Source: Aureispira sp. CCB-E (GTDB taxonomy: Bacteria; Bacteroidota; Bacteroidia; Chitinophagales; Saprospiraceae). Taken from it: 64,000 bases of DNA. Made by a program: the position numbers and the translations under genes. The stretch's first letter is position 1. Each line of letters starts with the position of its first letter. Shown here piece by piece: positions 1 through 64,000 of this stretch. The stretch spans positions 1,488,001-1,552,000 of the forward strand of contig NZ_CP133671.1 in NCBI RefSeq assembly GCF_031326345.1, written 5' to 3'. The notes under the pieces were generated by a model. That model saw nothing but the letters and a program-made list of their open reading frames with translations. It was not told the origin of the DNA and did not search any database.

Positions 1-1
1 A

Positions 2-61
2 ACAGGTTGTATGGCTGCTTTAGATGCAGAGCGTTATTTAGCGGCAAAGGGATTGATATAA
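2..61 (+). CDS. trxB: Thioredoxin reductase, C-terminal end (partial)
   Basis: Only the last 19 codons are in the window, reading TGCMAALDAERYLAAKGLI before a TAA stop. The CMAALDAERYL stretch is the usual C-terminal FAD-contacting helix of bacterial thioredoxin reductase, which passes electrons from NADPH to thioredoxin in the cytoplasm. The rest of the gene lies upstream. A hairpin terminator follows within 100 bp. The call rests on a short but characteristic stretch. Confidence 0.8.
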   Translation, partial: TGCMAALDAERYLAAKGLI

Positions 62-118
62 TACAACTCGCATAGATTTTATACAAAAAAAAAGAAGCTA
101 TAGAGAATAGCTATAGAG

Positions 119-154
119 AGGCTTCCAAAATTATTTTTTGGAGGTCTTTTTTTT
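119..154 (+). terminator. Rho-independent terminator after trxB
   Basis: A TCCAAAA/TTTTGGA stem is followed by a run of eight T residues. It fits termination of the trxB transcript. Confidence 0.7.
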
Positions 155-313
155 GTTAGGTTGGTTTTAAAACTATGCTTTACAGTTGGTTATGTAGAAG
201 TAACTGATGAGGAAATTAGCAAGCAATTTATTTTTTGCGTATCATTGTGTCGTAATTAATCAAAATCCCAATGATAACCTTTATCATTATAATCCTCCAA
301 TGTTTAAATTTCA

Positions 314-724
314 ATGAAAGTCTTTAAATTTAGTTTGTTAGAGTGTTTTAAAGTGCGTAACCAAATTGCAGAAAATATTCTATGGATGCTTTGTTTTGCT
401 TTATGTAGTACTATTTGTTCATTTTCTACAATCGCATCGGATACAGGTGGAAATAAATTTGCTCAATTTCAAATTGATGATGCATCTTCTGCTGCTGCAT
501 ACAAAAAAATAGAACATTATATTCGAGCGCAACCAGAAATTTTGAAAGTAAGTATTGACATAGAGACAGGAATTGTATTTTGTTTGTTTGATGGAAATAC
601 TACTGTAGATGAAACTTCTTTTGCGCATTGGTTAACTCAAAAGCATTATACATTATCGTGTTATCGAGAAGGTGTCATTGGTGTTGACCCTATTCTAACT
701 AAAGAAGAATTTGAATGTATGTAA
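314..724 (+). CDS. Small exported protein with an HMA-like fold, no metal cysteines
   Basis: This 136-residue protein has a hydrophobic N-terminal stretch (residues about 22-42, ending in a small-residue cleavage-like site), so it is probably exported or membrane anchored. The remainder (about residues 50-120) has the alternating beta/alpha pattern of heavy-metal-associated (HMA) domains, including a 'P-E-I-L-K-V-S-I-D-I-E-T-G' strand-turn. The CxxC metal-binding pair is absent, so metal transport should not be assumed. No close neighbour suggests a role. I do not recognise a named family, and the HMA comparison is an inference from the pattern only. Confidence 0.5.
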   Translation: MKVFKFSLLECFKVRNQIAENILWMLCFALCSTICSFSTIASDTGGNKFAQFQIDDASSAAAYKKIEHYIRAQPEILKVSIDIETGIVFCLFDGNTTVDETSFAHWLTQKHYTLSCYREGVIGVDPILTKEEFECM

Positions 725-1286
725 TGTTGTTGGGTGTGTAGTTTAATATGTAATAAATTATTTGTCAGACAATATAGTATGAAATTGTAAAAACATATTA
801 TAGTTTTATAACATTTTATTTTTTTAAAAAAAAACAAAATAAATGAAACAAATATGAACCTATTTATCGTATAAATAAAAAAACACACTAATAAAGGAGT
901 TTCATTTTTTACTTCAAAACTTCAATGGGATGAAGTTTTGTTGGCACACAAATTACACAATTACACACACACGTAGCATACAGCCTCTTTTACTGTAACA
1001 AAGTCACTATCTATCTACTTATTAGCCATTAGAGTTTTATACTATTACAAAGTATTTTTGTTTTATACCACCATTCCATTACAAAACAAGAACTACGAAA
1101 TTTTATAGAAATAACATCAAAAACAATTTAGCCGAATTATTGAAACATTAAGGTGTTGAACACAACTTTATTTAAGTAAGCTCCACATCTTTATGTTAAG
1201 AATAAACCAAAATCTCGCTGCAAATGTATATGACTATAAATGGTCATATACGTCAAAAATTAATCAATTAGAGGTGTGCGTTGGGT

Positions 1287-1346
1287 GACAAATAAACTAC
1301 CTTGGCTATAGTGAAATAGTATATATTTAGGAGTAGTTTATTTGTC
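1287..1346. repeat. 14-bp perfect inverted repeat in a long spacer
   Basis: GACAAATAAACTAC (1287-1300) and its exact reverse complement (1333-1346) flank a 32-base AT-rich loop. It lies in the roughly 1-kb gene-free stretch 725-1778. The rest of 725-1260 shows no gene I can support. Confidence 0.6.
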
Positions 1347-1500
1347 CCCAATACCTACGAGAAAATAATTCATATCCTTGTTTAAGGACATATATCAATA
1401 CACAATAGTTCATTTAGGAGGAGGGATGCAGGGAGAGAGCAAGGGCTGATCTTGGGGAGGATTAGGATAACTTGCTCATTTTCTCATCCCTCAATGAAGC

Positions 1501-1780
1501 CATCAGTAGTTTGTTTAACCAATTTTAACCTGTTTAAGCAGACGATTTATATATATTGTTACATCAGTAGTTTGTATTCATCATCCATAGTATTGCACGG
1601 TATCTTTTGAAATAGAACGATACCAGTGACAAACTACTAATTTGAGGAGAGGTTTTTTGTGAAAATCCATAACCAATAAGAGATTTTACCTCCCTCAAGC
1701 AGCAAGAAACAGCTCTATCTGTCAGCTGTTTCAAGATTTCTTTCGACACTCAGGCTTCTCAGTTGCCTGAGTGTTTTTTT
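1501..1780 (+). ncRNA. Candidate structured RNA, unknown class
   Basis: The plus strand here can fold into consecutive hairpins. AGTAGTTTGT (1566-1575) pairs with ACAAACTACT (1629-1638) and encloses GGTATC/GATACC (1599-1604, 1619-1624). TTGAGGAGAGG (1642-1652) pairs with CCTCCCTCAA (1689-1698) with one bulge. GAAACAGC/GCTGTTTC (1706-1713, 1725-1732) forms a third. A strong terminator ends the series. A second copy of CATCAGTAGTTTGT lies at 1501-1514 and could compete for the same partner strand. I recognise no known RNA family. The 5' end is not defined. Confidence 0.4.
1747..1780 (+). terminator. Strong rightward intrinsic terminator
   Basis: CACTCAGGC (1747-1755) and GCCTGAGTG (1765-1773) form a 9-bp stem followed by seven T residues. 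No protein gene upstream uses it on this strand; it ends the candidate structured RNA. Confidence 0.75.
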
Positions 1781-2666
1781 ATAGCCATTCCAAAGTTTCT
1801 GGCACCTGCTGAAATAGGTTATCAAGGACTGTAATGGTTGTTGCTTGTCGTTGCATTTCTCGCCAAACGGTAGGATGTGCTTGATTGATAAGTTGCTGTT
1901 GCAAATTTAAACTGGCATAACTTTTTTGCGCCTCCAACGAAAAGGTTTGAAAATATTTGGAAGGAGTAAATAGTTGATAGAGTTGCTCAAGAGAAGAACA
2001 AGATTGAATATCTATATATTGTTGTAGCAAGGTTTGGTAATTTTGATAAGCCTGCAATCGGTTTTTTACTAATCCGTCTCGAGTGTTAAGTTGCAATGTC
2101 TCAATAGTATAAGCAGCGCGCTTGTAAGCTCTGGTTTGTTTGTTTGTAGCTTTGGGATAGAACAAACCACTGTGTAAGTCCAATTGTAAATAATCTAAGG
2201 GATTCTCTGTTCTAGGATTAATAAAAACGGCATCCTCATTAGGAGGGGGAATAAATTGGTAGTCTTTGACTAAGTTGATGACTTTGGCAGAATCAGGTGT
2301 TTTGAAGATTTTAAATTGTGAAACTTTGTGCTTGCCATTGCATTGTTTGCAAGTCCATAGGTAGTTTTCCCACACAAATGTTTTGTTAGGATACAAGCCT
2401 CTAGGGTAAATATGCTCAATAGTAGTTCCTATATTGGCTTCACAGTAATTGCAATAATTATTAGTGCCAATAGCAATTTTTTGAAGCTCCTTTTCTACTC
2501 GATTAAAAGCTGCTTTTTGAGCATTGGTCTTTTTTTTATTTTGCCAAAGTACTTTAGCTTGTTTTACTTTTGTTTTGTAATCAGGTAAGGCATCAATATC
2601 TTTTTGTAATTTTTGTAGATGATTGAGGATACCTTTGCGTATGGTAGTTGGATTGGTTTTTATCAT
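1779..2666 (-). CDS. HNH endonuclease, TIGR02646/PtuB-like
   Basis: This 295-residue protein carries an HNH zinc-finger nuclease core near residues 72-112: CNYC, then EHIYPRG, then an N in WENYLWTC, then CKQCNGKH. The two CxxC pairs would hold structural zinc and the His/Asn would cut DNA. This arrangement is typical of the TIGR02646 family, which includes PtuB, the nuclease of the Septu anti-phage system and of some retron effectors. PtuB normally follows the ATPase gene ptuA. Here the upstream neighbour is a carboxylase subunit on the same strand behind a terminator, so no ATPase partner is visible. Function in defence is therefore an inference. Confidence 0.7.
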   Translation of the reverse strand: MIKTNPTTIRKGILNHLQKLQKDIDALPDYKTKVKQAKVLWQNKKKTNAQKAAFNRVEKELQKIAIGTNNYCNYCEANIGTTIEHIYPRGLYPNKTFVWENYLWTCKQCNGKHKVSQFKIFKTPDSAKVINLVKDYQFIPPPNEDAVFINPRTENPLDYLQLDLHSGLFYPKATNKQTRAYKRAAYTIETLQLNTRDGLVKNRLQAYQNYQTLLQQYIDIQSCSSLEQLYQLFTPSKYFQTFSLEAQKSYASLNLQQQLINQAHPTVWREMQRQATTITVLDNLFQQVPETLEWL

Positions 2667-2696
2667 AGAATAAGAAATGACAGCTTGAAGTTACTG

Positions 2697-2735
2697 CGCA
2701 AAAAAACAAAAGGAGTAGCTTTTGCCACTCCTTTT
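2697..2735 (-). terminator. Leftward intrinsic terminator after the carboxylase gene
   Basis: AAAAGGAGT (2708-2716) and ACTCCTTTT (2727-2735) form a stem. Read on the minus strand it is followed by a T-rich run, so it ends transcription from the gene at 2751-4292 before the HNH gene. Confidence 0.75.
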
Positions 2736-2750
2736 GGTAATATGTATAGC

Positions 2751-4292
2751 TTACAAAGGCAAATTACCATGTTTTTTACGAGGCAATTGATCCACTTTGT
2801 TTTCTAACATCTTGAAGGCTCGAATTAATTTTTGTCTAGTTTGGTTGGGCTCGATTACCTCATCCACAAAGCCACGGAAAGCAGCGCGATAAGGATCTGC
2901 AAATTTGTCTGCATATTCAGCTTCTTTTTCTGCTAGTTTAGCCTCAGGATCGGCAGCATTTTTAATCTCATTTCTGAAAATAATTTCACTAGCTCCTTTG
3001 GCTCCCATCACGGCAATTTCCGCAGAAGGCCAAGCATAATTCATGTCTGCTCCAATGTGTTTAGAGTTCATTACGTCATAAGCACCCCCATACGCTTTTC
3101 TTGTGATAACCGTAATTCTTGGAACAGTCGCTTCACAGAATGCATACAATAACTTGGCTCCATTCGTAATAATGCCATTCCATTCTTGGTCGGTACCAGG
3201 CAAGAAACCAGGAACATCTTCCAAAACTAATAGAGGAATGTTAAAGCTATCACAGAAACGGACAAAACGTCCGCCTTTTCTAGAGCAATCTACATCCAAA
3301 CAACCTGCTAAAATCATTGGATTGTTGGCAACAACTCCAATTGATCGACCTCCTAAGCGAGCGAAACCAACAATAATATTTTCGGCATAGTCTTTATTAA
3401 CCTCGTAAAAGGAATCTCCATCTACAATTTCGTGAATGACTGAACGCATATCATAAGGTACGTTGGCACTATCAGGAAGAATCGTATCTAGGGCTGTACG
3501 CGTTTCATCACTAGGCGTGTAGGCTAAGCGAGGCGTTTCCTCTTCACAGTTTTGAGGAATATAAGAAAGCAATTTTTTTAATTGATTGATGCAGTCAATA
3601 TCATTGGCAGCTGTAAAATGGGTCACTCCAGATTTTGTAGCATGAGTCATGGCTCCTCCTAACTCTTCAGAAGTAACATCTTCATTTGTTACAGTCTTAA
3701 CAACATTAGGACCTGTAATAAACATATAAGAGGTGTTCTCTACCATATAAATAAAATCTGTAATGGCAGGAGAATAAACAGCACCACCAGCACAAGGTCC
3801 CATGATGGCTGAAATTTGAGGAATAACACCCGATGCTCTTGTATTTCTATAAAAAATATCAGCATAGCCTCCAAGAGACTGAACACCTTCTTGAATACGA
3901 GCTCCGCCAGAGTCATTCAAGCCAATTATTGGCGCTCCATTACGCAAGGCCATGTCCATTAATTTGCATATTTTTTCTGCATGGGTTTCGGACAATGATC
4001 CTCCAAAAACAGTAAAGTCTTGTGCAAATACATAAATCAATCGACCATTTACAGTCCCGTATCCTGTTACTACACCATCGCCATAATATTTTTGTTTTTC
4101 CATTCCAAAATCGACACAACGATGGGTAACTAGCATACCAATTTCTTCAAAAGAACCTTCATCTAACAAGAAGTGAATACGCTCTCTAGCGGTCAACTTC
4201 CCTTTTTCATGTTGTTTTTCTATTCTTTTTTCGCCACCACCTAATTTGGCTTCGGCTACTTTATTAGCTAGTTTCTCAAACTTATCTTGCAT
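2751..4292 (-). CDS. Acyl-CoA (propionyl-CoA type) carboxylase, carboxyltransferase beta chain
   Basis: At 513 residues this matches the usual length of the carboxyltransferase chain of propionyl/methylcrotonyl-type carboxylases. It transfers carboxyl from carboxybiotin to an acyl-CoA in the cytoplasm. Visible family features are the N-terminal [10 protein letters not shown], the [11 protein letters not shown] and GARIQEGV segments of the crotonase-like N half, and [20 protein letters not shown] and [10 protein letters not shown] in the C half. It is transcribed alone, with a terminator just downstream, so the biotin-carboxylase subunit must be elsewhere. The acyl substrate cannot be read from sequence. 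Confidence 0.9.
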
Positions 4293-5037
4293 GTTTAGAA
4301 TGATTATAACGTGTCGAAATATTTTGTGATTTTACACCAACAAAGTTTGATTTTTTATAGCAAAAAACCAAAGCAATTTAGCAATAAATATAACGCAAGA
4401 TAATTATTTATCTCAAAATAAAATACTAATCTACATGAGTTGAATAGAATATGTTGAACGTTTGACTCATGCTGGGGTGATTGTAATGTTATCTGTTAGT
4501 TAGAAGAATGGCTTCTATAATCGTTTGGGAATCTCTAAACCTCTTGGAGTTCTATGGTATTAATAGTTCGTTGAAAGTAAAAATAATACAAAAGTTATCG
4601 GTCACAATGCTAAGGGAATCAATAAGAAATAGTGCTCTAGGTAGCATATAGAACGAGTCGTATTAGAGCAAACTACGAATCAAAATTTCAAACGTTTTTA
4701 TTTACTTCGTGTCATAAATACTTCCTTTTTTCTCTTTTTTTCTTACCTTAATATGGTCTTCCCTTGTTAAATTTCAAATTTATGACCATTTGCTATTACC
4801 CAAACACAAACAAAGATATAGTAAGGTCTATTACTACCACATTCTAAGCTTACTTCTTTGTACTCCTGTTGCATCTTGATTATGACAAAAATATGCATTC
4901 TTATAAAGCTCAAAACCTAAATTCAGAAACATCGTTACTGTGGTTTTTTAGGTTGTTAGAACTACATAATAGAATGGTTTTTTGAATCAGAAAAAGAACA
5001 ATGAGCAAACAAAGGAAGTAATAAATTTAATAGCAAT
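4293..5037. other. 745-bp gene-free spacer between divergent genes
   Basis: No supportable ORF or RNA gene. It should hold the promoters of the leftward carboxylase and the rightward LRR gene. A short CATGAGT/ACTCATG inverted repeat occurs at 4434-4440 and 4465-4471. Otherwise I see only AT-rich sequence. Confidence 0.5.
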
Positions 5038-6585
5038 ATGAAAGTTATAGGTATCATTTGCCTGCTTTTTGTTAGCACTACTATATGGGCTCAATATGAA
5101 AATAAAGAGCAAGGTTCTAGGATTTTTTACAACCTAGAAGAAGCGCTGCAAACACCTAAAAAGGTGTTCAAATTATATTTGGAGCATGATAACTTAGAGG
5201 AATTACCTGAAAGAATTGTTGAGTTAACAGAGTTGAGAGAATTACAACTTGGGGGCAATCCAGATCTAAATTGGGAATTTACGTTTCGTTTGTTAGGACA
5301 GTTGCCTCAATTAGAGAAGTTAAGTCTTAGCGAAAATAAAATCAAGAACCTCCCTGCTGCTGTTGTTAAACTTCAAGCATTAAAGACGCTTATTCTGGTC
5401 GATAATCCAGATTTAGAGTGGCAGCAAGTTTTTAATTACTTGGGACAGTTGCCTCAATTAGAAACATTGGATATTGGTAATAATAAGATCAAAGATTTGC
5501 CCCCCAATGTCAAAAAATTGCTTGCTATAAAGAAGTTGTTTTTATGGAATAATCAAATGATTAATTTACCTCCAACGATTGGAAGTTTAACAACCTTAGA
5601 AGAACTAGATTTATCCAACAATCAACTAAGACGTTTAACTTCTACCATCAATCAATTGAAAAACCTTCAGCGACTTTATCTTTGGAACAATCATTTGACA
5701 GAGCTTCCAGATGAATTAGGAAAGCTGAAAAACTTAGAAATGTTGAATTTGGGTGGGAATAATTTGACAACTCTACCAACAACTATATACCAACTAAGAA
5801 AACTGAAAAACCTAGGGTTAGCATACAATGATTTGCTATATTTTCCTAAAAAATTCTCCAAATTAAAAAACTTGCGAAGTTTAGATTTGGAAGGAAATCC
5901 GAACTTAAATTGGGTATCTGTTTTTGCTAAGCCTGAGCAGCTAAAAGAATTGGCGGTATTAAATTTAATTAATAACCAACTGATTGATCTACCCCTCAAT
6001 ATAGATCGTTTGCCTAATCTACAAGTGCTTGATATAAAACAGAATCCAGATATTAACTGGCGTTCAGCCTTTATACAATTGGCTGCTGTAGAGAGTTTAC
6101 AGCAATTGGATATTTCTAATAATAACATACAGGATTTGCCGTCAGAAATTACTTCTATCAAAAATTTAAAATACTTGCATTTGGGGTCCAATCCAAGCTT
6201 GAAGTGGAAGGAAGCTTTTTATAGTATTTCCAAGCTTAAAAGCTTAGAGACTCTAATTTTGAGTAGCAACGAATTAAAAGAATTGGCAAGAGAAATCAAC
6301 CAACTAACCAATTTAAAAGAGCTTGAATTGGGAAATAACCCTGCTTTAGATTTAGACGATTTGTTTGAAACGCTTTCATCCATGCATAATCTAGAAACAC
6401 TTAGTTTGATAGACAACAAAATTTCTCAAGTTTCTTTATCTATTGGAAAATTAAAACATTTAAAAGTACTCCATTTTTGGATGAATGAGATTCATTTAAA
6501 TTCATCGGAGCATAAGAGTATACAAAGCTTGTTGCCTAAAACAAGCATTATTTATATGCCTCGATATTTATCAACTGTGCGCTAA
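5038..6585 (+). CDS. Secreted leucine-rich repeat protein
   Basis: This 515-residue protein begins with a signal peptide (MKVIGIICLLFVSTTIWAQ). The rest is built almost entirely of leucine-rich repeats of about 23 residues (L-x-x-L-x-L-x-x-N-x-L/I-x-x-L-P). The P-rich ascending pattern resembles the bacterial 'IPxxL' and plant-type LRRs. Longer units with N-P-D-L-N-W insertions (about residues 75, 120, 295, 340) break the regular period. LRR proteins usually bind other proteins. No T9SS sorting domain is present at the C terminus, so it is probably periplasmic or released rather than anchored. The partner is unknown. Confidence 0.85.
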   Translation: MKVIGIICLLFVSTTIWAQYENKEQGSRIFYNLEEALQTPKKVFKLYLEHDNLEELPERIVELTELRELQLGGNPDLNWEFTFRLLGQLPQLEKLSLSENKIKNLPAAVVKLQALKTLILVDNPDLEWQQVFNYLGQLPQLETLDIGNNKIKDLPPNVKKLLAIKKLFLWNNQMINLPPTIGSLTTLEELDLSNNQLRRLTSTINQLKNLQRLYLWNNHLTELPDELGKLKNLEMLNLGGNNLTTLPTTIYQLRKLKNLGLAYNDLLYFPKKFSKLKNLRSLDLEGNPNLNWVSVFAKPEQLKELAVLNLINNQLIDLPLNIDRLPNLQVLDIKQNPDINWRSAFIQLAAVESLQQLDISNNNIQDLPSEITSIKNLKYLHLGSNPSLKWKEAFYSISKLKSLETLILSSNELKELAREINQLTNLKELELGNNPALDLDDLFETLSSMHNLETLSLIDNKISQVSLSIGKLKHLKVLHFWMNEIHLNSSEHKSIQSLLPKTSIIYMPRYLSTVR

Positions 6586-6620
6586 CTTTTCTGAACAATT
6601 ATAAATACAAACCATATCTT

Positions 6621-7163
6621 ATGTGGAATCAAGATATTTATCTTCAAACATTGTTATTTGCAGGGCATGCACACCGAAAGCAAAAAGTACCTGCCTCTGA
6701 AATGTCTTATGTAGTGCACATCACGAATGTAGCCATGGAAGTAGCCAATGCATTGGTTCAACATCCGAGTGACGATTGGGATGGAACTTTTGCCATACAG
6801 TGTGCGTTATTGCATGATACTATTGAAGATACCGAAGTAGAATACGAAGATTTAGTAGCAGAGTTTGGTTCTCAAATTGCGGCAGGTGTTTTGGCCTTAA
6901 CCAAAAATCAGAAATTACCAAAAGAGGTTCAAATGGCAGATAGTTTGGCTCGAATTGTAGCACAAGGAAAAGAAGTTCGAATCGTTAAAATGGCAGACCG
7001 AATCAATAATTTGCAAAAACCTCCCAAGCATTGGGATGCTGCCAAAATGAAACGTTACCAGAAAGAAGCAGTGTTGATTTTAGAGCAGCTGGGAGGCATA
7101 CACCCTTATATTGAAGCTCGTTTAAAACAAAAAATTGACGACTATAAACAATATTTTGAATAA
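6621..7163 (+). CDS. HD-domain hydrolase, MESH1/SpoT-like
   Basis: The 180-residue product consists of a single HD domain of the RelA/SpoT N-terminal type. The metal-binding His occurs early (AHRKQKVPA followed by YVVHI), the HD motif is in ALLHDTIEDT, and a later VKMADRINNL segment supplies further catalytic residues. There is no synthetase, TGS or ACT domain. Stand-alone proteins of this kind (MESH1, small alarmone hydrolases) remove the 3'-pyrophosphate from ppGpp, and some act on NADPH. The gene is 35 bp after the LRR gene and 65 bp before the sirtuin, so co-transcription is possible. Confidence 0.8.
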   Translation: MWNQDIYLQTLLFAGHAHRKQKVPASEMSYVVHITNVAMEVANALVQHPSDDWDGTFAIQCALLHDTIEDTEVEYEDLVAEFGSQIAAGVLALTKNQKLPKEVQMADSLARIVAQGKEVRIVKMADRINNLQKPPKHWDAAKMKRYQKEAVLILEQLGGIHPYIEARLKQKIDDYKQYFE

Positions 7164-7228
7164 GAGATTTTGGAATAAGCGGTTCTATTTTAGGTAACTA
7201 TTACAACGTAAAATATAGCGAAAAAGCA

Positions 7229-7912
7229 ATGAAAAAGAAAAAAATAGTGGTTCTGACAGGAGCAGGAATTAGTGCTGAAAGTGGTATCCAAACCTTTAGA
7301 GATGCAGATGGTTTGTGGGAAGGACACGATGTAATGGAAGTGGCATCTCCACAAGGATGGAACAAAAACCAAGAGTTGGTATTAAATTTTTACAATCAAC
7401 GCCGTGCGCAGTTGCATACTGTGAAACCGAATGAGGCGCACAAGGCTTTGGCAGAGTTAGAGCAAAAATATGAGGTGTGTATTATTACACAAAATGTTGA
7501 TGATTTACACGAACGTGGTGGTTCTTCTAGAGTGGTGCATCTGCATGGAGAACTCAAAAAAGTACGCAGTACTTTAGACGAAAACTTGGTGTATGATTGG
7601 GAAAAGGATGTACGCTTAGGCGATAAATGCGATAAAGGAGGGCAATTAAGACCACACATTGTATGGTTTGGTGAAGCTGTACCTTTAATCGAGGTAGCTA
7701 CTCAAATTTGTGGGATTGCAGATATTTTTATCATTGTTGGCACATCCATGCAAGTTTATCCCGCTGCTGGTTTGGTGAATTTTGTAGACGATGAGGTGCC
7801 AAAGTATTTTATTGATCCCAATCCTGCTGCTGTCAATGTGCCTAATTTAAGAGTCATTGCAGATAAAGCATCTACTGGAGTACGAAATTTGGTGAATGAA
7901 TTGATGCAGTAA
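7229..7912 (+). CDS. cobB: NAD-dependent protein deacylase, class III sirtuin
   Basis: The 227-residue protein has the sirtuin NAD-binding motif TGAGISAESGI, the ITQNVDDLH motif and the catalytic histidine in LHGEL (residue 106). The C-terminal GTSMQVYPAAGL binds NAD. FYNQRR contains the Tyr-x-x-Arg pair that makes SIRT5/CobB-type enzymes prefer succinyl- or malonyl-lysine. The four zinc cysteines usual in sirtuins are not conserved: the first pair is replaced near RSTLDE and only one Cys remains in GDKCDKG. I believe this variant is common in Bacteroidota. Activity is still likely because the catalytic site is intact. Confidence 0.88.
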   Translation: MKKKKIVVLTGAGISAESGIQTFRDADGLWEGHDVMEVASPQGWNKNQELVLNFYNQRRAQLHTVKPNEAHKALAELEQKYEVCIITQNVDDLHERGGSSRVVHLHGELKKVRSTLDENLVYDWEKDVRLGDKCDKGGQLRPHIVWFGEAVPLIEVATQICGIADIFIIVGTSMQVYPAAGLVNFVDDEVPKYFIDPNPAAVNVPNLRVIADKASTGVRNLVNELMQ

Positions 7913-8111
7913 GGTAAGTTAAAAAGCAATCAATGTATATGCTGTTTTGTAGTTGTTTGACTTTATCTAATGATTGGCTTAAAAATGAAAAGAACTTCGC
8001 CATCTCTGGATTTTATTTTCTTATGTTTGTAGAACTAGTTAGCCATATAGCTAACTATGAGATAATATTAGAGAGACTAATATAGACTTATTGGACTGTT
8101 TAAACATTCTT

Positions 8112-8678
8112 ATGAAAGAAAATGAGACAAAAAATCCTTGGACAACGCTGGAACGTACAGAGATTTACGAAAACCCTTGGATCAAAGTAACCGAGCATCA
8201 AGTACTTAATCCTGCTGGAAATGAGGGGATTTATGGTTTGGTACATTTTAAGAATATTGCGATTGGAATTGTTCCTTTAGATGAAGATCGCAATACTTGG
8301 TTGGTAGGGCAGTATCGCTATGCTCTAGGGCGTTATAGTTGGGAAATTCCCGAAGGGGGCTGCCTGATTGGCAAAGAAACCAAATTAGAAGCTGCACAAC
8401 GAGAGTTAAAAGAGGAAACAGGATTGGAAGCAAAAGAGTGGACTGAAATCATGGAAATGCATCTTTCAAATTCTGTAACGGATGAAGTAGGGTATGTTTT
8501 TGTTGCTAAAAACTTGACCAAAGGAATTGCTCAGCCAGAAGACACCGAAGAATTGAAGTTAAAAAAAATACCGTTTGAAACAGCATTGGAAATGTGTATG
8601 CGTGGAGAAATTACAGATAGCTTGACGTTGTTGGCACTGTTTAAAACCAAACTGTTAATGGAGCAGGGGGTGTTGTAA
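8112..8678 (+). CDS. NUDIX hydrolase, ADP-ribose pyrophosphatase type
   Basis: The start chosen is the ATG giving MKENETKNPW, since the upstream in-frame codons add only a short unlikely extension. The 188-residue protein has a complete NUDIX box (G-x5-E-x7-REL-x-EE-x-G from GCLIGKE to RELKEETGLE), which binds Mg2+ for hydrolysis of nucleoside diphosphates linked to another moiety. The N-terminal beta strands and the WEIPEGG lead-in resemble ADP-ribose/ADP-sugar pyrophosphatases (NudF-like). It lies downstream of the NAD-consuming sirtuin, which fits a role in clearing ADP-ribose derivatives, but this link is inference. Confidence 0.85.
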   Translation: MKENETKNPWTTLERTEIYENPWIKVTEHQVLNPAGNEGIYGLVHFKNIAIGIVPLDEDRNTWLVGQYRYALGRYSWEIPEGGCLIGKETKLEAAQRELKEETGLEAKEWTEIMEMHLSNSVTDEVGYVFVAKNLTKGIAQPEDTEELKLKKIPFETALEMCMRGEITDSLTLLALFKTKLLMEQGVL

Positions 8679-8699
8679 AACCTTTTGCACCATAGAAAT

Positions 8700-8729
8700 G
8701 CCTCTTTTTGTCGAACAAAAAGGGGCGTT
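8700..8729 (+). terminator. Intrinsic terminator after the NUDIX gene
   Basis: A 12-bp stem GCCTCTTTTTGT/ACAAAAAGGGGC with a three-base loop follows the stop codon. The T-tract after it is short, so strength is uncertain. Confidence 0.55.
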
Positions 8730-8833
8730 TGTATAAGTATCTTGATGCTAATATAGCAACCTGAACTTTTTGAGAGAGGTAGAGGTTAAAAAAAGAATAG
8801 ACGGACAATCAATTATCACGAAAAATAATCCAA

Positions 8834-9604
8834 ATGATACAAGTTGAACAGCTTAGTAAACAATATAAATTGACCAAGAAGCAGCAACAAGAACTGCAAG
8901 CAAAAACCAATTCGATATATGCCGTTAATGACATCAGTTTTGTGTGTCAACCTGGACGTGTATTCTCTTTGTTGGGACCGAATGGGGCAGGTAAAACGAC
9001 TACTTTGAGAATGATTGCGACAATTTTGAAGCCTTCCAAAGGAGATGTTCTAGTTAGTGGTCATAGTGTGGTGCATGAATCGGAAGCCGTGCGCCGAAAG
9101 ATTGGTTTTTTGACAGGTTCTACTAATTTGTACGACCGTTTGACACCCGAAGAGATTGTTCGATATTTTGCCGATTTATATGGAATGTCTAAATCAGACT
9201 TTAAAACTCGAAAAGAGGAGCTATTCGAGCAGTTAGGGATTAATGATTTTTTGAAAAAACGGATTGGGCAATTGTCTACTGGTATGAAGCAAAAAGTTTC
9301 TATTGCAAGAAGTATGATTCACAATCCTGATGTTGTTATTTTTGATGAACCTACTTCGGGTTTGGATGTTATCACGGCTAATAATATTATTGAGTTGATT
9401 CGAAATTGTAAGAAGGAAGGAAAAACGGTAATTTTTTCATCGCATATTATGAGTGAGGTAGACTTGCTTTGCGATGATTTGGCAATTATCAATAAGGGGC
9501 AATTAATTTATAGTAATACCATGGAAGCTTATCGCCAACTTTCCGCCAACCAGTCGCTTACAGAGACATTTATTCAATTAGTTCAACAAAATCAAGCTCA
9601 ATAG
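8834..9604 (+). CDS. ABC transporter ATP-binding protein, NatA type
   Basis: The 256-residue ATPase shows Walker A GPNGAGKTT, signature LSTGMKQK, Walker B VVIFDEPTSGLD and the switch histidine in IFSSHIMSEV. The gene ends five bases before the permease gene at 9610, so the two form one exporter. The closest familiar arrangement is NatA of the NatAB Na+ efflux pump, and related two-gene exporters of Bacteroidota share it. The transported substrate cannot be read from sequence. Confidence 0.9.
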   Translation: MIQVEQLSKQYKLTKKQQQELQAKTNSIYAVNDISFVCQPGRVFSLLGPNGAGKTTTLRMIATILKPSKGDVLVSGHSVVHESEAVRRKIGFLTGSTNLYDRLTPEEIVRYFADLYGMSKSDFKTRKEELFEQLGINDFLKKRIGQLSTGMKQKVSIARSMIHNPDVVIFDEPTSGLDVITANNIIELIRNCKKEGKTVIFSSHIMSEVDLLCDDLAIINKGQLIYSNTMEAYRQLSANQSLTETFIQLVQQNQAQ

Positions 9605-9609
9605 TTCCT

Positions 9610-10785
9610 ATGCATACAATTATAACCGTTATAAAGAAAGAATTAAAAGATACCTTACGAGATAAGAAAACATTATTTTCTGCTATTATTCTCCCTGCTT
9701 TAGCCATACCTTTGTTGTTGATGGGGGTATCCTCACTACAAAAAGATCTAATTAAGAAAGAAAAGGCTAAGGAACTAAAGGTGGTTTTGATGAATGCCCC
9801 TGAAGCTGTTGCGCAGCAATTTGAGGATGAATCAATCAATCTATTAATTAGCGCTGATTTGGAGCATGCAAAAGATTCGGTAGCCAGTGAAGTGTTTGAT
9901 GCTGTCCTCGTTTTTGATCCTAGTTTTAAAGAACAAATAGATAGTCTCGAAACAGGAGTTGTAGAGTTTTATTACAAATCAACCAATATAATGGTGCAGC
10001 GTAGAATTGAGGAGAAACTGAATGCGTACAAAGCCGTTGTCTTGGATGAAAGAATGGAGCGTTTAAATATTTCTGCTGCTGTCTTGCAACCTATAAAAAT
10101 AGAAACAGTCAATGTAGCCTCGGTCAAAGAACAGGTTGGGGAAACTATTGGAGGATTGATTCCTTATATTTTCATTCTATTCTGTTTTATGGGATGTATG
10201 TACCCCGCACTGGATTTGATTACAGGAGAAAAAGAACGTGGAACAATCGAAACATTATTAACTGTTCCTGCTTCACGGTTTAGTATTTTAATCGGAAAAA
10301 CAATTACCATTGCTCTGGTTGGTGTTGTTGCTGCTGTGATGACTATAGGGGGAATGGTGGCTGCTTTAAATTTAGGAACAGGAATTCCCGCAGGATTGAT
10401 GACATCAATAGGGGATATGTTGAACCTAAAATTTATATTCATGCTTTTTGCCATGTTATTGCCTTTGAGTTTCTTTTTTGCGGGTGTTTTGTCTGCTATG
10501 GTTGTACGAACAAGCTCTTTCAAGGAAGCTCAAAGTTATGTAACACCAATGACTTTTGTTGTTATTGTACCTGCTATGGTGGCAATGATGCCTGGCGTGG
10601 AATTAAATTGGCAAATGGCATTTATTCCTATCCTAAATGTTGCATTGGCTACCAAAGAAATTATTGGAGGAACAATGGATTTAGGATTATTTGCTATTAT
10701 TGTTCTTTCGTTGATTGCTTTTGCAACCTTGGCTGTGTTTGTAAGTTATCAGCAGTTTTCGCAAGAGAAAAATGTGTTGAAATAG
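9610..10785 (+). CDS. ABC-2 type transporter permease, NatB type
   Basis: The 391-residue protein has an N-terminal transmembrane helix, a large extracytoplasmic domain (about residues 45-175), then about six membrane segments. The sequence DLITGEKERGTIETLLTVPA just after the second helix is the classic ABC-2/NatB motif. It pairs with the adjacent ATPase to make a full exporter with dimeric organisation. The gene starts ATG CAT ACA after a short gap, which suggests translational coupling. Confidence 0.9.
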   Translation: MHTIITVIKKELKDTLRDKKTLFSAIILPALAIPLLLMGVSSLQKDLIKKEKAKELKVVLMNAPEAVAQQFEDESINLLISADLEHAKDSVASEVFDAVLVFDPSFKEQIDSLETGVVEFYYKSTNIMVQRRIEEKLNAYKAVVLDERMERLNISAAVLQPIKIETVNVASVKEQVGETIGGLIPYIFILFCFMGCMYPALDLITGEKERGTIETLLTVPASRFSILIGKTITIALVGVVAAVMTIGGMVAALNLGTGIPAGLMTSIGDMLNLKFIFMLFAMLLPLSFFFAGVLSAMVVRTSSFKEAQSYVTPMTFVVIVPAMVAMMPGVELNWQMAFIPILNVALATKEIIGGTMDLGLFAIIVLSLIAFATLAVFVSYQQFSQEKNVLK

Positions 10786-10905
10786 AAGTATCTAAAGTAT
10801 GAAAAATCTCTCTGTGTAATAGCTAGATTATATTAAAGGTTGAGTCAATGCTCTTTTGCCAAGCAGTAACGTAATACAAAGTATATGATAGGTTTAGGTT
10901 GGCTA

Positions 10906-11997
10906 CTATTTAGGAGTGGGACGAAATAACCATTCTACAGGTATCCAATCTTTTTTCTTTTCTTCAATTGTAAGAACTTCAAATACTCTATTGATACGAT
11001 TGTTGGCTAAATCGCAGACCATTTTTTCAAAAACCACTTTATAAGGAGCATTTTCCCAAGCTTTATTTGGGATGAATTTAAAATTTTGGTCAGAGACAAC
11101 TCTGAAATTACCATGTACAACTTTTTGAGTTTGCGTATTAATCACCTTGACACCATCAATTATAGAACCATAGTCCATTTTTTCAGAAAATAATAAAGAT
11201 AGTGGTGCCTTGCTTGCTATTGTAGGAGGCGTTAGCTTGTCAAATAAAATACTAGGCGACTGGCGATCGGGTGGAGTAATTTTAAAGGTTTTTTTGATAC
11301 GATTTTTGAGCGGACAATTATAGCTACTTTTTAAGTTTGTATCTATTAATAGGGTATATTCTTCTCCCTCTTTAAAGGGAATTTCCCAATCAATACCTCG
11401 TTTTAAACGACCAGGATGCACCATTAAAACTAAGCTAGTTTTGTTGTTCAGCCAATAGGCTTGAACACGCCATAGTTGATCTATGCGATTTCCCTTCTGA
11501 TCTAGCATTTTTATAACTTCGTTAGGTTTGAAGTTTTGCATAGGTTGGTCAAATTGAACATGGAAAAAACAAGTGTTTTGGGGAATTTCATAGCTTTGAG
11601 GATAAATTTGGAGTACATGGCAGAATTGACCAATTTGCTTTCTTCTAGGAGTAGAAAAAACTTTTGAACTGGTACCATTAGTGTGATGATATATCACTTT
11701 AAACGAACTCTCCATTTGTAAAGCATAAATAGGTTCAAATACCAAGCGGTTGCCACGGATCGTATATGTACCAAAAAGTGGTGTAGAAAGAGGATGACCT
11801 TGGTTGATTAAATGAATTGTGAGTATTTTTTGTGCTGTAGAAATACTTAATTCGCCTTGATCAGTAGCTTCAATTGGAACACTTATTAGTGGTCTTAAGG
11901 GAGTTGACAAGTCAATAAGAATAGAATCATTTCCTTTTGCATTAGTACCTAAAAGCATAAAAAGGAAGAGTAGTTTATAGCAAAAAATCCAACGCAT
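10906..11997 (-). CDS. Exported Ig-like (Big_5-type) protein
   Basis: I chose the ATG that gives MRWIFCYKLLFLFMLLG because it produces a clean signal peptide; an upstream TTG would add 18 residues before it. The mature protein (about 340 residues) has repeated beta-sandwich-like segments. One is FSTPRRKQIGQFCHVLQIYP, another DRQSPSILFDKLTPPTIASK followed by SEKMDYGSI. These resemble bacterial Ig-like Big_5 domains, in which a 'FSEPMD' strand is typical. No T9SS sorting domain is visible. The function is unknown; an envelope or periplasmic role is likely. Confidence 0.7.
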   Translation of the reverse strand: MRWIFCYKLLFLFMLLGTNAKGNDSILIDLSTPLRPLISVPIEATDQGELSISTAQKILTIHLINQGHPLSTPLFGTYTIRGNRLVFEPIYALQMESSFKVIYHHTNGTSSKVFSTPRRKQIGQFCHVLQIYPQSYEIPQNTCFFHVQFDQPMQNFKPNEVIKMLDQKGNRIDQLWRVQAYWLNNKTSLVLMVHPGRLKRGIDWEIPFKEGEEYTLLIDTNLKSSYNCPLKNRIKKTFKITPPDRQSPSILFDKLTPPTIASKAPLSLLFSEKMDYGSIIDGVKVINTQTQKVVHGNFRVVSDQNFKFIPNKAWENAPYKVVFEKMVCDLANNRINRVFEVLTIEEKKKDWIPVEWLFRPTPK

Positions 11998-12420
11998 TTT
12001 GTATAATCTTAAGATATGAATAAAAAATGGAGAATGGTTTCTAGCCACCAATTAGAAAACCATCCTCCAAGAAAAAATGCTTAAATCCATCGCTAGTGTG
12101 ATGAAAATAATTAAAATCAAGTGACGCAACACCTCTTATTATCTAACTGTCCCCACATTAGTTAATAAAGTCTATACAGGTGTTTACATTCCCTCTATTG
12201 TAAAACATGGATTAGGTAAAGTTTTCATTATTCAATTAAACTACCAACTAGCAAAACATAGGTTTAGGATTTAGAATTCAATGAACTAAATAAAGCTACT
12301 CCCTTGGTTTCTATAACTACTGGTGATGTAATCATAATTTAAAGGGGTACTAACTGAATAAAAGAACTACTTGATTTTTAGTATAAAGTTTGAAGAAATA
12401 AAGAGGATTTGAAAAAAGTC
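11998..12420. other. Gene-free spacer
   Basis: About 420 bp without a supportable gene between two leftward genes. I see AT-rich sequence and no convincing hairpin; it should contain the promoter of the downstream leftward gene. Confidence 0.4.
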
Positions 12421-13839
12421 TTAATCCGTGATTAGTAATTTTTCATGAAAAAGAACTTTTTCATCTTGTTTTATAATTACTATATATTTACCAGGAGGAA
12501 TGGTTTTTATGTTAATAGTAGAATGTTCACTAGATAGTTCCTTCTGAAAGATTTCTTGACCATTAACGGTATAAATCTTGACCACAGGGCGGTTGTATGA
12601 ACTAGCAAAACCTAAATTTTCTGATTTTAAATGAAGTTGTAAAAAATCTTGGGCTGGATTAGGAGAACAGGTTATGTTCATCTCTTTTGAATCTGTTACT
12701 TGAGTATTAGTAAGATTAATTCCTGTTGCAAACAATTTTAGTGTATCTGATTCTAGCACCACCATGTTGTAATGGTCAAAAAAAGCAATCATTTCAAAAG
12801 AATGGTTATTATAGATTTTAAAATCTGCATCTGTTAACCCTGCCGAAACACCTGTGGCGGGGAAGTTTCTTAAATGAACCGTATTGTTATTGAAAGTGTT
12901 GGTTGTTTCTGGTGTTCCATCAATATAGTGTTCTCCAATACGCATAAAGAGAGCCCCAAAGTTGAAATCATCATGTAAGTTGAATAAATAACTTGTACCA
13001 TTTTGTTGTTGGTGAATTACTTTTATAGGAGGATCATAACGAACATTGAACACTTCCTTAACAGCTAAAACTCCAGTGCCTGGAACATCGGACGTTTTTA
13101 TGGAAAAACCAGGGGCGCAAAGCGTTACTCCCATCAAACGCTTGACACCGTTAACGACCCCAAAGTCTAATTTTTCTAAGGGAGCGTCTGTTAAATAAAC
13201 ACTGCCCTGATTTGTCTTAAACATGGAAGTAGCTCGTTCAGTTGCTAGTGTGCCATTGACAAAAGGTGTGCTAATACTGACCAATTCTCCATCTAAACTC
13301 CATCCTCCAGAAGTAACATACAGCGTATCATCTCCGTAAGTCATGTCTTGATAATTAAATCTTGAACTAGATAACTTAATTTTGGAATATATTAAGTTAT
13401 TGGTATTTAAAACAGAAACATTTGCTCCATTATTCTTTATAAGAACAATTTGGGATTGTGTAGCTGCTTGATTGCGAACTAAAACATAAATGGATTTGGA
13501 AATAGGGTTAACTTCTATATTTGCGACAACGATATCCGAGGCATTGAGTCCTGTCACGCCACTCAATACATTCGTGAAATCAGGAATAGCAGTGAGGGTG
13601 TTATTGATCGCATCCAAACTATTGTTATCTGCAATATCAATGGCATACAAAGCCGTATCGTTAGAGGAGGTGGCAACCAACACAACATCGGTACCATTCG
13701 AGACAAGCTCCAAACCATCAATATAAGAGGTTAAACTTGCGGTTGCTGGCGCTTGTAGTAGTGAATTCTGCCCTTTTAGGAGCGGCGTATTGAATAGAAG
13801 TAGACAGGTAACTAAATTTAAAAGTAATATATCTTTCAT
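12421..13839 (-). CDS. Secreted protein with T9SS type A sorting domain
   Basis: The 472-residue protein starts with a signal peptide (MKDILLLNLVTCLLLFNTPLLKGQ). The central part (about 30-380) has repeating beta-rich segments with DTALYAIDI and DDTLYVTSGGW, which suggests a beta-propeller-like fold. The last 80 residues begin CSPNPAQDFLQLHL and include YTVNGQEIFQKEL and IPPGKYIVIIK; this is the type A C-terminal sorting domain recognised by the type IX secretion system. The protein is therefore exported and probably attached to the cell surface. The ligand or activity is unknown. Confidence 0.85.
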   Translation of the reverse strand: MKDILLLNLVTCLLLFNTPLLKGQNSLLQAPATASLTSYIDGLELVSNGTDVVLVATSSNDTALYAIDIADNNSLDAINNTLTAIPDFTNVLSGVTGLNASDIVVANIEVNPISKSIYVLVRNQAATQSQIVLIKNNGANVSVLNTNNLIYSKIKLSSSRFNYQDMTYGDDTLYVTSGGWSLDGELVSISTPFVNGTLATERATSMFKTNQGSVYLTDAPLEKLDFGVVNGVKRLMGVTLCAPGFSIKTSDVPGTGVLAVKEVFNVRYDPPIKVIHQQQNGTSYLFNLHDDFNFGALFMRIGEHYIDGTPETTNTFNNNTVHLRNFPATGVSAGLTDADFKIYNNHSFEMIAFFDHYNMVVLESDTLKLFATGINLTNTQVTDSKEMNITCSPNPAQDFLQLHLKSENLGFASSYNRPVVKIYTVNGQEIFQKELSSEHSTINIKTIPPGKYIVIIKQDEKVLFHEKLLITD

Positions 13840-14054
13840 AAAATGGAACGTTTACAGAATTAATAGAAATAAGTTTATTACATTTTAAAGGTACTGTACA
13901 ACCAATCGAAACTTATTGCTTCAAGTCTTATCGACTGGTGATGTAAAGGTATAGGGGAATTTGGTGGATTAAAAACAAAAAAAAACAGAAATGTAAAAGC
14001 CTAAGTTGTATCTTTAAATGCTTAAAAGGTCAGGCAATTTCATAAAGTTAGGTT

Positions 14055-16127
14055 ATGGATAAACTATCAGAATTAATACACTCTTTAACACCTAGTGAAA
14101 AAAGGTATTTTAAGTTATTTGCTAAAAATCAGTCAGGTAAAAGTGTGAATAATTACATATATTTATTTGATTTTTTAAATAAGCAGGATAAATACGATGA
14201 AAAGAAAGTGCATCTTCATTTTAAAGGAGCCAAATTTTTGAAGCAACTACATGTTACTAAATACCATTTGTATCAACTTATACTTAAAAGTTTGAGAGCT
14301 TTTAGAGCAGGAAAATCGGTGGATAGTCAAGTGTTTTTATTTTTTGAGAATATCGAATTGTTATTCGAAAAGGGATTACTTTTACAATGTCGCCAAGAAA
14401 TTGACAAAGCGGAAGCTTTTATGCAAGCGCATAACAAATACTTAGATTTGTTAAGATTATCAAGGTGGAAACGAGAAGTACATGTGAAAATAGATAAAAA
14501 CTTGCCTTATGAAGCTATAGAAAAATCTTTGGAAGAGGAGCGTTATTTGTTAAAATTAGTAGATAACTTGATGCAATACACGCATCTCACAGACAAGTTG
14601 CGGTATCAAGTAACGCGAAATGCGTTTAATCATTTCAGGAAAGATTTAAAAAAACATCCTTTATTGCAGGATGAGAAAACGGCATTAACTTTGCCTGCTA
14701 AAAGAGATTTTCATAAAGCTAGAACACTTTGTTTATGGACTTCTAGTACTGTTGAGGAATTGGTAGCTTTGGTACGAAGGGAATTAGATTTATTTGAGGA
14801 AAATCCTGTTTTCCTTCAGAATAATTTACTTAGTTATGCACTAAGTCTAAATTCATACTGTATTGTAACCCATGAGTTAGGTAATATGCCTCTATTTTTA
14901 GAGGCATTAGACAAGCTTCGAAATATAAAAACTACTAAAGTTCCTGTTGCTCTGCACACCAAAACCTTGTATTTTATATGTGGAGCAAGGTATTATGGTG
15001 AGAAAAAAGAAGAAAATGGGGATATTAGCCGATTCCTAAAAGAGATGGTAGAGTGGTTCCATGCTTCTTCTGAACAGTTGAGTAAAGCTTATCAGCTAGT
15101 TTTGTTGACCAATATAATTCACATTTATTTTGTGCTGGAAGATTATGAAGCAGCTTTGGATTATTCAAATCAATTCCTCGCTCAAGGAAATACTTTTATT
15201 CGGGCAGATACACACCGTTTAGCTCGGTTGCGTATATTGCTTATTCATATAGATTTAGGAAACCTAGAGTTACTAGAGTATCTTACTCGATCCCATCTTA
15301 GATTTATACAAAAAGAAAAAGAAACAAAAACAATAGATATACAAACGGATATAGCCTTCATTCATTTTATTCAGAAAAAGATTTTGGAATTAAATTCTAA
15401 GAAGAAGTTACAAGAAGCTTATGTTGCATTCTTTGAGGAAGTTAAAAGACTTGCCTTTAATAGTAACCGAGTAGAGGAGTATCATTTTCTTTTAATGTGG
15501 GTAAAGAGCAAAGCATTAGGTGTTTCTTTTCAAGATACATTTGAATATAAAGATAACATTAAGCAATCACCTAATGATAAAAATCAAAAAAACATGAAAT
15601 ACATAGCACTACTAAGGGGAATTAATGTCAGTGGGCAAAAAAAAATAAAAATGTTGGACTTGCGTAATATGTGTGAAAAAATGGGCTGGCATGACGTTCA
15701 AACCTATATTCAAAGTGGGAATATTATCTTTGAAAGCAACGAAGAAGATAAAAGTGTTTTGGAAACGAATTTGAAAGAAGCCATTCAAACGACTTTTGGC
15801 TACGAGGTACCGGTGATGATCATGACACAGGCTTATTTGAAACAGGTGGCAGATCAAAATCCTTTTTTGAAGAAAGATCCAAGCATTGATATAAAGTTAC
15901 TACACGTTACCTTTTTAGGGGCTAAGCCAGCAGACGATTTGGTCGTGGCACTGCAAGAAAAAGATTATGGAACGGATGAGTTTGAGGTGCTTGAAGATAA
16001 GGTTTATTTGTATTTTCCAAATGGGTATGGTCGTACAAAGTTGACCAATAATATTTTTGAAAAAAAATTAAAAGTAGATGCAACTACGCGCAATTGGCGA
16101 ACAGTATTAAAATTAAAAGATTTTTAA
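14055..16127 (+). CDS. Two-part protein: unknown helical N-terminal region plus DUF1697
   Basis: The 690-residue ORF has two unlike parts. Residues 1-513 are rich in Leu, Lys and Glu and form helical TPR-like repeats, starting SELIHSLTPSEKRYFKLF, a start I associate with uncharacterised Bacteroidota proteins. Residues 514-690 form a complete DUF1697 domain with its own Met (MKYIALLRGINVSGQKKIKM, nucleotide 15594) and the family's QSGNIIF and NWRTV segments. No stop codon lies between the parts, but DUF1697 proteins normally exist alone at about 180 residues. This is either a real fusion or loss of a stop with an internal start still in use. Confidence 0.75.
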   Translation: MDKLSELIHSLTPSEKRYFKLFAKNQSGKSVNNYIYLFDFLNKQDKYDEKKVHLHFKGAKFLKQLHVTKYHLYQLILKSLRAFRAGKSVDSQVFLFFENIELLFEKGLLLQCRQEIDKAEAFMQAHNKYLDLLRLSRWKREVHVKIDKNLPYEAIEKSLEEERYLLKLVDNLMQYTHLTDKLRYQVTRNAFNHFRKDLKKHPLLQDEKTALTLPAKRDFHKARTLCLWTSSTVEELVALVRRELDLFEENPVFLQNNLLSYALSLNSYCIVTHELGNMPLFLEALDKLRNIKTTKVPVALHTKTLYFICGARYYGEKKEENGDISRFLKEMVEWFHASSEQLSKAYQLVLLTNIIHIYFVLEDYEAALDYSNQFLAQGNTFIRADTHRLARLRILLIHIDLGNLELLEYLTRSHLRFIQKEKETKTIDIQTDIAFIHFIQKKILELNSKKKLQEAYVAFFEEVKRLAFNSNRVEEYHFLLMWVKSKALGVSFQDTFEYKDNIKQSPNDKNQKNMKYIALLRGINVSGQKKIKMLDLRNMCEKMGWHDVQTYIQSGNIIFESNEEDKSVLETNLKEAIQTTFGYEVPVMIMTQAYLKQVADQNPFLKKDPSIDIKLLHVTFLGAKPADDLVVALQEKDYGTDEFEVLEDKVYLYFPNGYGRTKLTNNIFEKKLKVDATTRNWRTVLKLKDF

Positions 16128-16237
16128 GATCTTTCTAGTGGCTATTTTTCAAAAGGATTAACAACTAGTTTGTACTTAAAGTAATTTTTTCTTTCAAAAT
16201 ACTTTGTTATATCGGTATTTGTCGATATGTTTGCAGT

Positions 16238-16540
16238 ATGGATAAAGAAACAGTAATAGAAATTAGTAGATTATTAGCAAACCCTACACGATTGGAAATT
16301 TTAGAATGGTTGAGAGAGCCTGAGAAAAATTTTCCACCACACGAAGTTGTCCAACATTTTGATGATGGAGTTTGTTTGACCTATATTCAAAAAAAAGCAG
16401 GTTTATCACAGTCTACAATTTCAACTTATTTGGCTAATATGAAAAAGTGTGGCTTATTGACCTTAACAAGGCATGGAAAATGGTCTTATTTTAAGCGAAA
16501 TGAAGCAACACTAAAAGCGTATGCAGCTTATATTTTATAA
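16238..16540 (+). CDS. ArsR-family winged-helix transcriptional regulator
   Basis: The 100-residue protein is one ArsR/SmtB-type winged helix: LLANPTRLEILEWL opens it, and AGLSQSTISTYLANMKKCGLL is the recognition helix region. One cysteine (DDGVCLTYI) and another (KKCGLL) are present, but no CxC or CVC metal site, so metal sensing is not supported. It heads a rightward three-gene cluster with a small membrane protein and a short-chain dehydrogenase. Members in this context often repress their neighbours; that is an inference here. Confidence 0.88.
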   Translation: MDKETVIEISRLLANPTRLEILEWLREPEKNFPPHEVVQHFDDGVCLTYIQKKAGLSQSTISTYLANMKKCGLLTLTRHGKWSYFKRNEATLKAYAAYIL

Positions 16541-16590
16541 AAAAATTTAGATAATTATATCTATATATATCAATATAACAATGTAATATT

Positions 16591-16863
16591 ATGAGCACAT
16601 TTATGATCGAAGTTATTGGCTGGTTGGGATCAGCCTTTATTCTTATCGCTTACGGAACAACTTTAACAGAAGGCAACAAATATGTTAAACTTAATACGAT
16701 ATTTAATCTAATTGGAGGTATTTTGATTGCTACAAATTGTTATTACAATGGCGCCATTCCATCTTTAGTAACCAATTTAATTTGGAGTGTTATTGCGGTT
16801 GGAACAATTATGAAAGCAAGAGCAACAGAGATAAAAATGAAAAAACAATATCAGAAGGTCTGA
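16591..16863 (+). CDS. Small membrane protein, CBU_0592-like
   Basis: The 90-residue protein contains three hydrophobic segments (about residues 6-24, 35-50 and 55-71) and ends in a lysine-rich tail. The GWLGSAFILIAYG start and LNLIGGILIATNCYYNGA-type middle fit the small CBU_0592-like membrane family, which resembles half of a PQ-loop transporter. Function is unknown. It lies 50 bp after the ArsR gene and may be co-regulated. Confidence 0.75.
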   Translation: MSTFMIEVIGWLGSAFILIAYGTTLTEGNKYVKLNTIFNLIGGILIATNCYYNGAIPSLVTNLIWSVIAVGTIMKARATEIKMKKQYQKV

Positions 16864-16949
16864 TGTTCCATCTAAGTACTATACATTGATCCGCAAAGCG
16901 CCCCCAAATTATGCGTAAGTAGTTTTTTAATAAGTTAAAATAATAGAAG

Positions 16950-17552
16950 ATGAAAATTCTTATCATTGGAGGAAATGGAACAGTTGGGCAGTCTTTAGCA
17001 GCACATTTTGCTACCCAAGATGAGGTTATTATTGCAGGAAGAACAAGTGGTTCTATACAAGTTGATATTGAAGATAGTAATTCTATAAGAGCCATGTTTG
17101 AAAACATAGGAAAAGTAGATGCTATTATTTGTGTTGCAGGAGAAGCAAAATGGGCTGATTTTGATTCTTTATCAGAATCTGATTATTACATTGGCTTAAG
17201 GAGTAAATTGATGGGGCAAGTGAATTTGGTTCGCCTAGGAAAATCTTATTTAAACAAACAGGGGTCTATTACTCTTTCGACTGGGATTTTGGCAGACGAT
17301 CCAGTAGCTCAAACGGCTAGTGCGGCTATGGTAAATGGGGCACTTCATAGTTTTGTAAAAGCTGCGGTACTTGATTTGAAAGAAGCAATTCGTGTTAATG
17401 TTGTTTCGCTAGGTGTTGTAGAGGCTGCTTATGACAAATATAAAGAGTACTTTCCAGGACACCATCCGATTTCTACGACCAAGGTAATTAATGCCTATGT
17501 TCGAAGCGTAAAAGGTAGAGGAAATGGAGAAATCATCCGTGTTTACCATTAA
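16950..17552 (+). CDS. Short-chain dehydrogenase/reductase
   Basis: At 200 residues this is a compact SDR. The N-terminal GGNGTVGQSLA is a variant Rossmann GxxGxxG motif, and AGRTSGS suggests NADP preference. The catalytic Ser lies in SITLSTGIL, but the Tyr-x-x-x-Lys motif is not standard: the corresponding helix reads SAAMVNGALHSFVKAAV, where the Tyr is replaced by Met/Asn. Short reductases of this type are common next to ArsR-like regulators. The substrate is unknown. Confidence 0.8.
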   Translation: MKILIIGGNGTVGQSLAAHFATQDEVIIAGRTSGSIQVDIEDSNSIRAMFENIGKVDAIICVAGEAKWADFDSLSESDYYIGLRSKLMGQVNLVRLGKSYLNKQGSITLSTGILADDPVAQTASAAMVNGALHSFVKAAVLDLKEAIRVNVVSLGVVEAAYDKYKEYFPGHHPISTTKVINAYVRSVKGRGNGEIIRVYH

Positions 17553-17624
17553 GAATTAGATTGAAGGAAATCTTAGGCATTGACTAGCTAATCAAGGTAG
17601 CTATGTGTTTCAAAACCACTTATA

Positions 17625-18596
17625 TTAAGGTAAATAGTCAAATTTGTAGACACGTGCCTTGTTTTTTAGTCCCTCAGAAGCGATGAATAAGTCACCTCTA
17701 GAGTTAAAGGTAATGCCTTCGGGTTGCTCAAATCGTTTGGCATCCAATCGCTTTAAATGTTTGATATTAAAACTTCGATCTAGTACGACCAAACTATTGC
17801 TAACAGCTGATAATAAATAAAATTCGTTCGTAACAGGATGGATTGCAATGGCAGAAGGCTCTAACAACATACTTTTTTTAGCCTTTTTGATTTCTTTCAA
17901 ATAAACTTTATAAGAAGGATACTCTTCTAAATTTTCTTTGATATACTTTTTAAATGCTTTTCGGGATAATAAGAACGTAGGGTCGAGTTCAAACTTATTT
18001 TTCTTTAAATCATAGGTATAGATAGCCCGTACATCCGTGACTTTATCCCCAATAGCAGCCGATGCCTTGCAAGCAATTAATAACCTATTCTTGACAGGGT
18101 CAAAGGCAAGTCCTTCCGTATCGTTTACTTCTCCTAAGTTGGTATCAATAACTTTTGTTCGCACTCGCTTTTGTTTTCCTTTCCAATGTTTAATTTGAAA
18201 TAGTACACCATCTGCTCGAAGCGTATAAAACGTCTCTTTAACGCAAGCGATTCCTTCATAGTCTCCATCTGCGGCAAATTCAATAATGTCCTCTGTATCT
18301 CCTGTCTGCATATCAATAAGATAGATTGCCCCTTTTTCATCTTGAACCGCTGCCAACCATTTGTCTTTGTAACAAGTCAAACCCGAAATTTCTTTCAGTT
18401 CTTTGGAGAGTTTAAATTTGTCATTAGGGGCTTCTAAATTATACGCAAATTTCGAGTCATACGGCATAGTAAGTATAGAATCGGAGGATGAAAGCTTCTT
18501 ATTAGAGGTATTAGAGCTGTTTGGGTTTCTACAACCCAACAACACAATCAGAAAAAGAAATTTTAGAATGAAAGATTTAGCATACAAATATAACAT
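17625..18596 (-). CDS. SdiA-regulated-domain lipoprotein
   Basis: The 323-residue product starts with a lipoprotein signal (FLFLIVLLGCRNPN; the Cys would be lipidated). The rest matches the SdiA-regulated / phytase-like beta-propeller family: KELKEISGLTCYKDKWLAAV, DGDYEGIACV, DTEGLAFDPVKNRLLIACKA and EPSAIAIHPVTNEFYLLSAV are repeated blades. It should sit in the outer or inner membrane facing the periplasm. Substrate and role are unknown. It starts eight bases downstream of the acyltransferase stop, so they are probably co-transcribed. Confidence 0.82.
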   Translation of the reverse strand: MLYLYAKSFILKFLFLIVLLGCRNPNSSNTSNKKLSSSDSILTMPYDSKFAYNLEAPNDKFKLSKELKEISGLTCYKDKWLAAVQDEKGAIYLIDMQTGDTEDIIEFAADGDYEGIACVKETFYTLRADGVLFQIKHWKGKQKRVRTKVIDTNLGEVNDTEGLAFDPVKNRLLIACKASAAIGDKVTDVRAIYTYDLKKNKFELDPTFLLSRKAFKKYIKENLEEYPSYKVYLKEIKKAKKSMLLEPSAIAIHPVTNEFYLLSAVSNSLVVLDRSFNIKHLKRLDAKRFEQPEGITFNSRGDLFIASEGLKNKARVYKFDYLP

Positions 18597-18603
18597 GACT
18601 GCT

Positions 18604-19221
18604 TTATTTTTGACCAGAAGCTGTTTCAGAAGATTTGGTAGGCTTCAAAAAACGATGATCCACACTAAAGTTGGCAGGTTTTTTAGCCGTTTTATCCTTA
18701 AAGAAATCCATGATTACAGCCATGTCAGCATGTAAGTCACCTGTTGGATAAACTACTTTTCCAAAACCACCCGTTTTTGTTTTATAATCCAAATACCCCA
18801 AACAAATAGGAACATTAGCTTGTAGAGCAATATAATAAAAACCCGTTTTCCATTCTGTTTGCAAGGAACGTGTACCTTCTGCTGCAATCATTAAGCAAAG
18901 TTTATCTTCTTTAGAAAATAGGTTGGCAATAGCTTGTACGGTACTTTCTCTCTTTTCGCCATCCTTTTTGGGTTTTCTGTTAATGGCAATCCCACCAAGA
19001 GATCGCAACAAAGGACCAAAGGGAAAGCCCATGAGTTCTTTTTTGATAGCATATCGAGCTTTTACATTTAGCATACTCATAATAGCTAATGTAATAGGAA
19101 AATCCCAGTTAGAAGTATGTGGAGCACAAATCATAACACATTTTTCGTGCAATTCTTTAGGAGGGTTCGGTTCAACTTTCCAACCTGTTAATTTTAAATA
19201 AGCTTTACTTAATAATTTCAT
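18604..19221 (-). CDS. 1-acylglycerol-3-phosphate acyltransferase-like protein
   Basis: The 205-residue protein has the PlsC acyltransferase motifs: HTSNWD (HxxxxD, the catalytic His-Asp pair), then GGIAINRK and AAEGTRS. These enzymes add a fatty acyl chain to lysophospholipid at the cytoplasmic membrane. The short length and GTRS motif place it in the compact group often called lysophospholipid acyltransferase-like; the exact lipid substrate is open. It lies immediately upstream of the SdiA-regulated lipoprotein gene. Confidence 0.85.
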   Translation of the reverse strand: MKLLSKAYLKLTGWKVEPNPPKELHEKCVMICAPHTSNWDFPITLAIMSMLNVKARYAIKKELMGFPFGPLLRSLGGIAINRKPKKDGEKRESTVQAIANLFSKEDKLCLMIAAEGTRSLQTEWKTGFYYIALQANVPICLGYLDYKTKTGGFGKVVYPTGDLHADMAVIMDFFKDKTAKKPANFSVDHRFLKPTKSSETASGQK

Positions 19222-19262
19222 TTGATGAAGTATGTTTTTTTAGAAGTAAGCAAAAGCAGGGA

Positions 19263-19607
19263 TTAATACCCCATATTACGAGCTATCTCTGGACATTGAT
19301 TTTCTAAAGCATTAATAAATTCTGCTTTGAATTGAACCAATGCTTCAGGGTCATCTTTGAGCTTTTCTAAAGGATCATCCTCTCCCATACATGCAAGGTG
19401 TTCGGTTTTTAGTTGCTCAAAAGTAGCTTGATTAATCGTGCCTGCTTTGAGTTGTATCGTCGCTTTAGAAAAAGCATCGGAGCAGTCACAGAGTTTTTGT
19501 GCATAGTCCTTGCCAGAAGGTCCACCACAGCTTGCAACCAATAAACAAGCAATAAGAAGGATGCTGAATGGTTGCCAATATTGAGTGCTATTAACTATTG
19601 TTTTCAT
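19263..19607 (-). CDS. Small lipoprotein with conserved cysteines
   Basis: I chose the internal ATG giving MKTIVNSTQYWQPFSILLIA because it yields a normal lipoprotein signal with lipobox VASCGG; an upstream ATG would add 22 residues with a second hydrophobic run. The mature part (about 85 residues) is helical with four cysteines in CDCSDAF, HLACMGE and NQCPEIA. This Cys pattern is seen in small Bacteroidota periplasmic lipoproteins of unknown role. Confidence 0.65.
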   Translation of the reverse strand: MKTIVNSTQYWQPFSILLIACLLVASCGGPSGKDYAQKLCDCSDAFSKATIQLKAGTINQATFEQLKTEHLACMGEDDPLEKLKDDPEALVQFKAEFINALENQCPEIARNMGY

Positions 19608-19822
19608 GCATATATATTTAGTGGTCTGTTTGAAGATGATTAACAGAGCTAGACATAACAATTTTACTTTCATTAAGTGTTCGGGGCTAGTGATTGTTGG
19701 TCTACTTTTACAACAACTAGCATAGCTTGTAGCAGACTATCGTAAAATCCGTTGAATAATAGCTTTAGAAACAAGCGTACTATTTGTTAGTTTATTTGGG
19801 AAAAATATTATGTATTAGTCAG

Positions 19823-20074
19823 CTAAGGAACAGGGTCGTGCCCATGTCCACCCCAAGGATTACAACGCAAGATACGACGAAAAGCCAAATAACCACCTTT
19901 AAAGGGACCATATTTTTTGATAGCTTCTAAGCTGTATTGCGAGCAAGTGGGCGTATATCGACAAGATGCGGGCAAAATAGGAGAGATAGCCAGTTGATAA
20001 AAACGGATCAAACCTATAAAAAGCAGCCCAATAAGTTGGAGGGGAAAATAGAGAATTGCTAATAGTATTTTCAT
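19823..20074 (-). CDS. yidD: Membrane protein insertion efficiency factor YidD
   Basis: The 83-residue protein has the YidD signature: an N-terminal amphipathic helix, [33 protein letters not shown] and [13 protein letters not shown]. It helps YidC insert membrane proteins. I use the ATG at MKILLA rather than an upstream TTG. It lies 12 bases after rnpA, which is the standard chromosomal order. Confidence 0.95.
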
Positions 20075-20086
20075 AGTAATCAATTA

Positions 20087-20479
20087 TTATAATTCAAGTT
20101 GGGGTAGCAATTTGTCCATTAATTTAAGATATTTTTTTTCAACAGTTGCAAAATCAGAAGGCTCTTTACCGACATAAATCAGCATTAAGTTGAGTTGTTT
20201 GTTGCCTGAGTTAAGGTGTTGGTACAGTTCCTGTTTGTGCAAACGGAATGCTTCTCGCATCAATCGCTTGTGTCGATTCCGTTTGACTGCTTGTTTAAAG
20301 ATCTTTTTGGAAACACTAAAACTAATGCTAACGGGATGAGAGGCATTTGAGCACTCTTTTTCTGCCCAAAAAATACGCAAAGGATAAGCACCAACACTTT
20401 GGCGTTTTTTGAATAAAAGCCCAATTTGTTTTCTACTTTTCAGCCGTTCTTCTTTGCTGAATGTATTGGATTTTGACAT
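20087..20479 (-). CDS. rnpA: Ribonuclease P protein component
   Basis: The 130-residue basic protein carries the RnpA motif region SFSVSKKIFKQAVKRNRHKR, followed by LMREAFR, which contacts the catalytic RNA that trims pre-tRNA 5' ends. rpmH usually precedes it but is not found in the 280 bp upstream, where a repeat element sits instead. Confidence 0.95.
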   Translation of the reverse strand: MSKSNTFSKEERLKSRKQIGLLFKKRQSVGAYPLRIFWAEKECSNASHPVSISFSVSKKIFKQAVKRNRHKRLMREAFRLHKQELYQHLNSGNKQLNLMLIYVGKEPSDFATVEKKYLKLMDKLLPQLEL

Positions 20480-20510
20480 GTATGCTACTTTAATTATATG
20501 TTAGAGGTAC

Positions 20511-20675
20511 TAATACTCCGTTGATTTTTTAGTTTTCCTACGAACCCGTAGGCTCACGAAGTAAAAACGTAAAAAAGCATCTTGCATTAGTTTGATTATC
20601 AGCCTTTTAGCATAAAAGTCAACAAAAGCGCATCTTACTGATAATCAAACTAATACGATTTTTCAACGGAGTAAT
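20511..20675. mobile_element. MITE-like nested inverted-repeat element
   Basis: Outer arms TACTCCGTTGA (20514-20524) and TCAACGGAGTA (20663-20673) are exact inverses. Inside them, a 17-bp arm at 20586-20602 is exactly inverted at 20638-20654. Directly flanking the element, GAGGTAC occurs on both sides (20504-20510 and 20676-20682) like a target-site duplication. It contains no ORF. A small CCTACG/CGTAGG hairpin lies near the left end. Confidence 0.5.
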
Positions 20676-20762
20676 GAGGTACAAAATTACATATTTAACC
20701 TCTAATGTCTGCGGTAATGTTCCCTTAACTTAAAAAAATTGAATTTTTAGAGAAAAAGAGAC

Positions 20763-21617
20763 TCAAGAAACATTGTTTTTTGCAGGACATTTTATAAACA
20801 GAGGCATGCCTTGCTGATGTGTTTCTACGGATGGCAAAATATCACAATTGTCCCAAATGCCTGTTCTTAGAGTATGGGCATAAGCTTGGGGTAAATGATT
20901 GTCTTCCATCAGTCGAGCAGTTTTTAAATGATCGTAGGCAAATTTATTAAATTCAAAACTCAAAAACCCTTGTTGATCGCAGAATTCTAAATACCAGACA
21001 GAGGTAGCACCATCGTTTGCAGGCATTCCAATAACCCCCGCGTTGAGCCAGTATTGACCATTTTTATTATCGTGAAATGGAATGCCACAATGCCCTGCTA
21101 GAATAACATCTACATTGAGTTGTTGAAATTGCTTTGCTTTTACTGTCCAAGGAGTCGATTTAAAAATAAATTCTGAGGTGTTTTGATAAGAACCATGCAA
21201 GACAAAACACTCTTTTTCTGCATAATTGAATTGAATAAATTCGGGCAAGGTTTTTAACCATGCTAAAGAAGTGGCACTAACTTTCGATTTGGCAAAGGGA
21301 TACCAATTTTTGGAAAAAAGATCACAACGAGTACTTTCTTCAAAATTACAGCCACAGTCATCTTCATTGTTGATCAATTGAAGCTCTACATTACCTGTAA
21401 TACAATGAATGCCCCAATCTTGTATGGTTTGCAAACAAGCTTCTGGCTCTGCACAATAAGCAACAATATCTCCCGTACAAATAATATTAGATGGCGGAAT
21501 TTTTTTTGCTTTGGCAATACTTATGAGTTGCTCCAAAGCTTGTAAATTACTATACACACCTCCAAAAATAAGTAAAGGTCCATTTAGTGTTCCGATATGT
21601 TGAATGTTATTTCTCAT
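20763..21617 (-). CDS. Calcineurin-like phosphoesterase fold protein with degenerate active site
   Basis: The 284-residue protein aligns by eye to the YfcE/Metallophos_2 type: the lead strand LLIFGGVYSNLQALEQLI, then ICTGDIVAYCAEPEACLQTI, then CITGNVELQL, then VLHGSYQNT, then VILAGHCGIPF. In active members these read D-x-H-G-N, GD, GNH, H and GHTH. Here D-x-H is G-x-Y, GNH is GNV and the last histidine is lost; GD and some others remain. It may be inactive, use a changed metal site, or bind a ligand. It is the last gene of a leftward cluster with a symporter and SusD/SusC. Confidence 0.75.
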   Translation of the reverse strand: MRNNIQHIGTLNGPLLIFGGVYSNLQALEQLISIAKAKKIPPSNIICTGDIVAYCAEPEACLQTIQDWGIHCITGNVELQLINNEDDCGCNFEESTRCDLFSKNWYPFAKSKVSATSLAWLKTLPEFIQFNYAEKECFVLHGSYQNTSEFIFKSTPWTVKAKQFQQLNVDVILAGHCGIPFHDNKNGQYWLNAGVIGMPANDGATSVWYLEFCDQQGFLSFEFNKFAYDHLKTARLMEDNHLPQAYAHTLRTGIWDNCDILPSVETHQQGMPLFIKCPAKNNVS

Positions 21618-21741
21618 AATAAAAAAATATTAATACTTATAGCTTCTTGTATTCAGTCATTGAGTGCTTTATATATTTGGTCGTGTGTTCTTGCTCCAAC
21701 TGACAAAATTGTTCTAATAATTGATAGGTGATTATGTGGTA

Positions 21742-23100
21742 TTATGTTTTTGTCAATAAGGTCTGGACGCCTTTAGGGATTATAAAAGCTAGAAAACAAG
21801 CAATTGAACCTAAAATATTTAGCGATAGATAATCTCCGTATTTTCCATCAAAAAACAACAAAGCATTTGGACAACCTATAATTAGGATAATACCTGTTAA
21901 AATTCCGATAGCAACCGAAAGGTGGAACGATAGTTTAGGTACTGTCCAATTCCAAAGCAAAAAAACAGGTGCCAAGCCAATGACCATAGTACCACTAACT
22001 GTCGTTGCGGATAGTATTTCGGGATTAAAAAAAACAGGAATCGTTCCAACAATAGCCAAAACAGCCATAGTCAAACGCCCTTTTTGAACTGTAATTTCAT
22101 TCACCCATCCCAGATCAATAGTGACTAATTTGGAGAAAGATGAAAATGTTGAATCTAGTGTTGATGCTGCGGAGGTAATCATAATGAAGTTCATAATTAA
22201 CATCATAACCACACCTAATGTTTTACTAACGACAACAGGTGCTTCTCCTTCTAGTCCATTTATTCGAGCATAGATACCTACAAAGCTGAATAAAAGAATA
22301 CAAATAGCTCCAATTAGCCCCGCCCACAAAAAACTCTTTAAAGTTGTTTTGGGAGCGGCAATAAAACCTCTGTCTGTCATGACAGGATCATGGAATGGAT
22401 AACTAAACGATTGTATAATGGCAACAAACAACAGATTTAATCCCATTGCCATCGACCAAGTGCCTTCCTGAAGATAGGTGCTAATCCCCCCATCTGTTTG
22501 CGGAATGATTTGCCCTAGAATGATGGCTAACAAAACTCCAAACAAAGCCATTTGAATCAGATCAGTAAACAAGGAACTGCGCATTCCCCCTTTGAGACTA
22601 TACACTAAGGTTAAACCTGTGAAGACTAAAATAGAGGCATAGTAAGCACTGCTGCCAGCTGCGCCAAAATAACTACCGATGACCATCGTATTAGACCAAA
22701 TTTCATTAAATAATCGAATGGCAATTAAAATAGAAAACAGCCACAAGGCACTTTGACCGTATTTTTGATGTAGAAATTGGTGAATGCTTTTAAACCCTCC
22801 TTGGGTGCGCAGTCGATAAATAATAATGCCCGCTACACAAAAGGAGAGGTAGTACCCTGCATAGGCTAATCCTCCGACCAATCCAAAACTCAACCCAAGA
22901 TTAGCTGCGTTGGTGATGGACTTGGCAAAAATCCATGAGATGACTAAACTACTGGTCAATAAAACAAAATTGGGAGCTTGTCCACTTTTATTTTCTGCCT
23001 TGAAAAACTGTTGTGCGTTTTTAGCAATAGGAGAAAAAAGAATTAAAATCAAACTACTTAGAATAACTAATCCCCATTGCCAAACGATGGTATTGTCCAT
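21742..23100 (-). CDS. Sodium:solute symporter family protein
   Basis: The 452-residue protein has about 12 hydrophobic segments and the sodium:solute symporter pattern (SSF family, LeuT fold): the RTQGGFKSIHQFLHQKYG loop, YSLKGGMRSSLFTDLIQ, and SAASTLDSTFSSFSKLV, the region that binds Na+ in relatives. Members use the sodium gradient to import sugars, amino acids, acyl compounds and others. It lies between the SusD and phosphoesterase genes, so its substrate is probably what SusC/D brings across the outer membrane. Confidence 0.88.
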   Translation of the reverse strand: MDNTIVWQWGLVILSSLILILFSPIAKNAQQFFKAENKSGQAPNFVLLTSSLVISWIFAKSITNAANLGLSFGLVGGLAYAGYYLSFCVAGIIIYRLRTQGGFKSIHQFLHQKYGQSALWLFSILIAIRLFNEIWSNTMVIGSYFGAAGSSAYYASILVFTGLTLVYSLKGGMRSSLFTDLIQMALFGVLLAIILGQIIPQTDGGISTYLQEGTWSMAMGLNLLFVAIIQSFSYPFHDPVMTDRGFIAAPKTTLKSFLWAGLIGAICILLFSFVGIYARINGLEGEAPVVVSKTLGVVMMLIMNFIMITSAASTLDSTFSSFSKLVTIDLGWVNEITVQKGRLTMAVLAIVGTIPVFFNPEILSATTVSGTMVIGLAPVFLLWNWTVPKLSFHLSVAIGILTGIILIIGCPNALLFFDGKYGDYLSLNILGSIACFLAFIIPKGVQTLLTKT

Positions 23101-23227
23101 ATAATCTGTGTTAGATTGTAATGATGAGACTGGAAAATCAGAAGGTTGTCAATTTGAAGCCTTTAAATGATTTCTATTTTTTTAAAACCATTACTTACTT
23201 CAAATTGACAACTTTTTATAACAGGAG

Positions 23228-24661
23228 CTAAGGCTTATCCCACCAAACTTTGATGTTGTACGTGTCGCCACCAATTCGACTGACAGCAGCATTGTAATTA
23301 TTCGGGTTGACGGCCTTTTCTGTATCAGGATAACGATAACGCACAGGAACCATATCATTATTGACATTGTCAACTGCTTGTTTCAAAACAGGAAAACCTG
23401 TACGGCGATAATTAAACCAACCTTCGTAACCAACTAGCATAGAAGCCAACCACTTTTGAGTGATGATTTTGCTCAAAGAGCCATCCCAAGCGACTTCAGA
23501 TTGTACTAAATAGTTTGAAGGCATCGTAGTGTTATAATAATCAAAAGAAGCTTGAATGCCATTCTCATAATACATTTGAGCAGAGCCACCAATCAATCCC
23601 CTTTGAGCAGCTTCGGCTAAGGCAAATTGCAATTCGCTATATAGCATAAGCACGGCATTGACACCAGCTGGTTGGTCTCTAAAAATAGCTCCTAAAGTGG
23701 ATACATCGGCTAAGTCGTATTGTCCAATACTGGCAGGACCTAAACCATTAGGAATGCTTTTGTAGACAGGCATTCCCATACCGACACTAGCACTAGTTGG
23801 CTTAAACCAAACTTGCAAACGAGGATCGTTTAAGTTGGTGAGCACAGAATCAATCATACTCGACATACGCACACCGCTGTAATCCCCCTCTCTGATGGTA
23901 TGCACAAACCATTGACTTGGAGCCGTTGCTAAGTAAGGAACCAAGCTATTATCCATATTGCTTTGCATCAATAAATTGCTGCTAACAATGGTTTGCATTT
24001 CAGTCGCTACATTGATTTTATTAGATACTCGCAATAGATACCTAACTCGCAAGGAATTGGCAAAGCGAATCCATTGGTCGACATTGCCATTATAAATAAG
24101 GTCTCCTTTGATAGGCAAGTTGTTGCGACTACCATCTAAAATTGTTACTGCATCACGAAGCGTTTGCAAAATGCCTTCATTGCCCGTATAAATTTCTTCT
24201 TGCGTATCGTACTTAGGACTGAAGTTGTTATCAGAAGTCCCTTTTATAGCTTCTGAATAGGGAACATCTCCCCACAAATCAGTTAACGTAGCAAATAAAA
24301 AGGCACGCATAACTAAGGCAACTCCTTTGTAAGTTTGGTTGCCATTTTCGGCTAATGTTTCTAATGATTTGACATCATTGAGCAACAAGTAAGTTTTGTT
24401 CCACAATTCTGTATTGGTACGAATGTCATACCGATCAATTTCATTAAAATTGTGTTTTGCTGTTAACTGTGCTAAAAAGTTTCCTGCATTCCAAGCATCT
24501 ACCGCGTTGTTGTTGGCTGCATTCCAAAGAATATTAGATAGTAAAAATTGTGCATCTACTTGCTCAGGAGCATTAGGGTTGGTGTTTATCTTTTCGAATT
24601 CCTTAGAGCAGCTCCCAAAACTAAGGCAAGCCAAAAGGAGTATATATATTTTATAATTCAT
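23228..24661 (-). CDS. SusD/RagB-like outer-membrane lipoprotein
   Basis: The 477-residue protein starts with a lipoprotein signal (LACLSFGSCSKEF) and the KINTNPNAPE motif common in SusD-like proteins. TPR-like helical segments include YKGVALVMRAFLFATLTDLW and GDVPYSEAIKG, typical of the SusD_2 subgroup. It caps the SusC channel encoded just upstream in the operon and binds the nutrient at the cell surface. The ligand is not given by sequence; no glycoside hydrolase accompanies the pair. Confidence 0.92.
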   Translation of the reverse strand: MNYKIYILLLACLSFGSCSKEFEKINTNPNAPEQVDAQFLLSNILWNAANNNAVDAWNAGNFLAQLTAKHNFNEIDRYDIRTNTELWNKTYLLLNDVKSLETLAENGNQTYKGVALVMRAFLFATLTDLWGDVPYSEAIKGTSDNNFSPKYDTQEEIYTGNEGILQTLRDAVTILDGSRNNLPIKGDLIYNGNVDQWIRFANSLRVRYLLRVSNKINVATEMQTIVSSNLLMQSNMDNSLVPYLATAPSQWFVHTIREGDYSGVRMSSMIDSVLTNLNDPRLQVWFKPTSASVGMGMPVYKSIPNGLGPASIGQYDLADVSTLGAIFRDQPAGVNAVLMLYSELQFALAEAAQRGLIGGSAQMYYENGIQASFDYYNTTMPSNYLVQSEVAWDGSLSKIITQKWLASMLVGYEGWFNYRRTGFPVLKQAVDNVNNDMVPVRYRYPDTEKAVNPNNYNAAVSRIGGDTYNIKVWWDKP

Positions 24662-24719
24662 TGTTGTTATATAGTTTTTTCTGAAGGATTACTTAAACCC
24701 TCCATCGTATTAGAACCGT

Positions 24720-27700
24720 TTATAAAGTCAAATTAATGCTGAAACCGAAACTTCGGCTAGATGGATAAGACATATCTTCTACTCCAAATGTAAAGTTGCG
24801 TCCTTGCATGGCAGCCAATTCTGGATCAAAATGCGGATTTTCTGTAACGACAGCTAGGTTTTTAGCAATGAAAGAAAATTTAATGCCTGTAAAGTGAATT
24901 TTCTGAACCAACTGTTGTGGCAAACTATAGCTCAAGCGAACTTCACGCAATTTTAAGTATGAAGCATCGTACAAAGCATTGGCTTCATTGTCTCTATCGT
25001 AGAACTGATTGTAATAATCTTGGGCAGGAATAGCCGTTGTGTTGTCTACATAAACAGGTGTTTGATCGGTGCCTACATTAACAACACCTGTTCCAACAAT
25101 ACCTGTTTCTCGACCTTCTAGGGTACTAGCTAAAGCTCCTGATGTACTAGCAATTGCCAACGTACGAGAAACAATAGTACCCCCTTGTCGCCAGTCAAAT
25201 AAAACACCAAGACTGATGCCTTTCCAAGACAACTCTGTTCCAAAACCTAAGATAAAGTCAGGATTATAATTGCCCAATAGACGCAAATTAGGATCTTTGA
25301 CGGGATTTCCATTCGCATCATACACGTGCTTGCCATCTACTTCCAATAAGCCTGTTCCGTACATGTCTCCAATTCTACCCCCTTCTGTAGCAATATAAAA
25401 TACGCTTCTATCAGAGCGATCATAAACACGAGCTGCTCCTGTGACATACTGTTCTACGCCTTCTGGCAATTCGATAACTGTACTTACATTTCTACTAAAA
25501 TTAGCAAATAAGTTCCACTGAAAATCTTTTGTACGCACTGGTGTGGCGGTTAAGATAGCTTCCACGCCTGTACTTTGAATTTTACCACCATTCGCAATTT
25601 TAGAAGTATAGCCACTTGCGGTAGAAGTGGGTAGTTCGATAATTTGGTTGGAACTAATGTTATTATAATAAGTAAAATCCAAACCTAAGCGACCTTGGAA
25701 AAATCGAAAATCTCCTCCAAATTCATAAGCCGTAGAACGTTCTGGTTGTAATTGGCTGTTGAGCAATGTGCTGGAGTTGGTGACGGTAGGATTAGAGCCA
25801 TACAACTGCCCAAAAGCAAAGGTATTGTTTAGATTATAAGGATCGGTATCATTTCCAACACTAGCAACGCTTGCTCGTACTTTGATTAAACTAATTGCCT
25901 TTGGCATTTTAATCAAATCAGAAATAATAGCACTCAAGGAGAAAGCGTAATAGGCATAAGAATTATTGGCTGTTGGAAGTGTACTAGACCAATCGTTACG
26001 AACTGTTACATCTAGAAAAATACTGCTTCTAAAGGCAATTTGACCTAAGGCATAAATACTCATAATTTGCTTTTGCTGGCGGTACTGAATATTGCTTAAA
26101 GGTACTCTAGAGTTGCCAAAATTATAAATACCAGGAACCGATAATTCCTTAGCCGAGGTACTCAAATAACTAAATTGCTGATTCATCAAATTGCCACCCA
26201 ACGCAACTGAAAATTGCCAATCGTCATTAATCGTTTTGTCATAACTCAACAAAAAGTCGGTATTTACTTCCGAGAAAGTAACTTCGTCCTCTCGATAAGC
26301 ACCATTTCGGAAACGTTGCGAACTGAAGGCACGTTGCGAAGTGCGTAAATCGTTGTAAAAATCAATGCCATTTCGCAAACGAATTTTTAACCCATCCATT
26401 AATTGATAAGCAACAGAGGTATTGTTGATAATGCGGTTTTTGTTAAAACCATTGCGATTTTCTAACATAGCCAAATAAGGATTGTCCATCCACGCATAGT
26501 TATAATTAAATTGTGCTAATCCCTCTTGACCACGTTGCCAATAATCCTTTAGTGCCGCTACATCAACTTGTCTACCCATCCAAGTAAAGAGATACATGAT
26601 ATTTTCAGAACCATACCCACTTGCAGGTCGATTGCTACTATTAGAATTGATAAAATTAATATAGGTTCTTGCTGATAACTTAGGCGTTAATTGATAGCCT
26701 CCACTAACGGCAAAACTGTGTCGCTTTAAGTCCGTGCCAGGAATAATTCCTTGGTTATCAATGTTGGTATAGGATATTCTAAAATAGCCCTTATCATTAG
26801 CACCAGTTAAGGCAACATTATTGGTGAACGTTAGACCAGTTCTAAAAAAACTTCGAATATTATCTGGACGAGCGATCCAAGGGGTTGGCGTAATGGCATT
26901 GCCATTTCGACCAATAATATCACCACCACGAATGGCTTCCCCCGCTACGCTAGTAGAAGGACCATCAAACTGAGGTAATAGGCGACCATCTAAACGTGGT
27001 CCAAAGCTAACAATTTGTCCACCACCACTAGACGTACCATCGACATATTCAAAATTACCATTGGTTCCTTGACCGTATTCATTCTGATATTGTGGTAGGC
27101 GAAATAAAGACTCGGCAGTAAAACTACTGTTGATCGAAACGCCAATGCCTTTTTTTCCTTTTCCTGTTTTGGTGGTGATAACGACCACTCCATTGGCTGC
27201 TCTAGAACCATACAAGGCAGTCGCACTAGGTCCTTTTAGAATATTGATGGACTCAATATCGTCTGAACTAATTTCTCCCGCACCATTTCCATAATCAACT
27301 TCTTGAAAACCTGTTGCATCATTTTCGGTTTGGTTGGTAATCAATTCATTGCTGATAGGAACGCCATCAACGACAAATAAAGCTTGGTTTTGTCCTGAAA
27401 GAGACGATTGCCCTCGAATAAAAATATGAGACGAAGAACCGACACCAGATGAACCATTGGTAATTTGTACACCAGCGACACGTCCAGCCAAACTATTGAC
27501 AACATTTTCTTGGCGAACTTCTTGCAAAACAGCTCCATCAATTTCTTGTGTGGCATAGCCCAACGCTTTTTTCTCGCGTTCGATTCCTAGTGCTGTCACT
27601 ACAATTTCTTTGAGGTTTTCGGTATCAAAACCTAAGATTATTGTCAAAGGGCGGTTGCCTTCTGTTTTTACCTCTTTGGTAACCATTCCAATGTAGGAGA

Positions 27701-27917
27701 TGATTAAAGTGGCCGTATCTGTGCTGAGGGTTAGTTCAAACGCTCCTGTTTCGGAGGTGACGGTGTTGTTGTTGCTTGAGTTTTTTTCGTAAACCAAAGC
27801 TCCAATTAAAGGTTCTTGTGATTCTTGATCAATTACTTTGCCCTTGACAGTCTGTTGTGCTATACTGTTTAAAGAAAGTAATACCAATAGAAATCCCAGA
27901 AGAAATCCCTGTCTCAT
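24720..27917 (-). CDS. SusC/RagA family TonB-dependent transporter
   Basis: I use the ATG at MRQGFLLGFLLVLLSLNSIA, which gives a clean signal peptide; a TTG 14 codons upstream is less likely. The roughly 1065-residue protein has an N-terminal carboxypeptidase-like regulatory domain (KVIDQESQEPLIGALVYE), a plug with VAGVQITNGSSG, the RGQSSLSGQNQALFVVDGVP SusC motif and a large C-terminal beta barrel ending in an aromatic-rich strand. It imports a ligand, energised by TonB, in partnership with the adjacent SusD. It lies between the DUF2064 gene and susD. Confidence 0.93.
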   Translation of the reverse strand: MRQGFLLGFLLVLLSLNSIAQQTVKGKVIDQESQEPLIGALVYEKNSSNNNTVTSETGAFELTLSTDTATLIISYIGMVTKEVKTEGNRPLTIILGFDTENLKEIVVTALGIEREKKALGYATQEIDGAVLQEVRQENVVNSLAGRVAGVQITNGSSGVGSSSHIFIRGQSSLSGQNQALFVVDGVPISNELITNQTENDATGFQEVDYGNGAGEISSDDIESINILKGPSATALYGSRAANGVVVITTKTGKGKKGIGVSINSSFTAESLFRLPQYQNEYGQGTNGNFEYVDGTSSGGGQIVSFGPRLDGRLLPQFDGPSTSVAGEAIRGGDIIGRNGNAITPTPWIARPDNIRSFFRTGLTFTNNVALTGANDKGYFRISYTNIDNQGIIPGTDLKRHSFAVSGGYQLTPKLSARTYINFINSNSSNRPASGYGSENIMYLFTWMGRQVDVAALKDYWQRGQEGLAQFNYNYAWMDNPYLAMLENRNGFNKNRIINNTSVAYQLMDGLKIRLRNGIDFYNDLRTSQRAFSSQRFRNGAYREDEVTFSEVNTDFLLSYDKTINDDWQFSVALGGNLMNQQFSYLSTSAKELSVPGIYNFGNSRVPLSNIQYRQQKQIMSIYALGQIAFRSSIFLDVTVRNDWSSTLPTANNSYAYYAFSLSAIISDLIKMPKAISLIKVRASVASVGNDTDPYNLNNTFAFGQLYGSNPTVTNSSTLLNSQLQPERSTAYEFGGDFRFFQGRLGLDFTYYNNISSNQIIELPTSTASGYTSKIANGGKIQSTGVEAILTATPVRTKDFQWNLFANFSRNVSTVIELPEGVEQYVTGAARVYDRSDRSVFYIATEGGRIGDMYGTGLLEVDGKHVYDANGNPVKDPNLRLLGNYNPDFILGFGTELSWKGISLGVLFDWRQGGTIVSRTLAIASTSGALASTLEGRETGIVGTGVVNVGTDQTPVYVDNTTAIPAQDYYNQFYDRDNEANALYDASYLKLREVRLSYSLPQQLVQKIHFTGIKFSFIAKNLAVVTENPHFDPELAAMQGRNFTFGVEDMSYPSSRSFGFSINLTL

Positions 27918-28058
27918 AAACTTAATTTTTAGTAATAGTAATAGAATGGTAATAACCAAGTAGTTGGAGATGGTATACCAATACTTAGCATTAATTTTTT
28001 TTTCAGAAAGAGGGGGATCTATCTTATAACAATGAAAATGAAAGAGAATGTATGTCCG

Positions 28059-28754
28059 TTAGACATGGAAGGGCGGAGGACGATTGTAGTGATAGATGTA
28101 ATAATTGATAGCACCTTGTAAGCGATTCTGAAAACAGGGCAAGAAAGTATGAGAACTATTAATCAGTTGCTTTAATCGAAAATTAAAGTTATAGTTGGTA
28201 CCTGATTTTAAGAACTGCATTAAGTCGTAAAACGAGTCAATGTCTTGTAGTTTTTGAGTCGAATAGATCGTTGCATCTCGATTCAAAAAATAGTTTTTTA
28301 GGTGCTCAAAGATAGCCTCCGATTCCCATTCAAGATTGGCAAATATAGTTTTGTCAAACTGCGCCCGATGAAAACCAATTAGGTAAACACCGCCATCGTT
28401 TGAGGCACCTAATGTAGCTTGTGTCGTGCTAATTTGTTGTGCCGCATTTTGCAGCAATCTACTAGAGATATCTGGTGTGTCTGTTCCTATAACCAGTACT
28501 TGGTTAAAACCTGCTTGAAAAACAGTAGCAACAGAATTGCTTAAACGTTCTCCTAAGTTGTCCCCAACTTGTTGATTGGAGTTGATTTCAATAACTGAAA
28601 AGCTAGTTTGTTGAGCCGCACGACGAGTTTTTGCAATCAATTCTGCACATATCTTTTGGTTGGTTCCATAAGATAACCGATCTCCCGAAAGCTTGTGTTT
28701 GGCTTCGGCACCAGAGGTTCTGGTAAAGATGAGTATGGCAGTTTGTTGGTGCAT
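28059..28754 (-). CDS. DUF2064 / TIGR04282-family glycosyltransferase-like protein
   Basis: The 231-residue protein has the DUF2064 nucleotide-diphospho-sugar transferase pattern: an opening strand AILIFTR, the acidic motif VLVIGTDTPDI, then ASNDGGVYLIGF. This fold is a GT-A-like domain that would use a nucleotide sugar. Database names for the subgroup mention arsenosugar biosynthesis because some members sit beside the radical SAM enzyme ArsS; no ArsS is visible here. It is the first gene of a leftward cluster with SusC, SusD and a symporter. The acceptor is unknown. Confidence 0.75.
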   Translation of the reverse strand: MHQQTAILIFTRTSGAEAKHKLSGDRLSYGTNQKICAELIAKTRRAAQQTSFSVIEINSNQQVGDNLGERLSNSVATVFQAGFNQVLVIGTDTPDISSRLLQNAAQQISTTQATLGASNDGGVYLIGFHRAQFDKTIFANLEWESEAIFEHLKNYFLNRDATIYSTQKLQDIDSFYDLMQFLKSGTNYNFNFRLKQLINSSHTFLPCFQNRLQGAINYYIYHYNRPPPFHV

Positions 28755-29398
28755 AAATCTATTTCGTGTGAGCTAATTCACTCATTTGGGGACTTCTATC
28801 AATGTCTAAATGTATAGATTCATTTTCAAGAAAAAAAGATATTGAGAAATAAATGTTAAAAAAGGATGTTTTTATGACAGAGAGCTGGCATTTGATTGAG
28901 CATAAGTTTTTTAGTGGCAAAGTGAGTAGAAAGTATTTGGAAGAATGGCTGTTTGTAAATAAAAATGTATTTTGAACCACTTTAATAATTTCTTTATATA
29001 CTACTTTATAAAAATCTGTCAATTTTAATTGATTACTGGTAACAATGGCGAGTTTTTATACATTTAATGGAGTGGGAGTAATTATGGCAAAAAAATAAAT
29101 CACAATGGCAAGAATGTGCCCTTGTATTTGTCATAAAAAAATGTATATTGCAACTCGATTACAATATGTAGAACATTAAAATAGTAATATCTTTGTAAGA
29201 TATACAATGCCTTCCCTCGAACATTCTAACTATATTAAAATCTTCTATGGTTAAATCGTAATATTCCCAATATTCCTTTTAATGTAAAACTCTTCCAAAT
29301 TGCAATCCAAATTTATCTATTGCAAAAAAATTAAGGCATGAAAATGTCAAACCGCACATAATTTAAATTTAATAATATTAATTATTTTATAAAATTGA
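28755..29398. other. 644-bp gene-free spacer between divergent transcription units
   Basis: No supportable gene. A reverse-strand 87-codon ORF is rich in Phe, Leu and Ser without family features. The spacer should hold the promoters of the DUF2064 gene and the giant adhesin. I see only very AT-rich sequence with short oligo-T and oligo-A runs. Confidence 0.4.
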
Positions 29399-32300
29399 AT
29401 GCACGTAATTATGAAGAGAAAAATACACGCTTATCAGATAACCTTTATCCGATTATTACTAGTGGTATTGATTTCGTCCCATCTTCCTTTTAAAGCGGAC
29501 AGTCAAACGACAATTTCAGGTGTAGTAAATAGCTATACCAATGTAACAAGTGTCAACGTAGCACCTTGTGAAAGCTCTATCACAGTAGGAGATGCTTCGT
29601 TATTTTCACCAGGAGACAAAGCACTTATTATTCAAATGAAAGGAGCAGATGTAGATTTAACCAATACGGCTGCATTTGGCTCTATTACCAATTACAACAG
29701 TGCGGGGTTGTACGAGTTTTTTACAATTATTGATGTGAATGTAGGTGCCAATACAATTGTAACAGGTAGTTTTAACAATACTTACGATCCTGCAGGGTTG
29801 GTTCAGTTAGTTAGAGTACCTAGTTATGATAATGTCACCATCAATGGAAACTTAACTGGTCAAGCATGGAATGGTACTACTGGAGGAGTGATTGCAGTAT
29901 ATGCGACCAATACGGTTGATTTGGCAGCAGATATTGATGCTTCTCAACTTGGTTTTAGAGGGATCACAACACCTAGTTCAGCATCCAACTGTTTGGCAAC
30001 AGACTATTCTTTTAACAATACTAGCCCTGATGGGGCAGACAAAGGAGAAGGAATTGCTATTACAAATGCCAATTTTGCAAGAGGTCGAGGGGCATGGGCT
30101 AATGCTGGAGGAGGTGCCAATATCCACAATGCCGGTGGCGGTGGTGGTGGAAATGGCGGTGCTGGTGGTCGTGGTGGAGAGCAGTGGCAAGGCTGTGGAA
30201 ATACTTTAGCTGCTGGACCTAACCAATTTGCAACAGGAGGTGTTGGTGGACACGCCATGCCTATAGGACCTTCTTTTAACCGTTTGTTTTTAGGTGGAAC
30301 AGGAGGATCAGGAGATTCTAATAATGGTTTCGCTTCTAATAATACAGAAGGAGGAGGAATTGTAATTATTCGTGCTAGTCATTTAAATGGTAACGGTTTT
30401 ACGATTAGAGCAATCGGAGGAACGGTTCCTGTTAGTGCCAATGGGGCAATTGACGGTGGTTCTGGTGGTGGCGCTGGAGGAAGTGTTTGTTTGGATTTGC
30501 AAACAATTGGAGCATCTGCTTTAACAGTAGATGTTCATGGTGGAGATGGTCAAGATATTGATTATCGTGGAGATGATGCACACGGTCCTGGTGGCGGTGG
30601 CGGTGGTGGTATTTTGTGGCATAACTTACCAACCTTGCCTGCCAATGTAGTGGTGGTTAATAATGGAGGAAGAGAAGGTCGTATGTTACAAGCTCCTAAC
30701 GCTGGTACGCCTAATGGTGCTCTTGCTGGAGCATCAGGAAGAGTAATTACTAGTTTGGTTTTACAAGAAATAGATGATAGAGACAACGATGGTTTAAGTG
30801 CCAGTTGTGATATTGATGATGATAACGATGGTATTCCAGATGTTGTAGAAATTTGTGGTTTGGGAGCAACTGATTTTACTTGTGTAGGTGGAACAGATCC
30901 TGGATTAGATGATGACGGCGATGGTATTATTAATTACAGAGATCCTGATTATTGTGTTTTGAATGCTAATGGTGTGTGTGCCTCAATGGACACCGATGGT
31001 GATGGCGTGCCCAACCATTTGGATTTAGATGCGGATAATGATGGTATAGCAGATATTATAGAAGCTGGCGGTGTTGATACTGATGGAGATGGAGTTATTG
31101 ATAATGTTGTTGATCAAAGAATTCCAGGAGGATATTCAGAAAATAGTTGTAGTGCTACCCCTCTAACGATCACAAGTCCAACGACCTTAACGTTAACTGG
31201 AGATGGTAGTCAAGATATTGCTTTGCCATTTGCTTTTGAATATTTTGGAGTTCCGTTTGCGGGTAATTTACGTGTTAATATGAATGCTTGGGTTAGTTTT
31301 GATGCAATTGCACCCGCTTCTCCTTGGGTTCCTCAAACATTTCCAGATGCTACATACACCAATACTATTGCAATGAACTGGTCAGACCCTGAACCTCAGA
31401 ACGGAGGAACAGTACGTCATGGAACCAATGGTACTGCTCCAAACAGAGTGTTTATTTTAGAGTATGTTAATAATCCATTTTTCTCAGGAACAGGAACTAT
31501 TACAACGCAGCTTCAGTTACACGAAGGAACAAATGAAATAAGAATCGTAACAACTAACTTTAATCCTTCTACAGGTAGCTTCTCAATGGGATTAAACCAA
31601 AATGGTACAACAGCTTATACCATTACAGGAAGAAATAATGCGGTTTATAATATTACAACACCAGAATGTCGAGGGTTTACCTACACAGCAGGAGTTATTC
31701 CAAATGGATTAGCGGATATTTATGACGCAAATCCGCTGCCAGTTTTCGATACAGATGGTGATGGCATTCCTAACTTCTTAGATTTAGATGCGGATAATGA
31801 TGGCATTCCAGATATCGTAGAGGCAGGTGGAACAGATGCGAATGGCGATGGACGTGCCGATAATTACACAGACGAAGATAACGATGGTTTTAACGATGTA
31901 GTAGATGGTGATGTAGGGAATAATGGTACAGCAGAAAATACATCTAATGCACTGGTACTAACAGGTGCCGATGGTAATAATGACGGTCTTCCTGATAGTT
32001 ATCCAGCGAATGATACAGATGGTGATGGCATTTTAGATTATCTAGACTTAGATGCAGATAACGATGGCATTCCAGATGTAGTGGAAGCAGGAGGAACGGA
32101 TGTAAATGGCGATGGACGTGCGGATAATTATGCTGATGCGGATGGAGATGGTTTTAACGATGTAGTAGATGGTGACCCAACGAATGCATTGGCAGCAGGA
32201 ATAGATACGAATGGAGCGAATACATCAGATGCACTGATAGTAACAGGTGCAGATACCAATGGTGACGGTGCTCCGAATAGCTATCCAGAAGGTGATACGG

Positions 32301-35300
32301 ATGGAGATGGTGTTTTAGATTATCTAGACTTAGACGCAGATAACGATGGCATTCCAGATGTAGTGGAAGTAGGTGGAACGGATGTAAATGGCGATGGACG
32401 TGCGGATAATTATGCTGATGCGGATGGCGATGGTTTTAACGATGTAGTAGATGGCGATCCAACAAATGCTTTAGCGGCAGGAACAGATACGAATGGAGCG
32501 AATACATCGGATGCCTTACAATTGACAGGAACAGATACGAATGGCGATGGTGCGCCGAATAGCTATCCAGAAGGAGACATAGACGGTGATGGAGTGTTAG
32601 ATCAATTAGATTTAGACGCAGATAACGATGGCATTCCAGATGTAGTGGAAGCAGGAGGAACGGATGCAAATGGAGATGGACGTGCGGATAATTATGCTGA
32701 TGGGGATGGAGATGGTTTTAACGATGTGGTAGATGGTGACCCAACGAATGCATTGGCAGCAGGAACAGATACGAATGGGGCGAATACATCGGATGCCTTG
32801 CAATTGACAGCAACAGATACGAATGGCGATGGTGCGCCGAATAGCTATCCAGAAGGCGATACAGATGGCGATGGTGTTTTAGATCAATTAGATTTAGATG
32901 CAGATAACGATGGCATTCCAGATGTAGTAGAAGCAGGAGGAACGGATGTAAATGGCGATGGACGTGCGGATAATTATGCTGATGCGGATGGCGATGGTTT
33001 TAACGATGTGGTAGATGGCGACCCAACAAATGCTTTAGCAGTAGGAACAGATACGAATGGAGCGAATACATCGGATGCCTTGCAATTGACGGGAACAGAC
33101 ACGAATGGCGATGGTGCGCCGAATAGTTATCCAGAAGGGGATGCGGATAGAGATGGTGTTCTAGATTACTTAGACTTAGATGCAGATAACGATGGCATTC
33201 CAGATGTAGTGGAAGCAGGAGGAACGGATGTAAATGGCGATGGACGTGCGGATAATTATGCTGATGCGGATGGAGATGGTTTTAACGATGTAGTAGATGG
33301 TGACCCAACCAATGCGTTGGCAGCAGGAACAGATACGAATGGGGCGAATACATCGGATGCCTTGCAGTTGACAGGTGAAGATACCAATGGTGATGGTGCG
33401 CCAAATAGCTATCCAGAAGGTGATACGGATGGAGATGGTGTTTTGGATCAATTAGATTTAGATGCAGATAACGACGGGATTCCAGATGTAGTGGAAGTAG
33501 GTGGAACGGATGCAAATGGTGATGGACGTGCAGATAATTATGCTGATGCGGATGGAGATGGTTTTAACGATGTAGTAGATGGCGATCCAACAAATGCTTT
33601 AGCGGCAGGAACGGATACGAATGGAGCGAATACATCAGATGCCTTGTTATTAACAGGGGCAGATACCAATGGTGATGGGAAACCAAACAGTATGCCTAAC
33701 GGTGATTTGGATGGTGATAATGTATACAATCATTTGGATTTGGATGCCGACAACGATGGTATTTTGGATATCGAAGAAGCAGGTGGAATGGATGCGAATA
33801 GAGATGGTCAAGAAGATGCTTATGTGGATGCGGATGGAGATGGCTTTAATGATGTAGTAGATGGTGATCCAACGAATGCATTGGCAGCAGGAACAGATAC
33901 AAACGGAGCGAATAGTGCCAATGCGACTACTCGAACAGGAGCTGATACGGATGGCGACGGTGCACCGAATAGCTATCCAAATGACAACCAAGATGGTGAT
34001 AACAATTATAACTTCTTGGATATAGATGCAGACAACGATGGTATTGTTGATAATACAGAAGGACAAGCAACTAGTGCTTACATCGCACCCGATAATAACG
34101 ATGCGGATGGAGATGGAATAGACGATGCTTATGATAATGACGATGCTAATTTTGGTGGATCGGATTCAGGTATTATACCAAATAATCAAGATGGCGCAGC
34201 AGATAATCCAGATTATCTAGATTTGGATACCGACAACGATGGTATCGCGGATGCTATTGAAGGGCATGATACAAATGGTGATGATGTTGTAAATGGTACC
34301 GATAGTCCAAATGCCAATACAGGCTTATCAGGTGGTACAACTGACGCGGATGGTGATGGTTTGTTGGATGGTTATGATAACAATACAGCAAGTACCAATG
34401 CAACTAATACAGGATTGAATCCGAATGCTCATCCAGATGCTAAAAATGAGATTACAGTTGAGCGTGATTGGAGAGAGGGCAATACAACTTATGTTGTTAA
34501 CGATGTTAATTCGACACCATTAAATGTAACGGTTACAGGTAATGTCTTGACGAATGATTATGATCAAGAAGGAAATGTGCAAGGAGTGACTGGAAACATT
34601 GAAATCGATACAGATGGAGATGGCATCCCTGAAACAGGTGCTGGTTTAGGAACAGGAGTAACGGTTGGTGGTGTGAATGAAGATGGTACTCCAACTGCAA
34701 ACGCAGGAACCTTGACTCAAAATGCCGATGGTACGTATACTTTTGTCCCAACAACAGGCTTTGTTGGAGAAGTAACTTACCATTATCAAGCATGTGATAA
34801 TGCTACTCCTCAAATTTGTGGTGAAGCAGCTGTAACCATCGATGTAGAACCTGCTCCAACGACAGATAATGGAGAATTGGCTTTAGCACCAGATGTCAAT
34901 ACAACATACGATGATGTAGTGGTAAATGGTCAAGTGTTAGCAAATGACAATGACCCAGATGGTGATAATATTTTGGTAACAGGAAACATTCAAACAGATA
35001 CAGATGGTGATGGAACCGTAGATGCAACAGTAGCTCTAAGTACGCCAACAACAATTGGTGGCGTTGATCAAAAAGGGAACCCAGTTGTAAATGCAGGAAC
35101 CTTGACTCAAAATGCCAACGGTACCTATACTTTTGATCCTGTTGCTGGATTCATAGGTGTGGTAGAATATATTTACACGGCTTGTGATGATGGGACACCA
35201 ATTACTTGCGAACAAACAACGGTAACCATTAATGTTTTGCCAAGGGTGTATAATAGTACCAATGCAATAGATGACGAAGAGTTTGTAGACAAAGGAGCAA

Positions 35301-36610
35301 CTTTAAATGATAATGTTTTGGCAAACGATACGGATGTAGAGGGAGATAATCAAGTCGGTGGAGTGTCATTAGTGACAGGTCCGACCAATGGTAGTTTGAC
35401 CTTGAATCCAGATGGAACATACACTTACACGCCAACTGATCCTAATTTTGTTGGTAACGATGAATTTGTATACAGTGTATGTGACAATGGAAGCCCTCAA
35501 GTATGTGACACAGCAACTGTTTATATTACAATTTTGGATGTGAACAAGGATTATAGCGAAACTGGAGTTTATGGTGTGGCATGGCATAGAGCTATAAGAG
35601 ATGGTAACGGAGATAACGTATTAGACGGTGGTACCGATGTTTGGTTGGGATCAAATACAGATTTTGAAACAGGAAGCTTAGTATTAGATAACTTTGATGA
35701 TGGGATAACAATTGGTGCAGGTCCTGGAGAATTTCCTACTGCTGTGGTCGCTAATCAAGTATTTAACTTGGATATAACTGTTAATTCTACGGTTGCAGAT
35801 AATGTATTCTATGGTCTATGGATTGATTGGGATAACAATGGAGCGTATGACGATTTTTATACAGGAAACGTAGCAACAGCGAGCCCAACAACAACAACGA
35901 TTGCAGTAACGGTACCTGGAACATACAATGGGACCGAAACCGTGAATATTCGATTGAGAGCGGACGATGATGCATTTGCAGTAGGAGATTTTGCTGGAGG
36001 AAGAACGAATGGAGAGGTAGAGGATTATCAAGCATTGGTTGTCGATTTGCCAGTAGAGTTGTTATACTTCGATGCAAAATTGAAAGACAAAAACATTGGT
36101 GTCTTAAGTTGGGCAACCGAAAATGAATTGAATAATGCTGGTTATGAAGTAGAACATGCATTACCAACGACAGGAACACCTGTATTTGAGCAAATAGGTT
36201 ATGTAGATGGTGCAGGAACTACTTCAATGCAACAGTTTTATACTTACGAAGTACCTCGCTTAGTTTCAGGAGTACACTACTTCCGCTTGAAGCAAGTAGA
36301 CTTTGATGGCACATCGACTTATACTCAAATTCGAGCTTTAAGAGTAGAGGAAACTTTAGTTCAGAAGTTATTCCCAACGCTATTGCACCAAGGAAGCAAT
36401 ACTGTTTATATCCAAGTAGAGAAAGACGATAATTACAAGATAGAAGTACTGACAACTTTAGGACAAGTTGTAGAATCTTATACCAAAGAAATACAATCTA
36501 GCAATTATCACGAATTGAGATTGGCTACGGATCGTTATCCATCAGGAGTCTATTTAATACGAGTAAGTAATGGTACCAATGCATTTACTGAAAAAATAAG
36601 AATAGAATAG
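29399..36610 (+). CDS. Giant T9SS-secreted adhesin with calcium-type TSP3 repeats
   Basis: The 2403-residue protein starts with a signal peptide (the second Met, MKRKIHAYQ, may be the true start). In order it has a glycine-rich region (about 230-390), a first acidic DxDGDG block, an insert (about 580-780), then about eight 94-residue repeats dominated by DGDG, ADNDG and NGDGRADNY motifs of thrombospondin-type-3 calcium loops. Tandem Ig/cadherin-like domains ([16 protein letters not shown]) follow, then a GEVED domain ([17 protein letters not shown]) and a type A T9SS sorting domain. Calcium should stiffen the repeat shaft. It is probably displayed on the surface as an adhesin or matrix component. 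Confidence 0.88.
31750..34030 (+). repeat. Tandem 282-bp (94-codon) coding repeats
   Basis: About eight direct units of 282 bp (94 codons), nearly identical in the central copies and diverging at both ends. One unit starts near 32306 and the next near 32588. The protein unit contains [49 protein letters not shown] and [11 protein letters not shown]. High DNA identity implies recent expansion or active homogenisation. Confidence 0.85.
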
Positions 36611-36637
36611 TCTTAAGTGACTTAGAAGCATAAAAAA

Positions 36638-36670
36638 GGCTCTAACTAAATTTTAGTTAGGGCTTTTTTT
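36638..36670 (+). terminator. Intrinsic terminator after the giant adhesin gene
   Basis: A 13-bp stem GGCTCTAACTAAA/TTTAGTTAGGGCT with one G-U type mismatch ends in a run of seven T residues. Confidence 0.8.
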
Positions 36671-36706
36671 ATTAGAATTCTCCTTACATTTTATGGTTTA
36701 AAAAGA

Positions 36707-37816
36707 TTAGAATGTTCTTTTTATCCAAATGATAACATCATCTTTATTATTAATTGCTTGAAAGCAACGAATCCCTAATGTTTCAATCCAAGCGATATCT
36801 TCTATAAAGAATTGGATTGATTTGTCTTTTTTCCAAGAACTAGTTATAGTGTTAATATCAATAACAAAAGGGGAGGATATTTTTTCATTTTCGATAGTAT
36901 ACAAAAGAAGTTTGTTTCCTGAGGTTTGAGTCTTTTCGATAAGACAAAACTTCTCTTGATTTTTAGAAAAAACAGGTCGACTTTGCAGTTTTGTAATTGT
37001 TCCATCTTTTAAGGATATCAAAAGATATTCTTCATCTTCCCAATATTCTTTTAAAAAAAGAACATAATTCACTTTTGGATAGTATTGAATGAACTTACAG
37101 TGACTAGTGCCTTCTTCGACTTCGTTATGATTTACGGATGCTAAGATTAATTTTTTCTGATTTTTTAGCTCAATTTCAATTGAATTTGATTGTTCATTTA
37201 TTTTTATGAAACCAGGTTTGATCAAAGCCCTTTGGGAGGAAGTTGGTTGCATATACGTATTGGATGTCTCCTCAACATAGATATCCTTGTTCTCAAAAAT
37301 AGTATTCGTTTGGATTGCTCTAAAGGTATGTGTATTATTATAAGCATAAATCCGAAAAGACTTATCTGCCCAAATACCCGTAGAATCACTCATAGGAATC
37401 CAAGACTCTAGCACTACATCGTGATAATGAAGGGTATTAGTATGTTCTTTTTTTATGTAATATTCTCTTCCATACTCTGAAAGGACAGGTATATAATTAT
37501 TATCATCACAGTTGATAAAGAAAGTATACAACTGTTCATTGCTGGTTCCTGTTGCGCTGGGTGTATAAGCTACAATATCCGTTTTATCGTCTTTATTTAA
37601 ATGAATAAAAGAGATAAATCGATATTCGGTTTTGTCAATCACAAAATCGACTAATTCTTGTGGTTTATTCCTAAATAAATTAGCATTTATTTTTACGATC
37701 TTATTTGACTTGGAACAGATTGGAAGTGAGTCTATAAACGTCACATGATTAGATTTTGGGGCTGCAAACGAATACTGAACAAGCCATATCAGTAAGCTTA
37801 TAAATAACGGTTTCAT
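36707..37816 (-). CDS. Exported protein of unknown function
   Basis: I use the ATG giving MKPLFISLLIWLVQYSFAA, a clear signal peptide, over an upstream TTG. The mature protein (about 350 residues) is beta-rich with VFSKNQEKFCLIEKT and WIETLGIRCFQAINN near the end. I recognise no family. It is transcribed alone toward the giant adhesin gene and ends just past that gene's terminator, so the two genes converge. Confidence 0.6.
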   Translation of the reverse strand: MKPLFISLLIWLVQYSFAAPKSNHVTFIDSLPICSKSNKIVKINANLFRNKPQELVDFVIDKTEYRFISFIHLNKDDKTDIVAYTPSATGTSNEQLYTFFINCDDNNYIPVLSEYGREYYIKKEHTNTLHYHDVVLESWIPMSDSTGIWADKSFRIYAYNNTHTFRAIQTNTIFENKDIYVEETSNTYMQPTSSQRALIKPGFIKINEQSNSIEIELKNQKKLILASVNHNEVEEGTSHCKFIQYYPKVNYVLFLKEYWEDEEYLLISLKDGTITKLQSRPVFSKNQEKFCLIEKTQTSGNKLLLYTIENEKISSPFVIDINTITSSWKKDKSIQFFIEDIAWIETLGIRCFQAINNKDDVIIWIKRTF

Positions 37817-37834
37817 AATATTTATTTTTATCAA

Positions 37835-38138
37835 GTAGCCAAAGAAAATGGCAATAAAAAAAATGAAAACACCAAGTTAAAATAAATAATATGTATTTAT
37901 AATGCCTATTGATTATTTGGTTAAAATAATTGGTTATTTGGCAAGAGTTGATGAAATACTTATAGAAAATATAGGGATAAAAATAAGAAAGCGATTTTTG
38001 CCAATAGTTAGCGCAATACCGTTGTATTGGTAATTGTAAATGAAAACTTTGTACTGGCGATTTTGGCTAGGATTGCAATGTATTTTCGTATTTAGATAGA
38101 TCAATAGCAAGTAAAATATAGGTTCTTAATACTGTCTT
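37835..38138. other. Spacer upstream of the sigma factor gene
   Basis: About 300 bp of AT-rich sequence between divergent genes. No gene is supportable. The sigma-type promoter listed next lies at its right edge. Confidence 0.4.
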
Positions 38139-38168
38139 TTGCGTCTTTTTTTCATGTTTTCGTCTATA
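38139..38168 (+). promoter_or_regulatory. Putative SigZ-type promoter 1 (autoregulation)
   Basis: TTGCGTC (38139-38145) and CGTCTATA (38161-38168) are separated by exactly 15 bases. The same two elements with the same spacing recur before arsM and before the thioredoxin-fold gene. The pattern fits the -35 and -10 boxes of an ECF sigma promoter, here 49 bp before the sigma gene itself. The role is inferred from recurrence; the motif is directly visible. Confidence 0.7.
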
Positions 38169-38217
38169 ACATGGTACTCTTTTGCATTTATTTAACCTAC
38201 AAAACATGTAACAAAAT

Positions 38218-38778
38218 ATGAATACTCTTATTGCTTGGAATAAAATCAATGCCCGATTAACGAATTTTGTTTTGGGCAAAGTAAAAGACAAGGATTTAAC
38301 AAATGATATCGTTCAAGATGTCTTCTTGAAAGTTTTTACTAAAATTGATACGTTGAAGGATAATAATAAATTAGTCTCTTGGATCTATCAAATAGCAAGA
38401 AATGAAATTATTTCACACTTTAGAAAAGTAAAGCACGATGGCTGGGAGGAAATTGAAATACCAGAGACTAAAAAGGAAACGCTCACCTCAGAGCTAGCAG
38501 AATGCCTACATCCCTTAATTGATACGCTGCCTGACAAATATAAGGAAGCTTTAATTTTAGCTGATATTGAAAAAGTCCCACAAAAAGAAATTGCCAAGAG
38601 ATTAAACATATCGTATTCAGGTGCTAAGTCACGTGTACAACGAGGTCGGGAAATGCTGAAATCAACTTTATATCAATGCTGTACCATTACCACAGATGTC
38701 TATGGAGATATATTGTATTATAAACAAAATAATTGCGAGGAAGGTAAGTCGAATAATTGTAAAATAAACTGTGATTAA
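38218..38778 (+). CDS. sigZ: ECF RNA polymerase sigma factor, SigZ type, with Cys-rich tail
   Basis: The 186-residue protein has region 2 (NDIVQDVFLKVFTKIDTLKD, SWIYQIARNEIISHFRK) and region 4 (LPDKYKEALILADIEKVPQKEIAKRLNISYSGAKSRVQRGREML). Unlike most ECF sigmas it continues for about 40 residues with five cysteines (C154, C155, C173, C181, C185) around DVYGDILYYKQNN; I associate this tail with the SigZ family. No anti-sigma gene lies beside it. It likely drives arsM, the downstream Cys-rich gene and itself through the repeated promoter. Sensing by the tail is an inference. Confidence 0.85.
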   Translation: MNTLIAWNKINARLTNFVLGKVKDKDLTNDIVQDVFLKVFTKIDTLKDNNKLVSWIYQIARNEIISHFRKVKHDGWEEIEIPETKKETLTSELAECLHPLIDTLPDKYKEALILADIEKVPQKEIAKRLNISYSGAKSRVQRGREMLKSTLYQCCTITTDVYGDILYYKQNNCEEGKSNNCKINCD

Positions 38779-38782
38779 CTTT

Positions 38783-38812
38783 TTGCGTCTTTTTTTTGAT
38801 AGGGCGTCTATA
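38783..38812 (+). promoter_or_regulatory. Putative SigZ-type promoter 2 (before arsM)
   Basis: TTGCGTC (38783-38789) and CGTCTATA (38805-38812) are again 15 bases apart. It lies only 5 bases after the sigma gene stop and 39 bases before arsM, so arsM can be transcribed from its own sigma-dependent promoter. Confidence 0.72.
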
Positions 38813-38850
38813 GGGTGAACGTAATATTAATCACTTAAAAAATAAATGTC

Positions 38851-39636
38851 ATGTCAAAAGAAATTAAAGATGCAGTTAAAAAAACGTATACAGAAGTCCT
38901 AAAGGCAGGTGTTGGTTGTGGCTGTGGTCCAACTTGTAGTACCTCTGATCAGAACTGGTCACTTAGCGAAAGTTATGAATCTATTGAAGGATACACCGAA
39001 GAGGCGGACTATGCGTTGGGTTGTGGAATTCCAACTAAAGATGCTAAAATTAAAGAAGGAGATACAGTGCTTGACCTTGGTTCTGGTGCAGGGAATGATG
39101 TTTTTGTTGCTCGTAGTTTGGTAGGCGAAAAAGGGTATGTTATTGGAGTTGATATGACGGAAGCAATGATTGCCCAAGCCAATAAAAATAATGAAAAACT
39201 GGGTTATCAAAATGTAGAATTTGTTTTAGGTGAAATTGAAGATTTGCCGATTGCGGAAAATTCGATTGACGTAGCTGTTAGCAATTGCGTGTTGAATTTA
39301 GTACCTGATAAATACAAAGCGTACTCCGAGGTTTACAAGGTTTTAAAACCTAATGGGCACTTTAGTATGTCGGATATTGTGTTGAGAGGAGATTTACCCA
39401 AAGGCATACTAGAGGCTTCAGAGATGTATGCAGGTTGTATTGCTGGTGCTATGCAAAAAGAGGATTATTTAGAGGCGATTAAAAGGGCAGGCTTTAAAAA
39501 CATTAAAGTAACGAAGGAGCGAGAAATTGAATTGCCTGATGAAATAGCACTTCAATATGCTACAAAAGAAGAGTTGGAAGCATTTAAAAAAGGAACCAAT
39601 GCCATTATTAGTATTGGTGTTTATGCTGAAAAATAA
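38851..39636 (+). CDS. arsM: Arsenite methyltransferase (ArsM)
   Basis: The 261-residue cytoplasmic protein has the SAM-binding motif DLGSGAG (75-81) and the four cysteine regions of arsenic methyltransferases: C23/C25/C29 in GCGCGPTC, C58 in LGCGIPT, C146 in SNCVLNL and C196 in AGCIAGAM. These thiols bind As(III) while methyl groups pass from S-adenosylmethionine. The MSDIVL and YAGCI segments are typical. The gene follows a sigma-dependent promoter, and the neighbouring Cys-tagged genes suggest one arsenic or thiophilic-metalloid module. Confidence 0.88.
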   Translation: MSKEIKDAVKKTYTEVLKAGVGCGCGPTCSTSDQNWSLSESYESIEGYTEEADYALGCGIPTKDAKIKEGDTVLDLGSGAGNDVFVARSLVGEKGYVIGVDMTEAMIAQANKNNEKLGYQNVEFVLGEIEDLPIAENSIDVAVSNCVLNLVPDKYKAYSEVYKVLKPNGHFSMSDIVLRGDLPKGILEASEMYAGCIAGAMQKEDYLEAIKRAGFKNIKVTKEREIELPDEIALQYATKEELEAFKKGTNAIISIGVYAEK

Positions 39637-39666
39637 TAGATAATAAGGCGTGGTTTCCTACTAACT

Positions 39667-39846
39667 TAAGTAATTGGTCAGAAAAAAATATATGAGAGTG
39701 TACTTTTTTCTGAACGATTACTTACGTGTTTAAGTAATCGTTCAGAAAAATTCTATAAACCACGCAGTAGCACTGTAGGTAAAACCGCACTGTTTGGTTA
39801 TACCTTTGGTATACTGTACCAAGCTCTCGCAGTTGCTACTACGTGG
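39667..39846 (+). repeat. Competing hairpins in the arsM-lyase spacer
   Basis: CTGAACGATTACTTA (within 39704-39724) pairs exactly with TAAGTAATCGTTCAG (39731-39745), and imperfectly with the upstream copy at 39667-39687. The two folds exclude each other. A further stem CCACGCAGTAGCA/TGCTACTACGTGG (39760-39772, 39834-39846, one mismatch) encloses a TATACC/GGTATA hairpin. The spacer 39637-39947 holds no gene. Confidence 0.6.
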
Positions 39847-39947
39847 TCACTGCGTTCATCAATTAGCACTAAAAATAAGGCTATTTTTTACCTATAATTT
39901 TTTATGCCTACTTACTTATAATGTAAAATTTAAAGAAAAAGATAAAA

Positions 39948-41243
39948 ATGGAAAATTCAAATAATTCAAACTGCTGCACACCTTCTACCAAAGCCAATTC
40001 AGAAGAAACTTGTTGCCCTCCAACAACTCAGAACCAACCTCAATCACTCGGCAATAATTTTGCTAAAAGCAATCCCAATTATCTAAAATCTATGTTTGGT
40101 AGAACGGACTTGATGCCTTTGTGGATTGCAGATATGGATTTCAAAGTAGCTGAACCGATCACGCAAGAATTGCAACGTTTGGTTAATAGAGGCAACTTTG
40201 CTTATGAATTCAACACGACCAAAGTGTTTGATGCTTTGGTGAATTGGAATGTGAAACGCCACAATTTAAAATTAGAAAGTCAGTCATTTATAGAGGTTAC
40301 CAGTGTCTTGACAGGAATAAGTCTACTGATTAGAGAGTTGTCTAAAGAGGGAGAAGGGGTATTGGTGCAAACTCCTGTTTATCATCAATTTTTCAAAGTT
40401 ATTCGATCAGCCAATCGAACGGTAGTAGAAAATCCATTACAGTTACGAAATGGTCATTACGAGATGGATTTTGAGGACTTAGAGCAAAAACTAAAAAGAT
40501 TAGATGTAAAAATCATACTACTTTGTAATCCACATAATCCTGTTGGTCGTGCTTGGAAAAAAAGAGAGTTGCAACAATTGGTTACCTTAGCCAATAAATA
40601 CAAGGTAAGAATCATCAGTGATGAAATTCACTCTGATATTATCTATTCCTATTCCAGTTTTAACAGCATAGCTTCCTTTGCTGATAATTCGCAACACATT
40701 GCAGTAATAGGAGCTCCCTCTAAAACGTTCGGAATGCAAAGTATCTCTAATGGCTACCTCTATGTGCCAGATATGGCCACATACAAGCAAGTAAAAAACA
40801 CCATCGGCTCTTTGTATCTTGATCATGGAAATGCTCTATCTTCTTATGCTACTTTGGCAGCTTATACCAAAGGTGAAGAATGGTTAGAGAAAACAATTTC
40901 GTACATAGAAGAAACAGTGAATTGGGTAGAAGGATATTTGAGAAATGAACTTTCAGAAGTAAAGCTCATACGTCCAGATGGCACTTACCAAATATGGTTG
41001 GATTTTAGTGCCTTGAATTTAGCACCAGATGAGTTGAATCAATTGATGATTCATTCTGCAAAATTAGCATTAACCCCAGGGACTTGGTTTGGTAGCAATG
41101 GAAGTCAATTTATGCGAATGAATATAGCTTCACCATTAGCGAAAATTCAAAGAGCATTTTATCAAATAAAAAAAGCGATTAAAGATGGAATAGGAAGTAC
41201 TACAAATACCAATATTAAATCTCCTAATTGCTGTGGTTGTTAA
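39948..41243 (+). CDS. PatB/MalY-type C-S lyase or aminotransferase with Cys tags
   Basis: The core (about residues 32-415) is a PLP fold-type I enzyme of the PatB/MalY group: LPLWIADMDF-type opening, LLCNPHNPVGRAW, SDEIHSDI and the PLP lysine K259 in GAPSKTFG. Such enzymes split cystathionine or cysteine conjugates, releasing a thiol, pyruvate and ammonia. Unusually, the N terminus is MENSNNSNCC...CCPP (C9, C10, C22, C23) and the C terminus is NCCGC. No canonical member I know carries such tags. They would bind soft metals or As(III). It follows arsM on the same strand. Confidence 0.82.
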   Translation: MENSNNSNCCTPSTKANSEETCCPPTTQNQPQSLGNNFAKSNPNYLKSMFGRTDLMPLWIADMDFKVAEPITQELQRLVNRGNFAYEFNTTKVFDALVNWNVKRHNLKLESQSFIEVTSVLTGISLLIRELSKEGEGVLVQTPVYHQFFKVIRSANRTVVENPLQLRNGHYEMDFEDLEQKLKRLDVKIILLCNPHNPVGRAWKKRELQQLVTLANKYKVRIISDEIHSDIIYSYSSFNSIASFADNSQHIAVIGAPSKTFGMQSISNGYLYVPDMATYKQVKNTIGSLYLDHGNALSSYATLAAYTKGEEWLEKTISYIEETVNWVEGYLRNELSEVKLIRPDGTYQIWLDFSALNLAPDELNQLMIHSAKLALTPGTWFGSNGSQFMRMNIASPLAKIQRAFYQIKKAIKDGIGSTTNTNIKSPNCCGC

Positions 41244-41266
41244 CAATAGCATCTAAACTCTCCTTT

Positions 41267-41296
41267 TTGCATCTTTTTATTTAAATCCCGTCTATA
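41267..41296 (+). promoter_or_regulatory. Putative SigZ-type promoter 3 (before the thioredoxin-fold gene)
   Basis: TTGCATC (41267-41273) and CGTCTATA (41289-41296) are 15 bases apart. The only change from the other two is G to A in the first box. It lies about 170 bases before the Cys-rich thioredoxin-fold gene. Confidence 0.72.
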
Positions 41297-41327
41297 AGGG
41301 AACTGTAAAAACATTATACCTTAACAC

Positions 41328-41454
41328 TAGTTCGTCGAAATCATGCAGCTAAGTCTGAACTATTACGTAGTAGCACCAAAGATAGCTAGGTGATAGCTGA
41401 GTAGGCTTGCACTAGTAGTAGAAAAGAGCTGTTCATGGAGTAATCAACGAACTA
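41328..41454 (+). repeat. Long inverted repeat in the leader of the thioredoxin-fold gene
   Basis: TAGTTCGTCGA (41328-41338) and TCAACGAACTA (41444-41454) are inverse with one mismatch and enclose about 105 bases. The whole structure lies between the putative promoter and the start codon, so it would be part of a structured mRNA leader. Confidence 0.5.
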
Positions 41455-41469
41455 CTAATCTTAAATAAT

Positions 41470-42072
41470 ATGGAAAATTCAAATTGTTGTTCACCCAATC
41501 AAAATAATACTACCAATTGTTGCCCTTCTACGGAAACTAAAAAAGTGAGGGTAAAAAAAAGCATTGGTTTCTTTGTTTTAGGTTTGGCTTTTGTTTTTGC
41601 AATTTCGTCCGCATTTAGAACTGCTACGAGTGCTAATGATATGGGAGCTATGCCACCATCAATCGAAGATTTTGAATGGATGAAAACAGATAAAGAAGTT
41701 GCTTATGTTTTCATAAAAGGGGATGAAAAAGAAGCAAACGAAGCGTTGTCTTCCAAAGTTTTGGCTATTGTAGAAGATCTGAATGAAACAGATGGCTCAG
41801 CAGAATATTTTGAGTTATTTCCTTCCCTTAAGTATTACAATAGTTTTATAGCAACGATAGGTGTAGAAACAACTCCTTCAATTGTTGTACTTGGTAGACT
41901 AGGAACGCTTTCTATTGTAAATAGTGAATCTGCAAGTTCCATGAAGTTGTATAAAGCTTATATGGCGGCAATAACCCCTCCAGCATCTTGTGCTTCCTCT
42001 AAAAACTGTAAACCATCATCATCTTGTACACCTGCACAAAAAGCAAAGTGTGCTACAAAAAATAACAATTAG
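41470..42072 (+). CDS. Membrane-anchored thioredoxin-fold protein with N- and C-terminal Cys tags
   Basis: The 200-residue protein begins MENSNCCSPNQNNTTNCCPS, the same type of tag as the neighbouring lyase (C6, C7, C17, C18). One membrane segment follows (about 31-50), then a thioredoxin-like domain without CxxC but with a cis-Pro-like TTPSIVVLG. The tail carries four cysteines (C174, C180, C186, C194). One tag therefore faces the cytoplasm and the tail the periplasm if the helix is a simple anchor. The CcdA-like gene follows within two bases. I recognise no named family. Confidence 0.72.
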   Translation: MENSNCCSPNQNNTTNCCPSTETKKVRVKKSIGFFVLGLAFVFAISSAFRTATSANDMGAMPPSIEDFEWMKTDKEVAYVFIKGDEKEANEALSSKVLAIVEDLNETDGSAEYFELFPSLKYYNSFIATIGVETTPSIVVLGRLGTLSIVNSESASSMKLYKAYMAAITPPASCASSKNCKPSSSCTPAQKAKCATKNNN

Positions 42073-42073
42073 G

Positions 42074-42790
42074 ATGTTAGAAAGTATTCAACAATGGTCA
42101 GGTGGGATTATTGAAAGTCAACTGAATTCACCACTTTTTTTTGTTGCCGTCTTTTTCTTAGGGCTTATTGCTGCGGTCGGCTCATGCTGTAACATTGGAG
42201 TAGTTGCAGCAGTAACAGGCTACGCAGGTACAGGTGCTCAAAGGATGGATAATAAATCTCATTTCAAAACAGGAGTATCCTTTTTTTTGGGTAATGTTAT
42301 CTCTTTATCTTTGCTTGGAGCATTAACAGGCTTTGTGAGTCAGTCGTTAGGTGCTACGGTGGGGGAGTACTGGAAGATAATTGCAGGTTTATTAGTCGTT
42401 TGTTTTGGGCTAATAAGCCTCGATATGTTTCCTTTAAAACTAAAGTTAGGGGATTCGTTAAGCACAAAGCTTAATGCATTAGCTAATAAAGGATTTCTTT
42501 TTGGTTTAGCCTTGGGAGGTTTCGCTACTGCTTGTTCTGCTAGTTGTAGCCCTATTTTTCCTATCATTTTAGGAACATCTTTTTTGCAAGGAAGTATTGT
42601 ATGGAGTTGGTTGACGCTCTTCGTATTTGCCATTGGGTATAGCCTCCCTTTGGGGGGCATATTAGTTGGTGTTGGATTTGGGTTTGATAAATTTTTAGAA
42701 AAATTAATGATTAATAAAACGATATTCAACAGCATTTTTGGAGTGCTAATGGTTGTTGTTGGATTTGGATTATTATTGGGTTTTGTTTAG
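42074..42790 (+). CDS. CcdA/DsbD-like membrane thiol transporter
   Basis: The start chosen is the ATG two bases after the preceding stop; a longer in-frame reading would overlap that gene. The 238-residue protein has about six membrane segments. Conserved cysteines lie in AAVGSCCNIGVV and TACSASCSPIF, the paired pattern of CcdA/DsbD central domains that carry reducing equivalents across the membrane. It is translationally coupled to the Cys-tagged thioredoxin-fold protein, which may be its partner. The family also contains exporters, so export of a thiol-metalloid conjugate is an alternative. Confidence 0.8.
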   Translation: MLESIQQWSGGIIESQLNSPLFFVAVFFLGLIAAVGSCCNIGVVAAVTGYAGTGAQRMDNKSHFKTGVSFFLGNVISLSLLGALTGFVSQSLGATVGEYWKIIAGLLVVCFGLISLDMFPLKLKLGDSLSTKLNALANKGFLFGLALGGFATACSASCSPIFPIILGTSFLQGSIVWSWLTLFVFAIGYSLPLGGILVGVGFGFDKFLEKLMINKTIFNSIFGVLMVVVGFGLLLGFV

Positions 42791-42858
42791 TTTTTTTCAA
42801 GGAGTCTGCTGAAAAAAAGTTTATTTTTAACTTCATTTTAACGGACATTATAAACATT

Positions 42859-43027
42859 ATTAGACATGATCATGAATAGAGTTATATAGTTGAAAAATCA
42901 ATGTTTTTTTGAAGGACAAAGAAAAGTGTAAACTCATAGCTGTACGCTATGAAGTAGAGCATTTGACGAAGTCAATCAGAAAAGATGTTTTTGTAGGCAT
43001 ACCATTTCATTCGTGATCATGTCTATT
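42859..43027. repeat. 169-bp element with terminal inverted repeats
   Basis: ATTAGACATGATCATGAAT (42859-42877) and ATTCGTGATCATGTCTATT (43009-43027) are inverse at 17 of 19 positions. Inside are the hairpins CATAGC/GCTATG and TTGAC/GTCAA. There is no ORF; size and arrangement resemble the MITE-like element at 20511-20675. Confidence 0.5.
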
Positions 43028-43047
43028 AACTATAGTTTTTTTATTGG

Positions 43048-44088
43048 TTATTTTGTGAATTTTTCAAATGTTATTCCATTGAATTTATATACTCCGTTTT
43101 GGTGAGAGCCAAGCCAAAGATCACCTTTGTTGTCTTTGTATATTTTGAATAAAGCAATCTGTTTCGATTTGTCTTGAATGGCATAATGTGTAACTTTTGT
43201 TCCATCATATTTCCATACACCATCAAGATAGGTCACAAACCACAAATTATTGTTGTTATCTTTTACGGTTGATAGATACTCGTCTAAATTGCTGTCTTTC
43301 TTCCCATCTAAACCACCTATACTTTGATACCTTGTGTAAAATTGATTGCTTTTTAATGTTGTACTATCATAAATACCATATCGATATTCAGTGTTAAACC
43401 AAAAGTCACCATTTTTGTCTTCTGCAATGGACCGTACTCCGTTTGCACCTTCATTGCGAAATTCTGTTATGTCTTCTTCTGTAATCCATTCAAACGATTT
43501 TCCATTGTATCGGCATACACCGACAGGATTGGTACCAAACCAAATATTTCCTTTCCTGTCTTTATAAATACTGTAGATTTCAAAAGGATTGGGTAGATTA
43601 GGTGGTTTGGGCAATTCCAGTTCGTATAAGGCACTTCCGTCATATCGATATACCTTCTCATTTCGATAAGCGTGTTTAAACCATATATCTGTGGGTTGAA
43701 GTTGCCAGTCGTTACTAGGTATTGGTGATAATGTCGTAAAATTATTTCCATCAAATTTAACTACCGTAGAAGTTGGGTGGCAACTAGTGAAGTATATGTT
43801 ACCAAATTCATCTTCTTTTATTTCATCAATTCTATTGTTTGGCAAACCGTGCTTTGTTGTGTAATTGGTCAATTCTTTTCCATCATATTTATAAACTCCT
43901 GTTTCCCAACTTCCAAACCAATAAACATTCTTACTGTCTTGATAAATGACCATTATATTGTTACCAAGTTTAGATACTGATTCCCCATTGATAAACTTGT
44001 CAGTGATTTTTTTCTTATTTGAAGTTTGCCCGTTGCATGATGTCAGCGCAATTTGAGTGATTAGAAATAAAAGTATGTATAATCTCAT
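43048..44088 (-). CDS. Reg_prop beta-propeller lipoprotein
   Basis: The 346-residue protein has a lipoprotein signal (LITQIALTSCNG) and repeated propeller blades typical of 'two-component regulator propeller' domains: VYWFGSWETGVYKYDG, GNIWFGTNPVGVCRYNG, LWFVTYLDGVWKYDGT and LWLGSHQNGVYKFNGI. There is no kinase domain, so it is a free-standing periplasm- or surface-exposed propeller of unknown ligand. It lies just left of the proposed genomic island. Confidence 0.82.
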   Translation of the reverse strand: MRLYILLFLITQIALTSCNGQTSNKKKITDKFINGESVSKLGNNIMVIYQDSKNVYWFGSWETGVYKYDGKELTNYTTKHGLPNNRIDEIKEDEFGNIYFTSCHPTSTVVKFDGNNFTTLSPIPSNDWQLQPTDIWFKHAYRNEKVYRYDGSALYELELPKPPNLPNPFEIYSIYKDRKGNIWFGTNPVGVCRYNGKSFEWITEEDITEFRNEGANGVRSIAEDKNGDFWFNTEYRYGIYDSTTLKSNQFYTRYQSIGGLDGKKDSNLDEYLSTVKDNNNNLWFVTYLDGVWKYDGTKVTHYAIQDKSKQIALFKIYKDNKGDLWLGSHQNGVYKFNGITFEKFTK

Positions 44089-44460
44089 TTTTATTTGTTT
44101 GATAGTTAGAATGTGTCTTTGTTATAGTTAACGGCAACTTGTGTGCAAAACCATACCTCTATAAATATACGATGGTTCAAAAAAAACGAGACACAAAATT
44201 AACGTAAAAATCGTAAATTTGTGTTACTATAATCCAACAAAAATCGGCTACAACAAAGTCATAGCTGCAAGAAACGTCATAAAACACCATCCTAATTAGT
44301 AGCTCTAAGGAACTTAATCGGTGTATTTTTAGTGCTTGATTGTTAGTTTTTCGTGTGTTTCTTTAATTTTGAGGTACAAAAATAGGGCAAAAGATTTAGT
44401 TGGTTTTTCTTAGTGTATGTAGTAATAACACTATATTCCCAATTTTAAAATAGACACTCT
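44089..44460. other. Spacer holding the left island repeat
   Basis: No gene is supportable. It contains an AACCAT/ATGGTT inverted repeat near 44140-44175, the 72-bp repeat described next, and immediately after it a diverged copy (about 44309-44348) of the second repeat seen at 45719 and 49217. Confidence 0.5.
44234..44305 (+). repeat. 72-bp direct repeat, left copy (possible attachment site)
   Basis: It matches 61612-61683 at 70 of 72 positions in the same orientation. It contains a CGGCTA/TAGCTG hairpin and ends in TAGCTC, which at the right copy is the complement of the tRNA 3' end. The pair could be attachment sites of an integrated island. Confidence 0.7.
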
Positions 44461-45660
44461 ATGTTAAGATTTTTGTTGATTATTACAATAAGTTGTTACA
44501 CTCTAATAATTCAAGGACAAAGCAAGGCAATAGAATTCTTAGAAGCCAGAAACGCACAAATAAAAACAATAACAACAGGAACATATCATATTACTACAAA
44601 GATGAAGTTTCTCTTTGATGTAGATACTTCAGAATTTCATGGAAGGTGCTTTTTTGAACACCAAAATTTAAAAGATACGACCTTTTACAAGGTACATACC
44701 TATAAGCATCATTTGAATCTTTCTCAATTATATTTAGGACAAACGAATCAGTATTATCATGTTGACCATGATAGAAAAATAGTAGAAGGTTGGTTCAATA
44801 CTTCCTTAAATAGGCTAATGGCAGATCGCTCTGTTTTTAATCCACTAGTTTTTAGAGACTATATGAAAAGCAAAATATCGGAATCCGATTCGATATGGTT
44901 AGAGGTTGATACTTTACTTGATGCCGATGTACTTTGTTTTTTCGACCAAGCATCTCCAAGTGTTAGCGAGGTTAGAGTAGAGAATGATTTGACGAAAATC
45001 TACTTTAATAAGCATGGTTTACCTTTTAGAATGACCACTTATCTTGAACTTGCAGATTATGGTGTTTACGAATATAAAGATCAAGAAATTCATTTTTTGA
45101 CTACGAACATTCCTCCATTATCCAATATGCACGAAATCTACGGAGAACGAGGTTATACTTATGTAGATGGAATAGAAGCGGATCAAGAGCATGAGGCTAA
45201 TCGAGATTCTACTCAAATTAAACTCGGAACGACCTCTCCTAATTGGCAAGCTCAAACGTATGCAGGAGAAAATTTAGATTTGAGCCAAATAGAAGGCAAA
45301 CTTATTTTGTTAGATTTTTGGTACAAAGGCTGTTTTCCTTGCATCCAGTCAATGCCCTTACTCAATCAATTGCATCAAAAATATGCGGATAAAGGTTTAA
45401 CAATTATAGGAATAAATCCCTATCAATCAAAAGCTGAAGAAATACTTCCGTTTCTAAAAAAGAAGTCTATTGAGCATCCCAACCTTTATAGCGCATCTAT
45501 TCCTAGTTTGTATGGTGTATTTGCGTATCCTACCTATATCTTTCTAGATGAAAATAAGAAGGTTGTAAAAGTACAAAGAGGCTACGGAAAAAGAGAAACG
45601 GATGCTGACTTTGAGGCTTGGATTGATGCTTATTTAAGTGTGAATAATATTGATAAATAA
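44461..45660 (+). CDS. TlpA/ResA-like thioredoxin-family protein
   Basis: The 399-residue protein has an N-terminal signal (LLIITISCYTLIIQG), an approximately 230-residue outer domain of the kind seen in Bacteroidota, and a C-terminal thioredoxin domain (about 265-395). The active site is WYKGCFPCIQSMP (CxxC with Phe-Pro) and the cis-Pro is in VFAYPTYIFLD. These proteins reduce or oxidise disulfides outside the cytoplasm. It is the first gene inside the proposed island. The substrate is unknown. Confidence 0.85.
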   Translation: MLRFLLIITISCYTLIIQGQSKAIEFLEARNAQIKTITTGTYHITTKMKFLFDVDTSEFHGRCFFEHQNLKDTTFYKVHTYKHHLNLSQLYLGQTNQYYHVDHDRKIVEGWFNTSLNRLMADRSVFNPLVFRDYMKSKISESDSIWLEVDTLLDADVLCFFDQASPSVSEVRVENDLTKIYFNKHGLPFRMTTYLELADYGVYEYKDQEIHFLTTNIPPLSNMHEIYGERGYTYVDGIEADQEHEANRDSTQIKLGTTSPNWQAQTYAGENLDLSQIEGKLILLDFWYKGCFPCIQSMPLLNQLHQKYADKGLTIIGINPYQSKAEEILPFLKKKSIEHPNLYSASIPSLYGVFAYPTYIFLDENKKVVKVQRGYGKRETDADFEAWIDAYLSVNNIDK

Positions 45661-45669
45661 GATACAAAT

Positions 45670-45771
45670 AAAGCGGCTAGAACAAGGTTGTAGCTGCGAG
45701 AAGCGTTATGAAACACAGAACTTAGTTCGTGCATTATTCGTACTTGCTAATTGGTTCTTATGAAGCTTTTT
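45670..45771 (+). repeat. Diverged composite repeat copy
   Basis: 45670-45716 matches the 72-bp repeat at about 38 of 47 positions and keeps its hairpin through G-U pairs. 45719-45771 then matches 49217-49269 at 52 of 53 positions. The spacer 45661-45977 holds no gene. Confidence 0.65.
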
Positions 45772-45977
45772 TATGAATGGAAAAATAAAGATAACTTTTA
45801 CTAGTTACTTTGGGTTCATAAATACTTCTTCGACCATGAGTTTCTTCTCCATTAATTTCCTCTAATTCACTATAATTTTAGATAGTATATCCTTATTTTT
45901 GAAATCCTTATAGTGGTAAAAGATCTTATTCCATTGAACTTGATATTAAACTGATAATTGAAAACTGAAACCTTAAT

Positions 45978-48900
45978 ATGAAAAAGCAGATGATTAAAAA
46001 AATAAAAAACTGGATAAAAACATGTTTCCTCTTGTTAGTAGGAGGTGGGACTATGAATGGGCAAGTAGCTCTTAAATGGGTGCATCAAACAGGATCAGCG
46101 GGAGTTGACCAAGGGTGTTCAGTGGCAATTGATGATGTAGGGAATATCTACACTACAGGAAAGTTTGATGGAACAGTAGATTTTGATCCTAAAGACGGGG
46201 TTACTAATCTGATAGCTCCAAATGGTTATGGTATTTTTGTTCAAAAATTAGATGCAGAGAGGAATTTACTTTGGGCGAAGAGCATGGGGGGGACAAATAG
46301 TTTTAATGGAGGGGTAGGACTCGCAATAGCTGTGGATAACTGGGGAAATGTCTATACAGTAGGTTATTTTTCAGATACCGTAGACTTTGATCCGAATGGA
46401 GGTGTTCATAATTTAATATCTACAGGTAATTGGGATATTTTTGTTCAGAAATTAGATAGTAATGGTAATTTTTTATGGGCAAAAAGTATGGGAGGAGCAG
46501 ATACAGATGAAGCAATTTCTATGGTATTAGATGATTTGGGAAATGTTTACATAACGGGACATTTTCATGGGACCGTAGATTTTGATCCCAATGGAGGTGT
46601 TTATAATTTAACAGGAAGTAACCCTGCTTTTGTTCAAAAATTAGATAGTAATGGTAATTTTTTATGGGTAAAAAGTATGGGGAGTTTTCTTGGCACAAAC
46701 GAAGGTAAATCTATTACTTTGGATGATTTAGGAAATGTTTACATAACGGGACATTTTCAGGGAACCGTAGATTTTGATCCCAATGGAGGTGTTTATAATT
46801 TAAGTTCTGTAGGAAGCACAGATATTTTTATACAAAAATTAGATAATGCAGGTAACTTTTTATGGGCAAGGAGTATGGGGGGAAATACGACAGATTATGG
46901 ATATTCTATAGCTGTAGATAATATAGGGGGTGTTTATACTTCGGGATTATTTAGGGAGACCGTAGATTTTGATCCTGGTGTTGGTATTTATAATTTAATA
47001 TCTACAGGTGATTGGGATGTTTTTGTTCAGAAATTAGATAGTAATGGTAATTTTTTATGGGCAAAAAATATGGGCGGACCTAAGAATGATGTAGGAACTT
47101 CTATTGCATTAGATGATTTAAATAATATTTATATAACGGGACAATTTCAGGATACTGCAGATTTTGACCCAGGGGTAGGGATTACTAATTTAATAGCTAC
47201 AGGAAATTATGATAGGTTTATACAAAAGCTAAATAGTGCAGGAAATTTTTTGTGGGCGAAAAGTATAGGAGCAAATCGTTTTTTTATGGAGACTTCTGTT
47301 GCATTAGATAATTCTAATAATATTTATCTGATAGGTGGGTTTAATGGAGCAGTAGATTTTGATCCTAACGAAGAGAGGAGCACTCTAACTGGAAACTGGA
47401 ATATGTACCTACAGAAACTTATACAAAAAGGAATAGTAGGAAGATTATATCATGATTATAACCAAGATTGTATCCAAGACATTAACGAAATTGGTTTACC
47501 CAATAGAGCACTTATTATTAATCCTGGAAATATAGTAGTTACTACAAATAATAATGGAATATGGTCAGTAGATTCCCTTCCTATTGGAAACTATACGATA
47601 TCAATTGACACATCTACAAATTGGTTGTCAACGTGTCCTTTAATACAAAATTTTACAATAACTAACCCTGATAGCATAATAGTGCATCCCTCTTTGGGAT
47701 TTATATCAACAGCTCCATGTTCGACTCCTAATGTTTCTATTTATGCTCCCTTTTTACGACCAGGTTTTTCTAATCAATTAATTTATATTCATGTATGTAA
47801 CGAGTCTACAGCGACAGGAGGTATTGATAGTGCTTACGTTATTGTTCAACTAGATAGTTTATTAACAATACAATCAGGTTCTCTTGCGTACACAGATTTA
47901 GGAGATAATAAATATAAAATAAATTTAGATACTCTTCAACCTGGTAGGTGCGTAGATATTACATTAAATTGTCTTTTGAGTGCAAACGCTATTTTGAGCA
48001 AGACTTTATGTATGACTGCAAAGTTGTATCCTGTAGATACGTGTAGCTTAGATACTGCTTTTAGGCCTTCTCCACCAAGTATCACCCCCTGCTTAACTTC
48101 TTATGATGGTTCCCATTTAGTTATTCGCCCAACTTGTAATAATGATACTATAAGTTTTGTCATTACTAATATTAGTGATTTTGATATGACTTGTTATTCT
48201 CAGGTGAGATTATTTGTTGATGGGCAATATATATTGAGAGATTCTGTTTTTTTAGCTAGTGGAGATACTTCAATGTTTGTGTATTTAGGGGATGGTAAAA
48301 CTTGGCGTATGGAGGTTGATCAACATCCATTACATCCTGGAAATTCTCAGCCATCGGGAACAATTGAGTTATGTGGCAATAGCGCCAATTGGACTCCCAA
48401 TTTAGTTAATATTCTTCCTCTAGATGATGCAGATCCTGTTGTAGACATCTATTGTGGTTTGGTTACAGGAAGTTATGATCCTAATGATAAGACAGGCTTT
48501 CCTCTTGGGGTAGGTCCAACACATGATATATTACCAAATCAAAAAATAGAATACCTTATTCGTTTTCAAAATACAGGAACAGACACTGCTTTTACAGTAG
48601 TTATAAGAGATACCTTATCAACAGATTTTGATATTTTTTCTCTAAAATCAGGAGCATCAAGTCATAACTATAGTTTTAAAATGTATGGTCCTAGAGTATT
48701 AGAATGGACATTTAATAATATTATGTTGCCTGATAGTAATGTTAATGAGCCAGCTTCTAACGGTTTTGTCAAATTTGAAGTAGAGCAAATGCCTTCTTTA
48801 GCTAATGGAACAGTACTAGAAAACACAGCTGCAATTTATTTTGATTTTAATGCTCCGATTATTACAAATACGAGCATACATACAATAAATGAAAGTATTT

Positions 48901-49172
48901 CTCTTTTTACTACTATTCAGCAAGTTGAACTAGAAGAGAACTTGAAAATACGTTTTTACCCTAATCCCACAAACGGAATAGTTTACATTGATAAAAAGGA
49001 TAATGAATCGCTTGATTTCTTGGTGATAGACCATTTAGGAAGAGTTCTTTTGTCCAAAAAGTCAGTAGATCCAATTACAGATTTAGATTTAAGTGCCCTC
49101 CCGTCTGGAGTTTATTTTGTTACAGTGAGTAATGGTTCTAAAATGGCAACACAAAAAATTATTAAGCAATAA
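45978..49172 (+). CDS. SBBP-repeat protein with T9SS type A sorting domain
   Basis: The 1064-residue protein has an N-terminal export signal, then about eight SBBP/beta-propeller repeats of roughly 55 residues (DNWGNVYTVGYFSDTVDFDP, QKLDSNGNFLWAKSMGG), to about residue 480. An SdrD-B-like carboxypeptidase-type domain follows (GRLYHDYNQDCIQDINE). A conserved-repeat domain ends in GTVLENTAAIYFDFNAPI and the last 80 residues form a T9SS type A sorting domain (FYPNPTNGIVYID, LPSGVYFVTVSNG). The protein should be exported to the surface. The ligand is unknown. Confidence 0.88.
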   Translation: MKKQMIKKIKNWIKTCFLLLVGGGTMNGQVALKWVHQTGSAGVDQGCSVAIDDVGNIYTTGKFDGTVDFDPKDGVTNLIAPNGYGIFVQKLDAERNLLWAKSMGGTNSFNGGVGLAIAVDNWGNVYTVGYFSDTVDFDPNGGVHNLISTGNWDIFVQKLDSNGNFLWAKSMGGADTDEAISMVLDDLGNVYITGHFHGTVDFDPNGGVYNLTGSNPAFVQKLDSNGNFLWVKSMGSFLGTNEGKSITLDDLGNVYITGHFQGTVDFDPNGGVYNLSSVGSTDIFIQKLDNAGNFLWARSMGGNTTDYGYSIAVDNIGGVYTSGLFRETVDFDPGVGIYNLISTGDWDVFVQKLDSNGNFLWAKNMGGPKNDVGTSIALDDLNNIYITGQFQDTADFDPGVGITNLIATGNYDRFIQKLNSAGNFLWAKSIGANRFFMETSVALDNSNNIYLIGGFNGAVDFDPNEERSTLTGNWNMYLQKLIQKGIVGRLYHDYNQDCIQDINEIGLPNRALIINPGNIVVTTNNNGIWSVDSLPIGNYTISIDTSTNWLSTCPLIQNFTITNPDSIIVHPSLGFISTAPCSTPNVSIYAPFLRPGFSNQLIYIHVCNESTATGGIDSAYVIVQLDSLLTIQSGSLAYTDLGDNKYKINLDTLQPGRCVDITLNCLLSANAILSKTLCMTAKLYPVDTCSLDTAFRPSPPSITPCLTSYDGSHLVIRPTCNNDTISFVITNISDFDMTCYSQVRLFVDGQYILRDSVFLASGDTSMFVYLGDGKTWRMEVDQHPLHPGNSQPSGTIELCGNSANWTPNLVNILPLDDADPVVDIYCGLVTGSYDPNDKTGFPLGVGPTHDILPNQKIEYLIRFQNTGTDTAFTVVIRDTLSTDFDIFSLKSGASSHNYSFKMYGPRVLEWTFNNIMLPDSNVNEPASNGFVKFEVEQMPSLANGTVLENTAAIYFDFNAPIITNTSIHTINESISLFTTIQQVELEENLKIRFYPNPTNGIVYIDKKDNESLDFLVIDHLGRVLLSKKSVDPITDLDLSALPSGVYFVTVSNGSKMATQKIIKQ

Positions 49173-49205
49173 CTTGAAGGGAACGTAATCAGCAATAACA
49201 TTGAT

Positions 49206-49270
49206 AGCTTCATAAGAACTTAGTTCGTGTATTATTCGTACTTGCTAATTGGTTCTTATGAAGCTTTTTG
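49206..49270 (+). terminator. Terminator made by the dispersed repeat
   Basis: AGCTTCATAAGAAC (49206-49219) is an exact inverse of GTTCTTATGAAGCT (49252-49265) and is followed by T-rich sequence. The loop contains the sequence shared with 45719-45771, so the repeat acts as a probable terminator. Confidence 0.65.
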
Positions 49271-49468
49271 TTTTTATGAAGAGTGTGTAGAATATGAATC
49301 CTTATCTAGGAAATAAATAAATAAGCATATTTTATTATTTTGAATGAAACCTTTTTAATATTTTAGAATGTTCTGTAATGAAATATCGTAACTTGCTATT
49401 TTGAGGTAAAAGGAAAGATCAAGAGAATTAGAGAACGAAATTAGAAAGAAAGATAATATAAATACACA

Positions 49469-51016
49469 ATGAGCCAAAGACCAACACAATCAGAAATTAA
49501 CAACGCCTTATGGAAAGCCTGTGATACCTTTAGAGGGGTTGTAGATCCTGATGATTATAAGAATTACATCTTGGAATTTATGTTCTTAAAGTATTTGAGT
49601 GATAAGTGGAGAGATACTTATGACCAAATGAAGGAACAATATGGAGATAACGAAGAACTAATCAAGCGTAAAATGAGTCGCCAGCCTTATCAGCTTCCTG
49701 AAGGATGTAGCTTTTATGATTTGGTAAATAATATGGATCAACCTGATTTGGGGGAGCGTATTAATAAGATGGTTGCCAAGATAGAGGATGAGAACAAGCA
49801 AAAATTAGAAGGTGTTTTTAATGCCGATTTTAACTCAAATAAGATTGGTGATGAAAAGAGTAAAAACGAACGCCTCAAAAATCTAATCAACGACTTTAAC
49901 GATTCTAAGTTGGATTTCCGTCCTTCTGTAATTGGTAGTATTGATATTATTGGAGACTCCTATATGTTCTTGATTGAGCGTTTCGCTTCTGGCTCTGGTA
50001 AGAAGGGAGGTGAATTCTTTACCCCACACAATATATCTGTATTGTTGGCCAAGTTAATGCAACCCAAAGCAGGGAGTCGTATTTGTGATCCAACTTGTGG
50101 TTCTGGATCTTTACTGATTACGGTGGCCGATGAAGTCAAAGATAGTGAGGGCAAAAAGAGTAGAGATTTTGCGCTTTATGCTCAAGAGAGTAACCGCAAC
50201 ACTTGGGCATTGTGTAAAATGAATATGTTCTTACACAATATGGACGATGCACATACTGCTTGGGGAGATACGATTCGAAACCCTAAACACATCGAAGGAG
50301 ACAAGCTCAAAACTTTTGATGTTGTCGTTGCCAATCCTCCTTTTAGTTTAGATAAGTGGGGAGCTGACAGTGCTGCCAATGATATATTCAACCGCTTTGC
50401 GATGGGCGTGCCTCCTAAATCTAAGGGAGATTATGCTTTTATATCTCATATGATTGCCTCTGCGCATCATGGAACAGGTAAAGTTGGTGTAATTGTACCG
50501 CATGGTGTACTATTTAGAGGAAGTAGTGAAGGCAAAATTCGTAAGCAATTGATTGAGAACAATTACTTAGAAGCGGTTGTTGGTTTACCTCAGAATCTTT
50601 TCTTTGGGACAGGTATTCCAGCAGCTATTTTGATATTCAATAAAGGAAAAACGAATACAGATGTGCTCTTTGTAGATGCAAGTAAGGAATATATTGCAGG
50701 TAAGAACCAAAATGAATTGGGAACAGAACATGTCCAAAAAGTAGTGGCTATTTACAATCAATTCAAAGAAGGGAAGGCGATTAATGAAGGAGAAGGCGTG
50801 GTATTAGTAGATAAGTTTGCTTATCGAGCGACTTACGACGAAATTGAGGAGAACGACTTTAATCTTAATATTCCTCGTTATGTAGATACCTTCGAAGAAG
50901 AAGCTCCTGTTGATATTGCTGCCACCCAGAAGGAGATTAAAAATTTGGAAGCTGAATTGACCGATGTTCGAAAAGAAATGGATGCTTATTTGAAGGAGTT
51001 AAACTTGATAGATTAA
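49469..51016 (+). CDS. hsdM: Type I restriction-modification methyltransferase subunit
   Basis: The 515-residue protein has an N-terminal HsdM helical domain (NALWKACDTFRGVVDP), then the N6-adenine methyltransferase core: GEFFTPHNISVLLAKL, DPTCGSGSLLI (SAM site, about residues 206-216) and NPPF (catalytic, 288-291). It methylates adenine in the sequence chosen by HsdS. The stop codon overlaps the ATG of the next gene (TAATG), so translation is coupled to the first Fic gene rather than to hsdS. Confidence 0.95.
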   Translation: MSQRPTQSEINNALWKACDTFRGVVDPDDYKNYILEFMFLKYLSDKWRDTYDQMKEQYGDNEELIKRKMSRQPYQLPEGCSFYDLVNNMDQPDLGERINKMVAKIEDENKQKLEGVFNADFNSNKIGDEKSKNERLKNLINDFNDSKLDFRPSVIGSIDIIGDSYMFLIERFASGSGKKGGEFFTPHNISVLLAKLMQPKAGSRICDPTCGSGSLLITVADEVKDSEGKKSRDFALYAQESNRNTWALCKMNMFLHNMDDAHTAWGDTIRNPKHIEGDKLKTFDVVVANPPFSLDKWGADSAANDIFNRFAMGVPPKSKGDYAFISHMIASAHHGTGKVGVIVPHGVLFRGSSEGKIRKQLIENNYLEAVVGLPQNLFFGTGIPAAILIFNKGKTNTDVLFVDASKEYIAGKNQNELGTEHVQKVVAIYNQFKEGKAINEGEGVVLVDKFAYRATYDEIEENDFNLNIPRYVDTFEEEAPVDIAATQKEIKNLEAELTDVRKEMDAYLKELNLID

Positions 51017-52395
51017 TGGAATTGGAAACTATTGAGCAAATCATAGGTCGTTTGGATGCCTTGAGGGATGAATTAAATACTTATCGTCCTATTCCTGCGG
51101 ATCGAATGAATCGAATTATGCAAAAGTTGCGTTTGGACTGGAACTTCAATTCCAACAGTATGGAGGGGAACACCTTGACCAAACAGGAAACTCAAAAATT
51201 GCTTCATTATGGAATTACTGCCAAGGGAAAACCTTTGCGAGATCACATTGAGATGCAAGGGCATGACAAGGCACTCAAGAAGTTGGAAGCGATTGTGCAC
51301 AAAGATTTGAAATTGACTGAAACCTTGATGAAGGATTTTCATAAAATGATCTTGGCAGAAAGTGAATCCTTGACCGAAAAGAATGTGGAAATTAATCCTG
51401 GTGAATGGAAGAAGCATCCTAATTATTTGTTGAGCCCTACTGGAGAACGGATTGATTTTGCAGCACCTGATCAAGTACCTGATTTGATGTCTGAACTGAT
51501 CAATTGGACGAATAATCATTTATACCAAGAAGAACTGAACCGTCATAAAAAGAAAAAATATACTTTGCACCCATTGGTAGTGGCTTGTATCTTTCACAAG
51601 CGCTTTATTGCTATTCATCCTTTTGGGGATGGAAATGGGCGTATGGGGCGTATCTTGATGAATTTGATTTTGATGCAAAACGGCTTTATGCCTGCAATTG
51701 TACCACTCAAAAGTAGGGATAGCTATTATTTGGCATTAAATGATAGTACAGCAGAAGATATGCGTCCTTTGGTGGAGTATGTTGGACGGAATTTGATTCA
51801 GTCGATGGAGTTGGCGATAGAGGGTGCTAAGGGGAATGCTGTGGAGGAGCCTGAAGATTGGGCTAAAGAAATTGATATCTTTAAAAGCAAGCTGCTTAAA
51901 AAGAAAGAAAAAGAGGAGCGAAAATTATTATCTCATATCGAACTAGTGATAGAAGCGGCTGATTTAAATATTCCTCCTGTTCTAGAACGTATTGCAAGTA
52001 AATTTAGCCCTCTATGCAAACTATACAAAACCTATGGTTTTAATGTGAGTTTAAATGGAAGGGAAATCGTCGCTGTCCAAGAAATCAAGCAAGAGGTTAT
52101 CGATTTTTCCTCAAAAGAAATCAAGGAACAGGTTTATAACAGTAATGGAAATATAGATGTAGTGGTGGAGTGGCATTTACTGTACTTTCAATATGGAAAT
52201 CCCAAACGATACAATACGATTAATTATATTTGGTCTATTCATTTTTATAAAGAAAACTATGAGTTGAAATTTAATTTAGATGAATCTTCATCTATAAGAT
52301 TGACTTATCAAGAATCTATTACTGAAGAGCATTTATCAATAATAGATCAAACAGCCCATAAAATATTAAAAGTACTTAATACAGAGTTGTTATAA
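51016..52395 (+). CDS. Fic-domain protein (AMPylase), class II
   Basis: The 459-residue protein has the active Fic motif HPFGDGNGRMGR near residue 201 and the N-terminal inhibitory motif SNSMEGN near residue 46. The Glu of the latter blocks ATP until autoinhibition is released, as in class II Fic proteins. The C-terminal part (about 290-459) is of unknown function. Fic proteins transfer AMP to protein hydroxyl groups. It begins within the hsdM stop codon. Its position between hsdM and hsdS suggests a restriction-linked safeguard or defence function, which is inference. Confidence 0.88.
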   Translation: MELETIEQIIGRLDALRDELNTYRPIPADRMNRIMQKLRLDWNFNSNSMEGNTLTKQETQKLLHYGITAKGKPLRDHIEMQGHDKALKKLEAIVHKDLKLTETLMKDFHKMILAESESLTEKNVEINPGEWKKHPNYLLSPTGERIDFAAPDQVPDLMSELINWTNNHLYQEELNRHKKKKYTLHPLVVACIFHKRFIAIHPFGDGNGRMGRILMNLILMQNGFMPAIVPLKSRDSYYLALNDSTAEDMRPLVEYVGRNLIQSMELAIEGAKGNAVEEPEDWAKEIDIFKSKLLKKKEKEERKLLSHIELVIEAADLNIPPVLERIASKFSPLCKLYKTYGFNVSLNGREIVAVQEIKQEVIDFSSKEIKEQVYNSNGNIDVVVEWHLLYFQYGNPKRYNTINYIWSIHFYKENYELKFNLDESSSIRLTYQESITEEHLSIIDQTAHKILKVLNTELL

Positions 52396-52439
52396 CCTGA
52401 TAAAAAACAAAGAGGAGAATAATTGAATAGCAATTTGTG

Positions 52440-52487
52440 ATGATAATAAAAGAAGAAGACTACCCCAAATTAAACTTGATCGACTAA
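52440..52487 (+). pseudogene. Relic of an hsdM 3' end before the second Fic gene
   Basis: Codons from ATG 52440 read MIIKEEDYPKLNLID and stop, followed by TAATG into the second Fic gene. The intact hsdM ends in LNLID, stop and TAATG into the first Fic gene. The bases TTAAACTTGAT and TAATGGA match at both junctions. This looks like a leftover of an hsdM terminus. Confidence 0.5.
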
Positions 52488-53860
52488 TGGATTGGAAAAA
52501 ATACATAGAAAAAATAAACGCCATTCAAAAAGAAATTGCTCAATTGCCACCATTATCAGTAGAGCAAAAAAGCAAACTGTGGTATAGAATCCGTTTGGAT
52601 TGGAATTATCATTCTAATGCAATGGAAGGGAATACTTTAACCATAAGCGAAACAGCAACTTTGTTGGTACACGGTTATCATGCAGGAAATAAGTTAGGAA
52701 GACACTACGAAGAAATGAAATTGCACAATGATGTGCTCTTTTATTTATTAGATATTGTTCGAGAGGATAGAGCGATCAATGCAACCTTGATTAGAGAATT
52801 GCATGCTGCTATGATGGGAGAAAATTACAATATAGATGCACAGGATCCAAATGGAAATCTCATACAAGTGAACGGTCGACCTGGGCAGTATAAAAACAAA
52901 CCCAATTTTGTTGAAAGGGGAACAAAGAAGTATTCTTATACAAGTGTAGAGGACGTTGAGCCTAAAATGCAGGAGTTGGTGGAGTGGTTAAGAATAGAAG
53001 AAGAAAAAAAAGAATTGCACCCTGTTCAAATTGCAACCACCTTTCATGTCCGTTTTGTCACCATTCATCCTTTTGACGATGGGAATGGGCGTATTGGACG
53101 TATTTTGATGAATCTAATTTTGATGCGAGCGGAATTGGCGCCTGCCATTATCCCTAGAGAGGACAAACCAACGTATTTAGATGCTTTGGTCATTGCACAG
53201 GATACGAAGCTAAAGAATCAAGTACCTTTGCTCAATTTGATTGCCAAGGAAACATTTAATGCCATGGAATTGCGCCTAAAAGCTTATCGGGGTGAATCTT
53301 TGGAACGTCAAGACGATTGGGAGAAGGAAGTTGCTCTATTAAAACAAGAATTAGAAGCCGTCAAAAGTCCTGTATTAAAGATGTCAGCAGAATTGATTCG
53401 AGATTGTGTGTTGGGCTCTATTGAGCCTTTATTTCATCGCTTTGCTGAAAAAATGAACGACAACTTTGACCATTTTTTCTTAGAACATGAAACTTTTTAT
53501 GGGGTAGATCAAACGGATTATGATAACAAAGAAGCTTTTGAGGAGGAGTTGATGAAAAAGGTGAATCCTACTACCTTGGATATACAGGAGGTGCGAGTAG
53601 GCATTCGCTTAAAGGGGTTTAAATTGCCTGACTATGAGAATTTTTCAATTAATGAAGCCATTAAGGTGCATTTTTCAAATTATAATTATGAAGTGTTCAT
53701 AGATGGAAGACAGAAGGACTCTAATATCATAAAACGTTATTCTGAAGCAGTCTCTCAAGAGGAAGGCAATGCTTTAATTGCTCAAGTTGGGAAAAAGGTG
53801 ACGGCTCGTATCCAACATATTGTTCAACGTGCTAAAAATGAGAATAACAATGGAAACTAG
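52487..53860 (+). CDS. Second Fic-domain protein (AMPylase), class II
   Basis: The 457-residue protein has the active motif HPFDDGNGRIGR near residue 194 and the inhibitory motif HSNAMEGN near residue 44. The N-terminal half resembles the first Fic protein in layout (RLDWNYHSNAMEGNTLT; RIGRILMNLILMR), while the C-terminal halves differ. hsdS overlaps its last codons. Two intact Fic proteins in one restriction operon would be unusual. Confidence 0.87.
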   Translation: MDWKKYIEKINAIQKEIAQLPPLSVEQKSKLWYRIRLDWNYHSNAMEGNTLTISETATLLVHGYHAGNKLGRHYEEMKLHNDVLFYLLDIVREDRAINATLIRELHAAMMGENYNIDAQDPNGNLIQVNGRPGQYKNKPNFVERGTKKYSYTSVEDVEPKMQELVEWLRIEEEKKELHPVQIATTFHVRFVTIHPFDDGNGRIGRILMNLILMRAELAPAIIPREDKPTYLDALVIAQDTKLKNQVPLLNLIAKETFNAMELRLKAYRGESLERQDDWEKEVALLKQELEAVKSPVLKMSAELIRDCVLGSIEPLFHRFAEKMNDNFDHFFLEHETFYGVDQTDYDNKEAFEEELMKKVNPTTLDIQEVRVGIRLKGFKLPDYENFSINEAIKVHFSNYNYEVFIDGRQKDSNIIKRYSEAVSQEEGNALIAQVGKKVTARIQHIVQRAKNENNNGN

Positions 53861-55169
53861 ACAAGGATATCAGAAAACTAAGTTGGGGTGGATTCCTGAA
53901 AATTGGGGAGAAGACAATTTGGGCAACCTTAGTACTTATACAAAAGGATATGCTTTTAAATCTAAGGACTATTGTGAAAATGGTATTAGAGTAATTAGAA
54001 TTTCTGATACGAATGCAAATTCTATTAAAGATAGTAATCCTATTTATATCTCTGAAGGGAAAGCTTTAACTTTTGAAAAGTGGAAATTATATACTAATGA
54101 TTTGGTTTTTACTACAGTTGGCTCAAGACCTCCATTATACGATTCTATGGTTGGCAAAGTGATAAAAGTAGAAGAAAAATATTCAGATTCCCTTTTGAAT
54201 CAAAATGCAGTGATTATACGAGGAATAGAAAAACAAATAAATCAAATATTTTTATTTAATCAATTTAAAACTAAACGTTATTTACGATATATAGAAACAA
54301 TTGTTAGAGGGAATGCAAATCAAGTAAGTATTACATTAAAAGATTTATTTAAATTTAGAATTCCTCTCCCCCCATTACCAGAACAAAAAAAGATAGCCCA
54401 AATCCTATCCACATGGGACAAAGCCATCGAAAAGAAAACGCAGCTTATCGAGCAGAAGAAGCTCCTGAAGAAGGGCTTGATGCAGCAGTTGTTGACTGGT
54501 AAGACAAGATTTGATGGGTTTGTCCAAAATCATAAATTTCAGAAAAGTAAACTCGATGATTTCTCATTAGATTGGGAAATGGTAAAATTGGGTGATTTGT
54601 ATGATAGACTAAGTACGGGAATGACTCCAAGCCGAAAATATCTAGAGTATTTTCAAGGAGATATTCTGTGGGTAACAAGTGGAGAACTCAATTATAATGT
54701 TGTTACTGATACAGTTGAAAAAATCACAAGGGTAGCTCAAGAGAAAACGAACCTAAAAATCTATCCCAAAGGCACTTTTTTCATTGCTATAACAGGATTA
54801 GAAGCATCAGGAACTAGAGGTAGGTGTGCTATTTTAGGTAAAGAAGCAACTACAAATCAATCCTGTATGGCATTCCCTGTAAATGAAGCAATTGACACAA
54901 TGTTTTTATTTCACTTCTACTGTCATTATGGCGCAAAAATAGCTTTTCGATTTGCTCAGGGAACAAAACAACAAAGTTTAAACTCAAGTATTGTCAAAAG
55001 CATAAAAATTCCATTGCCAACGATTGAAGAGCAAAAGAAAATTGCAAGTGTTTTGACCAAAGCTAATAATGAAATTATAAAACTAGAAGAACAATTAATA
55101 CAACTCCAACAACAAAAAAAAGGCTTAATGCAGCAATTATTGACTGGAGCCACTAGAGTAAGCGTATAA
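53850..55169 (+). CDS. hsdS: Type I restriction-modification specificity subunit
   Basis: I use the ATG 11 bases before the Fic stop (METRQGYQKTKL) rather than an upstream start that would overlap more. The 439-residue protein has two target recognition domains separated by conserved spacers: LPPLPEQKKIAQILSTWDKA and GLMQQLLTGKTRFDGF in the middle, IEEQKKIASVLTKANNE and GLMQQLLTGATR at the end. The two domains choose the two halves of a split DNA target. The short identical DNA in both spacers could permit shuffling of the recognition domains. Confidence 0.93.
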   Translation: METRQGYQKTKLGWIPENWGEDNLGNLSTYTKGYAFKSKDYCENGIRVIRISDTNANSIKDSNPIYISEGKALTFEKWKLYTNDLVFTTVGSRPPLYDSMVGKVIKVEEKYSDSLLNQNAVIIRGIEKQINQIFLFNQFKTKRYLRYIETIVRGNANQVSITLKDLFKFRIPLPPLPEQKKIAQILSTWDKAIEKKTQLIEQKKLLKKGLMQQLLTGKTRFDGFVQNHKFQKSKLDDFSLDWEMVKLGDLYDRLSTGMTPSRKYLEYFQGDILWVTSGELNYNVVTDTVEKITRVAQEKTNLKIYPKGTFFIAITGLEASGTRGRCAILGKEATTNQSCMAFPVNEAIDTMFLFHFYCHYGAKIAFRFAQGTKQQSLNSSIVKSIKIPLPTIEEQKKIASVLTKANNEIIKLEEQLIQLQQQKKGLMQQLLTGATRVSV

Positions 55170-55304
55170 AATTAGGATGATGAAGAAAAATACTAAATGG
55201 AGTGTGCAATGGTTGTGTAATAACCTAATTTTTTGATTTTAGCTGCTTGTGTAGTGTTTCTGTTTTCTTTTAGAAAACGAAAGAACTAATAAAAATAAAT
55301 TCCA

Positions 55305-58300
55305 ATGTCATACTCAGAATTCATAGACTCCCAACTTCCTGCCCTGAAGTTGTTGCGAAAACTAAATTACCAATACCTATCTCCTGAGCAAGTGGATAAA
55401 CAACGTGGTGATTTAAAATCAAATGTGTTATTAGAAGATATACTAGCCAAGCAATTAGAAAAAATGAACGCTTTTGAGTTTAGAGGAAAGGAGTATCCTT
55501 TTTCGAAAGTAAACATTCAGAATGCCATTAATGAGCTAAAGAATATACCCAATGAAGGTTTGAATACGACCAATCAGAAGATATTTGAGTTGTTGGCTTT
55601 GGGGAAGAGTTATGAAGAGTTGGTTAATGGACAAAAGAAGAGTTTTACCCTTCAGTTTATTGATTGGAAGAATGTTCATAACAATGTCTTTCATATGACA
55701 GAGGAGATGACAGTAAATGGGTTGAAAGAAAATAGAAGACCTGATCTTGTTTTATTTGTCAATGGGATTCCTTTTGTTATAATTGAAAATAAGAGAAGAG
55801 ATAAAAACCATTCCATAGATGAGGCTATCTCTCAGCATTTAAGAAACCAAAAAGAGGACATCGGCATTCCTAAGTTGTTTTATTATGCTCAAATTTTGCT
55901 TTCTGTAGAGCCTAACCATGTGAAGTATGCCACAACCGGTACACCAAGGAAGTTTTGGTCGGTCTGGAAAGAAGAAGGCTTGGAGGCTCCTGTCCAAAAA
56001 ATTATCAATCAAAGCCTAAATGGTATTGGAGCAGAAGACCGATTGCCGACTGAGCAAGATAGAAGTTTGTACGCTATCTGTCAAATAGAACGAATGATGG
56101 ACTTAATTCGCAAGTTCGTTGTCTTTGATGGGAAGATTAAGAAAATAGCTCGTTATCAACAGTATTTTGCGATCAAGGCGACCATGCAAAGAATTAGAGC
56201 ACAAGAGACGAATGGCAAGCGAAATGGAGGCGTTATTTGGCATACCCAAGGAAGTGGGAAGTCATTGACAATGGTCATGTTGTCTAAATCTATTAAGTTA
56301 GATGAATCCATTCGTAAATCAAGAATTGTTGTAGTAACAGACCGTATTAGTTTGGATAAGCAAATACATAAAACCTTTGAGCAATGTGGTATTTTGAGCT
56401 TAAAGAAAGCGGCTTCTGGAGATGATTTGGGACAGGCTATTGAAAATGATTCAATAGAAGTGATTACAACGATTACTGATAAGTTTGACTCAGCACTAAA
56501 GAAGGCTAACTACAAGAATGATTCCGCTAATATTTTTGTACTCATTGATGAAAGCCATAGAAGCCAATATGGAAGGAATCATGCTCGAATGAAACAGATG
56601 TTACCCAATGCTTGTTACTTAGGGTTTACTGGTACGCCATTGATGAAGAAGGAAAAGAGTACTGCTAATAAGTTTGGTGGGTTCATTCACAAATATACGA
56701 TAGATCAAGCCGTTCAAGATGGAGCGGTTTTACCACTATTGTATGAGGGGAGAAGTGCTAAGTTGAGTATTAATAAGAAACAACTAGATAGAGGTTTTGA
56801 TCGGGTGATGGAATCGCTCCCAGACTATGCAACAGAAGAAGATATTGCTCAATTCAAGAAAAGAAACGCAAGGGTATCTAAGCTTTATGAATCCCAACAG
56901 GTCGTAGAAGAAATTGCAGAAGATATTTCTGAGCACTATTGCAAAAACTGGCAAGGAGGAGTTTTTAAGGCTCAATTAGCTGTACCAAAAATCGAAACTG
57001 CAATCCGTTATCAGAAGTATTTTGAATCTCAGACTAATCCTAAGCTAAAGATAAACACAAGAGTTATTTTTACTCCTCCTGATTCAAGAGCAGGATATGA
57101 GGATGTATGGCAAGAAGCTGATGATGCTAGCAAACGTTATTGGAAAGGCTTGATGGAAAAATATGGCAATCAGGAAGCCTATGAAAAGGATTCGATAGAC
57201 AAGTTCAAAGATGAAGGAATTGAAGTTGAATTATTGATTGTTGTAAGTAAATTATTGACAGGTTTTGATGCTCCGAGAAACACTATTTTGTATCTAGCCA
57301 AGCCTCTTTCAGATCATACCTTACTTCAAGCAATTGCTAGAGTAAATCGTCTTTTTGAGGGGAAAGAGCACGGTTATATTATTGACTATGTCGGTATATT
57401 AGGTAAACTTGATAAAGCCTTGAATCAATATTCAAGTTTTGAAGGTTTTGATGAAAAAGATTTAGAAGGGACTTTAACCAATGTATTGGAGGAGGTTCGC
57501 AAAATTCCTCAACATCATACCAACCTTTGGCAAGTCTTTGAAGGGGTGAACCAAAAGGATAAGGAGGCGATGGAACGATACTTGTTCCCTCAAAACATTA
57601 GAGATACTTTTTACAAACGTTTATCGGTCTTTGCTCGTAGTTTACAGGCTGCTTTTTCTACAGATGAATTCTACAAAGAATATGATGAAGCTCAAATTGA
57701 GAAATGGAGAGTTGATTTGAAATTCTTTGCAAAGATGAAAGAAAGTATCAAAATTCGATACAATGAAAAAGTAGATTTCAGAGAATATGAAGCGAGAGTA
57801 AAGAAACTACTTGATACGCATGTTGGAGTTGAAGATGTATATGTCATGAATGAAGCTATTGACATTTTTGATGAGGAGCTTCGTGAAGAAGAAGTTTTAA
57901 AATCAGGAGGGAATCCTGCTTCATTAGCAGATACTATTGCACACAAACTGAAAAAAACAATCACAGAGAGAATGGATGAAGATCCTGTTTTCAACATGAA
58001 GTTTTCTGAATTAATCCAAGAGGTCATCAATGCATTTCATGAAGGGCGATTGCAGGCTGCGGAGTTCCTGAAAAAAGTAATTGATATTCGTAATGAATAT
58101 AAATCTGGTGCTGAGAATAAGATGCCTTTGGCTATTCAGGACAATCCTAAAGCTAGAGCTTTTTATGGTGCTGTGATGAAAGTACTAGAAGAAAGAGAAG
58201 ATGATAACAACCACTCAGAGGATAAAATTGCTGAGGGAGGTGTAGAGATAGCTAAAACAGTAGAGCAAATTGCTACAGTAGATTGGAAAAACAATCCTAA

Positions 58301-58436
58301 TAAGCCAAATGAAATAGCTGATGCAATCGAGGATTATCTTTTAATCAAACAAGATGCTTTGGGTGTAAAATTATCCTTCAATGAAATTGATGAAATTATT
58401 CGTTTATCCTTAAAAATTGCGAAAGCCAACTATTAA
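55305..58436 (+). CDS. hsdR: Type I restriction-modification restriction/translocation subunit
   Basis: The 1043-residue protein has the PD-(D/E)xK nuclease (D147 in RRPDLVLF, ENK at 161-163), then an SF2 motor: Walker A THTQGSGKS-like segment (about 313-320), DESH and GFTGTPL. It loops DNA and cuts at a distance when unmethylated. It ends TAATG into the next gene, so the two are translationally coupled. A 135-bp gap separates it from hsdS; no gene is visible there. Confidence 0.95.
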   Translation: MSYSEFIDSQLPALKLLRKLNYQYLSPEQVDKQRGDLKSNVLLEDILAKQLEKMNAFEFRGKEYPFSKVNIQNAINELKNIPNEGLNTTNQKIFELLALGKSYEELVNGQKKSFTLQFIDWKNVHNNVFHMTEEMTVNGLKENRRPDLVLFVNGIPFVIIENKRRDKNHSIDEAISQHLRNQKEDIGIPKLFYYAQILLSVEPNHVKYATTGTPRKFWSVWKEEGLEAPVQKIINQSLNGIGAEDRLPTEQDRSLYAICQIERMMDLIRKFVVFDGKIKKIARYQQYFAIKATMQRIRAQETNGKRNGGVIWHTQGSGKSLTMVMLSKSIKLDESIRKSRIVVVTDRISLDKQIHKTFEQCGILSLKKAASGDDLGQAIENDSIEVITTITDKFDSALKKANYKNDSANIFVLIDESHRSQYGRNHARMKQMLPNACYLGFTGTPLMKKEKSTANKFGGFIHKYTIDQAVQDGAVLPLLYEGRSAKLSINKKQLDRGFDRVMESLPDYATEEDIAQFKKRNARVSKLYESQQVVEEIAEDISEHYCKNWQGGVFKAQLAVPKIETAIRYQKYFESQTNPKLKINTRVIFTPPDSRAGYEDVWQEADDASKRYWKGLMEKYGNQEAYEKDSIDKFKDEGIEVELLIVVSKLLTGFDAPRNTILYLAKPLSDHTLLQAIARVNRLFEGKEHGYIIDYVGILGKLDKALNQYSSFEGFDEKDLEGTLTNVLEEVRKIPQHHTNLWQVFEGVNQKDKEAMERYLFPQNIRDTFYKRLSVFARSLQAAFSTDEFYKEYDEAQIEKWRVDLKFFAKMKESIKIRYNEKVDFREYEARVKKLLDTHVGVEDVYVMNEAIDIFDEELREEEVLKSGGNPASLADTIAHKLKKTITERMDEDPVFNMKFSELIQEVINAFHEGRLQAAEFLKKVIDIRNEYKSGAENKMPLAIQDNPKARAFYGAVMKVLEEREDDNNHSEDKIAEGGVEIAKTVEQIATVDWKNNPNKPNEIADAIEDYLLIKQDALGVKLSFNEIDEIIRLSLKIAKANY

Positions 58437-59131
58437 TGCACAAAGTAGCATACGGAACAGAAGATATTGAATTTAAGGTTGCCTTCTCTGATAGAAAGAC
58501 ATTGGAAATAAGTGTGCTCCCTGATGCAACGGTAGAAGTTGTTGCACCTCAAGAAGCAAACTTAGAAAGGATTAAACAGAAGGTATTAAAACGTGGTTAT
58601 TGGATCTTAGAACAAAAACGATTCTTCATGTCTCTTCATCCATACGAAGCTGAGAAAGAGTACGTCAATGGAGAAACGCACTTTTATATTGGAAGGCGTT
58701 ATCGTTTGAAGATAATCGAGGGTTCTGCTTCTTCTGTGAAGCTTAAGGGAAAATTTATTGAGGTTATTACTCCTGATAAAGAAAAAACTTCAAAAATTAA
58801 GCAACAGCTTCATAATTGGTATAAGCTTCAAGCAAAACGAAGGTTTGAAGAGCGACTGAAAGTAAATTATAATAAAATAAAGGTTGAAGGTATTGCCTTC
58901 CCAAAACTTACAATTAGAGTATTACACAAGCGTTGGGGAAGTTGTACGAAACATGGAATCACACTCAATCTAAATCTAATCAAAGCGCCAGTTTATTGTA
59001 TTGATTATGTTATCATGCACGAGCTTTGTCATTTGAAAGTGCCGAACCATTCTCCCGCATTTTATAGGTTGAAGGAGAAATATATGGTTGATTGGAAGGA
59101 GAGGAAGCTAGTACTAGAAGGAGTTAGGTAA
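58436..59131 (+). CDS. SprT/YgjP-like DUF45 metalloprotease
   Basis: The 231-residue protein ends in the zinc site HELCH (residues 195-199) with the following HSPAFY (third ligand region), plus the upstream WGSCTKHG signature of the YgjP/DUF45 family. Such proteins often follow hsdR in type I operons. The start ATG overlaps the hsdR stop. The target protein is unknown. Confidence 0.9.
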   Translation: MHKVAYGTEDIEFKVAFSDRKTLEISVLPDATVEVVAPQEANLERIKQKVLKRGYWILEQKRFFMSLHPYEAEKEYVNGETHFYIGRRYRLKIIEGSASSVKLKGKFIEVITPDKEKTSKIKQQLHNWYKLQAKRRFEERLKVNYNKIKVEGIAFPKLTIRVLHKRWGSCTKHGITLNLNLIKAPVYCIDYVIMHELCHLKVPNHSPAFYRLKEKYMVDWKERKLVLEGVR

Positions 59132-59576
59132 TCTTATTAAGTGCCAATTTCCCATATCCAGCAATCCTCCTGGTCTGGACCAAAAGATTCACTACTAAAA
59201 ATTACCTTTTTGTTTACTAACTTTTTTCTAACTTATCATACAATCTACATCACTACCTTAAATATGCTAATCTAATTTACTAAAATTGTCAGATTAAGTC
59301 GTGACTACTTCACTTCATACATACTAAAAACACACTTTTTTGATTTTTATAGCTCTGCAATGTGTAATGATAGCCAACGGTCGTATATATTCCGTGACAC
59401 TGCGCCATGCGACGCTACTAATTTAAACCAAAGAAAGCAAAATCGCAGATTTTGGGCGTAATTTATTCTCTAGTACGAGCAAAATCTGCGATTTTGCGTC
59501 TCCAGTTCATGCGTTAGTGGTTAAAGAATGTACTTTTAAAGTGGCATGGTAATATATACTTTGTTGTCCACAGTTT
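59132..59576. other. Spacer with an 18-bp perfect inverted repeat
   Basis: GCAAAATCGCAGATTTTG (59437-59454) and CAAAATCTGCGATTTTGC (59480-59497) are exact inverses. Imperfect flanking arms with CACTGCGCCATG and CATGCGTTAGTGG extend the structure. No gene is supportable; it marks the end of the restriction operon. Confidence 0.6.
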
Positions 59577-60071
59577 TTATAAATGACGTAATGAGTAGGT
59601 TAGTTCTTTTTTTATAGTGTCAAAGCCAACCCATATTTGGCTTGGTTCAAAGTCTTCCACAGTTTCAATAATTTGATTTGTGAATATGAAGCCTTCTTTA
59701 GATTTATGCCAAAGTCCTTTTGTGCCAATTTCTTGAAATAGTTGTTTCGCTGTTTTAAATTCAGAGGAATCTAGTCTGAGATAAAAGTCTTCGGATTTCC
59801 AATAATTTCTTAAGGTTTTAATAGTTTGGATGGTTTTATGACTTTCATTTTCGTCAAACTTTATTATAAACTCAAACCAATAGTCTGAGTCAAACGCGTT
59901 TTCTGTATGGGCAATGGTATCTCTTAATATTTTGAAATTGTCAGAAATAGTTAGGGTTGTATTTTCTTTTATTATAGCAATCATTTCTTCTTTTGACAAA
60001 GCACTGCTTCCTAGAGTACAGTATATTACGGACGATATAATAATAATAAGAGCTAAATATTTTAGTTTCAT
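59577..60071 (-). CDS. Small exported protein of unknown function
   Basis: The 164-residue protein starts with a hydrophobic signal (LALIIIISSVIYCTLGSS). The remainder is helical/beta mixed with no family I recognise (KEEMIAIIKENTTLTI, FTNQIIETVEDFEPSQ). Its ATG overlaps the stop of the upstream gene by four bases (ATGA), so the two are co-translated and probably work together. Confidence 0.6.
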   Translation of the reverse strand: MKLKYLALIIIISSVIYCTLGSSALSKEEMIAIIKENTTLTISDNFKILRDTIAHTENAFDSDYWFEFIIKFDENESHKTIQTIKTLRNYWKSEDFYLRLDSSEFKTAKQLFQEIGTKGLWHKSKEGFIFTNQIIETVEDFEPSQIWVGFDTIKKELTYSLRHL

Positions 60072-61045
60072 TTTTTTGATTTTTCTACACTATTTTCTAG
60101 AAATTCAAGAAATATTTGAATGTCAGGAGTGTAGCCTCTCTGATCTAATTTTTCTTTTTCAGGAGTAATGATAATAAAATGAGGTTGAGACATTCTATTA
60201 AACTCAATAAATTGAAATTCACTATTTCGTTTACCGATAGTTGTTATCTCTTTTCCATAAAGTTTTGAGAATTTAGTTCTTTCCTCAGCTGAAAGTTTTG
60301 TCCGATCATCTACATAATGAACGGAAAGGATAAAATTTTCTTTTAAGTAATTTATTATGGAAGGGGAAATGAAAACGTTTTCTTCCATTTTACGACAGTT
60401 GATGGCACCAAAACCATTAAAATAAACTAATACAAGTTTATTTTCCTTTTTAGCTCTGATTAAATTTTCTTCAAAATCATTTTCTATAAGATAACCTGTA
60501 TCATCTAATGGATGAATGTCCTTTAATGTTGGAGGGGGATATTTTTTTCTATAAGCTTCAAATAATTCTTCATAAGTGATGATTAACTCCTCTCCTGTTT
60601 TTTCAAAAGATTCTTTAATGAAACCTTCTATTTTGTTACATTCTGCTTCTTCCACACCCAATTCAAGTAACAATTTTTTGTCTTTATGCCAGTTTTTAAT
60701 TTCGACTTTTTTAGAAGCTAATTCTATAGATTTGAAATATATTTCTCTTTGTTTTTGATACTCTTCAGTGCTTTTTAGCTCATCATATTTCTTGGTTAAA
60801 TCTCTAAATGTTAATGGTTCCTCTTTTTCCATAGATAGTTGAATTAGGAGCATGCCAAGTATCCCTTTTTGTAAATCATATTCATCTATATTATACTCTT
60901 TACAATCAAGCAACTTTATAAGATTTTCTTGTAAGGAGAGGATGTCATTTGGGTCCATTTTTTCATTTAAAAGATCCTTACATGGTTGGGCTTCTGAGGT
61001 GAAAATAATTGAGATAAATAGCAGAAAGAAGATACTTTTTTTCAT
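60068..61045 (-). CDS. Exported thioredoxin-fold protein, DsbD C-domain-like, one active-site Cys missing
   Basis: The 325-residue protein has a signal peptide, a helical middle region and a C-terminal thioredoxin-like domain (about 200-325). The site reads FNGFGAINCRKMEENVF. In the DsbD C-terminal domain the matching stretch is usually FTGxxCVNCRKME, a CxxC; here the first Cys is Ala and only the second remains. The cis-Pro may be in RMSQPHFIIIT. A one-Cys site could bind or exchange thiols but not run a normal disulfide cycle. Partner is the downstream small exported protein. Confidence 0.68.
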   Translation of the reverse strand: MKKSIFFLLFISIIFTSEAQPCKDLLNEKMDPNDILSLQENLIKLLDCKEYNIDEYDLQKGILGMLLIQLSMEKEEPLTFRDLTKKYDELKSTEEYQKQREIYFKSIELASKKVEIKNWHKDKKLLLELGVEEAECNKIEGFIKESFEKTGEELIITYEELFEAYRKKYPPPTLKDIHPLDDTGYLIENDFEENLIRAKKENKLVLVYFNGFGAINCRKMEENVFISPSIINYLKENFILSVHYVDDRTKLSAEERTKFSKLYGKEITTIGKRNSEFQFIEFNRMSQPHFIIITPEKEKLDQRGYTPDIQIFLEFLENSVEKSKK

Positions 61046-61151
61046 AGGGTTTGTTTTTAGGTTTAACTAAGCTAAGAATTGGTAACTAATTGTGGACAAC
61101 TACTTGCTAAACGCAATAGTCTATTGTGTTTATTTCTAATATAGAGATATC

Positions 61152-61475
61152 CTAAATTATTAAAAAATCTAAAGGGCTAGCAATTTTTTTTAAATTTTGT
61201 TTAGAGATATGAGTATATATTTCCGTAGTTTTAATGGAATTATGTCCTAGTAAGGTTTGAATATATCTTAAATTGACGCCTCTTTCCAATAAATGGGTGG
61301 CAAAACTATGTCTCAATGTATGTATCGTTCCATTTTTTCCAATTTTCGCTTTAACTAAAGCTCTTTTAAAAATAGCTTGGACACTACTTTTACTATATCT
61401 ACCAGCATTAACTCCTTCAAATAACCAAAAAGAAGGTTTGTAATTAATATAATATTCTCTTAAAGTTAGGAGCAA
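61152..61475 (-). pseudogene. Tyrosine recombinase, C-terminal fragment
   Basis: The 107-residue fragment includes the catalytic C-terminal part of phage-type integrases: [15 protein letters not shown] (His-x-x-Arg), [15 protein letters not shown] (His and the Tyr nucleophile). The N-terminal domains and the first catalytic Arg are missing. A stop codon lies directly before the TTG that opens the fragment, so it is truncated rather than simply mis-started. It sits next to a tRNA 3' end, the usual place for an integrase gene. Confidence 0.75.
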
Positions 61476-61611
61476 TTACTTTTTAACAAAAAAGCAGCTT
61501 AACTTTTTGCCCACTTTTTTGTAGGAATTCCAGTATTAGTTTGGGTGCAAAAATAGTATAAAAATGTGAGTATAAAGAATGCTATAGAAGGTCAAACAAG
61601 ATAATTTAAAA

Positions 61612-61683
61612 CCAACAAAAAGCGGCTACAACAAAGTCATAGCCGCAAGAAACGTCATAAAACACCATCCTAATTAGTAGCTC
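61612..61683 (+). repeat. 72-bp direct repeat, right copy (possible attachment site)
   Basis: It matches 44234-44305 at 70 of 72 positions. It contains a perfect GCGGCTA/TAGCCGC hairpin, which would also act as a small stem after the tRNA. The last six bases are the tRNA 3' end. Confidence 0.7.
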
Positions 61684-61750
61684 CATAGGGAATCGAACCC
61701 CAATTTGCAGATTCGTATTCTGCTGTCCTAATCCGTTAGACGATAGAGCT
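61678..61750 (-). tRNA. tRNA-Arg (anticodon ACG)
   Basis: On the minus strand the 73-nucleotide sequence folds as a cloverleaf. The acceptor is AGCTCTA with TGGAGCT (one G-U) and discriminator A. The D stem is GTCT with GGAC, the anticodon stem GCAGA with TCTGC around loop ATACGAA, and the T stem TGGGG with CCCTA around TTCGATT. The anticodon ACG specifies arginine; A34 would be inosine after TadA. The CCA is not encoded. Confidence 0.72.
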
Positions 61751-62198
61751 GTTTGAGTATAGAGTGTTTGTAAATTTGAAAATGAGTCAACAGGGAATAC
61801 CTCATTATTAGTCCTTTTAACAAAGCGTTGTACTGACTCACTTCAAATTTTAGATACATTCCTCCTTTTTTAATGATTCTTTCATAACTTAACTCAAGCC
61901 TAGGAAGTTAGAATCTTGGTCTGTTGACTATTTTTTGCAAAAGAGTAATTTAGAATTGCAAACAATTGTTTTATTAAGAAGAATATTCTCCAAGTGAATA
62001 ATCAACAGCCAAGATGGTAAAAATAATGACCCAAAACATAGCAACTAGTTTTGTATAGAAGTATCTGTATTCCGCTTGAAATTTTTTAGAGGGGTTAGCA
62101 CCATACTTCTTTCAAGTGTGTACGTGATTTGATATAAGTAGAAGAACCAATTAGGAGCTCATACTTATCTTCTATAGAATTAAGAAATAATTATTAGA
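61751..62198. other. Gene-free spacer between two tRNAs
   Basis: About 450 bp with no supportable gene. A short AGTCAACAG/CTGTTGACT inverted pair occurs near 61783 and 61919. Otherwise AT-rich. Confidence 0.4.
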
Positions 62199-62269
62199 CG
62201 CACAGACGGGACTCGAACCCATAGCCAAGGCTTATGAGACCTTGATGTTTGCCTTTACACCACCGTGCG
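62199..62269 (-). tRNA. tRNA with CAU anticodon (Met or Ile2)
   Basis: On the minus strand CGCACGG pairs with CTGTGCG (acceptor), GTGT with ACAT (D), AAGGT with GCCTT around loop CTCATAA, and ATGGG with CCCGT around TTCGAGT. The anticodon CAU fits Met, or Ile if the C is modified to lysidine; the stem is not the GGG/CCC initiator type. The base at the discriminator position is T, which is unusual. It may be element-borne. Confidence 0.65.
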
Positions 62270-62524
62270 TTGAGTAACGATATATTTTATTAACCTTGTG
62301 GAAAAGGCGGGATTGGAATTTTTATTTTCTATTCCATTTTAAACCATTTTATTATACATATAAAGAGACATTATCTGTCTCACTTTTTGTCTCAGCTGCA
62401 AGAACATATTATAATTTTGCAAAAAATGGTTGACTGTATGTTGTCACTTATGAAGAGTAAACTGGGATTTTGTGAATTTAGTTCTCATGGTTTTATTTTT
62501 TTGCCAAAAATTTGCTTTTTTTTT

Positions 62525-62847
62525 TCCAACATCCAACAAGCTATATAACTAATAAAGGGTCTATTTAGTATAAGTAGTTAATAATTAGTAAGTAATAGTA
62601 AAATAATAACTAAAAAAAGTACTAAAAAGCTGTTGGAGTCTGTTGGAAATAACGCCTTATCTGTTGGATAAGTTCAACTTCTCGAAAAAAAAAGTAAAAA
62701 TGGAGGAAAATCTATATTCCTACAAGTTGTAGGAAAAAAGCCTTGTTTTTCCAACAAAAAGCCGATTTATCCAACTTATTTCAACAGTGTAGGAGTTTTA
62801 TTTTGCTGATTTGCAGTTATTTATGTTGATAAATGGGCTTTGTTGGA
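62525..62847. promoter_or_regulatory. Cluster of TGTTGGA/TCCAACA motifs
   Basis: Exact copies occur at 62525, 62532 (tandem), 62631, 62641, 62662, 62750 and 62841, in both orientations, with near copies at 62770 and 62824. No ORF lies in 62270-62935. Such a cluster is like iterons of a replication origin or an operator array. Confidence 0.6.
62717..62735. promoter_or_regulatory. Perfect 19-bp palindrome, operator-like
   Basis: TTCCTACAA-G-TTGTAGGAA is a perfect odd palindrome with a single central base. It sits inside the TGTTGGA cluster. Confidence 0.55.
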
Positions 62848-62935
62848 ATTTTGCGACTTCAAAATATATATAAGCACTATAATTATAAAAAGAGCACAAA
62901 AGTTATTTTTAAAAAAAGTCACAAAATAATTTTTA

Positions 62936-63151
62936 CTAGCCTTTTTTAAGCCTCAAAAACAGCAGTTCAATGATACTTTCTTTATTAGTTAAAGATTGTC
63001 TCAATTGAATGATCTCCTGGTTTTGCTTTTCGATGATTTTAAAAAGTTCTTCTTCTTGCTTCTTGGTGTGTTCTGGTTGGAGCGTATTATTAGAGTTGCT
63101 TAACTCTGAATTATTGATAAAGGTATTACCATCTCCAATAACGATATTCAT
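62936..63151 (-). CDS. Short HTH-less paralogue of the adjacent repressor
   Basis: I use the internal ATG giving MNIVIGDGNTFINNSELSNS; an ATG 18 codons upstream would add a hydrophobic stretch. The 71-residue protein has the linker GDGNTFINNSELSNSNNT, then a coiled coil (KKQEEELFKIIEKQNQEII) ending in KESIIELLFLRLKKG. The linker closely matches that of the next protein (DGNTIINNSKLTNSNNT). There is no DNA-binding domain. It may pair with the repressor's coiled coil and change its activity, an inference. Confidence 0.6.
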   Translation of the reverse strand: MNIVIGDGNTFINNSELSNSNNTLQPEHTKKQEEELFKIIEKQNQEIIQLRQSLTNKESIIELLFLRLKKG

Positions 63152-63274
63152 ATTTAGAGTCAGGGTTAAAATAATGATATTATATTTTTCAGGTTGTGCT
63201 TTCATGTATCTAAAAAAACACGAATATTTTTTTGTTTAGTTCCCCGAAAAATAAAGATATATTTCCTTTATATA

Positions 63275-63811
63275 TTACTTGCCCTGTAACAATGAAATAA
63301 TCATTTCCTTGTCTTTTATTTGATTCTCTAAAGTGGCTATATTGCCCTCTAGTACTGACTTAGACTCTTCTAAGATTAATTTAGACTCTCGTAATAATTG
63401 GTTGGCGGTTTGTTCTATTTGGATCTCTTTTTTTAAAGATTTGATTTCTACCTTTAAGCTTTTTATCTCTGCTTTTAGCTCCTTCAGCTTTGAGTCGTTC
63501 TCACTTTGAATAACTGTATTATCTCCAGTATTGGTATTGTTACTGTTGGTTAATTTGCTGTTATTAATTATTGTATTACCGTCTTTATTAGGTTGGTATC
63601 CTTCCTGCATCATTTCACCAGCTCCTATTAATAGCCAATTAATATTAATTCCCATCTCTGCTAAGGGGGTTAATACTTTTGAGCTTGGTAAACCATCTCC
63701 TTTTACAATCCGATTGAAAGCTGATTGTGTAACTCCTAGCTCATCAGCTAATTGAGTTACATTTTTTTTTGAATAAAAAAGGTATAGTTTAAGTCTTTCA
63801 GATATAGACAT
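63275..63811 (-). CDS. HTH repressor-like protein with coiled-coil tail
   Basis: The 178-residue protein opens with a Cro/CI-type helix-turn-helix (NVTQLADELGVTQSAFNRIV, about residues 17-40) and LAEMGININWLLIGAGEM, the typical end of phage-type repressors. A linker (DGNTIINNSKLTNSNNTNTG) leads to a long coiled coil (about 107-178). It lacks the LexA-like peptidase. Multimerisation is likely. It is probably the control protein of the mobile element remnants in this part. Confidence 0.82.
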   Translation of the reverse strand: MSISERLKLYLFYSKKNVTQLADELGVTQSAFNRIVKGDGLPSSKVLTPLAEMGININWLLIGAGEMMQEGYQPNKDGNTIINNSKLTNSNNTNTGDNTVIQSENDSKLKELKAEIKSLKVEIKSLKKEIQIEQTANQLLRESKLILEESKSVLEGNIATLENQIKDKEMIISLLQGK

Positions 63812-63844
63812 TTACAGAAGAATTAGGATAAAATAAATAATCTA

Positions 63845-63947
63845 ATTTTCTCTTTTTTAGAGAAAATGTTGTTTTTAAGCTAAAAAAGTCTTTAATTTGT
63901 ATTATCAACAATAACTACTTAGTGGAATGAGCCAATTATTGTTGATA
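63845..63947. promoter_or_regulatory. Palindromic sites upstream of the repressor gene
   Basis: ATTTTCTCT/AGAGAAAAT (63845-63853, 63859-63867) and TATCAACAATAA/TTATTGTTGATA (63903-63914, 63936-63947) are perfect inverted repeats 35-140 bases before the repressor start. They are candidate operators; binding is not shown. Confidence 0.45.
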
Positions 63948-64000
63948 GAAAAAGTTCTAAATATTTGACCAAGCAAGGTACTAACTTTTTGCTTTAGGCT

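Follow-up and report, generated by a model that had tools for sequence, protein, structure and literature searches.

A SigZ cluster and its three promoter-like sites

The window, by which we mean the whole 64,000-nucleotide stretch of the Aureispira sp. CCB-E genome that was analysed, holds a gene cluster with the following features:

38139–38168, plus strand: P1, putative SigZ-type promoter TTGCGTCTTTTTTT...CGTCTATA, spacer 15, exact match upstream of sigZ, predicted to be autoregulatory
38218–38778, plus strand: sigZ, ECF sigma factor of the SigZ family, 186 aa (TIGR02959, Sigma70_r2, Sigma70_r4_2)
38783–38812, plus strand: P2, putative SigZ-type promoter between sigZ and arsM, exact match
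38851–39636, plus strand: arsM, arsenite methyltransferase-like, 261 aa (NF008823/PRK11873)
39645–39920, no strand assigned: repeat element with inverted repeats, between arsM and patB (own-genome matches)
39948–41243, plus strand: patB, PatB-family C-S lyase with Cys-rich N- and C-terminal tags (TIGR04350)
41267–41296, plus strand: P3, putative SigZ-type promoter before the Cys-tagged thioredoxin-fold gene, exact match
41470–42072, plus strand: Cys-tagged thioredoxin-fold protein, 200 aa (structure model, PDB matches)
42074–42790, plus strand: DsbD/CcdA-type membrane protein (DsbD_TM, PF02683)

The sigma factor scores 175.2 bits against the TIGR02959 SigZ model (cut-off 168.65), which places it in the SigZ family, and 184.9 against the other SigZ model, NF007215, under that model's cut-off of 212. 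Its architecture is that of an ECF sigma factor, with regions 2 and 4 only and both Sigma70_r2 and Sigma70_r4_2 over their cut-offs, and its AlphaFold model (mean pLDDT 84.9, pTM 0.52) has helical domains at residues 3–73 and 89–154. Assignment to ECF238 would follow from the label "also called SigZ" that this group carries in the available part of PMC9239204.

The ArsM-like protein reaches 315.9 bits with NF008823/PRK11873 (cut-off 263), so that it falls in this subfamily and arsenite methylation is predicted; the PatB-family C-S lyase reaches 368.7 bits with TIGR04350 (cut-off 340). The repeat element between the two genes has 62 local matches in its own genome, two of them the element itself, and carries a 20-nt perfect inverted repeat (arms 39705–39724 and 39731–39750); it is not as such part of the regulon. 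No separate promoter motif for patB was found in the window, and the gene is presumed to be co-transcribed with arsM; in one related locus (L092) the motif lies directly before patB. A placement like that of P3, before the thioredoxin-fold gene, recurs in four relatives (L093, L094, L097, and L098). The thioredoxin-fold protein has no Pfam or NCBIfam match, and its fold is taken from a structure model with a core pLDDT of 89–96 by tens and poor ends, for which thioredoxins are the top PDB matches (best E 2.1e-4, TM to target 0.6–0.7). Judged by eye, cysteine is absent from its core and the protein probably has a membrane anchor; its Cys tags are shared with seven relatives. The DsbD_TM match of the adjacent gene (41.0 bits) covers 42077–42790, its start having been placed by eye at an in-frame ATG.

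Scanning the window for TTGCRTC-N15-CGTCTATA returns exactly three matches, all on the plus strand and all with a spacer of exactly 15, and no further exact copy, as the original prediction had said; the pattern did not occur in any of 100 dinucleotide shuffles of the window. One of the three indeed stands upstream of the sigma gene itself. With up to three mismatches, the window yields a single extra match, at 25276 on the minus strand, where shuffles give a mean of 2.25. From the end of the site to the start codon, the distance is 50 bases for sigZ, 39 for arsM, and 174 for the thioredoxin-fold gene.

Throughout the genome (7,391,627 bases, 99.93% complete), no copy beyond the window's three occurs at zero or one mismatch. 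Exactly two mismatches are found at 19 more places, compared with 11 for the reversed pattern; two of the 19 turned out to merit attention, and most were dismissed as lying at chance level. A scan with a core pattern gives five sites (control, none), so the regulon that had been described as a complete set of three appears larger. One additional core site lies 345 kb away before a gene for a Cys-rich peptide with a signal-like start, and the other precedes a second sigZ by 180 bp. The core pattern was loosened only after both had been seen, and the count of five is therefore not an independent test. Scatter over many unrelated genes, which would have counted against the prediction, is seen with neither the exact nor the core pattern.

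Shape of the motif and its association with SigZ

The prediction had treated the T-rich run after the first box as flanking sequence. It belongs to the motif: four positions outside the query are T in 98–100% of 46 sites with a spacer of 15 and in 82–96% of 50 sites with a spacer of 16, giving the extended form TTGCGTCYTTTT-N10/11-CGTCTATA. Near sigZ genes, the distance between TTGCRTC and CGTC is 15 in 35 instances and 16 in 37 (72 of 76 cases), all other spacings from 4 to 30 accounting for only four; a fixed spacer of 15 thus holds for the window but not for SigZ loci at large. Most driven open reading frames (57 of 77) start 18–52 bases after the −10 box. A CGT in the −10 element is a rule for ECF-type promoters, and the sites have it, together with −35 and −10 boxes at fixed spacing and a T-rich 3′ end of the −35 box. 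In our own alignment, TGCGTCYTTT matches the SigW −35 element TGAAACXTTT position for position, with GCGTC in place of GAAAC; the excerpted text of PMC6713349 gives the SigW consensus as T-36 GAAAC X TTT-27 and states that a Bacillus subtilis SigZ −35 element has a C at −34. On these sequence features, the reading of the three sites as putative promoters is well supported. A partial search of the literature found no published link between SigZ and arsenic and no description of this motif. The ECF classification paper and ECF Hub may contain a predicted motif for ECF238.

To place the motif in a wider context, we considered the best 80 of at least 589 SigZ relatives, whose loci span about nine phylum-level groups and include near-duplicates (the Marinifilum loci L140, L144, L145, and L150; L157 and L158 on the same contig; and L088, which is nearly the window). 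Because the sites used to train the scoring matrix had been located with the window's own pattern, leave-one-locus-out figures are quoted for these 80: a site is present in 79, with 133 sites in all, compared with three loci and four sites in backwards sequences, the sole miss being L142. Among 30 further Bacteroidota SigZ loci (L168–L197), the matrix finds a site in 26 (backwards, none), leaving four without, and a rule-based scan that admits some three-mismatch sites finds one in 21. For 20 regions (L068–L087), some of which overlap the training loci, the figures are 16 with a site and four without (backwards, two), and a string scan locates a site in nine, that in L076 probably by chance, and none in 11.

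A sense site with at most two mismatches lies within 250 bp upstream of sigZ in 24 of the best 80 loci (0.32 expected) and within 250 bp after it in 49 (0.29 expected), the background rates behind both expectations including sites that may be real. Sites with zero or one mismatch stand upstream of sigZ in L089, L090, and L092–L097.

At the genome level, the exact extended motif was found in 10 of 296 Bacteroidota genomes, all among the 44 that are SigZ-positive (search at E ≤ 1e-30, with B. subtilis as positive control of the TIGR02959 model); 34 of the 44 have no exact site. All 13 exact sites lie within 5 kb of sigZ, and the reversed pattern gives two matches. Kinship ignored, the probability that all 10 genomes would be SigZ-positive by chance is 2e-9, or 1.4e-8 when our own genome is left out. 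In the genomes of 148 relatives, a match with at most one mismatch occurs in 35; the exact copies are in four (the genome itself, G032, G055, and G094), every one with sigZ, and the remaining one-mismatch matches were set aside as chance level. Ten of 23 named genomes scanned in full contain a site exact to TTGCRTCYTTN{12,13}CGTCTA. SigZ at E ≤ 1e-30 is present in four of 200 Bacilli genomes; one of these loci (L231) has no site, and three (L229, L230, and L232) have one under loose rules. The proposal that the sites are promoters for an ECF sigma factor, namely the SigZ encoded beside them, is supported by the family assignment and by a motif that follows SigZ across phyla with rigid 15/16 spacing.

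These observations bear on two other readings. All three sites fall inside 3.2 kb and have the T-run in common, which might suggest that they arose by chance or from an AT-rich stretch duplicated locally; we regard this as exceedingly improbable, given that their spacers and flanks differ and that their position is conserved across phyla, and reject chance on the empty shuffles, the confinement of exact sites to SigZ genomes among the 296, and the leave-one-locus-out matrix. The motif could alternatively be the operator of a DNA-binding regulator, with SigZ a mere neighbour: CGTC can be read in both boxes, making a direct repeat conceivable, and ArsR-type genes lie near some SigZ genes. Against this very unlikely reading stand the −35 half, which fits ECF −35 grammar, the sites before sigZ itself, the regular distance to the driven genes, and the exclusive occurrence of exact sites in SigZ genomes. 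Among the best 80 of at least 589 loci, which all have SigZ by choice of locus, arsM comes next among the shared neighbour families, being present in 40. We rejected the operator because of the rigid 15/16 spacing and because the motif is not accompanied as widely by any other gene family.

Predicted driven genes, SigZ cysteines and a proposed signal

The 103 sites with at most two mismatches in the best 80 of at least 589 loci, some of them likely chance, precede ArsM-like genes in 33 cases and sigZ in 25, and 18 have no open reading frame of 80 aa behind them, several of these preceding short Cys-rich frames. As the short frames were called by rule, some of the driven genes are uncertain. 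Among the genes predicted to be driven are arsM and sigZ, genes for Cys-tagged proteins, and others for tiny Cys-rich peptides of 26–93 residues; the three peptides scanned against NCBIfam gave no match. Excluding sigZ, driven genes have a median cysteine content of 3.1% compared with 1.1% (76 and 748 genes, p 3.5e-15), where the 76 include near-duplicates and at least one sigZ frame (L109) and the 748 include sigZ and arsM. Driven genes that are not Cys-rich also exist, such as a PAP2 phosphatase and, by eye, a possible efflux protein.

SigZ itself carries cysteines at comparable positions in most relatives. The window protein has a single linker cysteine, Cys96, within ELAECLHPL, a Cys154-Cys155 pair after region 4, and a Cys-rich C-terminal extension, with five cysteines from residue 154 onward. 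Counted over the window protein and those of 79 other loci (the best 80 of at least 589), C96 is conserved in 71, C154 and C155 in 76 each, and the tail residue C181 in 74. No anti-sigma family was among the matches of the seven window proteins that were scanned against Pfam and NCBIfam, and no anti-sigma gene was recognised by eye in the clusters common to at least four of the best 80 SigZ loci.

We consider it likely that the window sites are read by a self-sensing, self-activating SigZ that works in the manner of CorE and responds to a thiophilic metal(loid), be it arsenite or a different one. The sequence comparisons support the motif and its ECF geometry, the way it accompanies SigZ across phyla, the identity of the genes behind it, and the cysteine signature; from these, we infer that SigZ binds at the sites, that transcription starts there in a positive loop, that sensing is done by the cysteines, and that they respond to arsenite. 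SigZ would act as its own sensor: the linker cysteine, the Cys-Cys pair, and the tail would hold a thiophilic metal(loid), arsenite being the most probable one. This would change the conformation of SigZ and let it direct RNA polymerase to the extended motif. Activated SigZ would then transcribe its own gene, giving positive feedback; arsM with the downstream C-S lyase; the Cys-tagged thioredoxin-fold and CcdA-like genes; and the distant Cys-rich peptide gene.

The second SigZ of the genome (G000:C1:5960379-5960885, 41% identical to the window SigZ) also exceeds the family cut-off and has a related site upstream. It, or another sigma factor, could mainly read the sites, which would make a cross-regulated pair and not an autoregulated gene; this is unlikely, as 42 of the 44 SigZ-positive Bacteroidota genomes have a single SigZ match at E ≤ 1e-30 and, in those with an exact site, it is still beside the single sigZ.

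The same promoter and SigZ could also respond to a signal other than arsenite, whether Cd, Zn, Cu, Hg, Sb, or thiol/sulfur stress, possibly depending on lineage, and we hold this to be a substantial, if lesser, possibility. Of the best 80 of at least 589 loci, 42 have an ArsM-like gene no more than 4 kb from sigZ and 38 have none; by eye, heavy-metal ATPases occur in four SigZ neighbourhoods of the 80 and RND pumps in four. For these reasons, a different thiophilic metal may be sensed, or the signal may not be uniform. This reading gains from the ability of Cys-rich peptides to bind many metals and from the sensing of Cu and Cd/Zn by the related CorE and CorE2 (portions of PMC3107203 and PMC8999054). 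In favor of arsenite, ArsM-like genes are the commonest driven class among these loci, and ArsR-type, ArsC-like, and Acr3-like genes recur nearby, in seven, six, and four of the best 80 neighbourhoods, respectively (one member per cluster tested). Against it, our own genome has no Acr3 over the cut-off, only a 39-bit relative.

Returning to the preferred reading of a self-sensing SigZ, a broader version seems to us evenly balanced: SigZ may be a widespread, anti-sigma-free direct arsenite sensor in many phyla whose ancestral regulon comprised tiny Cys-rich peptides, in effect arsenic metallothioneins, and ArsM, with an Aureispira-like lineage grafting Cys tags onto the C-S lyase and the thioredoxin-fold protein. 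The small unannotated Cys-rich peptides are likely metal(loid) binders, and the location of the sites before them and before arsenic enzymes suggests what SigZ does. As the putative promoter is recognisable by eye, kept across phyla, and tied to SigZ, this role can be asked about with a simple reporter.

Comparison with known systems

By TIGR02959, the window protein belongs to the same SigZ family (probably ECF238) as B. subtilis SigZ, whose C-34 fits TGCGTC (PMC6713349, in excerpt) and whose role is left blank in a table of a 2023 review (PMC10141391, in the part available). Relative to what is known of SigZ, the family gains a cross-phylum promoter and a predicted metal(loid)/thiol regulon.

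CorE and CorE2 of Myxococcus xanthus, the former ECF44 within ECF238, lack a linked anti-sigma gene, as may also hold for the window SigZ, have a Cys-rich C-terminal extension, as it does, and combine partial autoregulation with a metal-handling regulon (PMC3107203 and PMC8999054, both in part), as is predicted for SigZ. In contrast, the linker of the window SigZ contains one cysteine where CorE has CXC, and its CC pair directly follows region 4; the CorE −35 element is defined around AAC (accessible text of PMC3107203), whereas the window sites have GCGTC; and CorE controls a copper oxidase and ATPases, whereas the predicted targets of the window SigZ are arsM and Cys-rich peptides. Membership in the CorE-like ECF44 group was rejected, and is not assigned, because CXC is absent from the linker.

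B. subtilis SigW differs in its −35 core, AAA where the SigZ-type site has CGT, and in having a membrane anti-sigma factor, RsiW. The change from GAAAC to GCGTC in the −35 element may provide a natural orthogonal ECF promoter. With ArsR-controlled ars operons, finally, the cluster and its relatives overlap in gene types (arsM, with ArsC-like, Acr3-like, and ArsR-type genes nearby), but those operons are governed by the ArsR repressor, whereas our analysis points to metalloid control through a predicted activating sigma factor in its place.

Predicted promoter sites in the Aureispira genome

Three exact copies of TTGCRTC-N15-CGTCTATA, at 38139, 38783 and 41267, lie around sigZ and are, as the original prediction of an autoregulated SigZ regulon had claimed, the only ones within the window, with the pattern appearing in 0/100 shuffles. 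The window corresponds to G000:C1:1488001-1552000, and the 7.39 Mb genome as a whole holds no further copy at 0-1 mismatch. Of the named genomes represented among the listed loci, that of Aureispira sp. CCB-QB1 is the nearest; its SigZ is identical and it shares all three sites. A core pattern, TTGCRTCYTT-N12/13-CGTC, gives five sites in the genome (control 0), namely these three and two at G000:C1:1180865 and G000:C1:5961087; because the core was relaxed once both extra sites were known, this count is a description and not an independent test.

Predicted SigZ-type sites and associated genes (G000, the Aureispira sp. CCB-E genome; L075 and L233, loci from it)
38139-38168, plus strand: P1, before sigZ
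38783-38812, plus strand: P2, between sigZ and arsM
41267-41296, plus strand: P3, before the Cys-tagged thioredoxin-fold gene
Window cluster: sigZ (TIGR02959 over cut-off)
Window cluster: arsM (PRK11873 over cut-off)
Window cluster: PatB-type C-S lyase with Cys-rich tags
Window cluster: Cys-tagged thioredoxin-fold protein
Window cluster: DsbD/CcdA-type membrane protein
G000:C1:1180865: fourth SigZ-type site, 58 bases before the ATG of the peptide gene, 345 kb from sigZ
L233:4954-5133: Cys-rich peptide gene, 59 residues, 10 Cys, signal-like start
G000:C1:5961087, minus strand: fifth core site, imperfect (TTGCGTC...TTGCGTCTTTT), 180 bp upstream of the second sigZ
G000:C1:5960379-5960900 (L075:8353-8904), minus strand: second sigZ, over the family cut-off, 41% identical to window SigZ

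The site before the peptide gene scores 19.3 bits with a matrix trained on other loci, and its 10 kb contain no other matrix match; a stricter pattern, fixed before this gene was examined, had already picked the corresponding site in CCB-QB1. No ArsM-like neighbour of the second sigZ was apparent by eye in the listed stretch.

Between P3 and the thioredoxin-fold gene lies an element with 11-nt inverted repeats (41328-41454, 91% complementary), which may explain the 174-base leader of that gene; the corresponding gap is 22-29 bases in four relatives. The rest of the genome holds a 72% match to some 90 bases of this element, plus four short matches. The arsM-patB gap (39645-39920) is occupied by a repeat with strong inverted repeats and 62 local matches in the genome, including two self-matches. 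Adjoining the cluster is a 2403-residue ORF (29399-36610) that, as judged by eye, ends in a secretion-type C-terminus and is rich in near-identical repeats of the DxDGDG type.

Association of the motif with SigZ

The best 80 of at least 589 SigZ relatives, all named loci from about nine phylum-level groups (grouped by eye from titles), were scanned allowing up to 2 mismatches and a spacer of 15 or 16. A sense site was present within 250 bp after sigZ in 49/80 loci (0.29 expected) and within 250 bp upstream of it in 24/80 (0.32 expected), with opposite-strand sites in 2 loci and 1 locus, respectively. Sites anywhere in the locus were found in 67/80 (39/45 Bacteroidota and 28/35 others), against 2/80 in a backwards-read control. 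A leave-one-locus-out matrix, trained on sites found with the window's pattern, recovered 133 sites in 79/80 loci, all except L142, with a site close to sigZ in 68 (backwards control, 4 sites in 3 loci). The matrix also matched 26 of 30 loci mostly outside this set (L168-L197; 0/30 backwards) and 16 of 20 whose genomes are partly the same (L068-L087; 2/20 backwards). Two loci show a possible frameshift or assembly error: a short sigZ ORF (L162:4316-4759) and a ccdA-like gene broken into two ORFs (L098:9172-9889).

Without any choice of loci, 44 of 296 Bacteroidota genomes were positive for the SigZ family model (E<=1e-30). The exact extended motif, TTGCRTCYTTTN{11,12}CGTCTA, occurs in 10 of the 296, all among these 44, and none of its 13 sites is more than 5 kb from sigZ; reversing the pattern gave 2 sites. 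The chance of 10/10 motif genomes being SigZ-positive is 2e-9, or 1.4e-8 without our own genome, kinship being ignored. The exact motif is absent from 34 of the 44, many of which contain variants in looser scans, for example with CGACTACA as the -10 box. The same variant stands behind the usual TTGCGTCTTTTT box in five loci of one Bacteroidota family (L173, L175, L176, L177 and L183).

Near sigZ, the box spacing is 15 in 35 cases and 16 in 37, all other spacings from 4 to 30 totaling 4. T accounts for 82-100% at four positions unused by the query, giving TTGCGTCYTTTT as the upstream box. In our alignment, T-36 GCGTC-31 Y TTT-27 takes the place of the SigW -35 element, T-36 GAAAC-31 X TTT-27 (PMC6713349); that paper also reports C at -34 in a SigZ promoter of B. 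subtilis. From this T conservation and the SigW alignment, the T-rich run that had been assigned to the flanks instead belongs to the ECF -35 element. We consider it very probable that the sites constitute a promoter read by SigZ, with autoregulation.

Genes downstream of the sites

Predicted driven ORFs were assigned by an 80-residue rule to the 103 sites with up to 2 mismatches in the 80 loci. ArsM-like genes follow 33/103 sites, sigZ 25, a thioredoxin-fold gene 5, a gene cluster 5 (two members tested, both DUF2703 proteins), a Marinifilum Cys-rich ORF of 84-109 residues 4, and a flavoprotein 3 (two tested, both Pyr_redox, one weakly resembling YpdA and ArsO). Several sites are followed by tiny Cys-rich ORFs that this rule missed. 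Those in L111-L114, L118 and L135 have 34-55 residues and 11-14 Cys; L134 and L166 carry a Paenibacillus type, which the one in L160 resembles, and L180-L182 contain more. Median Cys content is 3.1% in driven genes other than sigZ versus 1.1% in 748 neighbors, and two or more CC pairs occur in 37/76 versus 78/748; some of the 76 are near-duplicates, and one or more are sigZ ORFs.

DUF2703-type proteins with Cys-rich N-termini also follow sigZ in several Bacillota: L119 (tested; above the cut-off for DUF2703 and below that for DF family (seleno)protein) and L122, L141, L231 and L232, assigned by similarity or by eye. These genes offer a lead on DUF2703.

Of the 80 neighborhoods, 7 contain ArsR-type genes, 6 ArsC-like genes and 4 Acr3-like genes; the one tested member of each cluster gave, respectively, an HTH_5 match above the cut-off, 57 bits with arsC_pI258 (cut-off 174) and 310 bits with Acr3 (cut-off 283). 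Heavy-metal ATPases and RND pumps, identified by eye, occur in 4 each. We lean toward arsenite as the main signal here.

SigZ cysteines and comparison with CorE

Cysteines are kept among the 80 SigZ proteins at positions 96 (71 proteins), 154 and 155 (76 each) and 181 (74). In a structure model (mean pLDDT 84.9, pTM 0.52), residue 96 falls within the helix spanning 89-101, where the region-4 domain begins, and residues 154-155 end the last region-4 helix; beyond them the chain forms a short hairpin and then a loose tail. Direct Cys-based sensing by SigZ appears rather likely, and we have good confidence in the chain as a whole (SigZ promoter, autoregulation, Cys sensing and arsenite signal), with the promoter step weighted most.

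ECF238 is equated with SigZ in one paper (PMC9239204). CorE-like factors, as described in PMC3107203 and PMC8999054, sense copper, cadmium or zinc via a C-terminal Cys-rich domain and are without linked anti-sigma genes. The linker CXC of CorE is absent from window SigZ, and hence we describe SigZ as probably working like CorE rather than as being a CorE.
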